From a virus, in IMG/VR virus record IMGVR_UViG_3300046794_000699, positions 1 to 62,124 of that record: a stretch of 62,124 nucleotides of DNA; one strand, 5' to 3'. The number at the start of each line of letters is the position of its first letter. Positions within the stretch are counted from its first letter, which is position 1. A program made the translations under genes and the position numbers. The notes under the pieces are model-generated. The model saw nothing but the letters and a program-made list of their open reading frames with translations, did not search any database and was not told the origin of the DNA. This document shows positions 1 to 62,124 of this stretch, one piece after another.

Positions 1-50
1 AGGATGTCCCTCATGTGTTTCGACGAGGAGACATACAAATGGATCAGCGA

Positions 51-134
51 GGAATAAAGCCCACCGCCATCAGAGAGCTTGTAAGGTTTATCCTTCAGCT
101 TGACAGTATCGACTTTCCTGGCATTGAGCTTCAT
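51..134 (-). pseudogene. truncated P4-type integrase start
   Basis: Read from ATG at 134, the first 27 residues (MKLNARKVDT..., KPYKLSDGGGLY) nearly match the functional integrase at 19475-20689. Identity stops abruptly at about base 51, and the frame continues into unrelated sequence. The upstream leader, including a degraded C-rich repeat at about 165-190, also matches. It is the fossil start of an older integrase whose body lay to the left. Confidence 0.8.
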
Positions 135-298
135 GCGGGGGTATTTCACTTTATTGAACCTGCGAATACCCCCCAAATGCCCCCCCACTTGAGCGTAGAC
201 TTCAATAGGTGGCAACAGACGTAGGAATAACAAGATCCTTTAATTTACTAGGCAGAATGGGGATTAGTAGATTTGAATAGGTATTGGGAGAAGTAAAA

Positions 299-318
299 AT
301 GGCCCTACAGGAGTCGAT
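299..318 (-). other. decayed attachment site (tRNA-Arg 3' end remnant)
   Basis: The text TGGCCCTACAGGAGTCGA after a conserved GAAGTAAAAA aligns with the tRNA-Arg 3' end at 20855-20876, which is preceded by GAAGTGAAAA. Three or more bases are missing and the T-arm is damaged. It marks the probable left border of element 1. Confidence 0.6.
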
Positions 319-373
319 AAAAAGAGGTAAAATACTATTTTGTATTGATATTTTTAAGTTCATTATCAATACA

Positions 374-393
374 TACCCCCAAATATACCCCCA
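374..393. repeat. paired TACCCCCA arm-type repeat, left end
   Basis: Two TACCCCCA octamers lie 4 bp apart with the spacer aata. The same pair with spacer aatg sits at 20722-20741 beside the integrase start at the other end of element 1. Equal spacing at both ends, close to both att copies, suggests integrase arm-type or accessory-protein sites. Confidence 0.55.
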
Positions 394-472
394 TATGTTT
401 TTGCGTACCTGGTTTACGCTTAGAAAACACCCAAATAAATTGGCGTGCTAACTTACTTTTCGTTTCTTATTG

Positions 473-727
473 CTACTTAGTAATATGTCGGCGGATCGCC
501 GGTCTTTGTCTCTCAATCCAGTGGTCTACCGCTTCGCGGTTGTACATGATGGGACTGTTCATCTTTGGATTAAGGTCTGCCGCAACATGCCGATACTCCC
601 GACCCTCCAGCCATGTTGTGCGCCTTACATGCCGGATCATGCTCTTACTCATGCCACTCAAGGCCGTCAGTAACTGCTCTGAAACCCATTTGTTTGGTAC
701 AAGTTGAAATATGCAGTTCTCATCCAT
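473..727 (-). CDS. excisionase-like protein
   Basis: The 84-residue product has the pattern LVPNKWVSEQLL, then WLEGREYRHV, then MYNREAVDHWIERQ, which I recognise from the enterobacterial prophage excisionase family. These proteins bend DNA at attachment sites and favour excision. ATG 727 is chosen because GGGAG lies six bases upstream; the frame is open to 886. It sits at the end of element 1 far from the integrase, next to the decayed att. It could be a relic of another prophage, or the directionality factor of this one alongside AlpA. Confidence 0.7.
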   Translation of the reverse strand: MDENCIFQLVPNKWVSEQLLTALSGMSKSMIRHVRRTTWLEGREYRHVAADLNPKMNSPIMYNREAVDHWIERQRPAIRRHITK

Positions 728-922
728 ATCTATCTCCCAATTCATTAGTGGTAGGAATAATGCGTTGCTCCTATTGAAACTCATCACGTGGGGCTTCTTG
801 GAGCGTCTATACCTGTCGCATTTTTCATCGAAGAGATCCAGCTCAGAATGCCAAAAGCATCGAAAATGAGCCGTAGCCCAACTCACGAAACGTGTATATA
901 TACAGAGAATGTGTCAGTTCAG

Positions 923-1026
923 TTGGTTCAGTTGGTTCACGGGCATCTATCCCTTACCACGCCTGGGTTTGACTGAACCAACACACACGAAAAAATGTTG
1001 GTTCAGCCCATAGAAATGTTGGTTCA
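923..1026. repeat. TTGGTTCA iteron cluster A (possible crr)
   Basis: Five perfect TTGGTTCA octamers: plus orientation at 923-930, 932-939, 998-1005 and 1019-1026, inverted at 974-981. The same octamer is clustered five times beside the primase at 13165-13273. P4 replication needs two such separated clusters (ori and crr) bound by its alpha protein, so this is a candidate second replication region. Confidence 0.6.
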
Positions 1027-1029
1027 CGG

Positions 1030-1540
1030 GGTTAGCACATGCTTTTCTCGCCTAGGAATTGCGACAGGTAACCACTGCGGACTGGTTACCAGTCTGTAGG
1101 AGCGCACGTTCTGACCAATTTTTTGTTTTACATGCTCCGCCTTTGGGTGGCCCTATAAAGCTGACCAAAGGCAAGGTGTAGAAGGGTTTAGCACTACCGA
1201 TAACGCGTCATTGGCCGCCACCACGACAAACATAATAAAAGTAATCAGGTGAATTATTGCTTTACCAGACCCACAACGTGAGATGGCTAATCAACAACCC
1301 TAAGGTCCAGGCCATGGGAGCTTTACACGCTTACGGTAATGTTATTAGTGGCTGCAGAATGACAATCCAAATAAAGCTAATCGGGCCAATTTATTTAAGA
1401 CGGGCTTAATCGTTTTATGACGCTATCAAAATCACTCGGAGCCAAGCGGAGCACGGGTTGGGAGTTGTTGATGTTGCTTCGCTTGGTGTTCATTCTGTCT
1501 TAAGCAGTCCAAAATTTAGCGGTCCACGGTTGCCACACTG
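1030..1540. other. non-coding stretch in left arm of element 1
   Basis: No credible coding frame is visible over about 500 bases. The only structure I see is GGTAACCACTGCGGACTGGTTACC near 1067-1091, an imperfect inverted repeat. It separates iteron cluster A from the short-repeat array at 1557-1685. Confidence 0.4.
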
Positions 1541-1556
1541 AAACCCTGTTTTCGGT

Positions 1557-1685
1557 GGAAACCTGTTTGGAAACCTCACGTTTGGAAACCAAGTTTTCAG
1601 TGCGAACCATCATTGCGAACTTTAGTGCGAACCGCCAAAAGGTATGCTTTCCGTGCGTACCGGTCTGCGTACCTTAGTGCAAACG
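1557..1685. repeat. array of evolving 8-10 bp direct repeats
   Basis: GGAAACC occurs at 1557, 1569 and 1584. It is followed by AGTGCGAACC at 1599 and 1624 with a variant at 1612, then GTGCGTACC at 1653, TGCGTACC at 1666 and GTGCAAACG at 1677. Units recur every 12-28 bases and drift stepwise in sequence. They resemble protein-binding iterons but match no family I know. Confidence 0.45.
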
Positions 1686-1732
1686 TAGTATGGCCTTAGG
1701 GTAGTTTTGTTGCGTCCAGTCAGATGAGGCGT

Positions 1733-1948
1733 GAGTTTTGTCAGTCCATAAAAAAGGCGAGTTACCCCGCCGCCCTCCTCATCTTGGATCGCGAACGACT
1801 TAAGTGAAAAGTCAGGTTTTGTGAGGTTCTTACCCAAGTTTTATGCGCTACCTGAATTGCTTTTTTATGGACTCGCAAAACTCTTTGATAACCCACCAGC
1901 GCGACAACACGTAAGGACTCGTCCCTTTTTTATGGCCTCCGAAAACTC
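1733..1948. repeat. inverted set of GAGTTTTsngagkCCATAAAAAAG repeats
   Basis: A 25-base motif occurs once on the plus strand (1733-1757) and twice on the minus strand (1861-1883, 1924-1948). Related minus-strand copies lie at 16593-16617 and 16667-16692. A transcript crossing all three copies here could pair with itself, as the seqA/seqB/seqC elements of P4 immunity RNA do. Some copies also read as EFxEaIKKG in one frame, so a coding origin is possible. Confidence 0.45.
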
Positions 1949-1997
1949 GCCTTAACGTCGCCCTTAAGTTGCCACCATGAAGTACCAACAACACAAC

Positions 1998-2014
1998 GTA
2001 TAACATCGTTATAC
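1998..2014. promoter_or_regulatory. operator-like palindrome before the RHH-HTH gene
   Basis: GTATAAC-atc-GTTATAC is a perfect inverted repeat with 7-bp arms, 43 bp before the ATG at 2058. A TATACT that could serve as -10 follows at about 2022. The gene downstream encodes a ribbon-helix-helix protein, so autorepression is likely. Confidence 0.5.
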
Positions 2015-2057
2015 ACTGCTATACTATACAGATTCTGCAAATAACATTGGTAATGAT

Positions 2058-2525
2058 ATGAGCAAATCGAATCTAGTCGCGTTCCGAGTCCCTACAGAGT
2101 TGAAAGAGGAGTTTAACGAAGCCGTAACGGCCTCTGGCGGTGATAAGTCCGCTTGGCTGGTCGATGCCATACGCGGTAAATTAAATCGCCCTGTAAGCGA
2201 TCCTGGAGCCCGTATGCTGGAGTTAGTGGAAAGGATGGAAACGGCGGCGGCAGCGCTGATTGTCGGGAAGTCTGGCATACCTCCACACCCGTACAATGAA
2301 AAGGCCGTGATTGCCATTGTGGCGCAGACTATCGGGGAAGGTTTGGACAATGGCCGGATCATCGCTGAACGGCTCAATGAGGCGGGCTATCAGACCAAAG
2401 GTGGTAAGGCGTGGGATAAGGACATTTACAGCGCCTGGAAGCGCCAGGGGAACAATAAGGAAAGAATTGAGCTAAAAGTTAAGCTACCGAGAAAGTTTAG
2501 CAGTCTAGATAGCTTAAAAAATTAG
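2058..2525 (+). CDS. RHH-HTH DNA-binding protein
   Basis: The 155-residue protein begins with a ribbon-helix-helix-like segment (about residues 3-45: VAFRVPTELKEEF, then an amphipathic helix). Around residues 95-130 it has a second module, GRIIAERLNEAGYQTKGGKAWDKDIYSAW, like the recombinase-type helix-turn-helix of serine resolvases, but there is no resolvase catalytic domain. A palindromic operator stands just upstream. It is divergent from nothing nearby and convergent with the Fic gene, six bases away. A regulator role is inferred from the domains; its target is unknown. Confidence 0.65.
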   Translation: MSKSNLVAFRVPTELKEEFNEAVTASGGDKSAWLVDAIRGKLNRPVSDPGARMLELVERMETAAAALIVGKSGIPPHPYNEKAVIAIVAQTIGEGLDNGRIIAERLNEAGYQTKGGKAWDKDIYSAWKRQGNNKERIELKVKLPRKFSSLDSLKN

Positions 2526-2530
2526 TCGAT

Positions 2531-3862
2531 TCAGAGCCTTTCTCTCAAGTCAGAAGGTGCTATATAATGCGTAGCTCTGCCAAGTTTTATTGGAAGAAAT
2601 ATACCCATTTTCTCCAACTCCCTTAACAAACGCCTTGCGGTATTTTCACTTACCCCGTACACATTTTGCACTGATTTAACCTTAAAGAGCCTCCCTGGTT
2701 CCTTAACTCCTTTCTTTATGAGATCCTTTTGAATGAAAGTTAGCCTATCTTTATATTTTGAGTTTTCCAGTATCTTAACTAATTCGTGGAATTCTTCAGT
2801 TTTCTCCCTAAGATATTCCTGCAACTCTTCAAATGCCGTAAGAATTATATTCAAATGAAAATCAATGAAGTATGTTAAATCACCATAATCTTTTTGCACA
2901 TATAAGTATGAAAGTCCGTAGTCTCTTGCCTGCTCTTTTATAACCTTACTGATTGATATGAACTCAAAAATGTCGTAACCATTTTTAAGCATAAACCAGT
3001 AAAAAATCGCTCTAGCAGTCCTGCCATTACCATCACGAAAAGCATGTTCATAGCCCATTAAAAAATGCAATGTTATCGCTTTAATAACAGGAGGTATGAA
3101 TCTTGAACCATCCTCACCATCATGCTTATCATTAGCAAACTCGCAAATTCTTTCTAGTCTGTCTTCTAGTTTTTCATGATCTGGGGGGTAGTATAAAGGA
3201 TCGTCATCATTACCTATATAAATGTCATTGCTAACCCTGAACTCACCCGGAATATTATCATTTTCAGATACTCCGATAGTGGCTACTCGGTGAAACTCCA
3301 ACATCAAATCGCGCGTAAGTGGCTCATTTTTTCTTCTATCTGCCAACCTTAGAAGCATGTAATTATTTAGTATCATCCTCTCATCAGATGTATTAGGCAC
3401 TAATTCCTCTTCAAGCATCTTTTTAGCGTCAGCTCTAGTAGTAGCGGCCCCTTCTAATTGGGCGCTAGTAATGGCTTCTTCCATTAGAAGGGAGGACACT
3501 AAATAATTTTCCTGAATACCATCAGACGCTTGAGTACCAGCAATTGCCGCAACTTTTCCCGCCCCGAGTTGAACAATCTTATGCAGTTTTGGCTCGAGTG
3601 AATCATGAATACAATAGTGAAATTCATCCCCATTTTTATCAGTTAAGCCAATTCCTTTTTTTGCGTTATACCTTTGAAACTTCACAGCAAGCCAGATCAG
3701 ATGAGCATTTTTACTAGGCACCCTCCACTTAAGCTGGCTCCAATGCAAATAGCGCCCCTGAGCATCTGCAATACCATAGTCGTTGAGGTAATCGAACATG
3801 TCATGGAAGTTTTCAGCGGTAAAATCCAGCTTAGGTGCCTGTTCTACAGGATGTTTTGCCAT
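2531..3862 (-). CDS. Fic family protein, class II
   Basis: Fic enzymes transfer AMP or a related nucleotide to target proteins. The catalytic motif HAFRDGNGRTAR is intact at residues 273-284. The inhibitory motif TSAQLEG at residues 132-138, before the core, places it in class II, where self-inhibition replaces a separate antitoxin. A C-terminal winged-helix-like part (about 385-440) may bind DNA. The gene is AT-rich compared with the tail genes upstream and has its own 90-base leader, suggesting separately acquired cargo. A toxin or abortive-infection role is possible but not shown. Confidence 0.85.
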   Translation of the reverse strand: MAKHPVEQAPKLDFTAENFHDMFDYLNDYGIADAQGRYLHWSQLKWRVPSKNAHLIWLAVKFQRYNAKKGIGLTDKNGDEFHYCIHDSLEPKLHKIVQLGAGKVAAIAGTQASDGIQENYLVSSLLMEEAITSAQLEGAATTRADAKKMLEEELVPNTSDERMILNNYMLLRLADRRKNEPLTRDLMLEFHRVATIGVSENDNIPGEFRVSNDIYIGNDDDPLYYPPDHEKLEDRLERICEFANDKHDGEDGSRFIPPVIKAITLHFLMGYEHAFRDGNGRTARAIFYWFMLKNGYDIFEFISISKVIKEQARDYGLSYLYVQKDYGDLTYFIDFHLNIILTAFEELQEYLREKTEEFHELVKILENSKYKDRLTFIQKDLIKKGVKEPGRLFKVKSVQNVYGVSENTARRLLRELEKMGIFLPIKLGRATHYIAPSDLRERL

Positions 3863-3949
3863 GTTACCTCAGTTTTATAAAATTGATGTTAAAGACTAAT
3901 GGTACATTAACTTCTGATGGCGTCAACCACGAACATATTGTTTGAAGTG

Positions 3950-4138
3950 TTATCTCGGTGGGATCAGCCTCTTCCAATGGTAGGCCGGTGCGCTCATCCT
4001 CTGCCGATGCCGCTCCTTCGCTGCCAATGTCATAGCAACCCTTGTGCGTAGCTCCAGCATATCCTTCCTATCCAGGTTGACGCCGTTCTCTTTGGCCAGA
4101 TGGACAATGGTCTGTTCTATAGTTTTATGGTCTAGCAT
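3950..4138 (-). CDS. small hypothetical protein
   Basis: A 62-residue basic protein that I do not recognise. Its start overlaps the end of the upstream HGGxSTG gene by seven bases, so the two are probably co-translated at the tail of the element 1 tail operon. It is predicted helical and soluble, with a C terminus rich in R and K. Confidence 0.5.
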   Translation of the reverse strand: MLDHKTIEQTIVHLAKENGVNLDRKDMLELRTRVAMTLAAKERHRQRMSAPAYHWKRLIPPR

Positions 4139-4458
4139 GGTGTACCACCTTTTACTTTCTTAGCTTCCAACCAGCGATAGAAGCCCTCTAGCTGCCTTGC
4201 CTTACCCTCGGCAGTCTTTGCGCCAGTAGATAGGCCACCATGGAGTTTGCATCGTCCATTAGCGTATATAGAACGCATCTTGCAGGGTGTGCCTGCTCGC
4301 GTTTTTGCACCACACGTCTGCTCTGCCAGTTCTGCGGGAAATTGGCACGCTGGTGGCGGTGGATAGCGATAACCGCGATCTGCCCACGCCTGAAATTCTG
4401 CCTCTTTTAGCTCGAACCACGTATTCCGACGCTTTAGTCGCTCTGCTTTGTCACTCAT
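4132..4458 (-). CDS. HGGxSTG-motif protein
   Basis: The 108-residue product holds CGAKTRAGTPCKMRSIY followed by GRCKLHGGLSTGAKT, the signature of the HGGxSTG proteins found in phages and conjugative elements. The cysteines and the histidine could bind a metal. ATG 4458 is preferred; the frame is open 15 bases further to a TTG. The family function is unknown. It follows the tail chaperone genes in the same direction. Confidence 0.6.
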   Translation of the reverse strand: MSDKAERLKRRNTWFELKEAEFQAWADRGYRYPPPPACQFPAELAEQTCGAKTRAGTPCKMRSIYANGRCKLHGGLSTGAKTAEGKARQLEGFYRWLEAKKVKGGTPC

Positions 4459-4540
4459 GGAAACGCCCACCAACGTTAACTTTTATCAACATCTCATGGG
4501 GTAGGCTCCAGACAGAACCATTCCCCCTGCCAGCCTGCAG

Positions 4541-4786
4541 TTAGATCCCGGAGGTTTGTGCCTTGCTGATCATCCTCTGGTTGTAGTTATGGACGGTAAT
4601 CAACTCCAGGAAATCCCACAGGTCCTCCGTACCATAGATAGTGTCGAGCTCGTACTTTGTGGCGAGCCTGAGTTTGTGCTCGAGGATGGCACTGATCGTC
4701 TTGGGAATGTTAACGCACTCAATCAAACCAGACGGACCATCACTCATCATTGGTGGAATGTCTAAGCGGCATCTGCGAAAAAAAAA
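4541..4786 (-). CDS. -1 frameshift extension of tail assembly chaperone
   Basis: This frame is open without stop from the T-run at 4778-4786, past the zero-frame TAG at 4762-4764, to 4541. It includes the 69-residue stretch starting MMSDG. The segment (DTIYGTEDLWDFLELITV, then HNYNQR) resembles the T part of phage G/GT-type tail chaperones, which is made by -1 slippage and binds the tape measure and tube subunits. Independent initiation at ATG 4750 or 4747 cannot be excluded. Confidence 0.6.
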   Translation of the reverse strand, partial: FFFRRCRLDIPPMMSDGPSGLIECVNIPKTISAILEHKLRLATKYELDTIYGTEDLWDFLELITVHNYNQRMISKAQTSGI

Positions 4787-5169
4787 TCGACATGCAGCTT
4801 CAGCGTTTCAGCTTTGAGCTTCAGGCGTGTGGCCACTTCTTCGATATCCGACTCAATAAGCGGACGTGTCACCTTCCTGTTACTCGGGTCTGGTACATAC
4901 TGAATACAGGACATCAATTCTTCCATCAACGGCTTGGCGTCCTCCGGGTTCATTTTGGAAAGCAGAGAGAAACCAAATGTGGCTAACCCCACCAGCCCCA
5001 TATCCTTCAAGTTATCAGGCACCTCAAAACCACTTTTTGACATACCCATAAACGCCCGGACAGCCCACCACTCGCCCTGAGAGGATGTCATCTCCTGGAT
5101 ATAAAACACCTTGCCCTCATCACGCCCCTTCGTACCACTAACTGTGTAGAACAATTCTTTGCGTGCCAT
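4762..5169 (-). CDS. tail assembly chaperone, G-like
   Basis: The 135-residue protein contains GKVFYIQEMTSSQGEWWAVRA in the middle and RPLIESDIEEVATRLKLK near the end, a pattern of phage tail assembly chaperones that coat the tape measure before tube assembly. It ends in FFFADAA, encoded by nine consecutive T, a typical slippage site. It lies downstream of hub and spike genes; in ordinary phages it precedes the tape measure, so the order here is permuted. Confidence 0.65.
   Translation of the reverse strand: MARKELFYTVSGTKGRDEGKVFYIQEMTSSQGEWWAVRAFMGMSKSGFEVPDNLKDMGLVGLATFGFSLLSKMNPEDAKPLMEELMSCIQYVPDPSNRKVTRPLIESDIEEVATRLKLKAETLKLHVDFFFADAA
4778..4786 (-). promoter_or_regulatory. candidate -1 ribosomal frameshift site (T9)
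   Basis: On the minus strand the codons GAT TTT TTT TTC contain the heptamer T TTT TTT in the correct zero frame. A -1 shift there leads into the open frame ending at 4541. Confidence 0.6.
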
Positions 5170-5203
5170 GTGGTCGTTTCTCCGTAATCGGCTTTATTGT
5201 TGT

Positions 5204-5566
5204 CTATTTGACGCTGCTGTAATCGCTCAGGTAGTTCTCTGGCTCTTCCAGGCAATTCCTGTAGTAAGGCATGATGAAATCAACGTCGCCTGTATCTCTG
5301 AAAAGGCGGCGGAAATTCTTATCCTTGTAGACTCGGTCAATAACGCTTTGAGCAAAGTGTTTACCCGCTTCAGGTGGGTTGGTTTCTGGCGCATAGGGCA
5401 GCAATTGCTGCTCTGACATTTCCTTATTGGGGTAAAAACCTGCCGCAGTGTTAGCAATGATGTGGAATGCCCGCGCATGCGACATGCAATCCTGCTGAAT
5501 TTCAACCTGCCCGGCATGAGCCAAGGCAGGGAGAGTTAACATGAATACGCAAAGTAGCTTTTTCAT
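5204..5566 (-). CDS. small exported protein inside tail operon
   Basis: The 120-residue product starts with a classical signal peptide (KK, a hydrophobic core, AHA cleavage near residue 19). The mature part is hydrophilic with two cysteines (near residues 28 and 106), which could form a periplasmic disulfide. Its start overlaps the stop of the preceding gene by four bases (ATGA), so it is translationally coupled to tail genes. A virion role is unlikely for an exported protein; superinfection exclusion or a periplasmic tail-assembly role are guesses. I do not recognise the family. Confidence 0.6.
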   Translation of the reverse strand: MKKLLCVFMLTLPALAHAGQVEIQQDCMSHARAFHIIANTAAGFYPNKEMSEQQLLPYAPETNPPEAGKHFAQSVIDRVYKDKNFRRLFRDTGDVDFIMPYYRNCLEEPENYLSDYSSVK

Positions 5567-6333
5567 TGTAATAACCCCACCAACTCCTTCACCGCAGCAT
5601 CTAACTGAGCTTTACCGCCCTGCCCCAATACAGCTTTCTCGACAGTTGTCGCAACCTTGGTGGCCGCTGCCGGGATTTGCTTCTTAATAGAGGCAATTGC
5701 CGCGTTCACTTCATCGAGAGTGGCATCTGGCGTCCCTGCGCGACCGCCATCCTGCGTAATGAGATTCGGGGATTTGGAGTCCTGACTCGGATCAACCTTA
5801 TTTGACTTGGCAGTGACCTGGACAGCCTGAAAAACCAAGTTCACCGTCAATAGCGTAATGCCATCTTGAGAGTTGACCTTGTAGTCGTATCGCGACAAGT
5901 CGTAGCTCTCGTAAGTGGTATCCGGAGTCTCTATGTCATAGATTTCAGTGCTGGATATCATCTTATCCAGAGTCGCTAAAAACTCAGTCCGGCTGCCGGT
6001 AGTGAAATTGGTGAGATTGGGGACTGAACCACTGAATCCCGTCCAACCTTCAAACACGACAATGGCGTTAATCTCAGCAGGCCGCTGGACCTTGTTGTAG
6101 CTCTCATAATCCCCCTTCTCAAGCGGAGCCGTCGTTATGGACGCTTCTTTCACGCGTGAGACGTCGATAAAACTGGTTGGCTCCAGAGCATAAGAACTTG
6201 CCTTACCTTTAGTCTTCGTCAACGGGCTGTAGTAGATGCCATAACTCGGGGATATGGAGCTGTTAATAACGGATAGAAGCCCGCCACCATTGATAGCGTT
6301 GAGCAATGTTGTTTCGTTTAACGATATGGCCAT
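5563..6333 (-). CDS. baseplate / distal-tail-like protein
   Basis: A 256-residue protein with a Dit-like core at about residues 40-175 (conserved beta pattern around SITTAPLEKGDYESYNKV and LLTVNLVFQAVQ), comparable to the element 2 protein at 30785-31381. Dit-type proteins form the ring between tail tube and hub. The last 60 residues, rich in A and K, look helical and have no counterpart in the prophage protein. It lies between the hub gene and the exported protein with tight spacing. Confidence 0.55.
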   Translation of the reverse strand: MAISLNETTLLNAINGGGLLSVINSSISPSYGIYYSPLTKTKGKASSYALEPTSFIDVSRVKEASITTAPLEKGDYESYNKVQRPAEINAIVVFEGWTGFSGSVPNLTNFTTGSRTEFLATLDKMISSTEIYDIETPDTTYESYDLSRYDYKVNSQDGITLLTVNLVFQAVQVTAKSNKVDPSQDSKSPNLITQDGGRAGTPDATLDEVNAAIASIKKQIPAAATKVATTVEKAVLGQGGKAQLDAAVKELVGLLQ

Positions 6334-6340
6334 AAGGTTC

Positions 6341-7189
6341 TTAGCTCCTCTGCTCGCCGACAGGGAAGACGAGCATGGAAGTTAACCATGCGCCCCCAGG
6401 CGTTTTAGTTGAAATGTTATGTTCCATCGTTATGATGGAGAAAAGACCGTTGGCAGCCTTGTTGCCGCTCTTAATATTGACGCGATTCAATCGACGCAAT
6501 TTGGGGCTGAACACCATGTTCACCAACACTCCCGAATTAGTTACCGTGGGGTATCCAATGAGACCTGTCTCTGGGGAGATTTCGGTTACGACATCACTGA
6601 GGAAATCCCCCTTCCAGGATATTTCTACCACCCCGTTATGGATGGTACAGCCAATGTCAGCCGCATCGACGCAATCCATAATCTGTTCAACGGCGCTACC
6701 ACACAGGTACATATCTTTCAAAATCACACTTACACCGTGATTTACGAATGTGTAGTTACATGCCTTGGCCAACACCTTGATCACCTCAGCAACGTCAACA
6801 CCGTTGATATAGCTATTGGGAGCCGCAGGCTTGACCCGGTAAAAATAAGTGCTGGTGGATTTGATGCGTAAAGGCACGTCCGGCATCTGGTTGTAATCGA
6901 CAAAGGCATCGTAAATTGTCCCTTGGTAAATCTGAGTTTGCTCGTTCTCCGCCCCCGCAAGTACAGAAACAACAGCATTGGTAATTCTTGGCGTACTGAA
7001 TCCCTGGCCGACTATCATCTGAGTCAGGTCCTGGTTAACGTTGAAAATCGAAAGATCGATTTGGCTTTGGCTCCTGCCGCCAGCATTACTCATTGACAGG
7101 GCGCAACGATAATCAGCCAGGCGAACCGGCTCCTTCTGGTTATAGAGTTTAAACTCGACGGTGATCAGCTTTTCAGAGTATGTGTTCAT
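6341..7189 (-). CDS. baseplate hub protein (gp27-like)
   Basis: The 282-residue product resembles the prophage hub at 29516-30460. Shared features include an N-terminal beta region and a C-terminal stretch SPETGLIGYPTVTNSGVLV facing QTGLIGMPEQTINGGINV in the prophage copy. Hub proteins connect the spike to the tube and form the initiation platform for tube polymerisation. The gene lies twelve bases downstream of the spike gene. Confidence 0.7.
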   Translation of the reverse strand: MNTYSEKLITVEFKLYNQKEPVRLADYRCALSMSNAGGRSQSQIDLSIFNVNQDLTQMIVGQGFSTPRITNAVVSVLAGAENEQTQIYQGTIYDAFVDYNQMPDVPLRIKSTSTYFYRVKPAAPNSYINGVDVAEVIKVLAKACNYTFVNHGVSVILKDMYLCGSAVEQIMDCVDAADIGCTIHNGVVEISWKGDFLSDVVTEISPETGLIGYPTVTNSGVLVNMVFSPKLRRLNRVNIKSGNKAANGLFSIITMEHNISTKTPGGAWLTSMLVFPVGEQRS

Positions 7190-7200
7190 TACAATTCCTC

Positions 7201-7854
7201 TTAAGCCACCGGCTTCCCAGTATTAGAACCACCAGACTCCACACCACCATGTTCATGAGCAGACAGTGGGATCCCCTTACCCGTCACTTCGCCAATAGCG
7301 GTAACATCACCACTCACACTTAAATTGCCCACCAGCTCGACCTCAGGAGCCTCAATGGTGACTTTTGATGGAGAGTGAATGACGATCCCTCCATTTTTGA
7401 ACCATAGGTATTGAGACGGCGTACCATTGAGAAAGCCGCCAACATACAGCCCATCAGAGAAGTGATTACGGCGCTTTGAACCAGGCGCACCAGCTTGACG
7501 GGTTTCTTTCACAACCGAGATATCCCGATCGGCGAATATCGCCATACCGATATCACCGACAACTGGATCAATCACCACAGCATTAACTCCACCCTGCAGG
7601 CGAAAATATGGAAGGTTGTAGATTTTGTTATGAGGCATCACTGCCCCATCCGCCTGGACCTGATGAACCATCGGTTTAACTGTCACCATACCGACTGGCG
7701 ACAGGGCGTCTGGCACGGTAATGGACTCCACAACTACCAGCCCAGAGAAGCACTTCTGGCCGATGAAACGCCGCATCATGGCAAAGAGCACGTTCTCTTC
7801 AGTAGCCATATCTTCGACACTCAACTCCCCCTGAAAGCTTTCCTGATCACTCAT
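7201..7854 (-). CDS. baseplate spike protein (gp138/gpV-like)
   Basis: A 217-residue protein with an N-terminal OB-like part, a beta-helical repeat at about residues 160-195 (VTIEAPEVELVGNLSVSGDV) and a tail end HEHGGVESGGSNTGKP. The prophage spike at 28762-29514 ends with HKHGGVETGGGQTGGP. The paired histidines are typical of metal-holding spike tips that pierce the outer membrane. The start overlaps the tape-measure stop by four bases. Confidence 0.7.
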   Translation of the reverse strand: MSDQESFQGELSVEDMATEENVLFAMMRRFIGQKCFSGLVVVESITVPDALSPVGMVTVKPMVHQVQADGAVMPHNKIYNLPYFRLQGGVNAVVIDPVVGDIGMAIFADRDISVVKETRQAGAPGSKRRNHFSDGLYVGGFLNGTPSQYLWFKNGGIVIHSPSKVTIEAPEVELVGNLSVSGDVTAIGEVTGKGIPLSAHEHGGVESGGSNTGKPVA

Positions 7855-9665
7855 GATTGCCCCCCGTTCATCGCGCCAATTAGCGGATTCTTACCCAGTT
7901 CCCGACGAGCATCGTGAACAATGCCTTGGGCGTCTGTAGCCTGGGTGTAGATATTCAGATTGCCGATATTGGTTTCGGTTTGAACATTGCCCAAACCTCG
8001 CGTATTCGTACCGCCCCAGGCTGCGCCTGCGCCTAACTGAATACCGCCTGCGATATCGTTGTCACTGACATATCCCTTCCCATTCTCATGGTTGATGATG
8101 CCCTTCATGAGGCTAAAAATTGTGGTCATGTCATCTGAGCTCAGTAACTCGTTAGCTCCCTTGCCGGTGGCTTTAACAAGTGACTGGATATAGGCAGCAA
8201 CGTTATTGTTGTCACCCTCCGGCGCATACTTTCTGACGATCTCGTCAATGGTGTCCGTGCCACGCTGGAAATACATCATGAGTTGGCGATAGAGCGCGGC
8301 AACCCCTTCCGTCATCGACTGGAATACAGCAAAGCGACCATTCGGGCCTTCTTCTTTCGTAGCTCCACGCTGCTTTGCATAATTGAGATTACCCGGGTTG
8401 TTATTACGCACACCGCGCGGCAATGCTTTGTCTGGAAGACGCTGCCAGTTACCTTGGGCATCTTTAGAAAGATGATTTTCACCGTTGAGAGAATCCCAGA
8501 ACTCCCCCCAGTCTTTTGCCGTACGGACGTTCTGGAACCACTGATTCTTACCAAAGGCCGCATTCATGGCTTTATCAATGTAAGGTTCGCTTAGGTAAGC
8601 CGCCGCGCCAGCAACCCCAGCTTTACCGATAATCCCGCCACCAGCTCTGAGGGCAATATTGTTCACCATCCCCGTCAGCGCCACACCAACACCCACGATG
8701 CTAGAGATGAGCCCTGATGCCCAACTGGCCAGAGAGAAGCCAATCAGGATTTTTATCGCGTTGCCCCATCCGCCCACAGCCTCGACGGCTTTCTCGATAT
8801 CTTTTTCAAGCTCATTAAAGAACGTGGTGATCTCCGCCTGGTGTGCGCTAACCCAGTCGCTGAATTTCCCCAAAAGCTTGTTCAGAGATTCCAGCACCGG
8901 CATTAAACCAATGAGGATTTTCTGCTTAGTCGCATCAAAGCGCGCAGCCAAGTCAGCAAGCTGCTGCTCGTACTTTTGCGCTTTCTTCGTCGACTCTTCA
9001 GTGGCGTTGGAAAGGTTGGTGTAATGCTTCACCTGCTGAGAAACAGACTGACCGCCTTGCGACAGCATATTCACCATTTCTGGGGATAAGCCGATATCAC
9101 GTCCATACATGGTGCGTGTTGCCGCATCCATGTTTTTAAAACGCTCTGCCAGCTCCAGATAGATGTCCTGGACGTTTTTGAATTCACCCTTGGCATTCTG
9201 CAGGTTGATACCAAGACGCCCTGTCAGACTGACCAGCCCTTCGCTCAGTTGACCTTTGTTGCGGAACAATGCCAAATCGTTCTGCAGGCTCAGCATTGAG
9301 CCACGAACCTGTTCTGCCGAAGCACCAAAACGGGAAAACGATTTCTGCCAGCCATCCAGTTCTTTCGAACTCATCCCTAAGGTCTGGGATGCATAACCGA
9401 GCTTGCTGAGTGAATCCGCTGTGCCGGTAATGAAGTTTTTCACTCCCTGGGCAGTTAACGCAACGCCTGCAAGAGCCAAGATTTCATTACGGATAGAACC
9501 AAAAAAGTTGGCAGCGCGTTTACCAGCAATCTCCATCTCCTTGCCGGTTTTGTCTGCGTCCTTTTTGGTCTTATCAAGACTTTCCCGAGCCTGCTCTTGC
9601 CCCTTTTTAAACTCAGAAGCATCAAGCCCAAGCGTGACAACTAAAGCGTCGATAATGGTCGCCAT
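7851..9665 (-). CDS. tail tape measure protein with lysozyme-like C-terminal part
   Basis: The 604-residue protein starts with a phage tape-measure pattern (DALVVTLGLDASEF, then coiled coil to about residue 50). It has hydrophobic helices at about 300-355 and a C-terminal domain beginning RGVRNNNPGN at 417-426, the virion-associated muralytic type. The prophage tape measure (31381-33393) has the same architecture with RGIRNNNPGN at 486-495 but is 66 residues longer. Tape measures set tail length, so this copy would specify a slightly shorter tail. It overlaps the small RHH gene by TAATG. Confidence 0.75.
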   Translation of the reverse strand: MATIIDALVVTLGLDASEFKKGQEQARESLDKTKKDADKTGKEMEIAGKRAANFFGSIRNEILALAGVALTAQGVKNFITGTADSLSKLGYASQTLGMSSKELDGWQKSFSRFGASAEQVRGSMLSLQNDLALFRNKGQLSEGLVSLTGRLGINLQNAKGEFKNVQDIYLELAERFKNMDAATRTMYGRDIGLSPEMVNMLSQGGQSVSQQVKHYTNLSNATEESTKKAQKYEQQLADLAARFDATKQKILIGLMPVLESLNKLLGKFSDWVSAHQAEITTFFNELEKDIEKAVEAVGGWGNAIKILIGFSLASWASGLISSIVGVGVALTGMVNNIALRAGGGIIGKAGVAGAAAYLSEPYIDKAMNAAFGKNQWFQNVRTAKDWGEFWDSLNGENHLSKDAQGNWQRLPDKALPRGVRNNNPGNLNYAKQRGATKEEGPNGRFAVFQSMTEGVAALYRQLMMYFQRGTDTIDEIVRKYAPEGDNNNVAAYIQSLVKATGKGANELLSSDDMTTIFSLMKGIINHENGKGYVSDNDIAGGIQLGAGAAWGGTNTRGLGNVQTETNIGNLNIYTQATDAQGIVHDARRELGKNPLIGAMNGGQS

Positions 9666-9835
9666 TACCTAGCCTCCAGAACCAGCGCCTTGTTCATCAG
9701 CTCACGGGCTATGGCGTGGATACTTGGAGCCAACCCAAGTGGCGAACTCCTCCGTTCCCGCTCTTGGATTTCACGCAGAATCGCTATCTGCTCGGTACTG
9801 AGTAGTACTGGCTTCATATTATTTTTAGTTGTCAT
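9665..9835 (-). CDS. small RHH-like protein leading the tail operon
   Basis: A 56-residue protein from ATG 9835 with AAGG upstream. It contains LSTEQIAILREIQERERR then SIHAIARELMNKAL, fitting a ribbon-helix-helix or short HTH fold. The stop codon overlaps the tape-measure start (TAATG), so they are co-translated. As first gene of the operon, with a palindrome at 9928-9944, it may be its autoregulator. Confidence 0.6.
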   Translation of the reverse strand: MTTKNNMKPVLLSTEQIAILREIQERERRSSPLGLAPSIHAIARELMNKALVLEAR

Positions 9836-9927
9836 AGCCACCACCTTACTGATTATTTATACAGCAATCATTATTTCACATACAGGGATGATTACAATTT
9901 ATATTGCATTTTTTGAAATGATATTTT

Positions 9928-9944
9928 TCGATCGTTACGATCGA
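9928..9944. promoter_or_regulatory. operator-like palindrome upstream of tail operon
   Basis: TCGATCG-tta-CGATCGA is a perfect inverted repeat with 7-bp arms in an AT-rich leader, 93 bases before the first gene of the element 1 tail operon. Its placement fits a repressor site controlling the operon promoter. Confidence 0.5.
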
Positions 9945-10161
9945 GATTGCTGGTGGTTTTTTTTGGAATTGGCCCGGCAGAAGAAAAGAAAAATACACTA
10001 CTTAAGTGCAAGCCAAACCTTGGTGGTAAAGACTTTATAGACGAGCGGAGATAGCGTTTCTAAGGCCGTCATGGCAAAGCGAAAAGCTCTGGAGCGACTT
10101 TTTTTACTTGAACCTGGTAAAGGTCGGGTAGAAGCAAACTAAATATAGGGGGAGCAGGCCA

Positions 10162-10195
10162 GCCCGGACATCATAGAAATTACCGGGCCTTTTTC
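10162..10195 (+). terminator. intrinsic terminator, plus strand
   Basis: GCCCGG at 10162-10167 pairs with CCGGGC at 10183-10188, followed by CCTTTTTC. No clear plus-strand gene precedes it. The 300 bases from 9845 to 10160 hold the tail-operon leader and otherwise nothing I can identify. Confidence 0.5.
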
Positions 10196-10203
10196 AAAAC
10201 GAG

Positions 10204-10878
10204 TTACTTGTTAAAATTACTGAGTACCTTGTACCGAATCGACTGATTGGTAGCCTCTAATACTTCTAGCCTCGCCCCTTTATAACCAATGACGTTTGAC
10301 TCAGAGAGATCATACTCGACATCATTGTTGAAGGCTGGCCTCGCCATGCTGCTACTAGACTCGCGGTAACCAATATTGATTTTTTTACCAACCCTACCGT
10401 TATAAAGCAATGTTTGCTGGAAATCGCTTTCGGCACTCATGTTCAACTTTATACGTTGGAACGGCATGCCATTTTCGCATGTTGAAACGGAGAAAACCGT
10501 TATAACACACAGCGTTTGAGAGCCTTTCTTGGCCATAACAGCTTGCCACATATCAGCCAGCACTGCCTTATCCACTCCCCCCGAAGAGGCCCCAGGAGTC
10601 GGCATATAAAACTCATTCTGCCCATCCTCTCCAATTTTCTTGAACTCGCCAGGAGTTACTGTATACCCCCAAGAAACTCGGGCAGGAGCAGTGACCTTAA
10701 TACCATCCAATTGCGCAGAAATCCCCTGTCTTAACAAAGAATCCCCCACATAGGCTGTATTGGTACTACCGATAGGTGGCTCGCTAATTTGCTGTGTAGC
10801 TGGTGTGTAGTTGTATTTTGGTGATGTGCATCCTGCAAGCACGAGAGCTGCGGCACATACAATAGTCATTTTTTTCAT
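10204..10878 (-). CDS. lipoprotein of unknown function
   Basis: From ATG 10878 the 224-residue product has a lipoprotein signal ending LVLAGC (lipobox, acylated Cys17). The open frame extends 46 codons upstream, but that part is not signal-like. The mature part is polar, rich in Ser and Gly, with two cysteines near residue 125-135. No family is recognised. It is a separate minus-strand gene upstream of the tail operon and may act at the cell envelope, for example in phage exclusion. Confidence 0.6.
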   Translation of the reverse strand: MKKMTIVCAAALVLAGCTSPKYNYTPATQQISEPPIGSTNTAYVGDSLLRQGISAQLDGIKVTAPARVSWGYTVTPGEFKKIGEDGQNEFYMPTPGASSGGVDKAVLADMWQAVMAKKGSQTLCVITVFSVSTCENGMPFQRIKLNMSAESDFQQTLLYNGRVGKKINIGYRESSSSMARPAFNNDVEYDLSESNVIGYKGARLEVLEATNQSIRYKVLSNFNK

Positions 10879-10889
10879 TTTAAGGTTAT

Positions 10890-11180
10890 CCCCAAAGACC
10901 AGTAACAAGCCGTCCCATCGAAAAGTACACGCTGGACAAGGCAATGAAAAAACCGCCCAACGAGCAAGCGGAAAAGTGATGATAAGACGATTTGCAAGCG
11001 TTACTAAGGTAGCCACTAGGGAGCTATCGGCCTATATGTGACAAAGTCAGGTTATCTCCAGCATGAAACGCAAACAAGGGTTACGGACAGTTACATACTG
11101 AAATGAGATTTTCCTCAGACAAATAGAGTTCCAAAGCGAGGTAAGATATCAAGAAAGGTTGGCTTTGAAACTGGACGGTG
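10890..11180. other. intergenic region
   Basis: About 290 bases between the divergently transcribed lipoprotein gene and the small plus-strand gene at 11184. Presumably it holds both promoters; no operator, RNA or coding frame stands out. Confidence 0.3.
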
Positions 11181-11183
11181 GGT

Positions 11184-11390
11184 ATGTATTCGAGGATTGT
11201 TGATCTTGATGATGATATTTATCTAGCCATTGGGCGTGCTGTTTTTGAAGTGATTAAAGTCGGTAACGAAATCAATACTGCTTCAGTAATGGATGCGATA
11301 GAAGGTTTCATCGAGCACCAAATGGGTAGCGGGTATGAAGTGTCTATGGCTGACGACGCACTTGATTTAATAGCTTACTTATCAACCTAA
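11184..11390 (+). CDS. small acidic hypothetical protein
   Basis: From ATG 11184 the product is 68 residues (a GTG start at 11178 would add two). GGACGGTGGG upstream can act as ribosome binding site. The sequence is acidic and helical (SRIVDLDDDIYLAIG, then ADDALDLIAYLST). No family is recognised. It is one of few plus-strand genes in element 1. Confidence 0.5.
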   Translation: MYSRIVDLDDDIYLAIGRAVFEVIKVGNEINTASVMDAIEGFIEHQMGSGYEVSMADDALDLIAYLST

Positions 11391-11474
11391 GAATAAAGCA
11401 CTTCTCGAGATTTTTTGGATATAAAAAATCCAGCCCGGTGGCTAGGTTGACAATCACTGTGTATGCGATCAGTA

Positions 11475-11888
11475 TTAACGCATTGGTAGGAGCTTAAGAA
11501 GGTCAGTAGCAGCGGCTAGCGCCGGAGCAGTCTCACCAATGGTGATAAGTCCATACTCACCTACTTTTGATTTTAGACCTTCATATGAAGTTGCGTAATA
11601 GTATGTTTTATAAGAGTCAATAAGCCTCATAGATTTGGTTTTCCCTAACAGGTCCGAAATCATTAATATTTGATCTTTGTTAAATTTAGTAGTGTAGAAA
11701 TCATCAGCCTTAATTGAGTCTATTTGCTTCATTATCTCAATTCTGACAGGTGAGACTAGGGCGTTATATTCTTTCCTTTTGTCTCGATTTATTGCCGCCC
11801 GATGACCAATGAAATGCCCAAGAGCAAACGTAACAACCGTCCACCCAAGAGCTATAAGAGGTAAAAATGTTAGATATTCTGCTGGCAT
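11475..11888 (-). CDS. membrane-anchored hypothetical protein
   Basis: A 137-residue protein with one membrane helix at about residues 8-27 and a basic cytoplasmic part with helices to residue 135. AAGGA lies nine bases before the ATG. The stop codon of the frameshifted membrane gene upstream abuts this start (TAA-ATG), implying an operon. The base composition is AT-rich. A 33-residue plus-strand gene overlaps its start. No family is recognised; exclusion or toxin roles are only guesses. Confidence 0.5.
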   Translation of the reverse strand: MPAEYLTFLPLIALGWTVVTFALGHFIGHRAAINRDKRKEYNALVSPVRIEIMKQIDSIKADDFYTTKFNKDQILMISDLLGKTKSMRLIDSYKTYYYATSYEGLKSKVGEYGLITIGETAPALAAATDLLKLLPMR

Positions 11889-11968
11889 TTAATGAATTCC
11901 TTCGCCATTACTCATGGACGCTATTCCCTCTTTTCGGATTAGTGATTGGTTACCTAAGCGCCAAATAA
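11867..11968 (+). CDS. 33-residue hydrophobic peptide overlapping antisense
   Basis: ATG 11867 follows AGAGG with six-base spacing. The product begins MLDILLAFNEFLRHYSW, is hydrophobic throughout its second half and ends in a lysine, as small membrane peptides do. It overlaps the start of the minus-strand gene 11475-11888 by 22 bases. It may be a real small membrane protein or a coincidence. Confidence 0.35.
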   Translation: MLDILLAFNEFLRHYSWTLFPLFGLVIGYLSAK

Positions 11969-12112
11969 GCCACATCCAACTCATCACCAACACAGCAAAG
12001 GTAAACCCTATGGCATGACGTCCTGCATGACGAATGGCTCACACCCAGAGTTCATGACCATCATAAAAGCAAAGGTAATAAACAAGGTTAGCTGTAGGGA
12101 ATACTTATCCAT
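11889..12112 (-). pseudogene. frameshifted small two-helix membrane protein
   Basis: From ATG 12112, behind GGGGAG, the frame encodes a hydrophobic start (MDKYSLQLTLFITFAFMMVM) and stops after 34 residues. A -1 shift near 12040 opens a frame with a second membrane helix (GFTFAVLVMSWMWLIW) that ends in TAA touching the next ATG. Length 224 is not a multiple of three, so one indel explains both halves. Programmed frameshifting is less likely, since no slippery run is seen. Confidence 0.5.
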
Positions 12113-12151
12113 TACAGGCTCCCCTTAAGTTGCCAGTACACCCAGCCGCAA

Positions 12152-12316
12152 TCAACGACAAATCTTTTTCGACTTGCTGATAGAACCATCTTTGCATACA
12201 AACTTCTCTCCAGAGCAGTGAGATATACCGCCCTTCTTACCCGAGCAGGGTTTGTTTGCTGCGGTTGCTGTGAATGCAAAAAGTGACAAGCATGCCACCA
12301 AAATAACTTTCTTCAT
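12152..12316 (-). CDS. small secreted cysteine-rich protein
   Basis: A 54-residue product with a signal peptide (MKK, hydrophobic core, ATA-A near residue 20). The short mature part has the cysteines of KPCSGKKGG, SHCSG, FVCKDGS and KKICR, enough for two disulfides. GAGGG precedes the ATG. I recall similar PCSGxKGGxxHC small proteins in Gram-negative bacteria and prophages, function unknown. Confidence 0.65.
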   Translation of the reverse strand: MKKVILVACLSLFAFTATAANKPCSGKKGGISHCSGEKFVCKDGSISKSKKICR

Positions 12317-12485
12317 GATTTGCCCTCAATGGGTCCATAGATTTGTTTTATGCCTACTATGCTCAGCAGGCGTTCACATAGCTATACCAAAGTGATCATC
12401 ATTTGATCAATGCCATATAAACAAAAAGCCTGCTAAAAAACAGGCCCAGTCATATAGTTAGCTAATATTTGTTAAGTCATATGAT

Positions 12486-12716
12486 TCAATATTCATCTAT
12501 TATTCCTACCCGTTTAAAGAACTCCATGACTTCGTTGTAGCGGTACTGCTCTCCCCCTTTAATAGGGTTAGTGCCTGGAACTGGTGATGGGAATGGAGTT
12601 CCCTGAGCCTCCCATTTCTGCCTGCGACGCCAGAAAGTAGTTTTCGAAATCCCACCAAGAAGAAACTGCACAGTTTCGCGAGTAATCAGCAACGGCTTAA
12701 GACTGGTGTGGTTCAT
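12486..12716 (-). CDS. HTH protein, AlpA/excisionase type
   Basis: A 76-residue protein with a helix-turn-helix of the MerR/AlpA kind: LITRETVQFLLGGISKTTFWRRRQKW then a wing. Such small proteins regulate satellite genes or act as recombination directionality factors. It lies downstream of the primase and the second HTH gene, all on the minus strand. Confidence 0.6.
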   Translation of the reverse strand: MNHTSLKPLLITRETVQFLLGGISKTTFWRRRQKWEAQGTPFPSPVPGTNPIKGGEQYRYNEVMEFFKRVGIIDEY

Positions 12717-12800
12717 AGTTCTTTTTCCTGTTCTGTATTAAACCCATACCTCATGTAGGCAATGAACATGTCAACAATGGTATTTCACAAATAGTGAGTC

Positions 12801-13055
12801 TTAAACCTTGCGGAGATTTCTGGGCGAGGGCGAACAATGCAAGTGTACGGCGGGTTTAACCTTGTCACGTTGACTCTCTGCCAACTGCCATTCTGCGACT
12901 TTCGATGTAAACCACTTATTCGCTTCGCCGACTCCATAAAAGTCAGGCTCCGGGAACGGGTTTACATCCCGATGGCGCAATCGATGCATGGATGAATTTG
13001 ATATTTTCAGCAGCGAACGCACATCTTTACTCGTTAACATTTCTTCGGCTTTCAT
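12801..13055 (-). CDS. HTH DNA-binding protein
   Basis: From ATG 13055, with GAGAGG six bases upstream, the 84-residue product begins MKAEEMLTSKDVRSLLKISNSSMHRLRHR, a MerR/AlpA-type helix-turn-helix. A possible wing follows (PFPEPDFYGVGEANKWF). It sits directly downstream of the iteron cluster at 13165-13273 and may read from that region. Confidence 0.55.
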   Translation of the reverse strand: MKAEEMLTSKDVRSLLKISNSSMHRLRHRDVNPFPEPDFYGVGEANKWFTSKVAEWQLAESQRDKVKPAVHLHCSPSPRNLRKV

Positions 13056-13164
13056 ATCCACCTCTCAACAGTGATTAGTTGTCAAATCAGGTGGAATCTC
13101 ACCAGAAAAAAACGATAGAAACAGAGGTCAAAATCATAATCTGAGGGAGGGAATCATGAAAGCG

Positions 13165-13273
13165 TTGGTTCAAAATAGGCATTTGTTGGTTCAGCGTTGG
13201 TTCAATACGGAAAATAAATCTCTTATAAAACAATAGAGTTTATATATTGAACCAACTGAACTGACTGAACCAA
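13165..13273. repeat. TTGGTTCA iteron cluster B (candidate satellite origin)
   Basis: TTGGTTCA occurs at 13165, 13186 and 13197, and inverted at 13248 and 13266. The two groups face each other across an AT-rich stretch (13206-13247) suited to melting. It lies immediately beyond the primase stop codon. Together with cluster A at 923-1026 it matches the P4 plan of ori plus crr. Confidence 0.65.
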
Positions 13274-13297
13274 CACACTTACTACGTACGTGAGATA

Positions 13298-15421
13298 TTA
13301 CTCTTCTGCTTGTTTCTCTTCGGGCATGTAGTGCAGGACATAGACGTTAACCTGTTGGCCATTCACTCTTGGAGACTTCCTCTGGTAACCACGTCCACTG
13401 CTTGGCGGTGTGAGCATGCCAGACTCCAGCAAAACCTTGGCAAAGTGTTTGGCATTGAAACCAGCAGCAATCTCCTTCTCAAACGCAGATTTGAAGGTAT
13501 GGAACACCATCTTATCTGTGTCGTGTTTACCCCGCTCCCTGTAGCCAGCCATATCGCGAATCACCAGACTCTGCGGGTCATAAGGTAATGGAGCGAACCG
13601 GCTCATACCAAAGGCGCTTAAGAAGGCTTCAGCTTGGTCAACAATTTGCTGGTGCTCTTTGTTGCCCGTGCCGAACTCCTTCACCCACGCGTTAAAGCTG
13701 TACTGGATAGCATCCTGGCAAGTCTTGTCATCCCATCCAGTAATAACGCGCCCAAAGATTAAAGCTGCCTCAAGTACGGCGAACCTCGCGGCTACACGAT
13801 GAACTTGCTCACCATAATCACTAGGGACTAATGACCGCCAGCGCTCCTCAGCAGCCCTTACAGCTTCGATAGCTTCTTGCTGATGGTTGGCCAGATATTT
13901 AATCCATTCGCGCCCTGCCGCTCCGTAGTGGTTCTGATAGGCATCTTTGAGCGCATCGGCATGTTGTTTGCCAGTATGGTATCCATTGAAGCGTAGAGCC
14001 TTGCTTAATGGAATATTCAGCAAGCGTACCAACTGGCCAGCTTTGATTCGCCGCCCTGCAGACGCAATGAAAGTCTCCATATCCATTTCACCGGTACTGA
14101 TCGCCACCGTGCGCCAGCGTTTCAAGTCACGGTTTCCCCCTTCCTTGGCCCCCTGGAGCTTCCCTACACCGTTAAACAGGGCATAGGCTGACTGAGCTAC
14201 TCCTGCTGGGTCTGCGCCTTGTCCGACCTCATCCAGTGGCATCAGAGCATCGTTGTGAGCTGCGGCCTCATTAGCTAAACCAAGAGCAGTTCCGTACCAG
14301 GTCAGGCGTAGTAAGTCAGGATTACCGTAAAGGCTACTAGCTACATTGGCAGTAGTGGTTTTCCCCGCACTAGACTGCTCGTAGAAATGAATGCCAAACC
14401 CATCGGTACCAGACAAACCAATAAGCGGAGCGGCTAGTGAGGCTGCGATACCTGTCATCATAGAGTAATTGCCAAAAGCCAGGCGAGCCACGTTATCACG
14501 CCAGCTATCTGCTGAACCTTTGATGGTATAACCTGCAGCGGCTGAACTTCGGCCATTGAATAACACTGGCATTACCGGTGTGCCGATGATTTCGCCATCC
14601 GGCATGATGTATGCCCCGCACTGCCAACCAGTCGCATGCGCTACACGCCAAACCTCTCGAGAGCCACTACGCTGTAGCCAGTCAGCCAGGATGGCGCGTA
14701 GTGAACCCGTAGTAACGACGTTCACGCCACCAGCCTTGAGAGCTCTCCAGCCCTCACGCTCACCAATATCAGCCAGGGGGATAGCTTGTGTCGTTTCAGT
14801 TTCAGAACCCTGAGCCAGCCAGCGGAGGATCATGTATTGGTCTTTATCATCACGCCCAATGCCAACCACATCCAATGGCGAGCATAACCAACGTTCGTTA
14901 CTGGTGATTTTGCCGCTGTCGTTGTCTACCTTCGAGGTGACGTAGAACACGCCATCCTCTCGGCTGATTACACGTGGTTTTAACGGGTCCTCATCCGGTT
15001 GAGCATCGTTACCTCCGTGAATCACTTTTAGCTGTACAGCGATCCCTTCTCCACGCTCAGCCTCCGCTTTAAGTCGAGGAAGCTGATTCGTCCAATCCTC
15101 CAGTAATTCGTAGCTTTCGGAGTAGAGATACGCCTGAGTCACACCGGCTAATGCCAAACGTGTCGCAATGGCCGTAACCTGCAACTCACTTAGCCTCCCT
15201 GCACGATAGACACGCACAAAGCGACGCCCCTCATCAACGATACGGATAGAGCCGAGGGAAGACAGCTCCTTATCAGACAGAACAACAGGAGGAGTCGTAT
15301 CACGAGCTGGATTCCCCGCCTGCCAATGCTTCGCATGGATCCACGCATCAGAGCCTGCAAAGATGACCGCCTCAGTGAAGGTATCCACTGGAATATGCTT
15401 AACATTCGGAGCGTTTCTCAT
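13298..15421 (-). CDS. DUF927 primase/helicase-type replication protein
   Basis: A 707-residue protein. The central DUF927 ATPase region (about 165-460) carries a Walker A-like QSSAGKTT at residues 349-356 and an acidic DEVGQ at 397-401. The N-terminal 130 residues resemble the toprim-like part of satellite primases. Such proteins, like P4 alpha, open and replicate satellite DNA from iterons. The start overlaps the upstream stop (ATGA), placing it last in a run of coupled genes. Iteron cluster B lies just after its stop. Confidence 0.8.
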   Translation of the reverse strand: MRNAPNVKHIPVDTFTEAVIFAGSDAWIHAKHWQAGNPARDTTPPVVLSDKELSSLGSIRIVDEGRRFVRVYRAGRLSELQVTAIATRLALAGVTQAYLYSESYELLEDWTNQLPRLKAEAERGEGIAVQLKVIHGGNDAQPDEDPLKPRVISREDGVFYVTSKVDNDSGKITSNERWLCSPLDVVGIGRDDKDQYMILRWLAQGSETETTQAIPLADIGEREGWRALKAGGVNVVTTGSLRAILADWLQRSGSREVWRVAHATGWQCGAYIMPDGEIIGTPVMPVLFNGRSSAAAGYTIKGSADSWRDNVARLAFGNYSMMTGIAASLAAPLIGLSGTDGFGIHFYEQSSAGKTTTANVASSLYGNPDLLRLTWYGTALGLANEAAAHNDALMPLDEVGQGADPAGVAQSAYALFNGVGKLQGAKEGGNRDLKRWRTVAISTGEMDMETFIASAGRRIKAGQLVRLLNIPLSKALRFNGYHTGKQHADALKDAYQNHYGAAGREWIKYLANHQQEAIEAVRAAEERWRSLVPSDYGEQVHRVAARFAVLEAALIFGRVITGWDDKTCQDAIQYSFNAWVKEFGTGNKEHQQIVDQAEAFLSAFGMSRFAPLPYDPQSLVIRDMAGYRERGKHDTDKMVFHTFKSAFEKEIAAGFNAKHFAKVLLESGMLTPPSSGRGYQRKSPRVNGQQVNVYVLHYMPEEKQAEE

Positions 15422-15651
15422 GAACGCCCCTCCAGTTTACCGTGAGCCCCTTGCGCATTTAGATCGTCATTAACAACCTTTTCTAAAGCCCTAATAGCAT
15501 CGTGAACAATGCTATGGGCTGTCGATATCGCCCATCCGTAATCCTCATTCGCGGCATCATTAGGGAGAGCATCGACGACCAGACTGAGCACTGCACGTGC
15601 CTTTTTAAGCTGGCATGCCTGTGAATCGATATCAGTGAAAGAAATAGTCAT
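15418..15651 (-). CDS. small hypothetical protein of satellite replication operon
   Basis: From ATG 15651 the product is 77 residues (MTISFTDIDSQA...). The open frame is longer, but this ATG overlaps the previous stop (TAATG) and is preferred. It is mostly helical, with IVHDAIRALEKVV. It is coupled on both sides. No function is known to me. Confidence 0.55.
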   Translation of the reverse strand: MTISFTDIDSQACQLKKARAVLSLVVDALPNDAANEDYGWAISTAHSIVHDAIRALEKVVNDDLNAQGAHGKLEGRS

Positions 15652-15842
15652 TATTTGTCCCCCTTCAATGACAATTCTTCCACCATCCAAGCTGCCACAT
15701 TGCCGGTCAGCTTACCTAGCAGTGAAGCAATCAATTCAACTTCATAAGCATCCATCTTGTTCGGATAGTGTTCCAAGATCCGGCATACAACTTCAGCCTG
15801 ACACGCGCTCTCCATTGCCTGTTTTAAGGTGATATCAGCCAT
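15651..15842 (-). CDS. small hypothetical protein
   Basis: A 63-residue helical protein (ADITLKQAMESACQAEVVCRIL...). Its start overlaps the end of the Icd-like gene by eight bases, and its stop overlaps the next start. It is one of the tightly packed small genes between the antirepressor and the primase; not recognised. Confidence 0.5.
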   Translation of the reverse strand: MADITLKQAMESACQAEVVCRILEHYPNKMDAYEVELIASLLGKLTGNVAAWMVEELSLKGDK

Positions 15843-16059
15843 GGTTCACCGCCTGCGCCGCAATGCGGCTAGCCAGTACAAGGATGAAATCACGTACAAG
15901 AATTTTGCGGGCCTCACGCTCAGTACAAGCGGTGACACGACGTTGTTCGTGCTTCAGTTGTGGGGAGGTGCGGCGAATGGCCACGAAAACATAGGTAAAT
16001 GCTGGCTGCGTTTGGGTGTGCGTATTCCGCCCTTGCGGGTGTGTGGTATGATTTAACAT
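15835..16059 (-). CDS. host cell division inhibitor Icd-like protein
   Basis: The last 74 codons of a longer open frame, from ATG 16059, give a product with FTYVFVAIRRTSPQLKHEQRR then TEREARKILVRDFILVLASRIAA. This is the pattern of the Icd-like family common in P4-type satellites; P4 Icd blocks host division. It is followed with an overlap by the next small gene. The frame stays open upstream to 16869, as is usual in the ash/icd family, so a longer product is possible. Confidence 0.65.
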   Translation of the reverse strand: MLNHTTHPQGRNTHTQTQPAFTYVFVAIRRTSPQLKHEQRRVTACTEREARKILVRDFILVLASRIAAQAVNHG

Positions 16060-16167
16060 AGCTGCCTCGATAATCAGACTATCGTTGGTGGTAAGAGGCC
16101 CGTTGGTGTTGGTAGCACCTGCGGGCTTCGTTATTTTGTGTGCTTCCTGTGCCTTACTTGTGGATAA

Positions 16168-16250
16168 GGTGTTCAACACCAGTGTGGTGCAAGGTGTTGA
16201 ACACGTCAAGCATTTACATCCACTTTCTTTCTGCCATACTGTTGAACACC
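16168..16250. promoter_or_regulatory. three GTGTTsAACAC operators
   Basis: GGTGTTCAACACC at 16168-16180, GTGTTGAACAC at 16194-16204 and TGTTGAACACC at 16240-16250 are nearly identical palindromes. They stand just before the RHH gene at 16271, consistent with cooperative autorepression. They also lie in the transcript path of the minus-strand Icd-like gene. Confidence 0.6.
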
Positions 16251-16270
16251 TAACACGGAGTAAATCAGAT

Positions 16271-16456
16271 ATGGCAACGAAATCTGTTAATGCGAAATCG
16301 CAAACTATAGCCGCACGGGTGCCGCATGAGGTGGCTAATGCGATGGACGAATTAAAAGAAGATGGTGAAACCACAGGGCAATTTGTTGTCACTGCCTTGC
16401 AGGGCGAAATTAAGCGCCGGCAACGCAAGAAGGCCAAGGAAACTCCAGGGGACTGA
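16271..16456 (+). CDS. YlcI/YnfO-family small RHH protein
   Basis: A 61-residue basic protein with SQTIAARVPHEVANAMDELK followed by TTGQFVVTALQGEIKRRQRK, the YlcI/YnfO-like ribbon-helix-helix pattern common in P4-like satellites. GGAG lies ten bases before the ATG and three palindromic sites lie upstream. It is antisense to the long minus-strand frame that contains the Icd-like gene, so the two regulate or exclude each other at least transcriptionally. Confidence 0.7.
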   Translation: MATKSVNAKSQTIAARVPHEVANAMDELKEDGETTGQFVVTALQGEIKRRQRKKAKETPGD

Positions 16457-16459
16457 ACA

Positions 16460-16869
16460 GAGTAAATGATATATATGCTGTTACTATTCGGCACTACAAG
16501 CTGCTGACTCTGCTCCAAAGCACTATTTGATTCCTTATAAAAATCCCGATCAGGCTGTACACCTCCCCAGGGGGTCGGATTTGAAATCCGTCCCTTTTTT
16601 ATGGACTCCAGAAACTCCCTGCTCGTATTGGGCATGAAACTCGACAAACAGACATTTGCCGCTTCACCTTTTTTTATGGCCTCCGAAAACTCAATGCATG
16701 GCGCACGATATTTTTCCGTCCCCCACCCTCGCGTAGTGACAGCAATAAAATCTTCGTCACACTCAACAACTGTGATGTAAACCAACTTTATCAACGGACT
16801 AAAAAACTTAGGAATTCTTAAGATCACGCCCCCAGAAAACCAGCTGCTGATGTCATCAATTGTCATCAT
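16460..16869 (-). CDS. uncertain frame with two EFxEsIKKG repeats
   Basis: ATG 16869 overlaps the antirepressor stop by fourteen bases. The frame encodes MMTIDDISSWF, then a beta-rich part, then IEFSEAIKKGEA and SREFLESIKKGRI, about 25 codons apart. The two repeats match DNA repeats at 1733-1948. It runs on in frame into the Icd-like gene through a stretch that looks like the antisense of the YlcI gene, so the true end is unknown. It may be an ash-family gene. Confidence 0.35.
16593..16692 (-). repeat. tandem copies of the CCTTTTTTATGG repeat
   Basis: Two copies, 16593-16617 and 16667-16692, differ at few positions and resemble copies at 1861-1883 and 1924-1948. All four are read in the same sense on the minus strand and lie 63-75 bases apart in each pair. 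Confidence 0.5.
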
Positions 16870-17707
16870 TCTCGCTCTCCAGGCGCTTGGTTAACCAACG
16901 TTGAGATAGACGCATTAACTCAGCTTTACGGAGCTCGTAGTCCATACCCATATCAATCAGAGTGATGTTGGTGCTTTCCAGGTAGGAGAAGTGTTCTAGC
17001 TGTTCGGCGCTCATTTTGTCCCGAGGGGCACCATCTAATCCGTTAGCCAACGCCCACTGCTTGGCGGTTATACCTCCCAGGACGATACGAGCAATCATGT
17101 TGCTTTCGTTAGTGTAGTGATTCTGAGAGGTTTGCTTGCCCTGTTCGGCACGAGCAGCCTCTAAGGCTGTACACATCGCTTTAAACATATTGGCTGCCCC
17201 AATGCGCGTCTTAAGCTGGTGGCGTAAACGTGCGGCTACCTCTGGAACGCTGCGGTATAACTCTTCCTCACACTGGATGAAGTAACGGCGAATGGCTCGG
17301 CCCTGGTCGTTGCGCTCAACCATAGCCAGCTCTTTAGCCATGTTCAAAGTGATAGCGTAATCTTTGCTACGTCTGTCGCCACCCCGAGATGTTTGCACTC
17401 GTGCCGACATTACTTGATCGATATTTGAACTTTGAAACACCGAAATGGGTGTATCAGACTCAACGTAATCAACCGCGCTTTTGAAATCGTATTCTTCCAC
17501 TCGCGCATTAAACCAGCTGGAAAAGACGCGCCCCACTCCCAGCGATTTATGCAATGCCTTGGCGCTCACGATATTACTTTCACGCCCACCTATCTGACCG
17601 GAAATAACCGGCACCAGAGATGCAAAGTCATTGCTGTTAATAATGCCGAGGCTTTCTTTGGGGTGAGTTTGGCCCCGGCCAGTATTGGCCGTATTTTTCA
17701 TAGTCAT
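16856..17707 (-). CDS. AntA/AntB-type antirepressor
   Basis: A 283-residue protein. Residues 48-140 fit the AntA/AntB domain: SLGVGRVFSSWFNARVEEY, then GGDRRSKDYAITLNMAKELAMVER, then GRAIRRYFIQCEEE. The C-terminal half is helical and unrelated to KilAC as far as I can see. Antirepressors of this type inactivate phage repressors, so the satellite may use it to sense or induce a helper. It follows AlpA and one unknown gene in the same operon. Confidence 0.75.
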   Translation of the reverse strand: MTMKNTANTGRGQTHPKESLGIINSNDFASLVPVISGQIGGRESNIVSAKALHKSLGVGRVFSSWFNARVEEYDFKSAVDYVESDTPISVFQSSNIDQVMSARVQTSRGGDRRSKDYAITLNMAKELAMVERNDQGRAIRRYFIQCEEELYRSVPEVAARLRHQLKTRIGAANMFKAMCTALEAARAEQGKQTSQNHYTNESNMIARIVLGGITAKQWALANGLDGAPRDKMSAEQLEHFSYLESTNITLIDMGMDYELRKAELMRLSQRWLTKRLESENDDN

Positions 17708-17721
17708 ATTGTCAGGCTCCG

Positions 17722-18144
17722 TTAGGCGGCGGTGAAAGCGTCTGGGTACAAGGTCAGGATGTTGGCTATGTCGCTTTGAGAAAGGCCGTGATAGCCACCA
17801 GCAGCGGCGTTATGGTTAACCAACTGGATCACGCGCAGAACATCGGCACGGCTCACAAAGCGATAGCGGAAATGGCTACCGATGCCGTCCGGGTTCTTCT
17901 CGTCGATACGCTCCAGTTGAATATCCAGGCGGCGTTCCAGCTCGCTGGCGTAGTTGCGGCCAGATGAGAGGCGGCAATACTTGAGAATGTCATTCTCAGT
18001 CCAGCCATTGACGCCAGTTTTCAGCATGTACACACGAGCGCGGTGCTTCTTTGGCGCTGGCTTGATGGTGGGGGTGGCGCTATTATCAGAGGCGCCAACC
18101 TTCTGACTAGCCGCCTGCTGTACGGGGCGGTTTTTCATTTCCAT
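17722..18144 (-). CDS. conserved satellite protein, unknown function
   Basis: A 140-residue protein starting in the AlpA stop codon (TAATG). The N-terminal 40 residues are low-complexity and basic. The rest has WTENDILKYCRLSSGRNYASELERRLDIQLERI and SHFRYRFVSRADVLRVIQLVN, a winged-helix-like pattern. The position after alpA recalls conserved genes of P4-like islands. No function is known to me. Confidence 0.55.
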   Translation of the reverse strand: MEMKNRPVQQAASQKVGASDNSATPTIKPAPKKHRARVYMLKTGVNGWTENDILKYCRLSSGRNYASELERRLDIQLERIDEKNPDGIGSHFRYRFVSRADVLRVIQLVNHNAAAGGYHGLSQSDIANILTLYPDAFTAA

Positions 18145-18341
18145 TACGCCACCTCCCCACGAGATTCAGCAATGCGTTGATTGATCCACTCATTTACCTC
18201 GCTCTCAACGAAAGCAATTGAACGAGTGCCAACCTTCACGGCTGATGGGAAACGCTTCTGGCTGATAAGGCGATAAATCCATGCCTTGCTGTAGCCAGTA
18301 CGGCGCTGGACTTCGGTAAAGCGGATAAGTGTATTTGTCAT
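18144..18341 (-). CDS. alpA: AlpA family regulator
   Basis: A 65-residue AlpA-type protein: RFTEVQRRTGYSKAWIYRLI, then KRFPSAVKVGTRSIAFVESEVNEWI. Family members (P4 Vis, AlpA) activate or repress satellite promoters and assist excision. It is the first gene of the operon alpA, unknown, antirepressor, with a 190-base upstream region carrying TTTGGAAGT repeats. Confidence 0.85.
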   Translation of the reverse strand: MTNTLIRFTEVQRRTGYSKAWIYRLISQKRFPSAVKVGTRSIAFVESEVNEWINQRIAESRGEVA

Positions 18342-18446
18342 GTTTACCTCGTAACGTCTATTGCGGTTTACGGGTATATTTCAGCAGAATATAAAAGGCA
18401 TGTGTGGAAGAGGCAGCTAGAAAGATAGAAGTAGGAGATATGCTTT

Positions 18447-18528
18447 TTTGGAAGTGCTTGTGCGTGTTTTTATGCCTGTAGTAAGAGATTTGGAAGTCAT
18501 CCACTACAGGCAATACCATTTTGGAAGT
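18447..18528. repeat. three TTTGGAAGT direct repeats before alpA
   Basis: TTTGGAAGT at 18447-18455, 18489-18497 and 18520-18528, spaced 42 and 31 bases (about four and three helical turns). They lie between alpA and the cargo gene. GCCTGTAGT/ACTACAGGC arms around 18474-18511 form an inverted repeat enclosing the middle copy. They may be regulator sites for alpA. Confidence 0.45.
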
Positions 18529-18531
18529 GGC

Positions 18532-19410
18532 TTAGGGTTCAAGCTTGGTAATGTTTTGTTCAATAGCTGACTTCAAGAGATCAGTTAGAGCTTTGCTGGT
18601 TATTTCAGTTCCCTTACCATAATCATTTATAGCCTTTCTTGCTGCTTCAGCCACGGCTGACTTGTTGATTTTACCCCCCCTCGCATACTTCCCACCAGAT
18701 TGTTCCAAAGCAACAGCCATGCCTGAGATAAGCATGAGGGCGGTATCTTTTCCAGCAAAATCATTCCATTTTGTTGTTACTGGCTCACTAAGTTTGTTTT
18801 TTTCTTCAAATTCCTCTATCTCTGCCAGGAATTTATCAAGCTCTTTTTGAATAAGCTTTTTATACCAATCATATCGCTTTTGAGCTGCGGGGAGTGCATG
18901 TGCGAAATCGTCAGGTATTGGCAGGTTATTTTCAATGAGGAAGCATAACAACTCTGTTAGTTTGAAATAAAAAGCGCCATACCCACAAGAACTGATGCCT
19001 TCGTTTTCCAACCAATATTGACCGGCATTGTCTGGGTTCGGGTCTTCATAGTAATCGCGCCCTTTAGCAATATATCTAAGAAATGAAGTACTGACAGTCT
19101 GAAACCCAAGATCAAATTTAAACCCTAATGCTGGGTAGTAATCATAAATCTTGAACTCCAATCCATTACTAGGGTGTTCTCCTTTAAAAGACTCAAGGGC
19201 ACGAACTAAAAGAATAGCAATTTCATCAAATTTACGATTATTTGCTTTAGCCAAAGCACTTATTGCCCTCTCGAAATGAATAGCTTCAGCTCTTTCTTTA
19301 TCAAGCTCATCAAAATTAAATTTCCGCACTCGCCACCTCACGCCCTCTAAGTCTTGGCGGCTATGCCAGCCCGTAGAGGTGTACGGGGTTTCGGGGATCA
19401 GCCTAGACAT
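18532..19410 (-). CDS. cargo gene of unknown function between int and alpA
   Basis: A 292-residue soluble protein with no family that I recognise. It has a mixed N-terminal domain, a central part with many aromatic residues (YDYYPALGFKFDLGF), and a helical C-terminal half with a charged coiled-coil-like run (about 190-215) and KINKSAVAEAARKAI. It is AT-rich next to its neighbours. In P4-like satellites, positions beside int are hotspots for single-gene anti-phage cargo, so a defence role is a reasonable guess, not shown. Confidence 0.5.
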   Translation of the reverse strand: MSRLIPETPYTSTGWHSRQDLEGVRWRVRKFNFDELDKERAEAIHFERAISALAKANNRKFDEIAILLVRALESFKGEHPSNGLEFKIYDYYPALGFKFDLGFQTVSTSFLRYIAKGRDYYEDPNPDNAGQYWLENEGISSCGYGAFYFKLTELLCFLIENNLPIPDDFAHALPAAQKRYDWYKKLIQKELDKFLAEIEEFEEKNKLSEPVTTKWNDFAGKDTALMLISGMAVALEQSGGKYARGGKINKSAVAEAARKAINDYGKGTEITSKALTDLLKSAIEQNITKLEP

Positions 19411-19474
19411 AGCCTTATTCTTTTACTGTATACCAAAGTCTACTACCGTCCATAGGCACTGTCTATTTGTACAG

Positions 19475-20689
19475 TTACGCACTCTTACCGAATGCGCCGT
19501 GAACCACATTATCGCCACGTTCCAGGCTATCCATATAGTCGGCATACCACTGGAGCATGTCCCGGCGGCCATCCAAATACTGAGCATGGTTGTAGGTGCC
19601 GCGGATAGAGTTTTTATCAACGTGCGCCAGCTGAGTTTCAATCCAAGCGGTGTTATAACCCTGCTCATGCAAAATGGTGCTCATCGTGTGGCGGAAGCCG
19701 TGACCGGTGGCACGTCCGTGGTAGCCAATACGTTTTATCACCTGGTTAATACTTGCTTCGCTCATTGGCTTGGTGCTGTCGTTCCTCCCTGGGAAGACTA
19801 ATTTGAAGCGACCAGTTATTTCTTGAAGCTGGTGGAGAAGCGCCAGAACCTGCTCTGAAAGCGGCACCAAGTGCGGTCTACGCATTTTCATTCTGCTTTT
19901 AGGCACTTCCCAGAGCCCTTTATCCAAATCGAACTCAGCCCACTCAGCAGCACGGAGTTCAATCGTGCGTACGCCTGTTAGCAGAAGTAAGCGTGTCGCT
20001 ATTTTGGTGACAGAACTACCGGTGTAATCATTGAGGCTCTGTAGAAACTCAGGGAACTCTGAGGCGACCAGGTGGGGATAGTGTTTATGCTTCTGGATAG
20101 CCAGCGCACCGGCTAATTCGCTGGCAGGGTTATTCTCCGCTCTTCCGGTAACGATGGCATAGCGGAAAGTCTGACTGCAGGCCTGCCGGATCTTGCGCAT
20201 CTTATCGAGAACGCCGCGCTTTTCTAATTTGCGTAGCGCCTCCAGAACTTCGAGAGGTTTAATATCAGCGACTGGCCGTCTGCCGATGTAAGGGAAGATA
20301 TCTTTCTCGAAAGACTCCATCAGGTCTTCGGCATAACCTTTGGACCAGTTAGACTCTTTATAGGCATGCCATTCTCTGGCCAGCGCTTCGAAGGTGTTTT
20401 CAACGCTAACCTTCTTTGCCTGTCTCTCGGTTTTCTTTTCTTCCCCCGGATCTCCACCAGCGGCCAGGAGACGTTTCGCTTCATCTCGTTTGGCCCTGGC
20501 ATCAGCGAGAGATACGTCTGGGTATACCCCCACGGCTAAAAGCTTCTCTTTGCCAGCAACACGGTATTTCAAGCGCCAATAGCGGGCACCGGTAGGGTTA
20601 ACCAGTAAATAAAGCCCACCGCCATCAGAGAGCTTGTAAGGCTTATCCTTCGGCTTGGCAGTATCAACTTGCCGGGCATTGAGCTTCAT
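19475..20689 (-). CDS. int: P4-type tyrosine integrase
   Basis: From ATG 20689 (MKLNARQVDTAKPKDKPYKL) the product is 404 residues; a GTG at 20704 would add five. The N-terminal DUF4102 arm-binding domain spans about 1-90. The catalytic residues R241, K268, H330, R333, H356 and nucleophile Y366 are all visible. It recombines the satellite with the 3' end of tRNA-Arg. It reads away from the att site at 20855-20900, as in P4. It appears intact. Confidence 0.9.
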   Translation of the reverse strand: MKLNARQVDTAKPKDKPYKLSDGGGLYLLVNPTGARYWRLKYRVAGKEKLLAVGVYPDVSLADARAKRDEAKRLLAAGGDPGEEKKTERQAKKVSVENTFEALAREWHAYKESNWSKGYAEDLMESFEKDIFPYIGRRPVADIKPLEVLEALRKLEKRGVLDKMRKIRQACSQTFRYAIVTGRAENNPASELAGALAIQKHKHYPHLVASEFPEFLQSLNDYTGSSVTKIATRLLLLTGVRTIELRAAEWAEFDLDKGLWEVPKSRMKMRRPHLVPLSEQVLALLHQLQEITGRFKLVFPGRNDSTKPMSEASINQVIKRIGYHGRATGHGFRHTMSTILHEQGYNTAWIETQLAHVDKNSIRGTYNHAQYLDGRRDMLQWYADYMDSLERGDNVVHGAFGKSA

Positions 20690-20690
20690 C

Positions 20691-20846
20691 TGGGGGTATC
20701 TCACTTTATTGAACCTGGGAATACCCCCAAATGTACCCCCACTTGAGTGTAGATTTCAATAGACGTTAGGAGACATTGGTAGACTGAGATTCTTTGGGAA
20801 GACTAGTATTTCTGGGGATGAGTGGACTTTAGTAGACGTTGGGAGA
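20691..20846. repeat. integrase-side att arm with repeats
   Basis: Between int and the att core lie TGGGGGTA (20691-20698, inverted), the pair of TACCCCCA octamers 4 bp apart (20722-20741), and TAGACGTTrGGAGA twice (20760-20773 and 20833-20846). These are candidate arm-type sites. The whole stretch matches the fossil at 51-300. Confidence 0.55.
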
Positions 20847-20854
20847 AGTGAAAA

Positions 20855-20900
20855 TGGTACGCCCTACAGGGCTCGAACCTGTGACCTACGGCTTAGAAGT
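20855..20900 (-). tRNA. partial tRNA-Arg(TCT), displaced 3' half (att site)
   Basis: On the minus strand the sequence runs from CTTCTAAG (anticodon loop, TCT) through the variable loop and a T-arm ACAGG-TTCGAGC-CCTGT to AGGGCGT-A-CCA. The 5' half is absent: sequence beyond 20900 does not continue a tRNA. This is what remains of the tRNA 3' end when a later phage integrates and supplies its own copy. It is the shared border of elements 1 and 2. Confidence 0.8.
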
Positions 20901-20953
20901 TCCTAGAACCACCTTTTAATACAGTCAGTTACCGCATCAGACCGCGCTCACAC

Positions 20954-21024
20954 GTCCCAAGATGCAAAAAGTTAGAAAACCATATCAACAGATGTGAAAA
21001 CATCCCTGTCCCAAGTTTGTCCCA
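20954..21024. repeat. TGTCCCA repeats, element 2 left end
   Basis: GTCCCAA at 20954-20960, TGTCCCAA at 21007-21014 and TGTCCCA at 21018-21024. The other end of the prophage has AGTCCCAA at 62082-62089 and TGTCCCA at 62093-62099 inside the integrase 3' end. They are candidate arm-type sites of the element 2 integrase. Confidence 0.45.
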
Positions 21025-21095
21025 CCTCAGCGCCATTACTCCATTACCATCCCCGGAGTGAAAAAATGGCAGCATCCCAACACCTAAGTTAAATA

Positions 21096-21114
21096 GCCGG
21101 GGTCCATCCCGGCC
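21096..21114 (-). terminator. stem-loop after last tail gene
   Basis: GCCGGG and CCCGGC arms directly follow the stop of the last tail gene on the minus strand. The following run TATTTAACTT is weak, so termination may be inefficient or factor-assisted. Confidence 0.45.
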
Positions 21115-21120
21115 ACACGA

Positions 21121-21948
21121 TTACCCCACCAACTCAGCTTTCAATGAATTTAAGCGATCGTAAATAGTGGCCTTGGCATCCACAGCCAAGGGGCCGGGAA
21201 TGACCAACTGTGCCGCAATGTCCCCTTGGAACCCATGGTTCAGCGGATTACCGGCCCCACCGATGACCAGGCGTCGCGAGTCAGCGGTTGCGAACGCTTT
21301 CGCAGAAATGTCCTTCTGCTGCAGCAATACCCCATCTTTTTCCCAGCGGTGGTAGGTGCTTGTCGCCTCAATAGCGGCAATGTGCCAAAGGTTGTCTCTG
21401 AAGCCTGTGATCGTAGTGTTGATCGGGTAATTGCTCGGGTCACTGACCGCCGTTCCGCCGTGGTTAATCCATACTGCGTCTGTTTGGAATGAGTCGCTAC
21501 CGAAGCGCACACGCAGCCAATCAGGTACCGCAGCATAGTTTCCGCACATGTTGCCGCCAGTACCTCCGTATCCCTCGCTGTTTGCCAAGGGGATGCGGTA
21601 CAGAACGAACATCGAGTAAATCCCGTTGGCGGGGAACGTCTCGTAAGCGTCCTGAGCGATCAGCGCGCCCGAGTTCTGCGCAGCACGGCCAAAACGTAAT
21701 GTTGCCCCGCCGCCGGCGGTGATAATACGCGGCGTTAATGTAGCGGCCGGCGTCCAGTTAGCACGACCTGTTTTGTCACGAACAAGAGACACGTTACCGC
21801 CGCTTGATACCACCCCGCTTTTCGCTTCTATCCATGCCGATGGGTTCATTTGCAGAATATCGATTTCCTGCTGAGTGATGGCCAGCTTCGGCAAATTCGG
21901 GTTATTTGATGGACGGCTAGCTTTAAACACAACCATTGCGTTTGCCAT
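21121..21948 (-). CDS. tail fibre-associated lectin-like protein
   Basis: A 275-residue protein with a concanavalin/LamG-like pattern over about 70-265: GIYSMFVLYRIP, NLWHIAAIEATSTYHRWEKDGVLL, and ADSRRLVIGGAG near the end. Such domains bind sugars in phage tips. It starts one base inside the stop of the tailspike gene and ends the late operon. A receptor-binding or tip-accessory role is inferred. Confidence 0.55.
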   Translation of the reverse strand: MANAMVVFKASRPSNNPNLPKLAITQQEIDILQMNPSAWIEAKSGVVSSGGNVSLVRDKTGRANWTPAATLTPRIITAGGGATLRFGRAAQNSGALIAQDAYETFPANGIYSMFVLYRIPLANSEGYGGTGGNMCGNYAAVPDWLRVRFGSDSFQTDAVWINHGGTAVSDPSNYPINTTITGFRDNLWHIAAIEATSTYHRWEKDGVLLQQKDISAKAFATADSRRLVIGGAGNPLNHGFQGDIAAQLVIPGPLAVDAKATIYDRLNSLKAELVG

Positions 21949-24005
21949 TAATTTATCTCCCTAAGAAATGCACCCAGCCACTGATATTCAATTTCGCCGG
22001 TGTAAAGGTTTGTGATGCCGCTTGTTGTACGAATTAATCCGCGTGCGCCGTCGATCGGGCCTGATTGGTTATCACTGCCAGTGCGGCGAAGCCCATAACC
22101 AATTTGAACGTTTCGGGTATTACTCGGGTTATTCACGGTTAGGCGCATTCCTGTTGTGCCCAAAATAGAAACATCGGTGATGCTGATAGCCGAGCCGTCA
22201 CGTGCACGGATATTGAAACCAGCACCAACACCAAGCCCTGCCGGGTTAACAATGTCTCCTGATTCGTCCTTTATAATTGGCACAGAAGACGTGAAATATG
22301 CGTCGATGGTGTTCACACCAGACCAATACACGGCGCGATCTTTTAACGGGATAAATCCAGTCCCAAAGCATTCAAACGCAACAGCGCGGGCAAGGCTAAC
22401 GCCGCGCATATTCTGGCCCTTAGAGTTGATGTGAATGATGTCACCGGGGTGCGGATATTGATAACCGGGGCCGGTAAACCGGATATTACCCAGGCCATCA
22501 GCATCTAACTGCCCTTGCCTTACGCGGCTATCCCATTCAGTGAAAGGTTGCCAACTGCATTGCTCGACAAAGATCGCCACATCCGGGTGGTCACCACCGA
22601 AAACTCGTTTTACCTCTGCATTATAATTTCGGTCTAAGTTCCTCAGGAATCGCGCATAGAGCTCAGGGAACATACCTGGCGTGCCGTCGGTGTCCGTTTC
22701 ACCCGCTTTCATATCAAGGCCAAGCACAACAGGCTTGAAGCCCATTCGCTCACAAATTCGCTTGGCATCAATCAGGCCCTGAACCAGAGTAGACCAGGCT
22801 GGCGTCCCTCGCGTCAGGTTTCGGTATGCCTTCCCACCCTCTGCGGCAACGTAACGCAAAATGTGAATGCGCTTCCCTGTCAGCTTTTCTACTTCGCTGA
22901 TGATGTGCGCTGCAGACGATGAGCACGCGGTTTCTTTCCAGCCTCCGCTTACCGTGTCTTTTAAAGGGACGATCTCATCTATCTGCGTAGCGTCACGATT
23001 GGGGTTCTCTTTCCCTGCCCCTCTGTTGGACTTGAACATCCAGGCATTATCTGGATAAAGCTGATTAACGGCGATCAATACATCATCTGCAAAAGTGCTC
23101 CAGCCCTGAGCCAGGGACTGGCCGAACGTCGGCAGGATATACATCACCGGCCGCAGATCATCGGAAACTGAAATACGTGTAGCGCCATAGTTCATAACCA
23201 GATCACTGGCTGCTGTGGCTTGAGCTATCTGCTGCGCGGGTGGAGAGAGGTTGCCAACTCGCTTTAGACCATCCGGGGTTTCGAAAAAGTAACCTCCGTC
23301 TTCAGTCCATGCTTCGGTGATATTGTTGTACGGATCGACAATGATTTTCGTGCAAACAGAGCCATCTGGTAACGTATAAGGCTGCGATTCAATATATGGG
23401 CGCACAACAACGTCAGAATCAGCGGCGACAACTCGCAGCATCCCGTTCTCGTCGATAAAAGCATGTCGCCCATCATCAAGCATTAACGGTGCAAAATGCC
23501 CGTCATCAAACTCAACGCCCGCTGCGATATTCTCATCTATTCCCGCCTGACTATTCGGCACCATGCTTACCCGAGTTTTCATTTCATTAAGCGCATCAGT
23601 GACAGCGCCGCCAGCCATTGACCAGCGGCCAGTCGGTACAATCCGGCTATCAGCCACGGTATATTCAAGCGCCAACTCACTGGTTGATTGAGAGCGAACC
23701 CAGAAAAATTCCCGCATCTCTTTACCGTCATCAACTGCTTTTTGGGCTGTGGGCTCATCGGGATAAGCGTCAGGGATAGATTTGGCAATTTCCGAATATT
23801 CTTTCGCTGCTTCTGCCGCATCTTTGGCTTCATCTACTGCTGTTTTAGCCTGTCGGCTGTATTTAAACGATGCATCAGCAGACTGTGCGGAGCTATCCGC
23901 CGATAGGCTGCTCTTTGCTTCGTCTGTTGCTTGTTGTGTGCTGCGGGTGTTCAGCACAATGTCTGTGCCGATGACGTTATCAACTGGTAGTCCTTCAGAT
24001 GACAT
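21948..24005 (-). CDS. tail spike with SGNH esterase domain
   Basis: A 685-residue protein. Residues 1-100 contain an alanine-rich helical region that could trimerise. Residues 285-545 fit a sialate O-acetylesterase-type SGNH hydrolase: GQSLAQG at 295-301 with likely nucleophile S297, and GDIIHINSKG at 521-530 giving D522 and H525. The C-terminal 130 residues are beta-rich. It probably removes acyl groups from surface polysaccharide during adsorption. It faces an acyltransferase moron on the opposite strand. Confidence 0.75.
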   Translation of the reverse strand: MSSEGLPVDNVIGTDIVLNTRSTQQATDEAKSSLSADSSAQSADASFKYSRQAKTAVDEAKDAAEAAKEYSEIAKSIPDAYPDEPTAQKAVDDGKEMREFFWVRSQSTSELALEYTVADSRIVPTGRWSMAGGAVTDALNEMKTRVSMVPNSQAGIDENIAAGVEFDDGHFAPLMLDDGRHAFIDENGMLRVVAADSDVVVRPYIESQPYTLPDGSVCTKIIVDPYNNITEAWTEDGGYFFETPDGLKRVGNLSPPAQQIAQATAASDLVMNYGATRISVSDDLRPVMYILPTFGQSLAQGWSTFADDVLIAVNQLYPDNAWMFKSNRGAGKENPNRDATQIDEIVPLKDTVSGGWKETACSSSAAHIISEVEKLTGKRIHILRYVAAEGGKAYRNLTRGTPAWSTLVQGLIDAKRICERMGFKPVVLGLDMKAGETDTDGTPGMFPELYARFLRNLDRNYNAEVKRVFGGDHPDVAIFVEQCSWQPFTEWDSRVRQGQLDADGLGNIRFTGPGYQYPHPGDIIHINSKGQNMRGVSLARAVAFECFGTGFIPLKDRAVYWSGVNTIDAYFTSSVPIIKDESGDIVNPAGLGVGAGFNIRARDGSAISITDVSILGTTGMRLTVNNPSNTRNVQIGYGLRRTGSDNQSGPIDGARGLIRTTSGITNLYTGEIEYQWLGAFLREIN

Positions 24006-24117
24006 ATATTTCTCCGATAAGGTGGAGTTTACTGTTGACGATTAGCCCTAAAGGGGCTATTATTTATTACATGAGGTAGCGGAAAGGCCGCAGCCCAACC
24101 CCGAAAGGAAGAACGAG

Positions 24118-24291
24118 ATGACAAATGACATGACCACCGCAGAGCTTGAGAAGATTCACGCTGAAATCGCAAAGCTAATGGCCGAGACAGCGAAGATTAA
24201 CCGGGAAACAATGTGGTATCCGGTCGCTGTCGCAACCGGTCTAATCGGTGCAGTGGCTACGGTAACAACCATCATCATCAAATTTATTTAA
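24118..24291 (+). CDS. small membrane protein of the moron cassette
   Basis: A 57-residue protein: a charged helix (TTAELEKIHAEIAKLMAETAK), then one membrane helix at about 34-55 (YPVAVATGLIGAVATVTTII). GGAAGAACG precedes the ATG and a strong terminator follows. Similar small proteins occur beside phage tail-fibre morons; function unknown. Confidence 0.65.
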   Translation: MTNDMTTAELEKIHAEIAKLMAETAKINRETMWYPVAVATGLIGAVATVTTIIIKFI

Positions 24292-24295
24292 AAGA

Positions 24296-24315
24296 AGCCC
24301 CGCAAGGGGCTTTTT
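24296..24315 (+). terminator. intrinsic terminator
   Basis: GCCCC-gcaa-GGGGC followed by TTTTT, just after the small membrane protein gene. Confidence 0.8.
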
Positions 24316-24327
24316 CACAGGTGCGCA

Positions 24328-24591
24328 ATGAGACTGATAAACGAATACACCCCACCCTCCCCGGAAGACTTGGAGCGGCTGAAATCAGAGCTGGGTTACA
24401 CCGGCAATCAAATGGCAGATATCGCAGGCGTTGCCAGTAACAGTCAGTGGAGAAAATACACTGGCGGGGCAGAACCGCGCGCAATGTCACCACATATTCT
24501 GTTCTTCATGGCAGCACAGCTCACTCTTAGCGATAGCGAGTTAGATAGAGTGCTTAAGAAGATGAAAGAGATCGGCGCAGAGATTAAATAA
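24328..24591 (+). CDS. phage HTH protein
   Basis: An 87-residue protein of a type common in enterobacterial prophages: PPSPEDLERLKSELGYTGNQMADIAGV then SNSQWRKYTGG, an XRE-like helix-turn-helix. It stands directly before the acyltransferase and may control the cassette. Confidence 0.7.
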   Translation: MRLINEYTPPSPEDLERLKSELGYTGNQMADIAGVASNSQWRKYTGGAEPRAMSPHILFFMAAQLTLSDSELDRVLKKMKEIGAEIK

Positions 24592-24593
24592 TT

Positions 24594-25610
24594 ATGGGGT
24601 ATTTCAGATTCATACTCGCATTATTAGTGTGTGCTAACCACCTTTGGATTATAGGTGGCGTTGGGCGATATGCAGTATTTTCATTTTACATACTTAGCGG
24701 TTACCTAATGACTACAATTATCTGCGATCGCTATGGCACTACTTGGGATGGTGTAAAAAGATATGCTCTAAATCGGATTCTCAGGATATATCCAACTTAT
24801 TTCATAGTTTTACTCCTCACGGTATTATCTATAATCTTGCTGGGACAGGATAATATAAGAGGTATTGACCCAAATCTTTCGATACCATCTACAATAAAAA
24901 GTTGGTTTATGAATGTAACGTTGCTCGGCCTTGACTTTAATATTCAAGAGCGAACAATCCCCCCTAGCTGGACTCTATTTGTAGAGTTATTCTTTTATGT
25001 GTTAATCCCTTTAGCTGTGCGCCTTGGCGCTAAATTAATCACATCATGGCTTTTATTATCAATAGCTTACCATGCTTATTTTTTATTTACCTCCACTGAC
25101 GCAGGGCTTGACTGGAACTCACGATATGGGGACATAATTGCTGGGTCCCTAGGGTTCGCCCTCGGTTGCGCTGCCAGATACTTCCCAATTAATATATTTA
25201 AGTTTAATGGCGCGTTCCTTGCTTCCATTTTTGGATTGATCGTTTGCTATTCAATCCCTTCATATTTCATGCTTACTGGATATAACCCTGCAGAATGGCG
25301 TTATATTTCGACATTTGGTTTCTATTTAACCATGATTTTTTCCGTTATTTTCATAATAAACTCAATGAATAACAAAAAATCCAAAGCGGACAAATTCCTT
25401 GGTGAGCTTTCATATCCTTTATATTTAGTTCATATACCTGTTGGCTTTGTCATTATCAAAGCATTAGACCTGCATCCGAAAACCTTTACAACCTTTATTA
25501 TAAGCTCATTATTTTCTATTATAGTTGCAACTGCGATTCATTTTTCAGAAAGAAGTATAAATAAAATAAGAGACAATGTAAGGCCAGCCATTTCTAAATC
25601 GCCCACCTAA
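24594..25610 (+). CDS. acyltransferase 3 family membrane protein
   Basis: A 338-residue membrane protein with about ten predicted helices, matching the acyltransferase 3 family (MGYFRFILALLVCANHLW, SFYILSGYLMT, RILRIYPTYF, PPSWTLFVELFFY). Such enzymes acetylate O-antigen or other surface sugars. It is AT-rich, lies on the strand opposite to the late operon and is closed by a terminator, so it is a lysogenic-conversion moron. Altering the receptor would exclude related phages. Confidence 0.8.
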   Translation: MGYFRFILALLVCANHLWIIGGVGRYAVFSFYILSGYLMTTIICDRYGTTWDGVKRYALNRILRIYPTYFIVLLLTVLSIILLGQDNIRGIDPNLSIPSTIKSWFMNVTLLGLDFNIQERTIPPSWTLFVELFFYVLIPLAVRLGAKLITSWLLLSIAYHAYFLFTSTDAGLDWNSRYGDIIAGSLGFALGCAARYFPINIFKFNGAFLASIFGLIVCYSIPSYFMLTGYNPAEWRYISTFGFYLTMIFSVIFIINSMNNKKSKADKFLGELSYPLYLVHIPVGFVIIKALDLHPKTFTTFIISSLFSIIVATAIHFSERSINKIRDNVRPAISKSPT

Positions 25611-25620
25611 TGGGCGATTT
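25596..25620. terminator. stem-loop between convergent genes
   Basis: AAATCGCCCA and TGGGCGATTT arms enclose the acyltransferase stop codon. With T or A tracts in both arms it can serve both converging transcripts. Confidence 0.6.
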
Positions 25621-25637
25621 GCATCGAACGATTTTAC

Positions 25638-26561
25638 TTACGTGTATTCCCAGACAATAACAATTCCAGGGGCGCCCATCCCCCCATCCTTTCCACTAGC
25701 AAGAGAACCGGAGAAAGCACCACTACCACCAGAACCGAACCCCGTACCATTTCCACCTGCAACAGAAACATTTCCAGATGAGCCAACAGACGCACCGCCG
25801 GCTCCCAATGGATTACTTCCCCCCTTCCCTGAAATACCCGCCCCTAACGCGAAACCATTTCCACCTGATTCGCCATCAATTGATGAGATATTCGCACCTG
25901 TCGCTGGATTACTTTTGGGCGGTATTGATTGACAAATATTTGGAATGGAAAATGAGTTCGACGCCAACCCAGAGAGCCCTCCTGGGCACGTCATAAAAGC
26001 ACCAAATTTAGTGTCACCTCCCGGTCCACCAATCGTTGCTCCTGTTGGGGTTTCTGACGCAACGCCTCTAATGCCCCCAGCCCCAATCGTTACGGGAATA
26101 GGCCCAGTAATACTAAATTGTCCTTTCCCATAAGATCCTGAATTACCACCAGCAGCAGCTGACACCGCGCCAGCCCCAGGGGTAGCACAACCGCCACCAC
26201 CACCACCGCCCCCCACAGCTTCTACAACCACATACCGCGTTCCCGGCGTGGGTGTATAGGTTCCTGACGTTGTAAAGCGCTGAATGCCGAGCAGGCAGCC
26301 GCCCATCGCCCCTTTGAGCTTATCCAGCAAGCCATTCACATCGCCATCGTCCAGCACATCCTGACCGGTTTTATCGGCGATAAACTGCCCCAGCACAGCC
26401 GCCATTGTCGAGCCCTGGCGCCATACGGTGTTGAGCTCTTCGGACTTCGCCACACCCGAACCAAAGCCCGCCGCACGCGCCGGTAGCGCTTGGTAAGCTG
26501 CATTCGATAAAACGTTGGCATTAGCCGCAGTGCCGAAGGGTAAAAACTCGTTCTTAGCCAT
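25638..26561 (-). CDS. tail fibre with glycine-rich tip
   Basis: From ATG 26561 the product is 307 residues. The start MAKNEFLPFGTAANANVLSNAAYQAL is typical of short phage tail-fibre proteins. From about residue 110 the protein is dominated by glycine (eight in a row near residue 118) with small and hydrophobic residues, resembling polyglycine-helix receptor-binding tips. The start overlaps the DUF2612 stop by eight bases. Confidence 0.7.
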   Translation of the reverse strand: MAKNEFLPFGTAANANVLSNAAYQALPARAAGFGSGVAKSEELNTVWRQGSTMAAVLGQFIADKTGQDVLDDGDVNGLLDKLKGAMGGCLLGIQRFTTSGTYTPTPGTRYVVVEAVGGGGGGGGCATPGAGAVSAAAGGNSGSYGKGQFSITGPIPVTIGAGGIRGVASETPTGATIGGPGGDTKFGAFMTCPGGLSGLASNSFSIPNICQSIPPKSNPATGANISSIDGESGGNGFALGAGISGKGGSNPLGAGGASVGSSGNVSVAGGNGTGFGSGGSGAFSGSLASGKDGGMGAPGIVIVWEYT

Positions 26562-27225
26562 GTGTTGCTCCCAGCAGTGTTCCCCATGCTCCGGTGTCGA
26601 AGCCTGAGATAAATTCATTATCAATATCGAAGCCGAACAGCGGCCCTGACTCGGTGGTGATGGTGTAATTTTTTATGCGGACAGTTGACGGTTTGATGTC
26701 CAGATAACCCAGCTCGATCACTGCCTTCATAACCGGCGTTATCTTTTCCCCGGTGATGTAAACGGACATCGTCATATCGAAATTATCGACTGCGAAAATC
26801 TTGGTTTTTCCGTCGGGGAAAATGATCTGGTAGACGTCGCTGAGCGTCTCGGTGGTGCCGTCCCAATGATTTGCCGCAATTTTCGCGCGGATGATGGTTC
26901 GGTAGGTGTCGTCGTCCAGCTCGGTGAAACCACCGGCATCGAACCGCCCGCGCCATATACCCGCATCAAAGCCCAGTTCCTCATCGTCCAGCGAGAAGTA
27001 GACGCCAGTGATCGGAGTGGCAATCTTCCGCCCTATTCCCACCCACAGCCCGACGGCATCGAGTTGCACGCCCACGGCCGTATCCAGGTCGAAATCATTA
27101 ATCAGTTTTGCTGTGGCGTTCTGCACGTCGATGAGAGGCTGGGTAATGAGAGATATGTGGTCGTAAAATTTCGGCTTGTGCTTGTGATAGGACGTGATGA
27201 GCTTTTGGTATTTCGTTTCACTCAT
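26554..27225 (-). CDS. DUF2612 baseplate protein
   Basis: A 223-residue protein that looks like DUF2612 baseplate proteins (AVGVQLDAVGLWVGIGRKI, FDAGIWRGRFDAGGFTELDDDTYR). These occupy the gpI-like position linking wedge to fibre. It overlaps baseplate J by four bases. Confidence 0.75.
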   Translation of the reverse strand: MSETKYQKLITSYHKHKPKFYDHISLITQPLIDVQNATAKLINDFDLDTAVGVQLDAVGLWVGIGRKIATPITGVYFSLDDEELGFDAGIWRGRFDAGGFTELDDDTYRTIIRAKIAANHWDGTTETLSDVYQIIFPDGKTKIFAVDNFDMTMSVYITGEKITPVMKAVIELGYLDIKPSTVRIKNYTITTESGPLFGFDIDNEFISGFDTGAWGTLLGATHG

Positions 27226-28412
27226 GGGATCACCACCACTTCGACATTATCCGGCACGCAAGCGGCCACAGCGTTGAACCCGATAACGACGTTTGCCGGT
27301 GCCAGGCTACCCGGCGAGGTGCCGATCTGCAGGTCGGTAATATCAAAGGTTGCGCTATCTGCGTTGCCGTTGAGATTGGCAGGCAAGTACAGGCGCGTGA
27401 GGTACACCGGATCGCCAATTTCGATTTCGTTGATGTAGGCGGCCACAGCCGTTTTTATTTCTTCACCCACGCCGGAGGTGTAACCCTGCAGTGCCTTAAT
27501 TTCTACACGGGCGAAAATGTTAACGCTCGTAGGACGGTAGAAATGGATCGGATGAACGATGCCGTATTTGTCGGTAACGTCGATCGGGGTTGTGCCGTAG
27601 GTGCCGCCGCCTGGCGTCTTCTTCGTGGCAATGGTTTTGGCTATTGCCGCCGCGTCACCACCGGCAACCACCAGCGAAATGCTATGCGGAGGCAACCCAT
27701 TGGCATCTTCTACACTGGTGTCGTTCTCATAGCCACGATAGCGCTCTACGCCGTCCAATGTCGCTACGGCGCCCATGATGCCATCGAGCACGGTCAGCGA
27801 AGGGATAGCCACGGATTTAGCCTGACGCTGACGCAACTCCGCATCTGTTTCCACTTTGCGCCCTGCGGTGGCCGCTGCCGGATTGGTTACCGACTGCCAG
27901 CCGCGTGTCGGCGTGCCGATCTCAGTAATGCTGGCGGCCGGTGCCACTACAGCGCCATCAATCTGGCATGTTGCGGTGACGGTCACTGTGCCATCGATAC
28001 CAATCACCACGTTGGCCGGCAGTGACCAGGTGATGCCGTTACTGTCACGAACGGTGCCGTTGGTTATCGACACGCCAACCTGGCCGACGATACGAACATC
28101 AGCCATTGAACGTGACGCAGGTGTTACTGCAATGCCGTTAATTTTGACGTTAGACGCCAATCCGCGCCCCTGTGCTGTTGCTGGACTGAATGAGTTATAG
28201 ACAGCGATCGCTGTATTGTTCGCGTCGTGGATGCCCAGAGCGTAAAGAGCCAGCATCTGGCCGTCTTTGCTATCGGATTCAAGATAAACGTCGTCGCCGT
28301 AAATCTGCTGGAAATAACCAGTTAGCGTATTGAGTATTGTCTGGTAATCAGGCGCGCTGATGCCGCTCGCGGTCACCGTGGCCGCAAGCCCTAATGTGTC
28401 GAGATTTAGCAT
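27222..28412 (-). CDS. baseplate J-like wedge protein
   Basis: A 396-residue protein of the gp47/baseplate J family: GISAPDYQTILNTLTGYFQQIYG at the start, ATAQGRGLASNVKINGI in the middle. It forms the baseplate wedge together with the gp25-like protein upstream. The start overlaps the upstream stop. Confidence 0.85.
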   Translation of the reverse strand: MLNLDTLGLAATVTASGISAPDYQTILNTLTGYFQQIYGDDVYLESDSKDGQMLALYALGIHDANNTAIAVYNSFSPATAQGRGLASNVKINGIAVTPASRSMADVRIVGQVGVSITNGTVRDSNGITWSLPANVVIGIDGTVTVTATCQIDGAVVAPAASITEIGTPTRGWQSVTNPAAATAGRKVETDAELRQRQAKSVAIPSLTVLDGIMGAVATLDGVERYRGYENDTSVEDANGLPPHSISLVVAGGDAAAIAKTIATKKTPGGGTYGTTPIDVTDKYGIVHPIHFYRPTSVNIFARVEIKALQGYTSGVGEEIKTAVAAYINEIEIGDPVYLTRLYLPANLNGNADSATFDITDLQIGTSPGSLAPANVVIGFNAVAACVPDNVEVVVIP

Positions 28413-28765
28413 TATGCCTCGCTGGTTACAGTCGCTTCGCCGTACAGCGTGTTAATGGTCGCGGTGAAGGTCACGCGGCGCGTTGTGGGGTTATATTCGG
28501 TGGTGAATTCCAGAATTTCAGTCACACCCTGTGTACCGAGGATCCGCTCGCGCACCGCCATGTTGTAGGCGGCTGATTTGTGCTTCCCGAGAATCGCCTC
28601 GCGGTATGGGGTGCCCTCGGTCACATCGAGAAACCATTCCCCCGTCCAGAGCGCAAAGCGCGTTTTTACCGCCTGTGCAACGGCCTCCGGGGTGTCTTCC
28701 AAAAAGGTGTTGTCACCCTGACCGAAGGTATAATCGCCGTTCTCGTCCTCTTTTCGGTACTTCAC
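28412..28765 (-). CDS. gp25-like baseplate wedge protein
   Basis: A 117-residue protein with DVTEGTPYREAILGKHKSAA and RERILGTQGVTEILEF, the pattern of small baseplate wedge subunits next to baseplate J. It overlaps the spike gene by four bases. Confidence 0.7.
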   Translation of the reverse strand: MKYRKEDENGDYTFGQGDNTFLEDTPEAVAQAVKTRFALWTGEWFLDVTEGTPYREAILGKHKSAAYNMAVRERILGTQGVTEILEFTTEYNPTTRRVTFTATINTLYGEATVTSEA

Positions 28766-29514
28766 TCCGGGCCTCCTGTCTGTCCGCCGCCAGTTTCTAC
28801 GCCGCCGTGTTTGTGCGTCTGCAGGCTGACACCGCCAGCTTTGACATCGTTCGTCACGTTCACCGGCCCCAGCATCGTCGCCGAGCCGCCACCCGCCCCC
28901 ATACCCTGGGACAGATTGCCGTTAATGGTCACGTTGCCGTTGAGCACGATTTCAGGTGAATTGATCTCGGTACCGCCCTGCGCGCTGGCGGTCAACTTGC
29001 CGGGAGTATTCACCGTGATGTTATGGCCTGCGGACACTTCAATAAATGCAGCGCCGTCGTCGGTACGCAACTGCGCGGCACTGGTACTGATGCCGCTGAT
29101 TTTCTGCGCCTGCGACTGCGGACCGACCAGCGCGAAAGCGTCGGCAAGATGATGCTGGCGTGGATCGACAGGTTCCTGCACCCCGCCGCTCTGCCACCAG
29201 TAATCAATGCAGCGGTCGGCAAATATCACCAGGCACTCGTCACCCTCAGTGATTGGAAACGTCAGCGTGACGCCACCGCCGCGCGGGAAATAAACAGGCA
29301 CATCCACCAGCAGTGGCAGTGCTACCGACACGACAGAGCCGTCAGCTTGTCGTACTGGCACTTTTACCGAGGGCTGTATGGTGGCAGTTACCGCGTCAGC
29401 GTCGAAAGACTGGATAATGCCAGGACAGGCAACACGCAAATCTGTGCTGACAGAATCAGCCACGGCCTTCAATACCAGCTCGGGTGAGTCCTGGCGTTCG
29501 TTGTTGGTTATCAC
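28762..29514 (-). CDS. baseplate spike protein (gp138-like)
   Basis: A 250-residue protein with an OB-fold N terminus (about 25-125, including ITEGDECLVIFADRCIDYWW). A beta-helix follows, and the end is HKHGGVETGGGQTGG. It forms the membrane-piercing tip. Element 1 has a shorter relative at 7201-7854 with the same end. Confidence 0.8.
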   Translation of the reverse strand: MITNNERQDSPELVLKAVADSVSTDLRVACPGIIQSFDADAVTATIQPSVKVPVRQADGSVVSVALPLLVDVPVYFPRGGGVTLTFPITEGDECLVIFADRCIDYWWQSGGVQEPVDPRQHHLADAFALVGPQSQAQKISGISTSAAQLRTDDGAAFIEVSAGHNITVNTPGKLTASAQGGTEINSPEIVLNGNVTINGNLSQGMGAGGGSATMLGPVNVTNDVKAGGVSLQTHKHGGVETGGGQTGGPE

Positions 29515-29515
29515 G

Positions 29516-30460
29516 TTATGCTCCTGCCCGGATGGTGGATTGACTTAACAGACCCGCGCCGCCCTTGGCAATACAGATCATATCCTGATAGTAGGCATTG
29601 GCACGCGTATCGCCGTAATAGCCGATGTTCTTCACGATGTAATCGCCATCCATGTCCAGAACTGCCGGCTGCTGTAGCGATGCGCCCGCCGTGCTGCCGG
29701 TGGCGATCTCTTGGTTGGACAGGCCCACCAGATTGATAGATTTGTTATCAAGGCGGATCAGCGTGTCGAGCTGGATATTCGGGTTAATCAGGCATTTCAC
29801 ATTAATGCCGCCGTTGATAGTCTGCTCTGGCATGCCGATCAGGCCCGTCTGCGCGTTCAGCACAATGGCCTCGGCCAGATAGGCGTTTTCCGGCACCATC
29901 TGCAGGCGACCGTTCTCGTAGCGCCATGTCGCCTTACACTGCGCGGCCAGATTGGAAACCTCATCACGGTGCATGCCGAACATCGGCTTACCGCGCGGGG
30001 CTTTCGTTGTTGCGAACTCCGGCACCGCACCGGCGACGATGTCGTAAACACCGATCGGTTTCATCAGCGCGGCGTGCACGTCCTGTTGGGTGTAACCAGC
30101 GGCCAGAGTGGTATTCATCACGGCAAAGTTATGCGCCTGATCGCTGTCGGCCGCCTGGATAACCGAATAGGTATCTGTGGGGTTTTCACGGCCGCCGTAG
30201 GAGTATTGGGTTTGCCCGGAAAAAATCAGGCCGAAGTTGTCCTGATAGCCAGCGATAAACTTAATCTGTGTGAATTCGTTCTGCCTGATTCTGCTGGCGG
30301 TGTTTCGACTCAGGTTATAAATCTTGAACATGCCCGTCGCCGGATAGCTGATATCGGGCCTGCTGATATTGAAGTTGATTTTCAAGTCCGACAGCTCCAA
30401 CCCCTCACCGGCATCATTGGCGACGATCAGGCTGCATTTTCGCATCCAGTTAATGGTCAT
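29516..30460 (-). CDS. baseplate hub protein (gp27-like)
   Basis: A 314-residue protein beginning NWMRKCSLIVANDAGEGLELSDLKI, with INFNISRPDISYPATGMFKIYNLS, a hub-type beta start shared by many contractile phages. It joins tube and spike. The relative in element 1 is at 6341-7189. Confidence 0.75.
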   Translation of the reverse strand: MTINWMRKCSLIVANDAGEGLELSDLKINFNISRPDISYPATGMFKIYNLSRNTASRIRQNEFTQIKFIAGYQDNFGLIFSGQTQYSYGGRENPTDTYSVIQAADSDQAHNFAVMNTTLAAGYTQQDVHAALMKPIGVYDIVAGAVPEFATTKAPRGKPMFGMHRDEVSNLAAQCKATWRYENGRLQMVPENAYLAEAIVLNAQTGLIGMPEQTINGGINVKCLINPNIQLDTLIRLDNKSINLVGLSNQEIATGSTAGASLQQPAVLDMDGDYIVKNIGYYGDTRANAYYQDMICIAKGGAGLLSQSTIRAGA

Positions 30461-30472
30461 GACCGCTCCATG

Positions 30473-30493
30473 AAAAAACCGCCCGGAGGCGGT
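30473..30493 (-). terminator. intrinsic terminator within the late operon
   Basis: On the minus strand ACCGCC-tccg-GGCGGT followed by six T, at the stop codon of the 101-residue gene. It would stop unmodified polymerase before the hub gene. Confidence 0.65.
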
Positions 30494-30798
30494 CAGTCAG
30501 TCAGAAAATAAAGGTGGGATTCAATACCCAGATTTGTTGAGGTTGGGGGTGCCAGCACAGCGGGATCGGACATCACGAACAACTGGCCACCGATGCCCAG
30601 ATAACGATACTGCGCCAGCAGGTCAGCACCGGCCACCAGAGGAATACCCTGAATAATCGGCGTTCTGTCGTTGCTGGCGATATCCAGTACCCAGCCAGCC
30701 ACATCACGCCAAACCAGCGTGAGCTGGTACTGCACACCGGCCAACTGAATAGCAAACTGCTGCGATACCGGCGTAAGCGGGATTTCAACCAATGCCAA
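30493..30798 (-). CDS. small baseplate-region protein
   Basis: A 101-residue beta-rich protein (FAIQLAGVQYQLTLVWRD, IIQGIPLVAGADLLAQYRYLGIGG) of a type constant in this position in contractile phages. It overlaps the Dit-like gene by 14 bases and ends at an intrinsic terminator. Probably a tail-hub component. Confidence 0.65.
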   Translation of the reverse strand: MALVEIPLTPVSQQFAIQLAGVQYQLTLVWRDVAGWVLDIASNDRTPIIQGIPLVAGADLLAQYRYLGIGGQLFVMSDPAVLAPPTSTNLGIESHLYFLTD

Positions 30799-31381
30799 GG
30801 AAACCTCCCGCAGACTTTAAAATGCTCTGCTGCTTATCGGGTGTCGTGGGGTTCTTCAGTCCGGTATTGCTCACGCCGCCGGTATCCTGCGGTGACTGCA
30901 TGTTTTCCGCCGGTGTCGTGCTGACCTTTTGCGTTTCGGTAATAATTAACTCGCGCAAGGTGAGCGTAGTCATCAACACGTTTTCGCTGGTTCTGTCGGT
31001 CAGCACCTCAATCGCGCGGATCAGCATGTTTTTGTACTGGCGCTTGCCTGTCGTCACCGCAAAAGGCACTTTGCTTTTTTTCAGGTCGAGCAACTGCTGA
31101 TAGATATCCTCCGGGCTTGTGCCCAACGATAAACCGGTACTGACGTTAAACACCTCCGTCGTGTCGATACCGTCGATCAGCGAACCACCACCGGCAAAGC
31201 CCAACTCCATTGTCACTTCAGACGGGCGATCATAAGCGTGGTCACTCGTTGGCGCGCCGAGTTCCACCGGATGCTCGGTGACCTCGGTCGCGTCCATGTG
31301 CTTCTCGCTGATCGCCACACTTGGCACAATGACGCCAATCCGTCGTCGCTGCTGAGAAAACAGCACAGATAAAATATCCAT
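30785..31381 (-). CDS. Dit-like baseplate protein
   Basis: A 198-residue protein with VTEHPVELGAPTSDHAYDRPSEV, KSKVPFAVTTGKRQYKNMLI and MTTLTLRELIITETQ, the Dit N-terminal pattern. It forms the ring between tube and hub. Its start shares a base with the tape-measure stop. The last 45 residues look disordered. Confidence 0.75.
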   Translation of the reverse strand: MDILSVLFSQQRRRIGVIVPSVAISEKHMDATEVTEHPVELGAPTSDHAYDRPSEVTMELGFAGGGSLIDGIDTTEVFNVSTGLSLGTSPEDIYQQLLDLKKSKVPFAVTTGKRQYKNMLIRAIEVLTDRTSENVLMTTLTLRELIITETQKVSTTPAENMQSPQDTGGVSNTGLKNPTTPDKQQSILKSAGGFLGIG

Positions 31382-33393
31382 CAGCCCACCTGTGTTTGTA
31401 GGTTGCGTGTCTGCCGACGATACACACCCTCGACCGCGTTACCGGTGAGGCGTGCGGTTTCACGCGGATCCCCGCCACCCTGCACATTGATATTGAACAC
31501 CGGGTTATTTGCCCCACCAGAAGCGCCCACAGTTGACTGTGCCGCCTTGAGCACCATCTCTGGTGCGTAGGGGTTCTTGCCGTTCTCAATCTGCGTTATG
31601 CCATTCATCAGTGTTGCCAGCACCTGCGGATCATGAATATTCAGCGAGTCGCCACGGCCAACGCCGAGCATTTTGCTCAGCTTGTCGATGTAGCCCTGGG
31701 TGTTGTTCTCACTGGCCGGTGCGAAGCGGCTGATGATGGCCTCGACCGATTGCAGCTTTTGATAACCTGCAGCTTTCGATGTGCCGTTGTAATACGCCTT
31801 GATCTGCTTACCCAGAGCGGAGAACCCCTCAAAGGCTGAGTTAAACCGGGCAAAGCGCGGGGTAGCATGATTTTCCAGCGCAGCGCCGTTCTGCCCGACG
31901 TAATTCAGATTGCCGGGGTTGTTGTTGCGGATCCCGCGCGGAGCAGAAGCAGACTGAGCATGTTGTTCTGGCTCATCGCGACGCCAAGGAAGAATTTTTT
32001 TCCCCCATTCGTCCACGGTGTCAGAGCCAGGTAATTTATTTAGAAAATTGGCAACCGGGTTATTTTTCAGCCATGAATATTTCTCTTCAAGTGGCTTGGC
32101 GATGTGCTCCTCAATGGCCAGCAGTGCGCCAATAGTGCCGACCTTACCCAGCCCCTTTAATGCACCAGATAACCCGCCAACACTGCTGGTAACCGAACCG
32201 ATAGCTTTAATCATCCGAGCTGCCCAGGTCACTGCCATGAAGCCGGCAAAGATTTCCAGCGCTGTCTGCCAGCCTCCGATTGCCGCAGCCCCTTTATCGA
32301 ACCAACTAACAATATCTTTTATCGCTACAATGGCTTTATCGATGCTGGGTTGCCACTTCGCCCAGTCAATCAGGCTGTCACCGCCTTCTTTCCATGTGCG
32401 ATAGTCGTCGTACAGCAGTATCAGAGTGGCGACAAGCGCGGAAATCATCCCTATCGGTGATTTAACGAAGGCGCTGTTCAAGATGCGCCAAGCTACCAGC
32501 AGGCCGCCGAATAGCTTGATCAGGTTTTTTGTGCTGTCATCGAGCTTCCCCCACCACTTCATCAGATCGCCAACACCCTGAATGCCCCGGTAAACCAGCC
32601 TCATAATACTGTCAGCCAACGACAGTACTTTTTTCAGCACAGCGGTTATCGTGCCCTCAATTTTGGGGAAGTTAAGCAGAATGTTTTTGCGAAAACTTTC
32701 AAGATTACCGGCCAGTCCACCCGCGAGATTACCGCCTATTTTGTCGCGCATGATGCCGAACAGACTCGTAAGCCCACGCATTTGGGTCATGAATTTGTTG
32801 GACTGCTCCGCCGCTTTCTGCGAATCAAACCCCGTCGCCTGCAGCATGCCCTGATAATCTGACGTGAACCCCTGCACACCTCGACGCATGGCCAGCAGCG
32901 TATTCTCGTCAATACCAAGGATCTGCGCATACTGGTTGGCGCGGTAGTACGGCATTTTCGCCAGCTTATCGCCGACCAGAGTCACCAGTTGCGCCGTATC
33001 GCGCAGCTTGCCGTTGGCATCACGCGTCTGGATACCCAGGTTACGCAGGAATCCTTCAGCGCCTGGCGTAGAGCGCAGGAAGCGTGCCAGATTGTCCAGC
33101 GTTCCGTTGAATCCCTCCACGCTGCCGCCTGCCTGGCTGAAGGCGTAACCGATGGCCCTGATATTGTTCGCTGTTGCGCCGGTGCGCTGAGACTGCCAAT
33201 AGAGTTTGTCGAGGCCGCTGGCGATCTTGGTGGTGAAACCGACAACGGTCAGCGCTGCAGCCTCGACCGCCACACCCATTTTGATTACGTTAAGCGTGAC
33301 GCCAGAAACCACCGCCTCAAACTTGCGGCCACCGGCTTCATCGATATCGAACCCCAGCGAAATCAGAAAGTCCTTGATGGTTTCAGCGTTCAT
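31381..33393 (-). CDS. tail tape measure protein with lysozyme-like C-terminal part
   Basis: A 670-residue protein with N-terminal helices, hydrophobic segments at about 290-330 and 375-400, and a C-terminal domain beginning RGIRNNNPGN at 486-495. It sets tail length and may open the cell wall. The start is overlapped by the -1 extension of the chaperone. The relative in element 1 is at 7851-9665. Confidence 0.8.
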   Translation of the reverse strand: MNAETIKDFLISLGFDIDEAGGRKFEAVVSGVTLNVIKMGVAVEAAALTVVGFTTKIASGLDKLYWQSQRTGATANNIRAIGYAFSQAGGSVEGFNGTLDNLARFLRSTPGAEGFLRNLGIQTRDANGKLRDTAQLVTLVGDKLAKMPYYRANQYAQILGIDENTLLAMRRGVQGFTSDYQGMLQATGFDSQKAAEQSNKFMTQMRGLTSLFGIMRDKIGGNLAGGLAGNLESFRKNILLNFPKIEGTITAVLKKVLSLADSIMRLVYRGIQGVGDLMKWWGKLDDSTKNLIKLFGGLLVAWRILNSAFVKSPIGMISALVATLILLYDDYRTWKEGGDSLIDWAKWQPSIDKAIVAIKDIVSWFDKGAAAIGGWQTALEIFAGFMAVTWAARMIKAIGSVTSSVGGLSGALKGLGKVGTIGALLAIEEHIAKPLEEKYSWLKNNPVANFLNKLPGSDTVDEWGKKILPWRRDEPEQHAQSASAPRGIRNNNPGNLNYVGQNGAALENHATPRFARFNSAFEGFSALGKQIKAYYNGTSKAAGYQKLQSVEAIISRFAPASENNTQGYIDKLSKMLGVGRGDSLNIHDPQVLATLMNGITQIENGKNPYAPEMVLKAAQSTVGASGGANNPVFNINVQGGGDPRETARLTGNAVEGVYRRQTRNLQTQVG

Positions 33394-33625
33394 TATCTTC
33401 CTGCCATTTTTTTATCAGGTAATTGTTTTCCGCCTCAACATCGAGCGACTCATTCATCAGGGCGATATCGGCCAGCGTCAGCGATCCGTCCTTTATCGAC
33501 TCGTAGCTGCACATACGGGCATGCACCGGGCGCAGCAAGTAACTGCGCCCTTTCGCCAGAGATTCAAGCGCTAAGCCGGTTGCACGTCCGTATTGGTTTC
33601 GCTCGCGGGGAGTGCGGGAAAAAAA
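33383..33625 (-). CDS. -1 frameshift extension of tail assembly chaperone
   Basis: After a -1 slip on T TTT TTT the frame reads through RERNQYG, LALESLAKGRSYLLRPVHARM and LTLADIALMNESLDVE to a TGA at 33383-33385, overlapping the tape-measure start by 11 bases. There is no ribosome binding site for separate expression. This is the usual T-domain arrangement of lambda-G/GT-type chaperones. Confidence 0.75.
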   Translation of the reverse strand, partial: FFSRTPRERNQYGRATGLALESLAKGRSYLLRPVHARMCSYESIKDGSLTLADIALMNESLDVEAENNYLIKKWQEDNER

Positions 33626-34014
33626 TCACCGAGGGAGTCCTGCACCACGCTGCCGACGATTTTCACCAGATCCAAACCATTAAGGTCGTCGAACAACATC
33701 ACCCGCTGGTTGGGCTCGTAAATTTTCGACCAGGTCTGTCCCTGCTGCCGGGTAACAACCGACAGACAGGTATGATTGATTTCCGCGCGCCCCTCTTTGC
33801 TGAGCTGGCTGACAGCCTTCACCACCAGCGGGATGATCTCGTCAAACAGGCGGTTTTTATCGTCCGTCAGTGATTTACCGTTACCGGCCATCACATCTTT
33901 CAGCAGGGGGACCAGACCGGATAACACCGGTGCCAGAGCGACAGCCACATCCTGCTGAGCAAAAGCGTTGAGTTTGGCCGAGCGATACTGCTGGCCCTTA
34001 ATGTCGAATTCCAT
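33571..34014 (-). CDS. tail assembly chaperone
   Basis: A 147-residue protein (MEFDIKGQQYRSAKLNAFAQ..., LDLVKIVGSVVQDSLGDFFP) in the chaperone position between tube and tape measure. Its FF codons are TTT TTT within seven T, the slippage site that yields the longer form ending at 33383. The zero-frame product should be in excess. Confidence 0.8.
   Translation of the reverse strand: MEFDIKGQQYRSAKLNAFAQQDVAVALAPVLSGLVPLLKDVMAGNGKSLTDDKNRLFDEIIPLVVKAVSQLSKEGRAEINHTCLSVVTRQQGQTWSKIYEPNQRVMLFDDLNGLDLVKIVGSVVQDSLGDFFPALPASETNTDVQPA
33619..33625 (-). promoter_or_regulatory. -1 ribosomal frameshift site (T TTT TTT)
   Basis: The codons GAT TTT TTT CCC contain a perfect X XXY YYZ heptamer. The -1 frame is open on both sides and encodes conserved chaperone T-domain sequence. 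Confidence 0.75.
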
Positions 34015-34024
34015 GCATTACCCC

Positions 34025-34465
34025 TTAAAAAGTTCCCAGCAACTGGTCGATCAATCCCGCGTCAAACACCCATGACACCGTGCCGCCATCTTTGGCGTTC
34101 TGCCAGTCTGGTTGTTTCTTGAATGCCACGGAGCGTGCTACGCAGACGTCATTGCTGGCGCTATTACGCAAGGTTATGACGTTATTTCCCCAGGTTGCAG
34201 ATGACAACGACTGCGCGTTATACATCGCGCTGAGTTTGGCGTTTGTCGGTGATGTTTTCAGCATGGTCACTGTGATTGAGCCAGATTTACCGGCGTGCAG
34301 ACTATGCATGACCTCGGAGCCCGCACCGATGGTCATGGTGTTTTTGTCCTCAGTCATAGTGACGGTGATACCCTCTTCGGCGTTCCCCGAGCCATAGCCC
34401 AGATCAAATGCACCACCGGGACCGACGATTGAGGCAGAAAAATCTAAAAAGCTGTAAGTTGACAT
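34025..34465 (-). CDS. tail tube protein (DUF3277-like)
   Basis: A 146-residue protein (MSTYSFLDFSASIVGPGGAFDLG, then MTEDKNTMTIGAGSEVMHSLHAGKSGSITV) fitting DUF3277 tube subunits of contractile phages. It lies ten bases after the sheath gene. Confidence 0.8.
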   Translation of the reverse strand: MSTYSFLDFSASIVGPGGAFDLGYGSGNAEEGITVTMTEDKNTMTIGAGSEVMHSLHAGKSGSITVTMLKTSPTNAKLSAMYNAQSLSSATWGNNVITLRNSASNDVCVARSVAFKKQPDWQNAKDGGTVSWVFDAGLIDQLLGTF

Positions 34466-34475
34466 TCCCGTCCCC

Positions 34476-35954
34476 TTATCGGTTTACGTTGATGATGACG
34501 TCGGCGAAGTGCACAGCCCCGGCCAGCTTAATCGCACACTGCATCACAGGCGCCTTACGCGCTTCACGATCGGCTTGGGATTGCGTCGCCACAGAAGGCG
34601 CATAGGTGTAATACCCCGTAGTCAGCATGTCACCGGTGTTAATCCCACCAAGTGGGTCGCCATTCCACACGCCCGGAGCAATCAGCCCGTTGTCTGCCCC
34701 CTTCCCGAGCGAACCGTTCACGCTGGTCAGCAGACGAGTTATACCCGGATCGGTTTGTGGAACTTTGCCGCTGGTATAGAGCACGTTATAGAGGTTGTTC
34801 TGGACGTAGTTTTGCAGCCAGTCCAGGCCGTGGCGCTCGTCGAAGAAATCGCCATTGCACATCAGGCCTTCCTGAATGATCGCCGTGTCATTGTCGTAGT
34901 TGACGAACATGTTGCAGTTCTTCGCCGTCAGCGTTTTGGCCTGAGTCTGCGTTAATGTTTCTGCGGCGATACCTGGCTCTTGTTTGAACTTCAACGTGAT
35001 GGTGGTGTTGTTACCGAGGAAATTCACGGTAAACGCGCGGCCAAAGATTGATGCTGACGCATACGGGCTGACGCCGGAATACTGAATGAATGTCCGCCCA
35101 TACTTGGCGTTTTTCAGCTTGCTGGCAATGTCGTTGGTATTGTCCAAATCCAGCACGCCGGTGTTTTGCGTTGTGTACCCGAAGATCCGGGAAACGTCGT
35201 CAGATTGGATAAATGCCGCCACGCTGATCACGTCATCATCGCTCAGCGAGGTGTCGGCGATCTGCAGGCCATACCAGCCGGTAGACATATCGGCCAATTT
35301 AAAGATGCAGGACTGAATATTTTCGGCAGCAGCGCGGGCAATCGCCAGGGCACCAGCGTTCTGTACTGCGCCCATCATCGCTGAAATATCGGTACCGGTG
35401 GTGTTGGCCGAGCCATAGCCTACTGCAGACGCCTCGCCGGTAGATTTGGAAGTGATGATGAATCGGCTGTTCACCGCATCCCAGGTCACGGTCGCCGTGG
35501 TCAGCTTTTCAGTGATACGCGCGGCCACGCCGTTAAGATTGGTTTCCGCCGAGAAATCGACCGCGGTCACCGTCTTGTTAGTGCCGTCGATGCTGATTTT
35601 CATCGCACCATCTGTCACCGATGCCCAGGTGCTGATCGCCATCTGTGCTGGCGTCAGGATGGCACAACGCAATAACGCGGCCTGGTCTTCTTTAATCCAG
35701 CGCCCGATGTACAGCGTGCGCGGTTGCGGGGTCTGTTGGAAGTACAGGCTGGCGGCCTGATATTCTGGGGCGCTCATGCCGAAATCAGCCCCGACGTCAG
35801 TAATGCCCGAATAGCTGCGCATGCGCTGGCTGCCGTCGATCACATCAGAGCCGCCCACTACCAGCAGAGCGCCAAAATTACGGCTCTGTGCGGCGCGCAG
35901 CGCCATATTCACCGTGACGGACACGATGTTAGATACAGGTAAGCCCTGTGACAT
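34476..35954 (-). CDS. tail sheath protein (DUF3383)
   Basis: A 492-residue protein beginning [19 protein letters not shown], with [25 protein letters not shown], the DUF3383 sheath pattern. It forms the contractile outer layer around the tube and proves a myovirus morphology for element 2. Confidence 0.85.
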
Positions 35955-35957
35955 AGA

Positions 35958-36500
35958 TTATTCTCCGAAGAATTGAACCGGTGCTTCCACCAGCGATTTG
36001 ATGCCGTACTCGCGGATCACTTTGCGGCGCAGGCGGACGGCAATGTCATACCGGCGTACCCACTGGTTATTGATGAGTTCAGGGAGGTTGAATATCCGGC
36101 CGCAATCCAGAAGGGTCAGGCCGATGGCTTTCAGTTCGTCATTGTTCTGCGAGACAAACAGCCCATCACGAAATTGTGTGACTACAGACATTCCCCGTGG
36201 CCCGTAAAAGCAGCACAGGATATCGACGGTTTCATGCGACCACTGCTCAGCGTTTTCCTCGCCCTGAACATGTGCCGGATACATATCATCAGGCAGACTG
36301 GTAATGCCGAACGCGCACCAGGTGGTACCGTTTTTCGGTATCTGGATCTGTGGGTCAGTCCAGCGGGGATAGACAACGTTTTTATCCAGCCCTGTCAGTC
36401 CACGGATCCAGCGGCTCAGCAGTCGCTCCAGTTCCTCGTCGTAGGCAGGCCCGCTACCGGTCGGCGTGAGATATCCGGGTGTTGTGCTGTCGTTACTCAC
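35958..36500 (-). CDS. neck / tail terminator protein
   Basis: A 180-residue protein (VVYPRWTDPQIQIPKNGTTWCAFGIT, HETVDILCCFYGPRGM) like the tail-terminator type proteins placed before the sheath gene in contractile phages. It probably caps tube and sheath at the head-proximal end. Confidence 0.6.
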   Translation of the reverse strand: MSNDSTTPGYLTPTGSGPAYDEELERLLSRWIRGLTGLDKNVVYPRWTDPQIQIPKNGTTWCAFGITSLPDDMYPAHVQGEENAEQWSHETVDILCCFYGPRGMSVVTQFRDGLFVSQNNDELKAIGLTLLDCGRIFNLPELINNQWVRRYDIAVRLRRKVIREYGIKSLVEAPVQFFGE

Positions 36501-36893
36501 TTAACCCCCTTCCTGCCCCATCAGCTCACAATGAGCCTGAACAAAACCGGCACCATAACGCGTGTACGGATCGACAAACGTCACCCGGTACAAACCGCCG
36601 TTATAAGTAACCAGGTCGGCATCAAGGTTAGGGCCGTCATTAACGCTTTTACTGCCCTGCGTGAGTCTGAATTGCGTCACGATAAGAATGGCACCGTTAA
36701 TGTTCTGACCGGCGGCCATGCGCCTGGCTTCCAGAGAGCGATCGACAGTTACTACGCCGGTGAACGGGATTTCCTGAGGGGTGTTGATCGGAAAGTTGTC
36801 ATCGTCCGTCGTTTGTATCTGCCGACGGCAAACCAGAGAGAAATCGACAAAGTCCGGATCAAGCAGCACCTCGGTCACATCGAGAAGCGGCAT
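36501..36893 (-). CDS. head-tail connector / stopper-like protein
   Basis: A 130-residue beta-rich protein (LLDPDFVDFSLVCRRQIQ, YNGGLYRVTFVDPYTRYGAGFV). The position between DUF4054 connector and terminator suggests a stopper or neck protein. The start shares a base with the upstream stop. Confidence 0.55.
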   Translation of the reverse strand: MPLLDVTEVLLDPDFVDFSLVCRRQIQTTDDDNFPINTPQEIPFTGVVTVDRSLEARRMAAGQNINGAILIVTQFRLTQGSKSVNDGPNLDADLVTYNGGLYRVTFVDPYTRYGAGFVQAHCELMGQEGG

Positions 36894-37399
36894 TATTTAC
36901 TCCTTACCACGTAGGTGATTGAGCGCAATAGGTAGCCGTGGGCATAGAGAGGCTTATCGCCGGGAAGGCCTTGGGCTCGGCGGTTGGCCTTCGTCGCATC
37001 CGAGAGTGGATGAAGCCGATCACCAGAGCCGATAACAGCCTTGGCACCATCACGCGCAATCTGGCCAGCACTTTCAAGTTCTCGTTGCGCCGCCTCCGTT
37101 TTACCGTTCAGAGCAGCCACGGCAGCCGCCTTCAGGCGCTCGGTGGTTCGCGGCTTGGTGTCCTCGATACCCATATCCAAAAACGGCCGTGGCGGCAGCG
37201 TGACGGTCTGGCCGTCGAGCTGCACTGTTGCGCCGGTAGATTGCAGATAACCGATCTCCGCGTTGTTCAGGGCTTCCCCATCCTCACGCGTGGCGTTGGC
37301 CTCTGGTATGCCCACCAGCACATCCATTTTTGAAAGTAAGCGCAGGGAGGACAAAACCGATTCGGCGTTATCCTTCCTGACCTTGAGCCCACTTTTCAT
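36893..37399 (-). CDS. head-tail completion protein
   Basis: A 168-residue protein ([37 protein letters not shown]) of a type found in the neck gene block of many phages, comparable to gp10-like completion proteins. It overlaps the DUF4054 gene by four bases. Confidence 0.6.
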
Positions 37400-37809
37400 A
37401 GTTGTCGCCCGCCCGCGCCGAACAGCGTGATCAGCTGATAGAACTCCGCCCCATAGCGCGTGTTGTTCCAGAATCCGGCATCAGGGTTAAGGGTTGAGCT
37501 TGTGTCATAACTCACGCTGACCTTGTCCACGGATTTTGATGTCTGGACGCCACTGGCCGATCCGCCTGAACCTCCTACCGCCGCCGAACGCTGATCCTGA
37601 GCAAAAAGCGTCATGTAATGGGCCACGAACAACTCCACCAGGTACGGGAAAATTTTGGTGCCCGTTACCTTTTCGCTCAACAGGATGTCGGCAAGATTCA
37701 GCCGAAACTGAACCTGTGCCTCTGGATAACGTAGGGGGTCTTCGAATTGGGGAAAGTCCTGACGGAATTGCGCGACGGTGGGCAGTGAATTATTTCTTGG
37801 CTGCTCCAT
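37396..37809 (-). CDS. DUF4054 head-tail connector
   Basis: A 137-residue protein ([40 protein letters not shown]) fitting DUF4054 connectors that dock on the portal. The start overlaps the preceding coiled-coil gene by 20 bases. Confidence 0.75.
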
Positions 37810-38188
37810 TGGTCTTCTCCAGTCGTGCAGTCAGCTCTGCCACCTGGGCGTTCAGCTCGGTAATCTGGTCATTACGCTCAACCAGTCCGGCGGCGGCGGC
37901 CTGCAACTGCTCAGTCTGCTCTGCCACCTTGTCCTGTTCCAATTCCAGAAGCATCTGCAGTTCGGTTACCTTGGCTTCCAGCTCAGTGATTCGCTGTGCG
38001 CCAGCATCGTCAATACCAGGGACGTTGTAGTCACCCAGGGCCTCCGTGTGGGCTTCAACAAACCAATGAGTGGCTACGGATTCGGGAACGTTATGACGGC
38101 CCCTGACGAACTCCTGCACTGAGTTATCAGCCTGGGTTAACTTGAATGGGGTGTGAACGTGAATCGAAACCAGTTTTTCTTTTGTCAT
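37790..38188 (-). CDS. coiled-coil head-region protein
   Basis: A 132-residue protein. The N-terminal 55 residues have [33 protein letters not shown]; similar segments occur in short phage head-region proteins. Residues 65-125 form a regular coiled coil rich in E, L, A and Q. The role is unknown; decoration or assembly factor is possible. Confidence 0.6.
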
Positions 38189-38203
38189 TTCGGTAATCCT
38201 TCA

Positions 38204-38219
38204 GGCCCCTTGCGGGGCC
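38204..38219 (-). other. stem-loop after major capsid gene
   Basis: GGCCCC-gcaa-GGGGCC without a following T-run, between the capsid gene and the coiled-coil gene. It may protect capsid mRNA or lower expression downstream. Confidence 0.45.
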
Positions 38220-38229
38220 GTACTGGTGA

Positions 38230-39171
38230 TCAGATGCCGTCCACGTAGGACAGTGTTTCTTTGTACACTGGCTCAACAGCACCGAGCTTGGCGTAATAGG
38301 TGGCAATCTGATAGATGCCGCGATACTGGATTGGAATGCTCTGCATAGGCACCAGAGGATAACGAACGTATTTCTTGTCGTTGGTGTAAGCGACCATACG
38401 ATCTTTGCCAGCCACACCGCGCCCCTTGAGCCATTTAACCGCTTTAATCTCCAACGGCACACCATTCTGATGGAAAGCAATGGTGTTCACTGACAGGTAT
38501 GTCAGCAGCGATTGGTTGCCCGCCTCGGAAACTTTTCGGCTCGCAAGCAGAGAGTATTGCTCTGGCGGGATCCGCAGATCAGACGGCACAACGGAATAGC
38601 CAGACGCAGCCCAGGAATTCGCAAGAATACTGTTCACACTATCCAAAATTTCGTCGTTGGTTGATGCCGCCCATGTCTTTATTGCGTTGTTGAGCGTAAC
38701 CCCGATGAGGTTAGTCAGCCCCTTAATCCCTAAACCTGTATCACCGATATACACCTGCTCATCGTTATCCATCTGCCATTTGAGCTGCATGCCATCGTGT
38801 TGCTGGGTATCAATAGGGCGGCCAACCTGTTGAGCTGCAGCTAATTCAACGACGGTCCAGCTCAACTCCATACCCCACAGGCTAAGCGGATTACCGTCTC
38901 TGTCGATACCAACTTTTACACCAGCAATGGCGGTGGAATCTTTACCGATCCAGTTTTTACCGTTCGGGTTTGCACCAGTACCGGCGGCGCCGAAACTGGT
39001 ATTTGTCCAGCTCGAGATATCGTCGGCGATAGAAACATCCTCGCGCATCTGAATATCGCGGCTCCAGGTATACCCCACCAGCGGCAAATTCAGCGTTTGG
39101 TCGAGGCGCTCCAGCTCACCGATGAGAAACGCACCAGAGCTATCAACGGTTGCCTGATCAAAAGTAATCAT
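38230..39171 (-). CDS. major capsid protein (DUF2184)
   Basis: A 313-residue protein with the DUF2184 pattern (FLIGELERLDQTLNLPLVGYTWSRDI, GMELSWTVVELAAAQQVGRPID, VYIGDTGLGIKGLTNL). It builds the HK97-fold shell. It follows the cement protein and the fused protease/scaffold-type gene. Confidence 0.85.
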   Translation of the reverse strand: MITFDQATVDSSGAFLIGELERLDQTLNLPLVGYTWSRDIQMREDVSIADDISSWTNTSFGAAGTGANPNGKNWIGKDSTAIAGVKVGIDRDGNPLSLWGMELSWTVVELAAAQQVGRPIDTQQHDGMQLKWQMDNDEQVYIGDTGLGIKGLTNLIGVTLNNAIKTWAASTNDEILDSVNSILANSWAASGYSVVPSDLRIPPEQYSLLASRKVSEAGNQSLLTYLSVNTIAFHQNGVPLEIKAVKWLKGRGVAGKDRMVAYTNDKKYVRYPLVPMQSIPIQYRGIYQIATYYAKLGAVEPVYKETLSYVDGI

Positions 39172-39180
39172 TCTTTTTCC

Positions 39181-39678
39181 TTAAATCTTCCAAGAGATTT
39201 CGGTGTTGCCGTCGGCATCGCCGGCGCCAGTGAATTCTGCGTTAGGCAGCAAAACGGTTTTGTCGGCAACCAGCGTCGCCATGAAACCGCCCAACGGAAC
39301 ATCGATAGAGGCATCTGGTGAAACGACGACGTAGACCGGTGCGCCCTTCTTGATGGTGCTGGCATCCGAACCGACGTTAACGGTCATGTAGCCACGCTTC
39401 ATTGCATCCCCGGGGAAGTTCTTACCAGTGCCCACCTGCCGCACCATGTCAGGCTGCGAGGTGGTTGGATAAGGCCGCACATAAATGCCCTTCACTTTGT
39501 CGGCGGTGTCGCCATCAGCCAGCGGCACGAAAAAGCCATCAGTATCGAGCTTTCCCGCCAGTCCATACGCCGGGAAGGCGTTGTCAGATTTCAGGATTAC
39601 CGGCTCTACGGTTAAATCCTGCGGGCGAGAGATCGCCCCGGCAATGCCCACAGGCATCCGGTACAGGTATGCAGTCAT
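39181..39678 (-). CDS. capsid cement / structural protein
   Basis: A 165-residue beta-rich protein (YLYRMPVGIAGAISRPQDLTVEP, GYMTVNVGSDASTIKKGAPVYV) resembling small head-decoration proteins preceding DUF2184 capsid genes. A stabilising role on the capsid is inferred from position. Confidence 0.65.
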   Translation of the reverse strand: MTAYLYRMPVGIAGAISRPQDLTVEPVILKSDNAFPAYGLAGKLDTDGFFVPLADGDTADKVKGIYVRPYPTTSQPDMVRQVGTGKNFPGDAMKRGYMTVNVGSDASTIKKGAPVYVVVSPDASIDVPLGGFMATLVADKTVLLPNAEFTGAGDADGNTEISWKI

Positions 39679-39682
39679 TGTT

Positions 39683-40915
39683 TTATCCTTTTCGGTTAGA
39701 CCAGAAGTCTGCGTTTTGCTTGTTTAAGTCGGAAATTTTCGGGGTGCCGATATTTAGCCGCTGAGCGTCGCCAGTTGTAGAGCGGGTATTGCGACCTTTT
39801 GCAATTTCAGAGACTGCATTGAAGGCCATATTTACTGACTGTTTCGGCAGTTTGCTGATATCAGCATCCCCCACCACCTGGCGGACAAGAGTTTTGTCAG
39901 CAGTGGTCAGCACGTCGCGTTTAAAGGCGGTTGGCTTCATCTTGCGGCTGAGATCAATACCCGGAAGGATAACTTCTGCGCGGTATGCCGAATCACCTGT
40001 AATGGTGGTTTCTTCTTCGTCATCCTCACCATCACCGGTCGGGTCTTTCTTATCTTTGCCTTCGGGGTCATCGGCATTATCGCCGGTGGTGGTCCCTTCC
40101 AGCTTCGCCAGCAAGGCTTTCAGCAAGGTTTTGATATCATCCTCACCGTCACCGGTTGGCTTGCCGCCCATCTCTGGATCTTTATCCGGTAAAGGCTGCT
40201 GTGGTGAAAGGTTGATATTGAGGTTTACACCGTTCGGTAAATCCCCCTCATCTCCCGTTACGGCTGCTGGCGCTGAGTCCAGCAGTTCATTCATCGTATC
40301 CGCGTCACCAGTCTTGGCGGCGAAACGAAGGCGCTGATACCAGCTTTTCTTTTGAGTTGCCATTGTGTCTCTGTCTCCAATTGCACAACGATTTCCGGCT
40401 CTGCCTTTTGGAACAAGAGCCACATGGTTACCTGTGATATCCACCTGGTCTGCTTTACCAGGGGCCGTTTGTTCGTACTCTGCGTCATAGCCGCACGACA
40501 CCTGCCGTAACCCATCCTCAATAAGCTGAATGGCGTATTCGTCTTTAACGATGAGGTCAGCCAGCATCAGATCAGACTGATTGCCGGTGCCGCGCCGAAC
40601 GTTCTGTAGGTGGCCGTGTGCCAAATCCTTCCAGTTCTGCGGATTGACCAGGCGAATGTCCCCATCCTCGTCTTCTGGATGTAGCACCGTAATGCTCATT
40701 CCCTCGAACGATGCCAGGGTCGCCGGGTGGAATACCTGGTCTGGTGATCGAGTTACGAGGATTTCGCCAGCGGCATTCGGCGTCAGCTTCGGCAAATCTG
40801 CTGCGGCATATACTTGTGTGCCGGTTCGCGCAATGGGTACGTCTTTGCACAGCAATGAGCCATCAGCCAGGCGATAACGTGTCTCGCCCACCTGGGTGTT
40901 GAAGAAGTATTTCAT
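39683..40915 (-). CDS. DUF2213 head maturation protein
   Basis: A 410-residue protein with an N-terminal DUF2213 domain (about 1-185: LADGSLLCKDVPIARTGTQVY, VSCGYDAEYE). This is thought to be a prohead protease relative. A low-complexity acidic middle (residues 225-300, rich in D, E, G and T) and a helical C-terminal part follow. Fused protease plus scaffold is the likely arrangement. Confidence 0.7.
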   Translation of the reverse strand: MKYFFNTQVGETRYRLADGSLLCKDVPIARTGTQVYAAADLPKLTPNAAGEILVTRSPDQVFHPATLASFEGMSITVLHPEDEDGDIRLVNPQNWKDLAHGHLQNVRRGTGNQSDLMLADLIVKDEYAIQLIEDGLRQVSCGYDAEYEQTAPGKADQVDITGNHVALVPKGRAGNRCAIGDRDTMATQKKSWYQRLRFAAKTGDADTMNELLDSAPAAVTGDEGDLPNGVNLNINLSPQQPLPDKDPEMGGKPTGDGEDDIKTLLKALLAKLEGTTTGDNADDPEGKDKKDPTGDGEDDEEETTITGDSAYRAEVILPGIDLSRKMKPTAFKRDVLTTADKTLVRQVVGDADISKLPKQSVNMAFNAVSEIAKGRNTRSTTGDAQRLNIGTPKISDLNKQNADFWSNRKG

Positions 40916-40941
40916 GGGTTACCTGCTGAAATGGCGGGCAT

Positions 40942-40959
40942 AAAAAAACCGCTCAGCGG
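40942..40959 (-). terminator. weak intrinsic terminator after minor head gene
   Basis: On the minus strand CCGC-tga-GCGG is followed by seven T, eight bases beyond the minor head gene stop. The stem is only four base pairs, so it would be partial. Confidence 0.4.
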
Positions 40960-40966
40960 CGGCCTG

Positions 40967-41719
40967 TTATTTTCTCGGTCTGGGGATATGCACCTCAGAC
41001 CAGCATTTGCAGTTTGGCAGGCATCCAGCGTGGCCAGTCATGCCGTCCAGTGTCGGCGGGTTGTGCCAGTACACGAATTTATCTCGCATTTTTTTATGCG
41101 ATGGACGTGTGCCAGCGCCTTCGATACGCCACCAATATCCCTCCGAGCCAACAGATAGCGCGCGGGCCTGCGTAAGTGCGCCAGTGGCACGTCCTATCTC
41201 CGTGCGGGCAATCATCTTTGCTCTGCCGGCCGCAACATCGCCTGACTGCATAATCATCTCGTACAGCGCGTCAGGACGCTCGCCGTTGATGGTCGCCTCG
41301 ATGGCTCGTTGCTGTATCTCACGGACGCGATCGGCGGCTTCCAGTGGTAGGGACTTCATCAACTGAATCTGCCGGTAGACAATGTCCTGCGTTACCTGGC
41401 CGATCGGCGTGTTGCCGACCACATCCCGCAACCCTTCCGAAATCTGCTGCGACACTGATTTCCACTGGTTCCACTCTTCGCGCTCCACCTGCAGAAACAT
41501 TTTCTGGCCCACCATTGCGGCCCAGTCGTTCAGTACATGAGAGTAGTCGATCAGGTGTTCCGAAACCGTGTTAGCGCTTGTCTGGGAACCATCGTAAGAA
41601 CCAGTTACGATCTGATTTATTTGACTGACTATCCCCAGTAGGCTTTTCTGATACTGGATTTCTGAACGCCGGCGCAGGGCCGGTTTCAAGTTCAGGCTCC
41701 TCATACTGCGACTGCGCAT
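40967..41719 (-). CDS. minor head protein (SPP1 gp7 / Mu gpF-like)
   Basis: From ATG 41719 (AGGA upstream) the product is 250 residues; the frame is open to 41752. The C-terminal part has GRAKMIARTEIGRATGALTQ, then THKK-like SHKKMRDKFVYW and GCLPNCKCW, the metal-binding pattern of phage minor head proteins. The first 150 bases overlap the portal 3' end in another frame, an unusually long overlap. Confidence 0.75.
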   Translation of the reverse strand: MRSRSMRSLNLKPALRRRSEIQYQKSLLGIVSQINQIVTGSYDGSQTSANTVSEHLIDYSHVLNDWAAMVGQKMFLQVEREEWNQWKSVSQQISEGLRDVVGNTPIGQVTQDIVYRQIQLMKSLPLEAADRVREIQQRAIEATINGERPDALYEMIMQSGDVAAGRAKMIARTEIGRATGALTQARALSVGSEGYWWRIEGAGTRPSHKKMRDKFVYWHNPPTLDGMTGHAGCLPNCKCWSEVHIPRPRK

Positions 41720-43037
41720 TTTCAATATCCTCATCGGTGATCGATGCGCCAATACCGGTGACGTCGGAGTTTTCTCGCAAATCAGTCATCGCAGCCATTG
41801 GCGTCATCAATCCTTCAGCCAGCGCAGTGCTGATGGCGGTTGTCAGGTTTACAGCGACCGTTGAGCGGTCAACGTCAGACATTTGCCATAGCGGTTTAAA
41901 CTCAAAGGTGAAATCCACAGGTAGCGGCTTACCCAACTCAGAACGATGCATGATGTCGAGTATTTTTCGCACAGGTAACCGTAAGCGCCTTTCTTGCAAG
42001 GAGCCGACGCTATCGTAATAGTTAGCAAGGTCAGCATCCCCGGTTGAGAACCCTTTCGGTGATTGGCCGAAGAAGCGCACCAGTGGGGTGTCTACTGCCC
42101 CGGCAATCTGCTCACCAAAAGCGCCAAGAAGGCTATCCAGTCCACTAAAGCTGTATTGGTGGGTTTCGAACTTGTCTTTCGTATCCATCAGCGTCATGCC
42201 TTCGTTACTCTGAAACTGACGGATAAGATCGATATTTTTCAGTAAGGCCTCATAAGCAGGCCCCCCCATGACAATAAGCTCTCGCAATTTATCAACGCTA
42301 TAGGTGCGCAGATGTGCCTTGTAAACCAACTGCGCCGCGCCGACAGTCGCGCTGTCAAATGCTGTCAGCCGATCCCAGATTCGCTCAACAACCGACATAC
42401 CCCATTCGTTCTCGGTCATTTTCTGCTGGAATGGCAACGTAACGCCGTCGAAGCGGATCAGTCGGCTGTGATGGATGCGCCAGGCTGGAATACCTGTTGC
42501 AGTGGCCACCACGTCATAGAACTCCGGCTTCCCAAGGTCTGGGCCCATTTCTTTAATGCGGCGGGTTAGCACCGGATTAATCATCCAGCGATCAAGTGGC
42601 AGGATGCCTTTAAACTTACCCTCGCCAATGGTTTCTAACCGCAACGGGGTGAAAGGTGCCTGCCCCTCGATCATTATGAAGCCAACTGCGCCACCATAGA
42701 GGCGGGCCCATTTAATGACGTCGTTCAGCGCATCCCAAATCTGCATTTCGTCGAGTTGGGACTCGATAACTCCCCGATCCTTTGCATCAATTTCTGACGT
42801 AATGCGGATGCCTTTTCGCGTCATATCGTCAGCCATTGCGTCCACGGCTTTACCGATAATCCACGATGAGCGATATGACCACTCGACCAACATGCGGTTT
42901 CGGCTGGTGAAATTCGCCCGGTACGTCGATGCAGAATGCTGGTTAGCTGTCTGCATCCCTACCCTGGCGACAAAGTTCTCGTAGCCATCGGCAGTGGCCT
43001 GCGCAGTTCGTTTCGTGGCTGTTTTGTTTCGTGCCAT
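41571..43037 (-). CDS. portal protein (DUF1073)
   Basis: A 488-residue portal-type protein (YRANFTSRNRMLVEWSYRSSWIIGKAVDAMADDM, YGGAVGFIMIEG, SPKGFSTGDADLANYYDSV). It forms the DNA entry ring and docks the terminase. Its start overlaps the terminase stop by one base. Confidence 0.85.
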   Translation of the reverse strand: MARNKTATKRTAQATADGYENFVARVGMQTANQHSASTYRANFTSRNRMLVEWSYRSSWIIGKAVDAMADDMTRKGIRITSEIDAKDRGVIESQLDEMQIWDALNDVIKWARLYGGAVGFIMIEGQAPFTPLRLETIGEGKFKGILPLDRWMINPVLTRRIKEMGPDLGKPEFYDVVATATGIPAWRIHHSRLIRFDGVTLPFQQKMTENEWGMSVVERIWDRLTAFDSATVGAAQLVYKAHLRTYSVDKLRELIVMGGPAYEALLKNIDLIRQFQSNEGMTLMDTKDKFETHQYSFSGLDSLLGAFGEQIAGAVDTPLVRFFGQSPKGFSTGDADLANYYDSVGSLQERRLRLPVRKILDIMHRSELGKPLPVDFTFEFKPLWQMSDVDRSTVAVNLTTAISTALAEGLMTPMAAMTDLRENSDVTGIGASITDEDIENAQSQYEEPELETGPAPAFRNPVSEKPTGDSQSNKSDRNWFLRWFPDKR

Positions 43038-44659
43038 CAGGCCTGTCTCCCTAGCAGCTCCCAGATATTCAGGGCTGAATTCATTGGCGCGTAACTGATC
43101 ATCACCGAGTCGGCCAGGTTAGGTGACTTGGTGCCGTCAGGCTGTTTATCCACGACGATTTTCCCCACCCCGTTAATGGAGTAGGTCGGCTGTGAAAGTT
43201 CGATAATGAGTTTGTCTTTGCTCTCCATGTTGCTGCTGATGGAGATGATCTCGTCAGGGTCGTAAGGCATCTTCTCGACCACTGCCCGGTAGGTGTTTTG
43301 AAACAGCTTGCGCAATCGCCACCAGCTCTGTGCTTTGGCGTTGGCAAAGAAATCCTTGTTCAGGCGTGCAGCCTGCCCGTTGTCACCGCGCACAGCTTCA
43401 TCATCGGGATCGAACACGGCGCCACTGCCCCGGAATGGGGTGGCAAGAATCGACGGCCGGCGGGCCGCTTTTCGCAATTCGTTGATAGCCCTGGCATCCC
43501 CACGAACACCAGCGCCGAGCCCATCCTCATCGAAGCGAAACTCTTCGACGTAGTCGGACTCGCAAAATCCGAAAACCTTTTCAACGGACTGGTAGATGTC
43601 GCTGCCGACGCCAGACCACTCGCGGACATTCTCCAGCAGGAATCCGTGACGAGTTGAAAATGCGTTTTTGTCCTTACCCTCGTCGGCCACGTCCATCGCA
43701 CCCAGGCGTTTACCTGTTGGCTGTATACCCAGCTTGATATGCGCATCGACGGCGGCTTGTACCCAGTCTGACGGGATCAGCACACCTTCAGCCGAGGCGC
43801 TGTAGTTGAGGTCTAATTCCTGCGCTACCACCACAGGGTTATCGATTTTGTCGCACTCCTTCCGATACCAGGCTTCATCCTTGCGCGGGTCGCTGCGCCA
43901 GTGAAACGTGAATACCGGGATTTTCCCGCTGTGCCGCTTCTGGGCGAATGGGTTGGCCATGCCGTTCACCGAGCTCAGGTCGATACGGCAGCGCGTGGTT
44001 TGCGACAGGGCCGCATCAATCAGCAGCGGGCGCTGCAAGAACGCCGCCTCATCCACCAGGTAAAGCGTGGTGCGGTCACCACGTCCGATATTGTCGCCAG
44101 CCTCGCCCTTGATTACGGCGCCCGTATCGGGGAATTCAACGCGCATGTAGGGGGCGTGCTTCTTTTCGTTCCAGCTGCCCCGAAATTCCACCGGCAACGT
44201 TTCTACAAATTTTCGCGCCTTCCAGAACAACGCTTTCGGGTCGCCAGTGCTATCCACGTACTCCTCTTTACGGGAGCCGAAGCCAATCACCATTTCTTTG
44301 TTGAACAGGCACAGCGAACAGGCCAAGCCGATCGCCGTCCAACTAAGCCCCATCTCGCGGCTCTTTTCGGTAATGCCATTTTCCATCTTTTCGCGGCGAT
44401 CCATTATCCAGTGGATCCACTCCTCCTGTTTCGGGAACAGCAGAAACGGAATGGTCACCGGCAGGCCGTAGTCGATGTTGCGGGGGTCTGTCGTCATTCC
44501 CCAATCGATGATGAACTGCGCCGGATTGGTACGGTAGAACTCACGAATAGCCGGCAGTGATTCCGGGTTAGCCCTGATGCGCTGCAGGCGCTCCATCCGC
44601 CATTCGAACACCTGGGTGTAATCCGGGTTTTTGAAGTCGAACGGGAATGGGATCGGCAT
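43037..44659 (-). CDS. terL: terminase large subunit
   Basis: A 540-residue packaging ATPase/nuclease. The ATPase motif is a deviant Walker [10 protein letters not shown] at about 99-107, and Walker B is [10 protein letters not shown] ending at 207. A nuclease part follows after about 300 ([16 protein letters not shown] with acidic residues). It is separated from the small subunit gene by a moron. Confidence 0.85.
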
Positions 44660-44760
44660 CGGATTTACTCAATAAAAAAGTGTCACTGATTGCAAGGTTT
44701 CGAGAGTTGCTGAATATTAATTAACCCGTTGCACTTTGTGACGGGATAAGGAGATATCTC

Positions 44761-44964
44761 ATGGGTTACTACGTATTGAAAAAAAGCGGGACAACATTAC
44801 TTACTGAGAAATACTACTTTGTTTTAAAGGCCACCAATGGTGAGACGATAGCTACCAGCGAAATGTATTCATCCAAACAAGCGGCCCAGGGTGGTATCCG
44901 TTCAGTTCAGCTAAATGGCCCAACTACAGACATTCGAGACGAAACGCCGGGCTTGTTTGGTTAG
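44761..44964 (+). CDS. YegP-like DUF1508 protein (moron)
   Basis: A 67-residue protein with YFVLKATNGETIATSEMYSSKQAAQGGIRSV, one DUF1508 unit. Host YegP proteins contain two such units. It stands on the plus strand between the two terminase genes, with its own leader and a terminator, so it is an inserted moron expressed from the lysogen. Function unknown. Confidence 0.75.
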   Translation: MGYYVLKKSGTTLLTEKYYFVLKATNGETIATSEMYSSKQAAQGGIRSVQLNGPTTDIRDETPGLFG

Positions 44965-44973
44965 AATAAAATG

Positions 44974-44993
44974 AGGCTCTTCGGAGCCTTTTT
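44974..44993 (+). terminator. intrinsic terminator of moron
   Basis: AGGCTC-ttcg-GAGCCT with a stable TTCG loop and a following T-run. Confidence 0.8.
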
Positions 44994-44994
44994 A

Positions 44995-45288
44995 ACATAA
45001 TGACCGTTACCCGCACCGGCGTAACAGCACTCGCACGCTGATTGCTCTCAGTGGCTGATTTGTCTAGGTTTTGTCTATTGAATAGCGGAAAGCGGACTGC
45101 ATAAACGATGCATAAAATAGGGCGTGTTTTGCATAGCCAATTTTATGGCGGAGACGTTTGTTTGTTGGGGTTTTGCTCATGCGGTGAAGCGGTAAGAGCA
45201 TTCGACCTGAGACGGCTTATCGTCTCCCTTTCCCCTTCCGGGTGGCGCTTGACCAATGGCCCAGCCGAATGCCCTTACCTGTTTTAGT
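44995..45288. other. non-coding region between terminase genes
   Basis: About 290 bases without a credible gene. It contains the hairpin GAGACG-gcttat-CGTCTC at 45209-45226 followed by a pyrimidine run, and AT-rich steps with the repeat GCATAAA near 45101-45115. A packaging site near terS is possible but cannot be assigned. Confidence 0.35.
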
Positions 45289-45897
45289 TTACCCCATCAG
45301 CTTGCGATACGCTTCGGCTGCTTCTTCCGGCGTCAGGCTGACGCTCTCGGTTTTAATCGCCCCACCACCCGGACCAGACACCTCGGTTTTCTTCGGGGCT
45401 TCCCAGCCTATCATTTCGCCAAGCTGTTTAATCGCCGCCTTCGGGTCGTGCATCTTCAACTTGATGCCGTCCTTGCCGGTCGTCAGCTCAGCAACCGCAG
45501 CCATCGCCTCAGGGTCCTGCAGGGCTGAATCGCGAAATGACCACGACGCCTGATAAACCGGCTGTCCCTCTTCGTCTTCACCAATCAGGCAGTTTCGAAA
45601 ATCTGCAATGTCTCGCAGCGATGTGCGGCCCATCTTCGACAAACGCTCCATCGCTTCGGTGCGGGTCATGATGGCTTCATTGATGGCTTCGTACTGCACG
45701 GACTTGAGGAAGGCTTGAACCTTACTATTTCTTACTATCTGTACGGCCTTCGAGTGGACGCCGTCACCCTTCGCTTTCCCGCCCGCATTGCGGTAAGCCT
45801 CCGCCTGGCGGTCGCCATTCAATAGGCAGGTAACGAATTTCTTCTGTAACCTCGTCAGGGCATCGAAAAGCGCCTTCTGTTCGTCTGTCAGCGTCAT
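45289..45897 (-). CDS. terS: terminase small subunit
   Basis: A 202-residue protein with the terminase_2 pattern: RLQKKFVTCLLNGDRQAEAYRNAGG and VQAFLKSVQYEAINEAIMTRTEAMERL. It recognises phage DNA for packaging. It follows the lysis genes. Confidence 0.8.
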   Translation of the reverse strand: MTLTDEQKALFDALTRLQKKFVTCLLNGDRQAEAYRNAGGKAKGDGVHSKAVQIVRNSKVQAFLKSVQYEAINEAIMTRTEAMERLSKMGRTSLRDIADFRNCLIGEDEEGQPVYQASWSFRDSALQDPEAMAAVAELTTGKDGIKLKMHDPKAAIKQLGEMIGWEAPKKTEVSGPGGGAIKTESVSLTPEEAAEAYRKLMG

Positions 45898-45917
45898 TTC
45901 GACTCCTTAGTGGTGTT

Positions 45918-46364
45918 TTACTCCGTTAGGCATGCTTTGCGGATGTAATCCTGCAGTCCAGCTATTTGGCTGCGGGCTGTTTCGATTCGCTCCCTGAGAC
46001 GGTAATAATCCCGCTCAGCGGCGTCAGTAAGTCGGGGGCCGGTTGCATCAGCCACGCCGGCGGTGCCGGAGGTTGGGCACGTGGCGGCGAGCTGCAGCTC
46101 GCGAGCGCCAGCGGCAACAAGGCGCTGCAGATCATCAATCTGATTCTTGGCATCGTTTAGTTCCTTGGTGCGGCGCTCGTCGATGTCGGCCACCGCTCGC
46201 TGCGTGCTGTTCTGCCAGTCGAGCTGTCCAGTCAGTTGGCTGTTGGTCGCTTGCAGTTTGTCGCGTTCGTGGCGCAGTGCCTGATTGCTGATAGCGAAAT
46301 ACGCCAGTAGGCCGAGCACTAGCGCCACGATAGCGGCCTGCCAATGCGGTAGCGGCCATTTCAT
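45918..46364 (-). CDS. Rz-like inner-membrane spanin
   Basis: A 148-residue protein with one N-terminal membrane helix (about 10-28) and a periplasmic coiled coil (RHERDKLQATNSQLTGQL...). It overlaps the endolysin stop by four bases and contains Rz1 in another frame. With Rz1 it fuses inner and outer membranes at lysis. Confidence 0.8.
   Translation of the reverse strand: MKWPLPHWQAAIVALVLGLLAYFAISNQALRHERDKLQATNSQLTGQLDWQNSTQRAVADIDERRTKELNDAKNQIDDLQRLVAAGARELQLAATCPTSGTAGVADATGPRLTDAAERDYYRLRERIETARSQIAGLQDYIRKACLTE
45962..46153 (-). CDS. Rz1-like outer-membrane spanin lipoprotein
   Basis: A 63-residue lipoprotein embedded in the Rz gene in the +1 register. It has a signal with lipobox LASC (Cys20) and a proline-rich mature part (SPPRAQPPAPP). 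This nested layout is characteristic of lambda-type Rz/Rz1. Confidence 0.8.
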   Translation of the reverse strand: MPRIRLMICSALLPLALASCSSPPRAQPPAPPAWLMQPAPDLLTPLSGIITVSGSESKQPAAK

Positions 46365-46795
46365 GACAAAAACATCTCACGTTCTGCTGCACGGCGTTTC
46401 ACCAGCCCTGGCATAACCTTGCCACCGCTGAATTTCCAGTGAGGGAATTGGTCAGCGGCACCTTGCATATCACCGGCGTTGAATTTCTTCACCAGCGTTG
46501 AGCCAGCAAACGCAGCCCCGCCGATGTTGAACGCCAGCGAAACCATCGCGTCGAATTGGTTCTGCGTCATTGGGCGCTTAATAGCACTGTTTACCGTCAG
46601 TTCAAACACAGCCAAATCATCAGACAGGAATTGCTCTGCCTGATCCTGTGTGATGCGGTCACCCTGCTTCACGCCCTTGGTATGTCCCCAGCCAATCGTC
46701 CACGGCTTACCACCAGTGCCGGGATCTGGATAAGCCACCAGGCGAAGGGCTTCAAACCCTTTTATGAAGTCACGTCCTTTGTTGCTAATCTGCAT
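46361..46795 (-). CDS. endolysin, GH24 lysozyme
   Basis: From ATG 46795 (MQISNKGRDF) the product is 144 residues. Catalytic E15, D24 and T33 fit T4-type muramidases (KGFEALRL, AYPDPGTGG, WTIGWGHT). No signal-anchor sequence precedes this start, so the enzyme depends on the holin. It overlaps the holin gene end by eleven bases. Confidence 0.85.
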   Translation of the reverse strand: MQISNKGRDFIKGFEALRLVAYPDPGTGGKPWTIGWGHTKGVKQGDRITQDQAEQFLSDDLAVFELTVNSAIKRPMTQNQFDAMVSLAFNIGGAAFAGSTLVKKFNAGDMQGAADQFPHWKFSGGKVMPGLVKRRAAEREMFLS

Positions 46796-47102
46796 TTGCT
46801 TCTCCTGATGCCTTATTAAGAAACCGTCTTTCCAACGCCTTGATAAGCGAAGCACCAGACCAGCCAGCCATCCCACACACCCCGCCCATAATCTCCGAAG
46901 GCCATTCGTAATGAAGGGCAATCATGACCATTGTCAGTCCTGCAAAAATAGACACGAACAGCTGTAAAAATAATGTCCGCCAGCTGAAGGCCTCACCGTT
47001 AAGCACCTTGAATGAGTAGCTAGCAATAGCCCCCAGCAACGTCATGCCAAAGGCAATCAGCATGGAGAGGATGTTTGGTTCGTTTTTCCATGGCATTTTC
47101 AT
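46785..47102 (-). CDS. holin with dual-start motif
   Basis: From ATG 47102 the product is 105 residues with three membrane helices (about 11-31, 43-63, 70-88) and a charged C terminus, as in class I holins. It begins MKM: a second ATG lies at 47096. GGGGGAGG is only two bases from the first ATG and eight from the second, so the second is better placed. Lambda S uses the same MKM device to make holin and antiholin. Confidence 0.75.
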   Translation of the reverse strand: MKMPWKNEPNILSMLIAFGMTLLGAIASYSFKVLNGEAFSWRTLFLQLFVSIFAGLTMVMIALHYEWPSEIMGGVCGMAGWSGASLIKALERRFLNKASGEANAD

Positions 47103-47246
47103 AACCTCCCCCTGCCGGGGCATTGCCCGATCATCGGGTGAAGAAAAGGAGTTAGCGCCGCGAATGCGAGGCGACATACGTCAGTGAGTGAGGCATTGGG
47201 CGCTAAATATGAGAAGGGCCACGCGATAGCGCAGCCCAGAAACGAC

Positions 47247-47275
47247 AAAGCCCAAGGCTATTAACCTCGGGCTTT
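47247..47275 (-). terminator. late-operon leader terminator (tR'-like)
   Basis: AAAGCCC and GGGCTTT arms with an extended stem follow the candidate late promoter by about 45 bases. In lambdoid phages Q protein allows polymerase to pass such a terminator. Confidence 0.65.
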
Positions 47276-47320
47276 TAATTTTTACCGTAACAATCAGACG
47301 GATTTCTACTGTTAGTGAGA

Positions 47321-47348
47321 TAATTACCCAGTTTCCGGAAAAAGTAAA
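47321..47348 (-). promoter_or_regulatory. candidate late promoter pR'
   Basis: On the minus strand TTTACT (47343-47348) is separated by 16 bases from TAATTA (47321-47326), just downstream of the Q gene and upstream of the terminator and lysis genes. Confidence 0.5.
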
Positions 47349-47385
47349 TAGCTCACGATAAATTAATGCGCAATTTTTTAATGCG

Positions 47386-48219
47386 CTATGCGGTTACTCT
47401 CTGCAATGCCCGCTCTGCATGGTTCTCCTCGCATTCCAGTATGCGGATTAGACCATCATAAAATGGCTTCACGGTCTTATCCCAGGTTGCAGGGGATATA
47501 GCATCAGTCACCTGTTGAACTACTGCATACGCATGTGATGCCGGTATCCGCTCATACCCACGACCAGAACAGCGCTTGCAAGCTCCTCTTACCGGAACGC
47601 CCTGCTTTTCAGTCTCTTTCTTATCAACGGCTGTACCGCGACCAGAACAATCTCGGCAAGCCGTTGACAATCTGCCCTTCCCGTCGCAGTTTTTACACTT
47701 AACGCGAACGGTTTCTCTCAATTCCCGACGAGCTTCATATTCGGACGGTTTGAATCCTTTCACGCCAAATCTGAGCGACGCCTTAACGAGCTCCTTCGCC
47801 GGGAATGGCGTGTGAACTTTGTTCGTAAACACTTCGGCTTCAATGAAGCCAGTACCGGAGCAACAATCACAGGCAACCACACTTGCCGCGCTGCGGGAGT
47901 AATCCAGGAAGGCGAAAACCGATAACGCCAGAACAACGCCAGCCCTTACCTCTACCTGCAGTTTTCTCAGGGGTGCCACGCGAATAGAGTCGGCCATGCC
48001 CTTCTCTGCCAGCAGCAATACGGCCTTAACCTTGTCAGCATCGCTTACACCCATCTTTCCAAGAAATGCAGACATGCCCAGCTCTGCCTGCGCCTGACAC
48101 ATACCCACTGCCGCCATCAGATCAGTACCGGTCAATGAGTCGGAGGCAGTGGCGCGTGGAGAATCACTAAACGTTGGCGATTTTGGTGCAAAGTATTTCG
48201 GAATCGACTCTAATCTCAT
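47386..48219 (-). CDS. Q-type antitermination protein
   Basis: From ATG 48219 (MRLESIPKYFAPKSPTFSDSPRAT) the product is 277 residues. Four CxxCxGxG-type pairs (CDCCSGTG, CKNCDGKG, CRDCSGRG, CKRCSGRG at about 115-220) form DnaJ-like zinc fingers typical of the phage 82 type Q. It modifies polymerase at the late promoter. It is last of the minus-strand early genes. Confidence 0.85.
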   Translation of the reverse strand: MRLESIPKYFAPKSPTFSDSPRATASDSLTGTDLMAAVGMCQAQAELGMSAFLGKMGVSDADKVKAVLLLAEKGMADSIRVAPLRKLQVEVRAGVVLALSVFAFLDYSRSAASVVACDCCSGTGFIEAEVFTNKVHTPFPAKELVKASLRFGVKGFKPSEYEARRELRETVRVKCKNCDGKGRLSTACRDCSGRGTAVDKKETEKQGVPVRGACKRCSGRGYERIPASHAYAVVQQVTDAISPATWDKTVKPFYDGLIRILECEENHAERALQRVTA

Positions 48220-48572
48220 GCTATTTCTCCAATAATTATTTGGCCTACTTCGCCCCAAACCTTTGTTACTCGACCGTCCCAGATCCGGCAGTCGTCCTCA
48301 AAAATGGCATCCAACAACGCCTTTTCCAGATTGTCTTTATCTGGCTTCTGCTGATGCGGTTTACCGGCCATCTCAGCGCGTTTTTTCTTGCTCCAGCTAT
48401 CTGGCATGGGTAATACAAACGTCACGTGATAGCCGCTCTCCGGCAGCGATATACGGTGCAATCTCACCTCGTCGCAGAATGCCCGGTAGCGGAGAACTGG
48501 CGGGCGCTTGGCCCACCGGTCTTTTTGCGTTTGGCGCGGCTTTGGAATGGGTGTAATGAGGTAGGTCTTCAT
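48216..48572 (-). CDS. rusA: RusA family Holliday junction resolvase
   Basis: A 118-residue protein with KPDKDNLEKALLDAIFEDDCRIWD at about 76-99, containing the conserved acidic residues of RusA. It cleaves four-way junctions before packaging. It is coupled to neighbours on both sides by four-base overlaps. Confidence 0.85.
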   Translation of the reverse strand: MKTYLITPIPKPRQTQKDRWAKRPPVLRYRAFCDEVRLHRISLPESGYHVTFVLPMPDSWSKKKRAEMAGKPHQQKPDKDNLEKALLDAIFEDDCRIWDGRVTKVWGEVGQIIIGEIA

Positions 48573-49543
48573 GCAATAGCCCCAATGCCAAATGAGAAAT
48601 CCAGGAAATCAAACAGCAGCTCTACTTGGCTACCATGTTCCGCCTCCCACCCAGCAACATCCTTGTGCAGTGCATCGTGGCATTTTCGACACAGAGGAAT
48701 AGTGAAAAAGTCGTGCGCTTTTGTTGCCATCCCCCCCTGACCGTGCCCGATGATGTGGTGAGGATCGTCAGAGCGTTCACCGCAACCGCAGCATGGGCGC
48801 GTCTTAACCCATCGAGTGTATTTGCTGTCTTCGGCGCGGGTTCTTTTTGGAAGCAACACGAACGCCCCTGAGACTTTCTCGTCAACCTTGAAAACTTTCA
48901 TTGCGGATTTTGTCAGAATCTCGGTGGCCGCAGGGCCAACCACCATGTCAGATTCCTTTTTCGGGCCTGATACGAAAATTGGTTTCGGCAAGCCAAGTAT
49001 TTGCGCTGATACGTCATTGGGGATCAGGTCAACTACCCCGGAAATAGCTGCCCACAAAATAAGCTCAGGTATTGTTAGTTGCCCTTCTGACTTAAGCCGC
49101 CATTTCGCCGTAGCAACCACCCAACGCGCCATGTTCACGTTCGCTATTGCATCAAGCTTTGGCGATATATGCCCGTCAGTCTTGTTGTCACAGCCCCAGC
49201 AGATACGCATTGCAGCATGACCGTAACGGCGGGTTTCCAGTTGACGTGGCTGCTCGTCTCCGCAGTACTGGCATCCAGTAAAGCGCGTTGCCCATGCATC
49301 CATTGCGTTGATACCACCAGCAGCGTCAATAACCCGCTCATGCTGGAAGAAAGACTGCAGGCGCGGATCGTTCGCTATCTCATGCTCTACCTTCGGTAAA
49401 ATGCCCTCTGGCAGTTCTTTGTATTCGTCAGGCACGGTTGAAATCATCACGCGGCCTGTCAGGTACGGCAGCAGGGTTTGATCAGCCTTAATCAGAGCTA
49501 TGCCCATATCGCGCTGTACGTTGGACTTCAGAATCATTCTCAT
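48569..49543 (-). CDS. DUF968 recombination-region protein
   Basis: A 324-residue protein. The C-terminal HNH-like part has CCGCGERSDDPHHIIGHGQGGMATKAHD then PLCRKCHDALH, typical of DUF968 proteins of the phage nin-like region. A CxxC pair in the middle (GCQYCGDE, CWGC) binds zinc. A nuclease role is plausible. Confidence 0.8.
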   Translation of the reverse strand: MRMILKSNVQRDMGIALIKADQTLLPYLTGRVMISTVPDEYKELPEGILPKVEHEIANDPRLQSFFQHERVIDAAGGINAMDAWATRFTGCQYCGDEQPRQLETRRYGHAAMRICWGCDNKTDGHISPKLDAIANVNMARWVVATAKWRLKSEGQLTIPELILWAAISGVVDLIPNDVSAQILGLPKPIFVSGPKKESDMVVGPAATEILTKSAMKVFKVDEKVSGAFVLLPKRTRAEDSKYTRWVKTRPCCGCGERSDDPHHIIGHGQGGMATKAHDFFTIPLCRKCHDALHKDVAGWEAEHGSQVELLFDFLDFSFGIGAIA

Positions 49544-50610
49544 CAGGCAATCCTCGCTAAATCGTTCTCACTGGCTCTGGTTACTGCTTCAGCCCAAATA
49601 CCTACAAATGCGCGGCGGGCATCGTATTCCGTGATGGTTCTGCTCAGTGAGCCAACCATTTCTTTCGCAAGTCGCTCTACTTCGTTGCGGGGCTGTTGCT
49701 TCTGGGATACCAGCCGGGTGTAAGCCTCATCACGTGCCGCATTGTCCAAGCGCTGAACCTTCGGGCGATCGTTAGCCCGTTCCTCTTTCACGCTCAGGTA
49801 GCACGCCTCAGTGATCAGGTAATCAAAATCCTTTTTCCGCCAGGTCTTGCCCGTGTGGGTGTCTGCGCGGTCTTCCAGCATCCAGCGGCATTTCTTCGCG
49901 ATGTAGCGCAGGTAAGCCCCCCACTTATCCTGGTTCAGGTCGTACTCCTTCCAGAGCTTACGCAGCCCCTTACGGCGTCCATCAGTCATCTTGAGCACAA
50001 CAGGCAGCTCTGGCAGCGTGGTGTGAAATGCCTCCAGCACAGCGGTGTAATCGATTTTCAGAGAGTCCTCTGGCGACTGGTCGGTTGGCGCAGCCGACTG
50101 ACGTACAGTCTTTTTCTCTGTAGTAATCTCTGTAGTATTCTTTGTTGTATTCTCTGTAGGATCGAAATGGGCTTTCCCGTCCCCGCCAACGAGGCTTTCC
50201 CGTGTTGGCGAATCAGTGTTTCCCGTGTTCGCGAAATGGGCTTTCCCGGTTTCCCGAGATGGGCTTTGCCCATTTGGGGAAATATCAATAGCTTGCGTTA
50301 GGATTGCGTCTAATTTGTCAGTATCTATGCGATAGTATATTTTGTGCTCAAGACGCTTATTTGTTTCTATCAGCACGCCCTTTCGCTTCAACTTTTTGCG
50401 CGCGTTCAACTGCTCTTCATAGGTAAGCCCAGTCTCCACTTCGATCTCCTCAGTGGTCTTGTATATCCCTAATTCGGACGTCTCTTTGCCGGTCCAGTAG
50501 AAGAACTGGCAGAACAGGACAACCGCGTTTACGCTACCCATGTGCTTCACTAGTCCAGGGTAATACGCAACCGGGTTGCCAAATTCGCGCACCAGATCTG
50601 ATGGCTTCAT
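49543..50610 (-). CDS. phage replication protein
   Basis: A 355-residue protein with a winged-helix start (about 25-95: SVNAVVLFCQFFYWTGKET, LTYEEQLNARKKLKRKGVLIE), a low-complexity linker rich in T, E and K (about 110-185) and a helical C-terminal domain. It occupies the lambda O position and may bind the phage origin. Confidence 0.65.
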   Translation of the reverse strand: MKPSDLVREFGNPVAYYPGLVKHMGSVNAVVLFCQFFYWTGKETSELGIYKTTEEIEVETGLTYEEQLNARKKLKRKGVLIETNKRLEHKIYYRIDTDKLDAILTQAIDISPNGQSPSRETGKAHFANTGNTDSPTRESLVGGDGKAHFDPTENTTKNTTEITTEKKTVRQSAAPTDQSPEDSLKIDYTAVLEAFHTTLPELPVVLKMTDGRRKGLRKLWKEYDLNQDKWGAYLRYIAKKCRWMLEDRADTHTGKTWRKKDFDYLITEACYLSVKEERANDRPKVQRLDNAARDEAYTRLVSQKQQPRNEVERLAKEMVGSLSRTITEYDARRAFVGIWAEAVTRASENDLARIA

Positions 50611-50810
50611 ACTTCAACCTTATTGAATTTTTTCTTGAAATCTCTTCGTGGGCAGACACACAGACCATGCTCATAACCGGGCCGACCGAAGAAGCTTGGG
50701 CGATTGAAGATCACCCGCTGGTTATTCGTGTCCACGCCAATGACGTGCACCACAACCCCGTAGCTGTCGCGGAAGTACATGTCCAAAGCCTCGATGTGCT
50801 CTTCTTCCAT
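50607..50810 (-). CDS. DUF4222 small protein
   Basis: A 67-residue protein with GVVVHVIGVDTNNQRVIFNRPSF and CVCPRRDFKKKF, matching the DUF4222 small phage proteins. It is coupled to the replication gene by a four-base overlap. Confidence 0.7.
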   Translation of the reverse strand: MEEEHIEALDMYFRDSYGVVVHVIGVDTNNQRVIFNRPSFFGRPGYEHGLCVCPRRDFKKKFNKVEV

Positions 50811-50813
50811 CCG

Positions 50814-51539
50814 TTAGCCCGCCAGCAGGTCAGGCAGCTCACCAGACTCTTTCAGCTTGCGTGTGAGCCATTGCTGGCCCTTGCCGGTGATGTGCGCTGT
50901 GAATGAAATCTGAATGCCGTGGTTGGTCAGCACTGGCGTCTCTTTGACGGTGAAGTAACCGCGATCCATGTATTCCTGTTTTGGAACGTTCCGGCGCGCG
51001 CCTGCAGCTATCAGCACCCCAGAATCACGCATCCATGCAAAGAGTTTGTTTTGTCCCACGCCAATCGCCTTGGCGAAGTTGCCGATCAGCACACCTTTTG
51101 CCTCGCCCACACGATCAGCGAACTCGACCTTTGGGGCAGCAATGGCTAGCCGGGTTTCCATATGCTGGTTTTGCTCAGCCAGGTCAGCGGCAAGGCGTAG
51201 GGCTTCGGGGAGAGTCCGTGGCAACGTCGGTGATTGGTTGCTTTCCAGTTCCTGCCAGCGATCAACCAGACGTGCAGTGAACTCAGGGCAAAGCTGCGCG
51301 ATAACGACGATGCTGTCGCGCTTGCCTTTTTCGCCCTCAAATACATACACGCTTTCTTTCTGCTTTAACCCTAACCCATTGATTCTTCCACAAACCTGTA
51401 CCGCAGGAGGTTGAATTACGCCACCAGCAACCAGGCGCTCAATGGAGGTTTTGACATTGTCAGGGCGAGAGCCGACCAGATCGGCGATTTCTTTGTGGTT
51501 CATGGTTGGCTTATTGCCAGCCATCAATGTGTTTGCCAT
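50814..51539 (-). CDS. antirepressor with KilAC domain
   Basis: A 241-residue protein. The N-terminal part is Rha-like (MNHKEIADLVGSRPDNVKTSIERL, VYVFEGEKGKRDSIVVIAQL). The C-terminal KilAC domain has KVEFADRVGEAKGVLIGNFAKAIGVGQNKLFAWMRDSG. Such proteins relieve repression or modulate lytic growth. It sits between cII and the replication gene. Confidence 0.75.
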   Translation of the reverse strand: MANTLMAGNKPTMNHKEIADLVGSRPDNVKTSIERLVAGGVIQPPAVQVCGRINGLGLKQKESVYVFEGEKGKRDSIVVIAQLCPEFTARLVDRWQELESNQSPTLPRTLPEALRLAADLAEQNQHMETRLAIAAPKVEFADRVGEAKGVLIGNFAKAIGVGQNKLFAWMRDSGVLIAAGARRNVPKQEYMDRGYFTVKETPVLTNHGIQISFTAHITGKGQQWLTRKLKESGELPDLLAG

Positions 51540-51566
51540 AATGAATTCGCCTTTTAGAATTAGTTG

Positions 51567-51833
51567 TTAGAAAAGTGATGGCCGACCAGTTGCAGCTGTT
51601 CGGCTTTTTTTCTTCCCTGCCATAGGCTTCTCGTCCTTCGTGCAGCTCCCCAACACATACCGCCGAGCCATTGAGAGACAGTCGTCATACATCGCACCTT
51701 TCTTGCTCGCCTGTGACTTCCGGCGATACAAATCCGCTGCGTACTGCCCCCCCCCTACAGCTAACGCCTCACTGAATCCCTCAGCTATCAGCTGCTTCCT
51801 AACGTTGTCGTAAACAAAAGTGTCCCAGGCCAT
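51567..51833 (-). CDS. hypothetical protein of immunity region
   Basis: An 88-residue protein (AWDTFVYDNVRKQLIAEGF, YAADLYRRKSQASKKGAMYDDCLSMARRY), helical and basic at the end. Its start abuts the cII stop. Similar small proteins follow cII in lambdoid phages; function unknown. Confidence 0.6.
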   Translation of the reverse strand: MAWDTFVYDNVRKQLIAEGFSEALAVGGGQYAADLYRRKSQASKKGAMYDDCLSMARRYVLGSCTKDEKPMAGKKKSRTAATGRPSLF

Positions 51834-52160
51834 TTAGTCCCACCCCAGCGGCTCTGGCCGCATGCGTTCAGCTTTCATTCCAATCTCAGCCAGCGTCTCC
51901 ATCGAAAAGAGATAGTCACGACGGACAAGAACCGCGCCTGGTGGTGCCAACTGGATCCCCAACTCCGTCAGCAATCGGCAAAATTGCTCAATATGCCCGC
52001 CCTTTCCCTTCCACCGGCTAAGCGTCGACTCATCCACGCTAATTGCGTCTGCCACCGGCTTTTGCCCAACTGATGCAAGGCGTTTGAGAATCAAGCCTTC
52101 CATTTCAACTGGCTTGAGTTTCGGTAGTTCTGACTTGCGTGCTATTGCATTGTTTTCCAT
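51834..52160 (-). CDS. CII-like regulator
   Basis: A 108-residue protein with a CII-type helix-turn-helix: GLILKRLASVGQKPVADAISVDESTLSRWK. CII activates repressor and integrase promoters on infection. It lies downstream of cro. Confidence 0.8.
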   Translation of the reverse strand: MENNAIARKSELPKLKPVEMEGLILKRLASVGQKPVADAISVDESTLSRWKGKGGHIEQFCRLLTELGIQLAPPGAVLVRRDYLFSMETLAEIGMKAERMRPEPLGWD

Positions 52161-52184
52161 TGATAATTGTCCTTATTCACTGAG

Positions 52185-52415
52185 CTAGCAGTGCATCCTG
52201 TCTGGGTTTGCTTTCTCCAGAAGATCCGCAGCGATGATTGCGCCATTAGAATGACTGGCCAGAATTTCCGCGTAGTTAGTTTTGCCGGTGTATTCAGTCC
52301 GAGGTAAGCAACCTTTGCTTTGCCATTTCTGAATCGCAGTAACAGACCGTTCGCAGATTTCTGCTGCTTTAGCGGGGCCACCTACAGCTTTAATGGCTTT
52401 CTTTACTTCGTTCAT
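52185..52415 (-). CDS. Cro-like repressor
   Basis: A 76-residue YdaS/Cro-type protein (NEVKKAIKAVGGPAKAAEICERSVTAIQKWQSKGCLPR). It is divergent from cI across the operator region, and thus the first gene from pR. Confidence 0.8.
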   Translation of the reverse strand: MNEVKKAIKAVGGPAKAAEICERSVTAIQKWQSKGCLPRTEYTGKTNYAEILASHSNGAIIAADLLEKANPDRMHC

Positions 52416-52439
52416 GGTTTATCTCCACAACCAAAAAAT

Positions 52440-52506
52440 AACTATTGGTTGATGTTATAGCACAACTGATAGTTGAGTCAATCTATAAGAGAATCAACCA
52501 ATGGTT
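52440..52506. promoter_or_regulatory. OR operators and pR
   Basis: Three related sites: AACTATTGGTT (52440-52450), AACTGATAGTT (52464-52474) and AACCAATGGTT (52496-52506, perfect palindrome spanning the cI start codon). The pR promoter on the minus strand has TTGACT (52476-52481) and TATAAC (52454-52459), 16 bases apart, with the middle operator between them. Confidence 0.7.
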
Positions 52507-53247
52507 ACTAAAAACGAATTACGCGAAAGGTTTGCAGAGCGGCTCAAGCTGGCCTGCGATGAGGCTGGCGTAAGGCTTCATGGGCGAGCGGTTGACATAA
52601 GAGCAGCCCTAAAAAAGCGCGGAGTTAGCGTCACCACTACAGCTATTGGTAAATGGCTTAATGCCGAATCAAGCCCTGAAGGAGATCGGATTGTTGCGCT
52701 TTCTGAGTGGCTAGGAGTCAGAGCTGAATGGCTTGAATACGGACGCGGTGCAATCAAAGACAATGATGCCCATGAAACAAATGAAAATTCGGTAACTACC
52801 TGGGAGGATGAATCTCCAGATGGTCATGAATATGTCGAGCTCCCACTGCTGGATATAAGTTTTTCTGCCGGGCATGGTACGTATGACGTAGTTGAGAAAG
52901 AAGCATCGACTTTTACTTTTCGCCGTTACTTCCTTCGCAAAATGGGGGTACCAGTTCCAGCTGCAAAACTGGTGAGAATTTCCGGTTCAAGCATGGAGCC
53001 TCGTCTACAGGATGGCGACGTCGTAGGGATAAACACTGATGACACCCGTATCCGTGAGGGTAAGACCTATGCTATACGCCACGGAAACCTGCTACGGGTG
53101 AAGATTTTAATTGAACAGCCAGACGGCGGTGTAATCATCAGATCGCTTAACCGCGAAGAATACAAAGATGAACATTTGAGTTACCAGCAGCGTAAAGAAC
53201 AACTAGTGGTTCTTGGCCGCGTATTCTGGTCATCCTCAACCTGGTAA
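52501..53247 (+). CDS. CI-type prophage repressor, S24 self-cleaving
   Basis: A 248-residue LexA-type repressor. The N-terminal helix-turn-helix part is about 5-75. A cleavage site A123-G124 lies in FSAGHG, with catalytic S164 (SGSSMEP) and K201 (LRVKIL). It keeps lysogeny and is cleaved after RecA activation. The ATG lies inside an operator, so bound repressor could block its own expression. Confidence 0.9.
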   Translation: MVTKNELRERFAERLKLACDEAGVRLHGRAVDIRAALKKRGVSVTTTAIGKWLNAESSPEGDRIVALSEWLGVRAEWLEYGRGAIKDNDAHETNENSVTTWEDESPDGHEYVELPLLDISFSAGHGTYDVVEKEASTFTFRRYFLRKMGVPVPAAKLVRISGSSMEPRLQDGDVVGINTDDTRIREGKTYAIRHGNLLRVKILIEQPDGGVIIRSLNREEYKDEHLSYQQRKEQLVVLGRVFWSSSTW

Positions 53248-53264
53248 ACCAACAAAAGTAAACC

Positions 53265-53290
53265 AACCGGCCTGATGGCCGGTTTTTTTT
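53265..53290 (+). terminator. terminator of cI
   Basis: AACCGGCC-tgat-GGCCGGTT followed by T6, directly after cI. Confidence 0.85.
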
Positions 53291-53353
53291 CGTCCAAAAT
53301 CACCTCAAACACCCCCCTTCTCAGATTTTTCAAAAAAATAACACACCAAAAAT

Positions 53354-53425
53354 CAACCAAATAAAAATACATCAACCATAAAATCAACCAATGGTATTGA
53401 CTAAGAATAACCAATGGTTGATTAT
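53354..53425 (+). promoter_or_regulatory. OL operators and pL
   Basis: AACCAATGGTA (53386-53396) and the perfect AACCAATGGTT (53409-53419), plus half-sites ATCAACCA near 53352 and 53371. The promoter TTGACT (53397-53402), 17 bases, GATTAT (53420-53425) brackets the perfect operator. It should drive the plus-strand early operon to the integrase. Confidence 0.75.
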
Positions 53426-53429
53426 TGGC

Positions 53430-53856
53430 TCATCGACAGCAACAACGTCACCCCAAACCACCGGGACGCTCTTTAACAATCAGAACCGCATGACAGGCCA
53501 ACCGCCGCGCCCTGGCAAAACGAAATAGCGCCGGTACGGATACCAGGCAGGTGGGTGAATCGCTTGAGGGCGATAGCTTACGAAGAGGATTACGCAGTGG
53601 GAGGCTGACAGGTCATGCAACCAAGCTTCGAGAGCCTGACTCATTCAACAGGCGACCAACTGGAGGACTGCACCATGTAGTGAATAAACGGGACGACCGT
53701 TCCCCCGGCGACGGAGTGAGGGAAAGGTGGCGATAAGCATCACGCAGTTCAGATTGGCGACCTGTTAACGCATCAATCAGCCTAAAAATGACGAGTGGAT
53801 TTACCCTGCCGCCGAGAGCATCCGGCGGACAGGCATAAAACTACTGAGGATCAGCG
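53430..53856 (+). other. long untranslated leader of early operon
   Basis: About 430 bases between pL and the first clear gene. A GTG-started frame (53551-53736) and a 21-codon frame from 53616 exist but are not convincing. GGGACGACCGTTCCC near 53690 forms a hairpin. An antitermination (nut or put-like) element would be expected here, but I cannot name one. Confidence 0.4.
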
Positions 53857-54015
53857 ATGAACACTACTCAAGATATGGGCAACAACGAATCAGTAAAAAC
53901 CGGCGTTATCCCAAACGGCAACGGCACGTTTACAGCGATGACATTCACCAAGAGTCGCGATTTCAAAACCGCAGTTGGCGCACAGCGCTGGCTTGCACGC
54001 CAGATGGCCGACTAA
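53857..54015 (+). CDS. DUF1391 small protein
   Basis: A 52-residue protein with NNESVKTGVIPNGNGTFTAM and SRDFKTAVGAQRWLARQM, matching DUF1391 proteins of lambdoid early operons. GAGGATC precedes the ATG. Function unknown. Confidence 0.75.
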   Translation: MNTTQDMGNNESVKTGVIPNGNGTFTAMTFTKSRDFKTAVGAQRWLARQMAD

Positions 54016-54032
54016 CAGCAGAGGGTTACACG

Positions 54033-54212
54033 ATGGCACTTTCATTCACAGTTTTAGCTGGCAAGCCAGATAGCGACGACAGCGGTTATTGCGAGAACAT
54101 CAAGTTCTGCGATGACGCTGAAAGTTACGAAGCGGCGCAGAAAATCATCTCGGATAACAAGCTGTACACGTATCCGATTTGCCGTATCGAAGTAACCGGG
54201 TTCACCAGTTAA
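54033..54212 (+). CDS. small phage protein
   Basis: A 59-residue protein (ALSFTVLAGKPDSDDSGYCENI, then DAESYEAAQKIIS). It lies 17 bases after the DUF1391 gene with GAGGG upstream. Not recognised beyond a resemblance to small early proteins of lambdoid phages. Confidence 0.55.
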   Translation: MALSFTVLAGKPDSDDSGYCENIKFCDDAESYEAAQKIISDNKLYTYPICRIEVTGFTS

Positions 54213-54248
54213 CACCCACCGCGCCCTACGGGGCGTACTGAGGCAATC

Positions 54249-54335
54249 ATGACATTCAATCAAATCGTTTGGCTGGGCGTGGTTGTCATCTGCGTCGCGT
54301 TCTGGTCAGTCCTGGGTATCTATTTCGCCGGGTAA
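54249..54335 (+). CDS. 28-residue membrane peptide
   Basis: MTFNQIVWLGVVVICVAF and so on: a single membrane helix with a short polar start. The ATG is 36 bases after the preceding stop, in the same direction. Small peptides of this kind are common in early operons. Confidence 0.5.
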   Translation: MTFNQIVWLGVVVICVAFWSVLGIYFAG

Positions 54336-54353
54336 TACCGGCACCTCACTTAT

Positions 54354-54592
54354 CTGGTGGCGCATCGTTCCGGTTCTAATTTTAACCCACACAGTATAAA
54401 TCCCCGGTTCGGTGCGCCACCAGGTGCGTGAGAAATCACAAGCCTGCTCAGTACCACTTCCCTTGCCATCCTTTGCCCCGCTAGCCGGGGCTCTTTTTTA
54501 CATCAATAAAGGCCACTGCCCTGCTCCAGAGTGCTGGAACCGTAGGGAAACCGAGCGCGTGCATCAACTCAGGCAGTGCCTTTATCCATGTA
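54354..54592 (+). ncRNA. structured non-coding region with terminator
   Basis: Three hairpins follow each other. CTGGTGGCGCA (54354) pairs with TGCGCCACCAG (54413), 11 perfect pairs over a 48-base loop. Next comes a terminator at 54475-54499. Then TAAAGGCCACTGCC (54507) pairs with GGCAGTGCCTTTA (54572), one bulge. No credible gene lies here. It could be a phage small RNA ending at the terminator, or an RNA switch within the early operon. Confidence 0.45.
54475..54499 (+). terminator. intrinsic terminator in early operon
   Basis: GCCCCG-ctagc-CGGGGC followed by TCTTTTTT. Genes continue downstream in the same direction, so antitermination or a new promoter is needed. Confidence 0.75.
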
Positions 54593-54614
54593 ATTTTCAT
54601 TGAGAGGACATGTT

Positions 54615-54827
54615 ATGCAAACCATCACAAAATGCTGTGAGCACTGCGGTAAGACGCGCGACGTTGAGAAAAAGGGAGTAAGCATTCAGCGCTACAAAGA
54701 TGGCAGATATAAGCCCGTTAGAATCCTCGTCTGCGCCGACACATGCGCCAGCTACTACATCATTCGCAGCGAAATAAAAACATTGCGTCGCCGCCTGCAC
54801 ACAATGCAGCGGAGGCCAGTATGGTAA
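54615..54827 (+). CDS. small zinc-binding-like protein
   Basis: From ATG 54615 (GAGAGG upstream) the product is 70 residues. CCEHCGKT and CADTC give four cysteines in zinc-ribbon spacing. It starts a run of overlapping small early genes. Confidence 0.55.
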   Translation: MQTITKCCEHCGKTRDVEKKGVSIQRYKDGRYKPVRILVCADTCASYYIIRSEIKTLRRRLHTMQRRPVW

Positions 54828-54964
54828 CTCTCAACGCTCGCATCCAGCATAAGTATGACCTCACCGGGGGCGATTTCGCCCCTAAGCGCCATCACGGCAA
54901 ACACCTCTTCTATCTGCTTATTTTTACCCTGTGCCTGCTCACTGCTGGCGCTGTCTGGAGTTAA
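54821..54964 (+). CDS. small membrane protein
   Basis: A 47-residue protein whose ATG lies within the end of the previous gene. It has a basic start (KRHHGKH) followed by one membrane helix (LFYLLIFTLCLLTAGAVW). Unknown. Confidence 0.5.
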   Translation: MVTLNARIQHKYDLTGGDFAPKRHHGKHLFYLLIFTLCLLTAGAVWS

Positions 54965-54966
54965 TC

Positions 54967-55203
54967 ATGGAAAAGAAACCTCTCCCGCCGAGCCTCTGCG
55001 AACCCCGTTACCACATTGGCACCGTTGTTAATTACTCCGATCACCGGGGTAAGGATGTACAGGGCCAGATAGTCAGCGCCTGCGCACGTTGGACTGGGTT
55101 TAAAGACGGTTCGGCGCATGTCCTGACTTATGGCATTACCCACCCTTCTGGCGGCCGCCTGCAGCACCACAGCGAAAGCACAATCCACGGAGAGGTTGAA
55201 TAG
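54967..55203 (+). CDS. small hypothetical protein
   Basis: A 78-residue protein from ATG 54967 (MEKKPLPPSLCEPRYHIG...). It is beta-rich around VVNYSDHRGKDVQGQIVSA. It begins three bases after the preceding stop and ends just before the ParB-like gene. Not recognised. Confidence 0.5.
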   Translation: MEKKPLPPSLCEPRYHIGTVVNYSDHRGKDVQGQIVSACARWTGFKDGSAHVLTYGITHPSGGRLQHHSESTIHGEVE

Positions 55204-55205
55204 CG

Positions 55206-56051
55206 ATGGCTAACTCATTTAATAAAATGATTGATGAAAAAATCATTAAGCGCGGCAAAACAAGCATGCTCATCCGGCTTGACGATATTCATATTAAACC
55301 GGACTTTAATCGACGTGTTGATAGTGAGCGTTATCGTGAGGCCAATGAGAGACTCTATCAGTACAGACTGAAAGGCGGAAAGGTTCCCAATCTTGAAGTC
55401 ATACCGCGTGATGAAGGTGGTGTCTGGATAGTTGAGGGGCATCGCAGAAACCTGATTGATCACCGGCTACGCGATGAAGCAGGTAAGCCCGTTGAGTGGA
55501 TTAAGATTGAACCATTCGAAGGGAATGATGTTGACCGCATTGCTCGTATTAAAACCAGTAACAATCAATTGCCATTAACTGATTATGAAGAAGCTTTGCT
55601 GGTTAAGGATTTACAGAACCTGAATTTATCGGCAGATAAAACTGCCGAAGCCTTACACATACCTCGCTACAAAGTAGATAACGCCCTGGTACTGCTATCC
55701 GCCAATCATGACGTCCATCAGTTAGTGGAAGATGGAATGGTTGACGTTCCCCTTGCAGTAGAGCGCATCAAAAAACACGGTGAAAAAGCCGGTGACGTCC
55801 TGAGGAAAGACGCTGACAAAGCCAGGGAGAAAGGCAAGAACAAAGCAACCAAATCAACCGCCATTCCGCAATTCAGTGCCACCCGCGCACGCAGGCTCTG
55901 CGAACTACTCTACGACGCAGCCAACATGACCAGAGAAGAAGGTGACGTTCTGCTGCTCTCACCGGGAACCAGAGAGGAAATAAACAAAATCCTCAACGAG
56001 TACCGGCAACAGAACCCAGCCCAGGAGGCCATCGATGATCAAGCGATTTAA
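55206..56051 (+). CDS. ParB-like nuclease-domain protein
   Basis: A 281-residue protein with a ParB/Spo0J N-terminal domain (about 22-110, VWIVEGHRRNLIDHRL) and a helix-turn-helix after it (LSADKTAEALHIPRYKV). The C terminus is helical. Such proteins occur in lambdoid early operons without ParA and may bind phage DNA. It overlaps the next gene by 17 bases. Confidence 0.75.
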   Translation: MANSFNKMIDEKIIKRGKTSMLIRLDDIHIKPDFNRRVDSERYREANERLYQYRLKGGKVPNLEVIPRDEGGVWIVEGHRRNLIDHRLRDEAGKPVEWIKIEPFEGNDVDRIARIKTSNNQLPLTDYEEALLVKDLQNLNLSADKTAEALHIPRYKVDNALVLLSANHDVHQLVEDGMVDVPLAVERIKKHGEKAGDVLRKDADKAREKGKNKATKSTAIPQFSATRARRLCELLYDAANMTREEGDVLLLSPGTREEINKILNEYRQQNPAQEAIDDQAI

Positions 56052-56616
56052 CCCTGACTTTTCGCTGAGCATTTCCCATGAACTCGCTTACATGCGTGAA
56101 ACCCCGGAGGGCGGCTACGTGGCACACGGCGACTATGCAACGTTGTTTTCTGAGCTGGAATTGGTGAAGGCTGATCGCGATGCGCAGCAGAAACGAGCCG
56201 ATGCGCTGGCTGTGGAGGGTGCATTGATGCGTGAAGCGATTGAATTCGCTACCGCGCCAGATATGTGGATTGAGCAACAGGACGGAATGCTCGATTACCG
56301 CTACTCAGAATGGTACGTCGATGTGCTCAACGCCGCTATCGAAACCCCAGCCACCTCAGCCGCCCTTGCAGCTATCGAAGCGCGATTCTGCGGACTCCTG
56401 GACACTTACGGAAAAGTGGAGCCAGAGCGATTCAACCCTGAATTTGCAGACCTCTACGCAAAAATCGTCAATCGTATTTTCAGCTCGGTGATGGATAACC
56501 CGTCTGTAACTGACCTTGAGTCATTGACTGATTGGCTGGAAAGCAGCACCGAAAATGCACGCGCTTACGCAGATATGTCCATCAAGTTTCACGCCGAGCT
56601 GCGGGAGGCCAAATGA
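56035..56616 (+). CDS. Ea22-like early protein
   Basis: A 193-residue helical protein (MRETPEGGYVAHGDYATLFSELELVKADRDAQQKRADALA...), resembling the modular Ead/Ea22 proteins of lambdoid early regions. Role in phage growth unknown. It overlaps both neighbours. Confidence 0.6.
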   Translation: MIKRFNPDFSLSISHELAYMRETPEGGYVAHGDYATLFSELELVKADRDAQQKRADALAVEGALMREAIEFATAPDMWIEQQDGMLDYRYSEWYVDVLNAAIETPATSAALAAIEARFCGLLDTYGKVEPERFNPEFADLYAKIVNRIFSSVMDNPSVTDLESLTDWLESSTENARAYADMSIKFHAELREAK

Positions 56617-56807
56617 AAGAGCTCAACTTTGACCCAACCGATCCGGACAAAATGAAACTCCCTTCGGGCAAGACGTGCGGAGACTGTGCGCACATTCGCC
56701 GATGCAAGGCAATTTTCGGTCACGTTGAAACTGACACCTATTGCGACTGGTCGCCTTCACGCGCGGTGTTCATGGGCAAGGTGGAGGTGCGTGATGCCAG
56801 CAAATGA
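56613..56807 (+). CDS. small cysteine-containing protein
   Basis: A 64-residue protein starting in the previous stop (ATGA). CGDCAHIRRC and YCDWSPSR supply four cysteines for a zinc site. Its end overlaps the methylase start by 14 bases. A known small phage type without assigned function. Confidence 0.6.
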   Translation: MKELNFDPTDPDKMKLPSGKTCGDCAHIRRCKAIFGHVETDTYCDWSPSRAVFMGKVEVRDASK

Positions 56808-57621
56808 ACTGAAGCACCCGGCAATCCGTTATCACGGTGCAAAATTCCGCCTGGCCCCGTGGATCATTCCGCAGATGCCTGAGCACGTTTGTTACGTTGA
56901 GCCGTTTGGCGGTGCCGCCGGAGTGCTACTGCAAAAACCACGCAGCTATGCAGAGGTATATAACGACCTCGACGAGGAGGTGGTGAACCTGTTCCGCGTG
57001 TTGCGTGATCCTGAGCTGAATCAGCGCCTCCAGGACGCCTGCGTACTGACTCCATATTCCCGCGATGAATTCTGTTCTGCGCGTGAGCATATCGATGAGC
57101 CTGTCGAACGCGCCCGCCGCATGGTAGTGAGAGCCTGCATGGGATTTGGTTCCGCCGCTTCGATCGGGGGTACGTCTGGGTTCAGAAGTGATAGCAAGCG
57201 CAAATACGCCACAGCCTCTCATTTGTGGGAGCGTTACCCGGCGAATTTATCCGCCGTATGCCAGCGCCTGCAGGGAGTCATCATCGAGAACAAGGATGCT
57301 ATCGCAGTGATGCGCGCGCACGACGCGGAGGCGACCTTGCATTACATCGACCCGCCATATGTGCCGGAAACCCGCGTGCAAGGTAACCGCTATTACAACC
57401 ATGAAATGACGCTGGAAGGACATGAGCAACTGCTCGCTGTGGCCAGTAACTTGACCGGCATGGTGATGATTAGTGGTTACGAAAGCGATCTTTATAACGA
57501 CCTGCTATCTGGCTGGAGGAAAGAGACTAAAGGATCTCGCATTAGCGCCGGTCGCGGCACGAAGGTTAGGCAAGAGTGTCTCTGGTTCAGTCCGAGCTGT
57601 GAGGGTGTTAATCATGGATAA
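56794..57621 (+). CDS. DNA adenine methylase, D12 class
   Basis: From ATG 56794 the product is 275 residues. The AdoMet motif EPFGGAAG is at 36-43, the catalytic DPPY at 186-189, and AIRYHGAKFRLAPWI at the start is typical of Dam-like enzymes. It may shield phage DNA from restriction or alter host regulation; the target sequence cannot be told. Confidence 0.85.
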   Translation: MPANELKHPAIRYHGAKFRLAPWIIPQMPEHVCYVEPFGGAAGVLLQKPRSYAEVYNDLDEEVVNLFRVLRDPELNQRLQDACVLTPYSRDEFCSAREHIDEPVERARRMVVRACMGFGSAASIGGTSGFRSDSKRKYATASHLWERYPANLSAVCQRLQGVIIENKDAIAVMRAHDAEATLHYIDPPYVPETRVQGNRYYNHEMTLEGHEQLLAVASNLTGMVMISGYESDLYNDLLSGWRKETKGSRISAGRGTKVRQECLWFSPSCEGVNHG

Positions 57622-57754
57622 GTTCAAACTACGCCTGGTGCGTGGTATCGCGATGACAACAGAGTGCGACATGTGGCAATGCGAGAAGCATTACCGCTTT
57701 CGCTCTGGCAAGTATTACGGGCGGGTCAGATATGCGGAGGCCCAGCATGGCTAA
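57614..57754 (+). CDS. small hypothetical protein
   Basis: A 46-residue basic protein (MDKFKLRLVRGIAMTTECDMW...), ATG 57614, overlapping the methylase end by eight bases. Not recognised. Confidence 0.45.
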   Translation: MDKFKLRLVRGIAMTTECDMWQCEKHYRFRSGKYYGRVRYAEAQHG

Positions 57755-57938
57755 GCGTAAGAGCAACAGAGTGGCCCCACACGTCGATCCAAATTGGCCC
57801 AAGTGCCACTTCAAAACGATGACGCTACACGAATCTGATTCCGATATGAGCGGCAATAGTGACGGTTTTCAGTGCGACCACTGCGGCCATGAAATTGGAT
57901 TTATTGAATGGCTTGAAGCCCAGGAGAAAGCATTGTGA
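57747..57938 (+). CDS. small zinc-finger-like protein
   Basis: A 63-residue protein with FQCDHCGHEIGFIEWL near the end. The lone CxxC plus upstream C and H residues could bind zinc. It overlaps both neighbours by a few bases. Confidence 0.5.
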   Translation: MAKRKSNRVAPHVDPNWPKCHFKTMTLHESDSDMSGNSDGFQCDHCGHEIGFIEWLEAQEKAL

Positions 57939-58138
57939 AAACTCTGAACATTTCATGGCTTGGCGCATGCCCTAAATGCGACAACGAAACGCACAAGGTT
58001 GAGACGGAGAAAGGCTGCGGCTTCCGTCTGTATGAGGGCGACAAAATCACCTGCAGCAAGTGCAGCAACACTGGCAGCGTGGAAGTTGAAGAACATGCCT
58101 ACGCCGTATGGGATGAGGTGCCAGCAGATGGACAATAA
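57935..58138 (+). CDS. zinc-ribbon-like small protein
   Basis: A 67-residue protein with a GTG start inside the preceding stop. CPKCDNETHKV and CSKCSNTG form a two-knuckle zinc ribbon of the Lar-like type common in lambdoid early operons. Function unknown. Confidence 0.6.
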   Translation: MKTLNISWLGACPKCDNETHKVETEKGCGFRLYEGDKITCSKCSNTGSVEVEEHAYAVWDEVPADGQ

Positions 58139-58616
58139 GCTGAGCGAACTGAGCAAGCCATCGGCGTATAAATTCGACCACGGCGTTATGGGGCCGGGTG
58201 ATTTTAAATATGGCACGCCGCAAATGCACTCCACGGCGAAAGATGAAAATGCCAGCCCCCTCTACTCGCAAGAGTACGTATCCGCCCTGGATAAGGTGGC
58301 TCAATTTTGGATTGGAGAGTCTGCCGGATGGAAACAGCGCGCCGAGGCAGCAGATCAGCGCATCGCCGAGCTGGAAGCCATCGCTACCGAGTACGCCGGT
58401 AAATTCCAGAAGGCGCAGGATGCAGCCAAACACCTGGTCATCATGAATGACAGTGCTCAGGCGGAAATCGCACACCTGAAAACGTTGCTGGCTACGCCGG
58501 TGCGGTTGCCCGAAGGTCTGGCGCAAAAAATCAAAGTGACTGGTTACTATGAGGCGCTAAACGAGATGATGGATTGCGTTCGCGCCGCTGGCTTCAAGTG
58601 CGTGGGGGATGAGTAG
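58128..58616 (+). CDS. Ead-like early protein
   Basis: A 162-residue protein with a helical middle (KQRAEAADQRIAELEAIATEYAG) and a C-terminal YYEALNEMMDCVRAAG, the modular type seen in Ead/Ea22-like proteins. It overlaps the zinc-ribbon gene by eleven bases. Confidence 0.55.
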   Translation: MDNKLSELSKPSAYKFDHGVMGPGDFKYGTPQMHSTAKDENASPLYSQEYVSALDKVAQFWIGESAGWKQRAEAADQRIAELEAIATEYAGKFQKAQDAAKHLVIMNDSAQAEIAHLKTLLATPVRLPEGLAQKIKVTGYYEALNEMMDCVRAAGFKCVGDE

Positions 58617-58835
58617 ATGGCAATCCCTAAAAACGAAACCGGGCTGGATAAGTGCCCGAAATGTGGCGGTGAAAACGGTTTTCACACGAAAGAAATAGTG
58701 GATTTTAATCAGTTTTATGATTGGTCAGGACATGTATCGGAAGGTGCCCATAACCGTAGCATTCGTGGCGGTGAGGCATTTTACTGCTGTGATTGCGGGA
58801 AAAATATTACGAAACACGTTAAGGGGGGTGCATGA
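58617..58835 (+). CDS. zinc-ribbon small protein
   Basis: A 72-residue protein with CPKCGGENGFH and FYCCDCGKNI, a clear zinc ribbon. It begins right after the previous stop and overlaps the next gene by four bases. Confidence 0.6.
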   Translation: MAIPKNETGLDKCPKCGGENGFHTKEIVDFNQFYDWSGHVSEGAHNRSIRGGEAFYCCDCGKNITKHVKGGA

Positions 58836-59236
58836 CACAGACACTAACGACTGAGCGCCTGCGCGAAATCGCAGAGGATGGATTCTTAGAACACGGCGAC
58901 GCCAAAGCAATAGCCGCAGAACTCATGGCTAACCGGGAGGCGCAGCCGGTGGCATTCGATGCGCTTGCAGATGCAGTAAAGGAAGTTACTGGCGGCATTA
59001 GGATGGAGTTCACCCCTGGAACGTATAAGGGTCATCAGCCGGTGCCTTTCATGAACTTCACGTCATTGTCGCGCATCGTTGAAATGTTTCGTACCGCCCC
59101 GCTAGTGCCTGAAGAAGTCTACTATGACGATTGCCCAGACTTATATCCGAGCCAGCCGGATGCATGGGCTAGTGGCTGGAACGCCTGCCGCGCCGCAATG
59201 CTGGCAGCAGCACCGGAGGGCGGCAATGGTGCATAA
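58832..59236 (+). CDS. early protein, unknown
   Basis: A 134-residue protein (LTTERLREIAEDGFLEHGDAKAIAAELMANRE at the start, ASGWNACRAAMLA at the end). These segments recur in modular lambdoid early proteins. It overlaps the DUF4406 gene by eleven bases. Confidence 0.55.
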   Translation: MTQTLTTERLREIAEDGFLEHGDAKAIAAELMANREAQPVAFDALADAVKEVTGGIRMEFTPGTYKGHQPVPFMNFTSLSRIVEMFRTAPLVPEEVYYDDCPDLYPSQPDAWASGWNACRAAMLAAAPEGGNGA

Positions 59237-59540
59237 AGTGTATATCGCTGGGCCGATGACTGGCCTTCCAGAATTTAATCGCCCTGCCTTCTTCAGCATG
59301 GCCGAGCATGTCAAATGCACTGGTGCAGTGCCACTTAATCCAGCAACCCTTCCCGATGGACTCACTCAACCAGAATACATGGATATTTGCATAGCAATGA
59401 TGAGGTGTGCCACCAAAGTTATTTTTCTCAATGGCTGGCAGCACTCTCTTGGTGCTCGGGCTGAAATGGCACTGGCAGAGAAGCTGGGTTTGGTTATAGA
59501 ACACCAAGGGGAAACACATGATCCTGACACCCGACGATAA
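59226..59540 (+). CDS. DUF4406 protein (deoxyribosyltransferase-like)
   Basis: A 104-residue protein with VYIAGPMTGLPEFNRPAFF, PLNPATLPDGL and AEMALAEKLGL, the DUF4406 pattern, related to nucleoside 2-deoxyribosyltransferases. It may act on nucleotides during phage growth or make DNA modification precursors. Confidence 0.75.
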   Translation: MVHKVYIAGPMTGLPEFNRPAFFSMAEHVKCTGAVPLNPATLPDGLTQPEYMDICIAMMRCATKVIFLNGWQHSLGARAEMALAEKLGLVIEHQGETHDPDTRR

Positions 59541-59736
59541 CGAAATCCTCGAACGGCTCAGCGCTACCGGCTCTACCCCTGATTCAGTTGCAAACCTCCT
59601 CCGCTGCGCCGGTTTCAAAGGTATGACTGGTATAGCCATTCGCAGACGATTGCAGAAACTGGAAAAAGAAAAGGCTGTTGAGCGCGTTCGCCGCCCAGAC
59701 ATCAAGAAAACTTGCTGGGCCCCAGCTATCAAATAA
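59518..59736 (+). CDS. small HTH-like protein
   Basis: A 72-residue protein (DDNEILERLSATGSTPDSVANLLR, IAIRRRLQKLEKEKAVERV) that looks like a winged helix. It overlaps the DUF4406 end by 23 bases. Possible regulator. Confidence 0.55.
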   Translation: MILTPDDNEILERLSATGSTPDSVANLLRCAGFKGMTGIAIRRRLQKLEKEKAVERVRRPDIKKTCWAPAIK

Positions 59737-59757
59737 TCACTTCCCCACCGGTAAAAA

Positions 59758-59967
59758 ATGAAACCTCGAATTCCGCAACGAATCAGCATCAAAGCTGAGG
59801 GGGTTCTATGCGCCTTCATGGAGGGCAAAAGGACACCCGCCCGAACCTATCAGCATAAGCACTTAACGTTGCCAGTGTCCCGCTGCTGGCGTCTGCTTTC
59901 AAAAGATAACGGTCACTCATGGGAAGTGATGAGCCATGAGCGCTATAACACCCAAATAAGGATCTGA
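59758..59967 (+). CDS. small basic hypothetical protein
   Basis: A 69-residue basic protein (KPRIPQRISIKAEGVLCAFM..., TLPVSRCWRLLS). Spacing and direction fit the early operon. It may belong to small phage HTH proteins; not recognised. Confidence 0.45.
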   Translation: MKPRIPQRISIKAEGVLCAFMEGKRTPARTYQHKHLTLPVSRCWRLLSKDNGHSWEVMSHERYNTQIRI

Positions 59968-59969
59968 AT

Positions 59970-60350
59970 ATGACCAACTGCGAGTTACTAAAACACCTGG
60001 TTAAAGACGGTGGTAGTTATACCTGCAGCGAACTTCGCACACATCTTAACGCGGTGTTCCCTGGAGAAAATATTGATGTGAACCGCACCCGCACGTTACG
60101 CGCCGCAATGGTTAACTCATGCTTTGTTAAATGCGAATGGGCTCATGTTGGGAAAGGGGAAAAGTCAATCAAAGTGGTCAGTGTCGATCCGCGATTTGGT
60201 GACTACGCAAGAGCAAAACCAAAGGGTGTTCAGCAGAAAATCACTGATAGCTATCTACGCAGCGAACCGCCCGAAGTTGTCCGTCATATTCTTCTCGTCC
60301 AGCAATTCAACAAGCTACTCGCACCAGTAACCCACCAGCGCGCCTACTAA
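59970..60350 (+). CDS. hypothetical early protein
   Basis: A 126-residue protein (NCELLKHLVKDGGSYTCSELRTHL, NRTRTLRAAMVNSCFVKCEW) with a winged-helix-like pattern. It starts two bases after the preceding stop. Unknown. Confidence 0.5.
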   Translation: MTNCELLKHLVKDGGSYTCSELRTHLNAVFPGENIDVNRTRTLRAAMVNSCFVKCEWAHVGKGEKSIKVVSVDPRFGDYARAKPKGVQQKITDSYLRSEPPEVVRHILLVQQFNKLLAPVTHQRAY

Positions 60351-60365
60351 CACCGGAGCATCATC

Positions 60366-60548
60366 ATGACATTTGGATATAAAAACTTAGCGCACCAGGC
60401 CGCTGAGGCAGAACGCCGTGCCCATTATTCCGACGCGGCCAGTATTTGGCTTAAAGCATTCGAAGTGGCTCGGGCGGTCGATGTGGTGTGGGTACAAATC
60501 CGCATCGATTTTTGTGTCAACGCCGCATCGCGCAACTGGGGTAGATAA
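60366..60548 (+). CDS. ANR family regulator-like protein
   Basis: A 60-residue protein with HQAAEAERRAHYSDAASIWLKAFEVAR and WVQIRIDFC, the ANR pattern of small proteins that bind AraC-type activators. Its TAA stop touches the next ATG. Confidence 0.7.
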   Translation: MTFGYKNLAHQAAEAERRAHYSDAASIWLKAFEVARAVDVVWVQIRIDFCVNAASRNWGR

Positions 60549-60764
60549 ATGCATCCTGTCGCTGATACCGGCAGCATTCAGAAAAACCTTCTCCGTAGCA
60601 CAGCAAGAGAACTACTGAACGAATTCGAATCCCCCACTAACAAACTCACCTTTTGACAGCTACTCGACAAACACGCAGTGAAAATCGCTCCCTATTGGCC
60701 TAAGCATCCACCGGCATGGCTGCGGCTTAACTGCGAGGTTCACCGAGTGCGGGAAGGAAAATAG
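60549..60764 (+). pseudogene. small phage gene with in-frame TGA
   Basis: The frame from ATG 60549 is interrupted at codon 36 by TGA (60654-60656). It continues in the same frame as QLLDKHAVKIAPYWPKHPPAWL...to TAG at 60764. Both parts look like one 71-residue phage protein with a point mutation. Read-through is possible but unsupported. Confidence 0.6.
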
Positions 60765-60775
60765 AAGAGGCATAG

Positions 60776-61147
60776 ATGGATAAATACAGCCTTACGAGGG
60801 ATGAGGCTTGCGCTTTCCTGGGAGTGTCCGCGCCAACATTAACCGCGTGGATTAGATCAGGAAGGCTATCAGCCACCCGCAAAGATCCGACCAAATCAAA
60901 ATCCCCTTACCTAATAACCCGACAAGCCTGTATTGCCGCGCTTAGCATTCCGATCCACACTGTGCCGGTGAGCGCGGGTGATGCACATGAGGAGAAAACA
61001 CCATGTCATTATTCCGCCGTGGAGAAATCTGGTACGGCAGTTACACGTCGCCAAGCGGCAAGCGAATTAAGGAATCGCTTGGGACATCGGACAGACGCCA
61101 GGCGCAGGAGCTGCACGACCGTAGAAAAGCTGAACTTTGGAGAATAG
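60776..61147 (+). CDS. HTH protein, excisionase-like
   Basis: A 123-residue protein beginning [35 protein letters not shown], a MerR/excisionase-type helix-turn-helix common just before phage integrases. The last 48 codons overlap the integrase start in another frame, so only the first 75 residues are typical of the fold. It is a likely directionality factor for element 2. Confidence 0.65.
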
Positions 61148-62124
61148 AGCGTTTGGGGGACTTCCCGAATGTGACATTTGAAGAGGCTTGCTTGCGCTGG
61201 TTAGAAGAAAAGGCGCACAAGAAATCACTCGATGCAGACAAGGGCCGGATTGGATTCTGGCTCATGCATTTTGAAGGGGTTTTATTGAAGGATATAACCG
61301 AGGCAAAAATCTATACCGCAGTTAGCCGCATGACCAATAGGAAGGCAGAGGAGCGCTGGCAGATGCGTGTTGATGCAATGGCTAAGAAAGGCATTGTGAT
61401 ACCGCCGCGAAAATCTGAGGCCGTTTCAACTTCAACAAAGGCTAAGCACCTTGCTTTGATGAAAGCTCTTATGCGGGCTGCAGAAAGGGATTGGAAGTGG
61501 ATAGAAAAGTCACCAGTGATCAAGGTGCCGCAGGAAAGAAATAAGCGAGTTCGGTGGCTCGAACCCGCTCAGGCACAACGATTAGTAGATGAATGTCCAG
61601 AACCTCTAAAATCTACCGTTGAATTTGCACTAACCACCGGCCTCCGTCGCTCTAACATTATCGAACTTGCCTGGTCGCAGATCGATATGCAGCGCAAGGT
61701 GGCATGGATTTACCCAGAGGATAGCAAATCTGGCCGTGCGATAGGAGTCGCTCTCAACGACACCGCCTGCGCAGTTTTACGGCGACAGATTGGCAATCAT
61801 CACAGATGGGTGTTTGTGCATAAAGATCCGGTGAGAAAAATGCGAGTCGATTCTAATACTGCATGGCGAGCAGCATTGAAACGTGCTGGCATTGATGACT
61901 TCCGTTTTCATGACCTTCGCCATACTTGGGCAAGTTGGTTAATTCAGGCCGGTGTTCCATTATCCGCGCTGCAGGAAATGGGAGGATGGGAAAGCATTGA
62001 AATGGTTCAGCGATATGCACACTTAGCGCCCAATCATTTAACTGAGCATGCGAGGCAGATAGATGCGATTTTTGGAGGCTTAGTCCCAAATCTGTCCCAT
62101 GTAGAAATTGAGAAGCTTGGGTGA
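61003..62124 (+). CDS. int: tyrosine integrase of element 2
   Basis: A 373-residue lambda-type integrase with stop at the last base of the window. Catalytic R215 (GLRRSN), K242, H303 and R306 (HDLRHT), W329 in place of the second His, and Y338 are visible. It reads toward the attachment site, which should be a complete tRNA-Arg just beyond 62124. TGTCCCA repeats lie in its 3' end. Confidence 0.9.

Follow-up and report, generated by a model that had tools for sequence, protein, structure and literature searches.

It is established that satellites steal capsids or remake them, and that they also steal tails; the question raised by this locus is why a satellite should own a set of tail-initiator genes. 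The window analysed here comprises the 62,124 nt of the IMG/VR record IMGVR_UViG_3300046794_000699, and its satellite features are listed in Table 1. All eight ORFs of the tail block are present and intact in one minus-strand operon, which encodes, as the preliminary description had read it, an RHH protein, a tape measure protein (TMP), spike, hub, a Dit-like protein, an exported protein and a tail chaperone with a -1 frameshift extension. The RHH assignment of the first gene is a prediction from its sequence, and Pfam and PHROGs gave no match to this protein. The chaperone gene ends in a T9 run (GAT TTT TTT TTC), where a -1 slip puts the extension in frame. The slippery site GATTTTTT and a similar start of the extension were found in nearly all related phages examined, and the predicted frameshift is supported. 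A search of window positions 1-21 kb with family HMMs found none of the genes for sheath, tube, wedge, baseplate J, portal, protease or capsid, in agreement with the earlier statement that the operon comes without tube, sheath, wedge and capsid genes.

Table 1. Features of the satellite, with matches to EcCIMP1 of E. coli MP1, the Erwinia satellite L088 and Pantoea phage PA-1.
Feature	Position	Strand	Evidence
62-aa protein, kept in satellite Late zones	3950..4138	-	phrog_7271; satellite survey
Chaperone -1 frameshift extension (predicted)	4541..4750	-	phrog_3976 (1e-18); in frame after -1 slip, '...LDIPPMMSDG'
Tail assembly chaperone, 135 aa, T9 slippery run at end	4762..5169	-	phrog_1932 (2e-45); 59% to PA-1
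Exported two-cysteine protein, 120 aa	5204..5566	-	signal peptide assigned from the sequence; 66% to L088
Dit-like tail protein, 256 aa	5563..6333	-	PF21821, phrog_1830 (8e-56); 62-65% to L088
Baseplate hub, 282 aa	6341..7189	-	PF22759, phrog_196 (1e-50); PDB Pam3 hub gp19, Phi92 gp137; 75% to L088
Membrane-puncturing spike, 217 aa	7201..7854	-	GpV Apex PF18946, 'xxxxx' N-domain PF18352; phmmer match to solved phage spikes; 72% to L088
TMP, 604 aa, C-terminal lytic-type domain (GVRNNNPGNLNY)	7851..9665	-	phrog_2013/2276 (E 1e-74); 42% full length to PA-1; 70% to L088
RHH/Arc-like small DNA-binding protein (predicted), first gene of operon, GTG start	9665..9844	-	sequence only; 48% to EcCIMP1 homolog
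DUF927 replication protein, Replication zone	13298..15421	-	PF06048; 77% to EcCIMP1; 75% to L088
AntA/Bro-network protein, Bro zone	16856..17707	-	PF08346; 66% to EcCIMP1
AlpA regulator	18144..18341	-	PF05930; 75% to EcCIMP1
int-alpA RNA	19344..19413	-	RF02996, 38.1 bits
Satellite integrase	19475..20704	-	PF13356/PF22022/PF00589; 67% to EcCIMP1 integrase
tRNA 3'-end-like att sequence beside int	20857..20899	+	near-identical copy flanks Erwinia satellite int

The element is a Gram-negative PICI-type satellite (GN-PICI) and not a relative of P4. Genes assigned by Pfam families to int, AlpA, AntA and DUF927 adjoin the tail block, all on the minus strand, and its zones follow on one strand the order Integration-Bro-Replication-Late by which GN-PICIs are recognised. 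An AlpA regulator beside a tyrosine integrase and DUF927 (PF05930, PF00589, PF06048), a second mark of this class, is present together with an int-alpA RNA. Satellite replication and regulation genes had thus been correctly named beside the tail block; the label 'P4-like' was rejected, because no sid, psu or delta family occurs among the satellite ORFs scanned (Pfam, PHROGs) and the layout is the four-zone one of GN-PICIs. Searched with PA-1-type profiles, window 1-21 kb gave none of the capsid, portal and TerL genes that mark cf-PICIs. The att-like tRNA 3' end lies on the right side at 20.86 kb and its left copy was not found within the window, GN-PICIs measuring about 10-20 kb between att sites. 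A screening criterion of 2018 for GN-PICIs excludes phage structural and lytic genes, and the same paper also lists PICIs with capsid genes. The tail genes of the window satellite go against the literal criterion, and the accepted PICI EcCIMP1 likewise has ejection genes.

Two checks had been proposed on whether the block is a decaying prophage: a search for the same block linked to satellite genes elsewhere, and one for relatives that keep the remaining tail genes between those of the block. The first found an independent Erwinia satellite (L088), in which RHH-TMP-spike-hub-Dit-exported follow in an order identical to that of the window, at 57-75% identity and with no internal stops; the chaperone is absent there. 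Between the two, the TMP, spike, hub, Dit and exported protein genes have dN values of 0.17-0.26 and dS is saturated, and by this codon comparison the block is under purifying selection. In the second, all phage relatives examined had the order chaperone-extension-TMP-Dit-plug-hub-spike, which differs from the satellite order, and in none were the absent tail genes placed within a block that has satellite gene order. Because L088 shares the order of the block under purifying selection, and this order is unlike that of every phage relative examined, the block is not a prophage remnant. The earlier view that the satellite owns its tail-initiator set is upheld by the intact ORFs, the L088 block and the rebuilt order.

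The nearest homologs are PA-1-like myophages (Pantoea phage PA-1 and the E. coli 1506 prophage), at 59, 49, 44, 42 and 30% for chaperone, Dit, spike, TMP and hub, respectively, and with a slippery site identical to that of the satellite. In contrast to the satellite, they encode a full virion set, plug, tube, sheath and wedge included, and arrange it in a different order. A deleted prophage of this type was rejected as the origin, given the rebuilt order, the lack of flanking remnants and the recurrence of the order in L088. The neighbouring prophage in the window was also rejected as the source, since identity is only 16-25% for its TMP, Dit, chaperone, hub and spike, and it is too distant to be an obvious helper. 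In trees of Dit, TMP and hub the satellite proteins form a separate, fully supported branch, and satellite-phage divergence falls inside the phage-versus-phage range. A search of IMG/VR with the hub as single query returned no relatives, while the Dit alignment returned 80 loci: almost all of these have genes for sheath and tube, a few are short fragments, and none is a second satellite.

Similar capture proved to be widespread among 60 DUF927 satellites surveyed out of 392 family-level genomes. A Late-zone tail-tip or DNA-ejection module is present in 20 of the 60 (degraded in two, L181 and L214), and may be a myovirus TMP, myovirus hub/Dit/plug/spike, a siphovirus TMP or a P22-type gp14-gp7-gp20-gp16 set. 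These modules often sit behind the same RHH gene as in the window. Of 18 RHH-positive elements, 15 pair a homolog of this gene with a Late-zone module, and the linkage holds when elements chosen for having a module are left out (12/15 vs 8/45, p=2e-5). The other 143 Late-zone ORFs scanned include TerS, Q and lysis families, and the 25 commonest families among them include none for capsid, portal, tube or sheath. A portal and TerL make one surveyed element (L232) resemble a cf-PICI. A further hub gene was found in the host genome of 6/8 myovirus-type satellites and of 1/11 others (p=0.006); the genomes of satellites with siphovirus TMPs and P22-type sets showed no excess of matching prophages, and searching E. 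coli at the nucleotide level gave no match to the ejection genes of L187 and L197.

Capture in the Late zone strongly favours ejection and tail-tip genes, which argues against their being bystanders or short-lived remnants brought in by random recombination of helper genes. Capture of late genes is documented for GN-PICIs (PMC10111431), and the two degraded modules would fit passive capture. Even so, passive capture is unlikely, as the window module is kept at 57-75% identity with saturated dS, its gene order is rebuilt and the RHH linkage holds. That about a third of related satellites carry equivalent sets from different kinds of virus suggests customised injection by a borrowed particle. 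The preliminary description, whose satellite-owned tail-initiator set stands without tail shortening (see below) and the P4-like label, had missed this spread to siphovirus TMPs and P22-type sets.

EcCIMP1 of E. coli MP1 is an experimentally mobilised PICI, and the P22-like podovirus Kapi1 is its proven helper; for the satellites considered here, excision, packaging and transfer of a GN-PICI by a helper were demonstrated, by others, only in this case (PMC11773190). It shares with the window satellite the backbone (65-77% identical) and an RHH gene followed by a phage ejection set. In EcCIMP1 this set comes from the class of its helper and is the podovirus DUF2824(gp14)-gp7-gp20-gp16 instead of a myovirus tail initiator. 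Its authors saw the similarity to DNA-transfer proteins and proposed a role in packaging (PMC11773190). Identity between EcCIMP1 and Kapi1 is 83% for DUF2824(gp14), 57% for gp7, 26% for gp20 and 24% for gp16, and is thus lowest in gp20 and gp16, the SieA-sensitive parts.

Behind the RHH gene, the Late zone of the window satellite holds the intact contractile-tail nucleating, tube-lumen, envelope-puncturing and DNA-path proteins (TMP with lytic domain, spike, hub, Dit and chaperone with frameshift) and nothing else of the particle; in related satellites this position is occupied by sets of equivalent function derived from other classes of phage. Our reading of these sequences, with a probability of about 0.6, is that the block is a satellite-owned injection cassette, predicted to be built into helper virions; hybrid tails on the helper's tube are the leading model. 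What we infer is late expression of the cassette, the identity of its helper and its incorporation in particles. Induction of the helper would lead to late expression, the products would assemble into helper tails or capsids, and the hybrid virion would combine the capsid, tube and receptor-binding parts of the helper with the injection parts of the satellite. These parts would alter how DNA passes the periplasm and inner membrane of the recipient cell. As a likely gain, the satellite would get past barriers at the inner membrane and past superinfection exclusion in the recipient. It would thereby escape exclusion or defence systems that detect the TMP or ejection proteins of the helper itself, since a satellite must re-enter cells that carry a helper prophage. 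Since packaged DNA is not linked to tails or ejection proteins, helper virions would receive the same parts, and the private benefit would be blunted. Other points against the reading are the lack of a chaperone in L088, the siphovirus-TMP and P22-type satellites without an excess of matching prophages, the distance of the neighbouring prophage, the unmatched structure of the exported protein and a satellite-phage divergence within the range found among phages. Whole-set swaps of ejection proteins give functional P22, one of which partly escapes SieA, HK97 hybrids with the HK022 tube and TMP escape gp15, and SNIPE recognises the TMP (PMC10883804, PMC13190303).

The same proteins could instead act as incompatible subunits that block or slow helper tails, as a defence or a control of the helper. 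Tail assembly is already a known target, Tab hitting the TMP and PICIs carrying Tai systems downstream of pri (PMC10884400, PMC11364771). This decoy is nevertheless rather unlikely: one protein without conserved function would suffice, whereas the satellite sets are complete and full length, the P22-type ones being complete operons, they retain the lytic domain, the frameshift site and the parts that face the membrane, and a satellite blocking every tail could not spread. Tab and Tai resemble the window block as mobile-element genes acting on tail assembly, and differ in role, being inhibitors rather than virion components.

The TMP sets tail length in general and satellites resize capsids, so that a satellite TMP might shorten or lengthen helper tails to fit a small capsid. 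Comparison of TMP lengths, proposed earlier along with this idea, led us to reject tail shortening, since the length is normal: the satellite TMP has 604 aa, and most TMPs of related phages have about 590-750 aa. In another satellite (L184) the TMP has 1136 aa, as does that of Midgardsormr38, and podovirus-type modules have no tail length protein; tail remodelling is scarcely credible.

An exported protein accompanies the set here, and many related phages encode a similar one directly after the spike. The cassette, mainly through this protein, might therefore exclude phages from the resident cell without acting in virions. This is very improbable, as it leaves the TMP, hub, spike and chaperone unexplained, and also the modules without an exported gene. 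In the injection cassette, the exported protein may, as a weaker suggestion, be a cognate exclusion factor. Its AF2 model is all-alpha (pLDDT 84) and has no structural match in PDB or BFVD; a T4 spackle-like lysozyme inhibitor was rejected as its identity, the model being confident yet unmatched.

The GN-PICIs of Tommasini et al. 2023 (PMC10111431) share the Integration-Bro-Replication-Late order, AlpA, AntA/Bro, the DUF927 primase and captured phage late genes. That paper describes a dynamic Late zone, its emphasis being on long captured clusters and on capsid genes, and reports the lambda-type Pfams Phage_min_tail and Phage_tail_L in no satellite; the sections consulted do not describe the recurrent ejection or tail-tip module with its RHH gene. 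The cf-PICIs also encode one part of the virion and borrow the remainder, but they make heads and borrow tails, whereas the window satellite in our model would give injection parts and borrow head and tube. The open-access literature searched contained no report of satellites with TMP or ejection modules. More tentatively, a large fraction of GN-PICIs may carry interchangeable ejection cassettes, matched to the helper class, that replace helper injection proteins in virions, reset inner-membrane entry, evade superinfection exclusion or membrane-level defence and allow re-entry into helper lysogens. TMPs and ejection proteins decide inner-membrane passage and are targets of SieA, HK97 gp15 and SNIPE; because they are exclusion targets, a different set could decide which cells, helper lysogens included, the satellite enters. 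Satellite control of the injection step, if true, would be a new lever, and would explain Late-zone genes of Enterobacteriaceae now labelled 'hypothetical' or 'packaging'.

The eight ORFs recognized in the preliminary description are all present and intact, in a single minus-strand operon with the order RHH (a small Arc-like DNA-binding protein), tape measure (TMP), spike, hub, Dit, exported protein, chaperone and extension. The TMP, spike, hub, Dit and chaperone were assigned with strong E-values using Pfam and PHROGs; the hub matches its solved relatives Pam3 gp19 and Phi92 gp137, and the spike several solved phage spikes. The chaperone gene ends in GAT TTT TTT TTC, where a -1 slip brings the downstream ORF into frame. 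The GATTTTTT site found at this end occurs in nearly all related phages examined, and these also keep a short ORF there. As previously described for sheath, tube, wedge and capsid genes, no profile match was obtained in window 1-21 kb for sheath, tube, wedge, baseplate J, portal, protease or capsid.

The DUF927 replication gene lies 3.4 kb upstream of the block; the AntA, AlpA and tyrosine integrase genes are also upstream, with the int-alpA RNA between int and alpA. "P4-like", the label initially given, is not the best one, because the satellite ORFs scanned contained no sid, psu or delta family; the four-zone layout is that reported for Gram-negative PICIs (PMC10111431). The direct repeat, which puts another integrase start at the window's left edge, suggests tandem integrated elements, and the small phrog_7271 protein is possibly a packaging or regulatory factor. 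The myophage prophage abutting the satellite is only distant kin of its tail genes.

Phages like PA-1, a Pantoea myophage, have the order sheath, tube, chaperone, extension, TMP, Dit, plug, hub, spike, wedge and J. A second satellite, from an uncultured Erwinia genome, carries RHH, TMP, spike, hub, Dit and exported genes in the order of the window (identities of 57, 70, 72, 75, 62 and 66%, respectively), flanked by matching DUF927 (75%), AntA, AlpA and int genes; its block has no chaperone. Every frame is open in both satellites, and dN between them is 0.17-0.26 for the TMP, spike, hub, Dit and exported genes, while dS is saturated. Trees built from Dit, TMP and hub pair the two satellites with full support, separate from phages. 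A deleted prophage is ruled out by the non-phage gene order and its recurrence in Erwinia, and the earlier judgement that the block, with its intact frames, is unlike a decaying prophage was upheld. The Erwinia contig also has a PA-1-like prophage a few kilobases past the satellite integrase.

Carriage of a tail-tip or ejection module is a general pattern among DUF927 satellites. We annotated the downstream zone of 60 DUF927-relative loci from 392 genomes, sampled evenly across the bacterial family of that Erwinia, and 20 of them carry such genes (see table); E. coli G5 is an additional hub-spike case. The module is present in 15/18 elements with the RHH gene vs 8/45 without it, or 12/15 vs 8/45 after dropping three module-selected elements (p=2e-5, satellite kinship ignored). 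Among 143 other co-oriented Late-zone ORFs, a set excluding one locus (L232) that resembles a capsid-forming PICI, the phage families seen repeatedly were small terminase, Q antiterminator, lysis and DUF2824; capsid, portal, tube and sheath were absent from the 25 commonest families in either library, with rare exceptions possible. Of the genomes with myo-type satellites, 6/8 also have a hub gene located outside the satellite, vs 1/11 others, where the match is partial (p=0.006). The siphovirus TMP and P22-type families showed no link to matching genes elsewhere in the genome, but a missing helper says little because a single genome was taken per species.

Features of the window satellite and of surveyed satellite and myophage loci (L numbers)
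Feature	Element	Position	Strand	Remark
Tail-gene operon	window	4541..9844	-	Late zone
Direct repeat, 133 nt, 89%	window	53-185 / 20608-20740		second integrase start at left edge
Fic-domain protein	window	2531-3862	-	distal accessory region
Fic-domain homolog	L191	9810-11171
62-aa protein, phrog_7271	window	3950-4138	-	kept in Late zone of 16 elements
tRNA 3'-end-like sequence	window	20857-20899		adjoins int; near-identical copy adjoins Erwinia satellite int
Separate myophage prophage	window	21121-62124		DUF3383 sheath, KPP10-type tube; abuts satellite integrase end
Myovirus TMP	L177, L191, L231			also L214, as a fragment
Myovirus hub and/or spike	L180, L204, L206, L223			with or without Dit and plug
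Siphovirus TMP	L184, L196, L198, L209, L227, L229			also L181, as a broken copy
P22-type ejection proteins	L179, L187, L197, L228
P22-type fusion ORF, 1393 aa	L197	11202-15383		gp7-gp20-gp16-like
P22-type fusion ORF, 1091 aa	L187	5634-8909		gp20-gp16-like
phrog_1044-type virion-enzyme proteins	L185			annotated in part only
Portal and TerL	L232	9905-16259		Late zone
Exported two-cysteine protein	L028	12655-13023		myophage; variable, directly after spike; also in others
Exported two-cysteine protein	L070	12743-13120		as for L028

For EcCIMP1, a PICI of E. coli MP1, excision with and transduction by the P22-like phage Kapi1 have been demonstrated (PMC11773190). Its backbone resembles that of the window (Int 67%, AlpA 75%, AntA 66%, DUF927 77%) and it shares the RHH gene (48%), directly followed by homologs of DUF2824, gp7, gp20 and gp16. 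These four genes also occur in Kapi1, in unchanged order, with identities of 83% for gp14 (DUF2824), 57% for gp7, 26% for gp20 and 24% for gp16, the last two from partial-length alignments. A packaging role was suggested by the authors of the EcCIMP1 study (PMC11773190); an ejection role appears to suit the families better. In P22, SieA blocks injection through gp16 and gp20; swaps of whole ejection sets are functional, those of gp16 or gp20 singly fail, and one foreign set partially escapes SieA (PMC10883804).

Late-gene capture by PICIs is already known; the open-access literature searched gave no account of class-matched ejection modules that recur with an RHH gene of their own. The shared property of TMP, hub/spike/Dit and P22-type ejection proteins is one job, not one structure: initiating the tail, piercing the envelope and forming the DNA path. 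Tail resizing, including the shortening suggested in the preliminary description, is disfavoured by TMP length. Simple decoys are disfavoured by the sets being complete, full-length and constrained. Most simply, the satellite would provide helper particles with these injection parts, which we infer to be expressed and then incorporated. The two-cysteine protein of related myophages may be a superinfection exclusion factor. Exclusion is a plausible selective force on the satellite modules, because SieA, HK97 gp15 and SNIPE act on TMP and ejection proteins and because satellites gain by entering helper lysogens, a benefit that the modules would confer.
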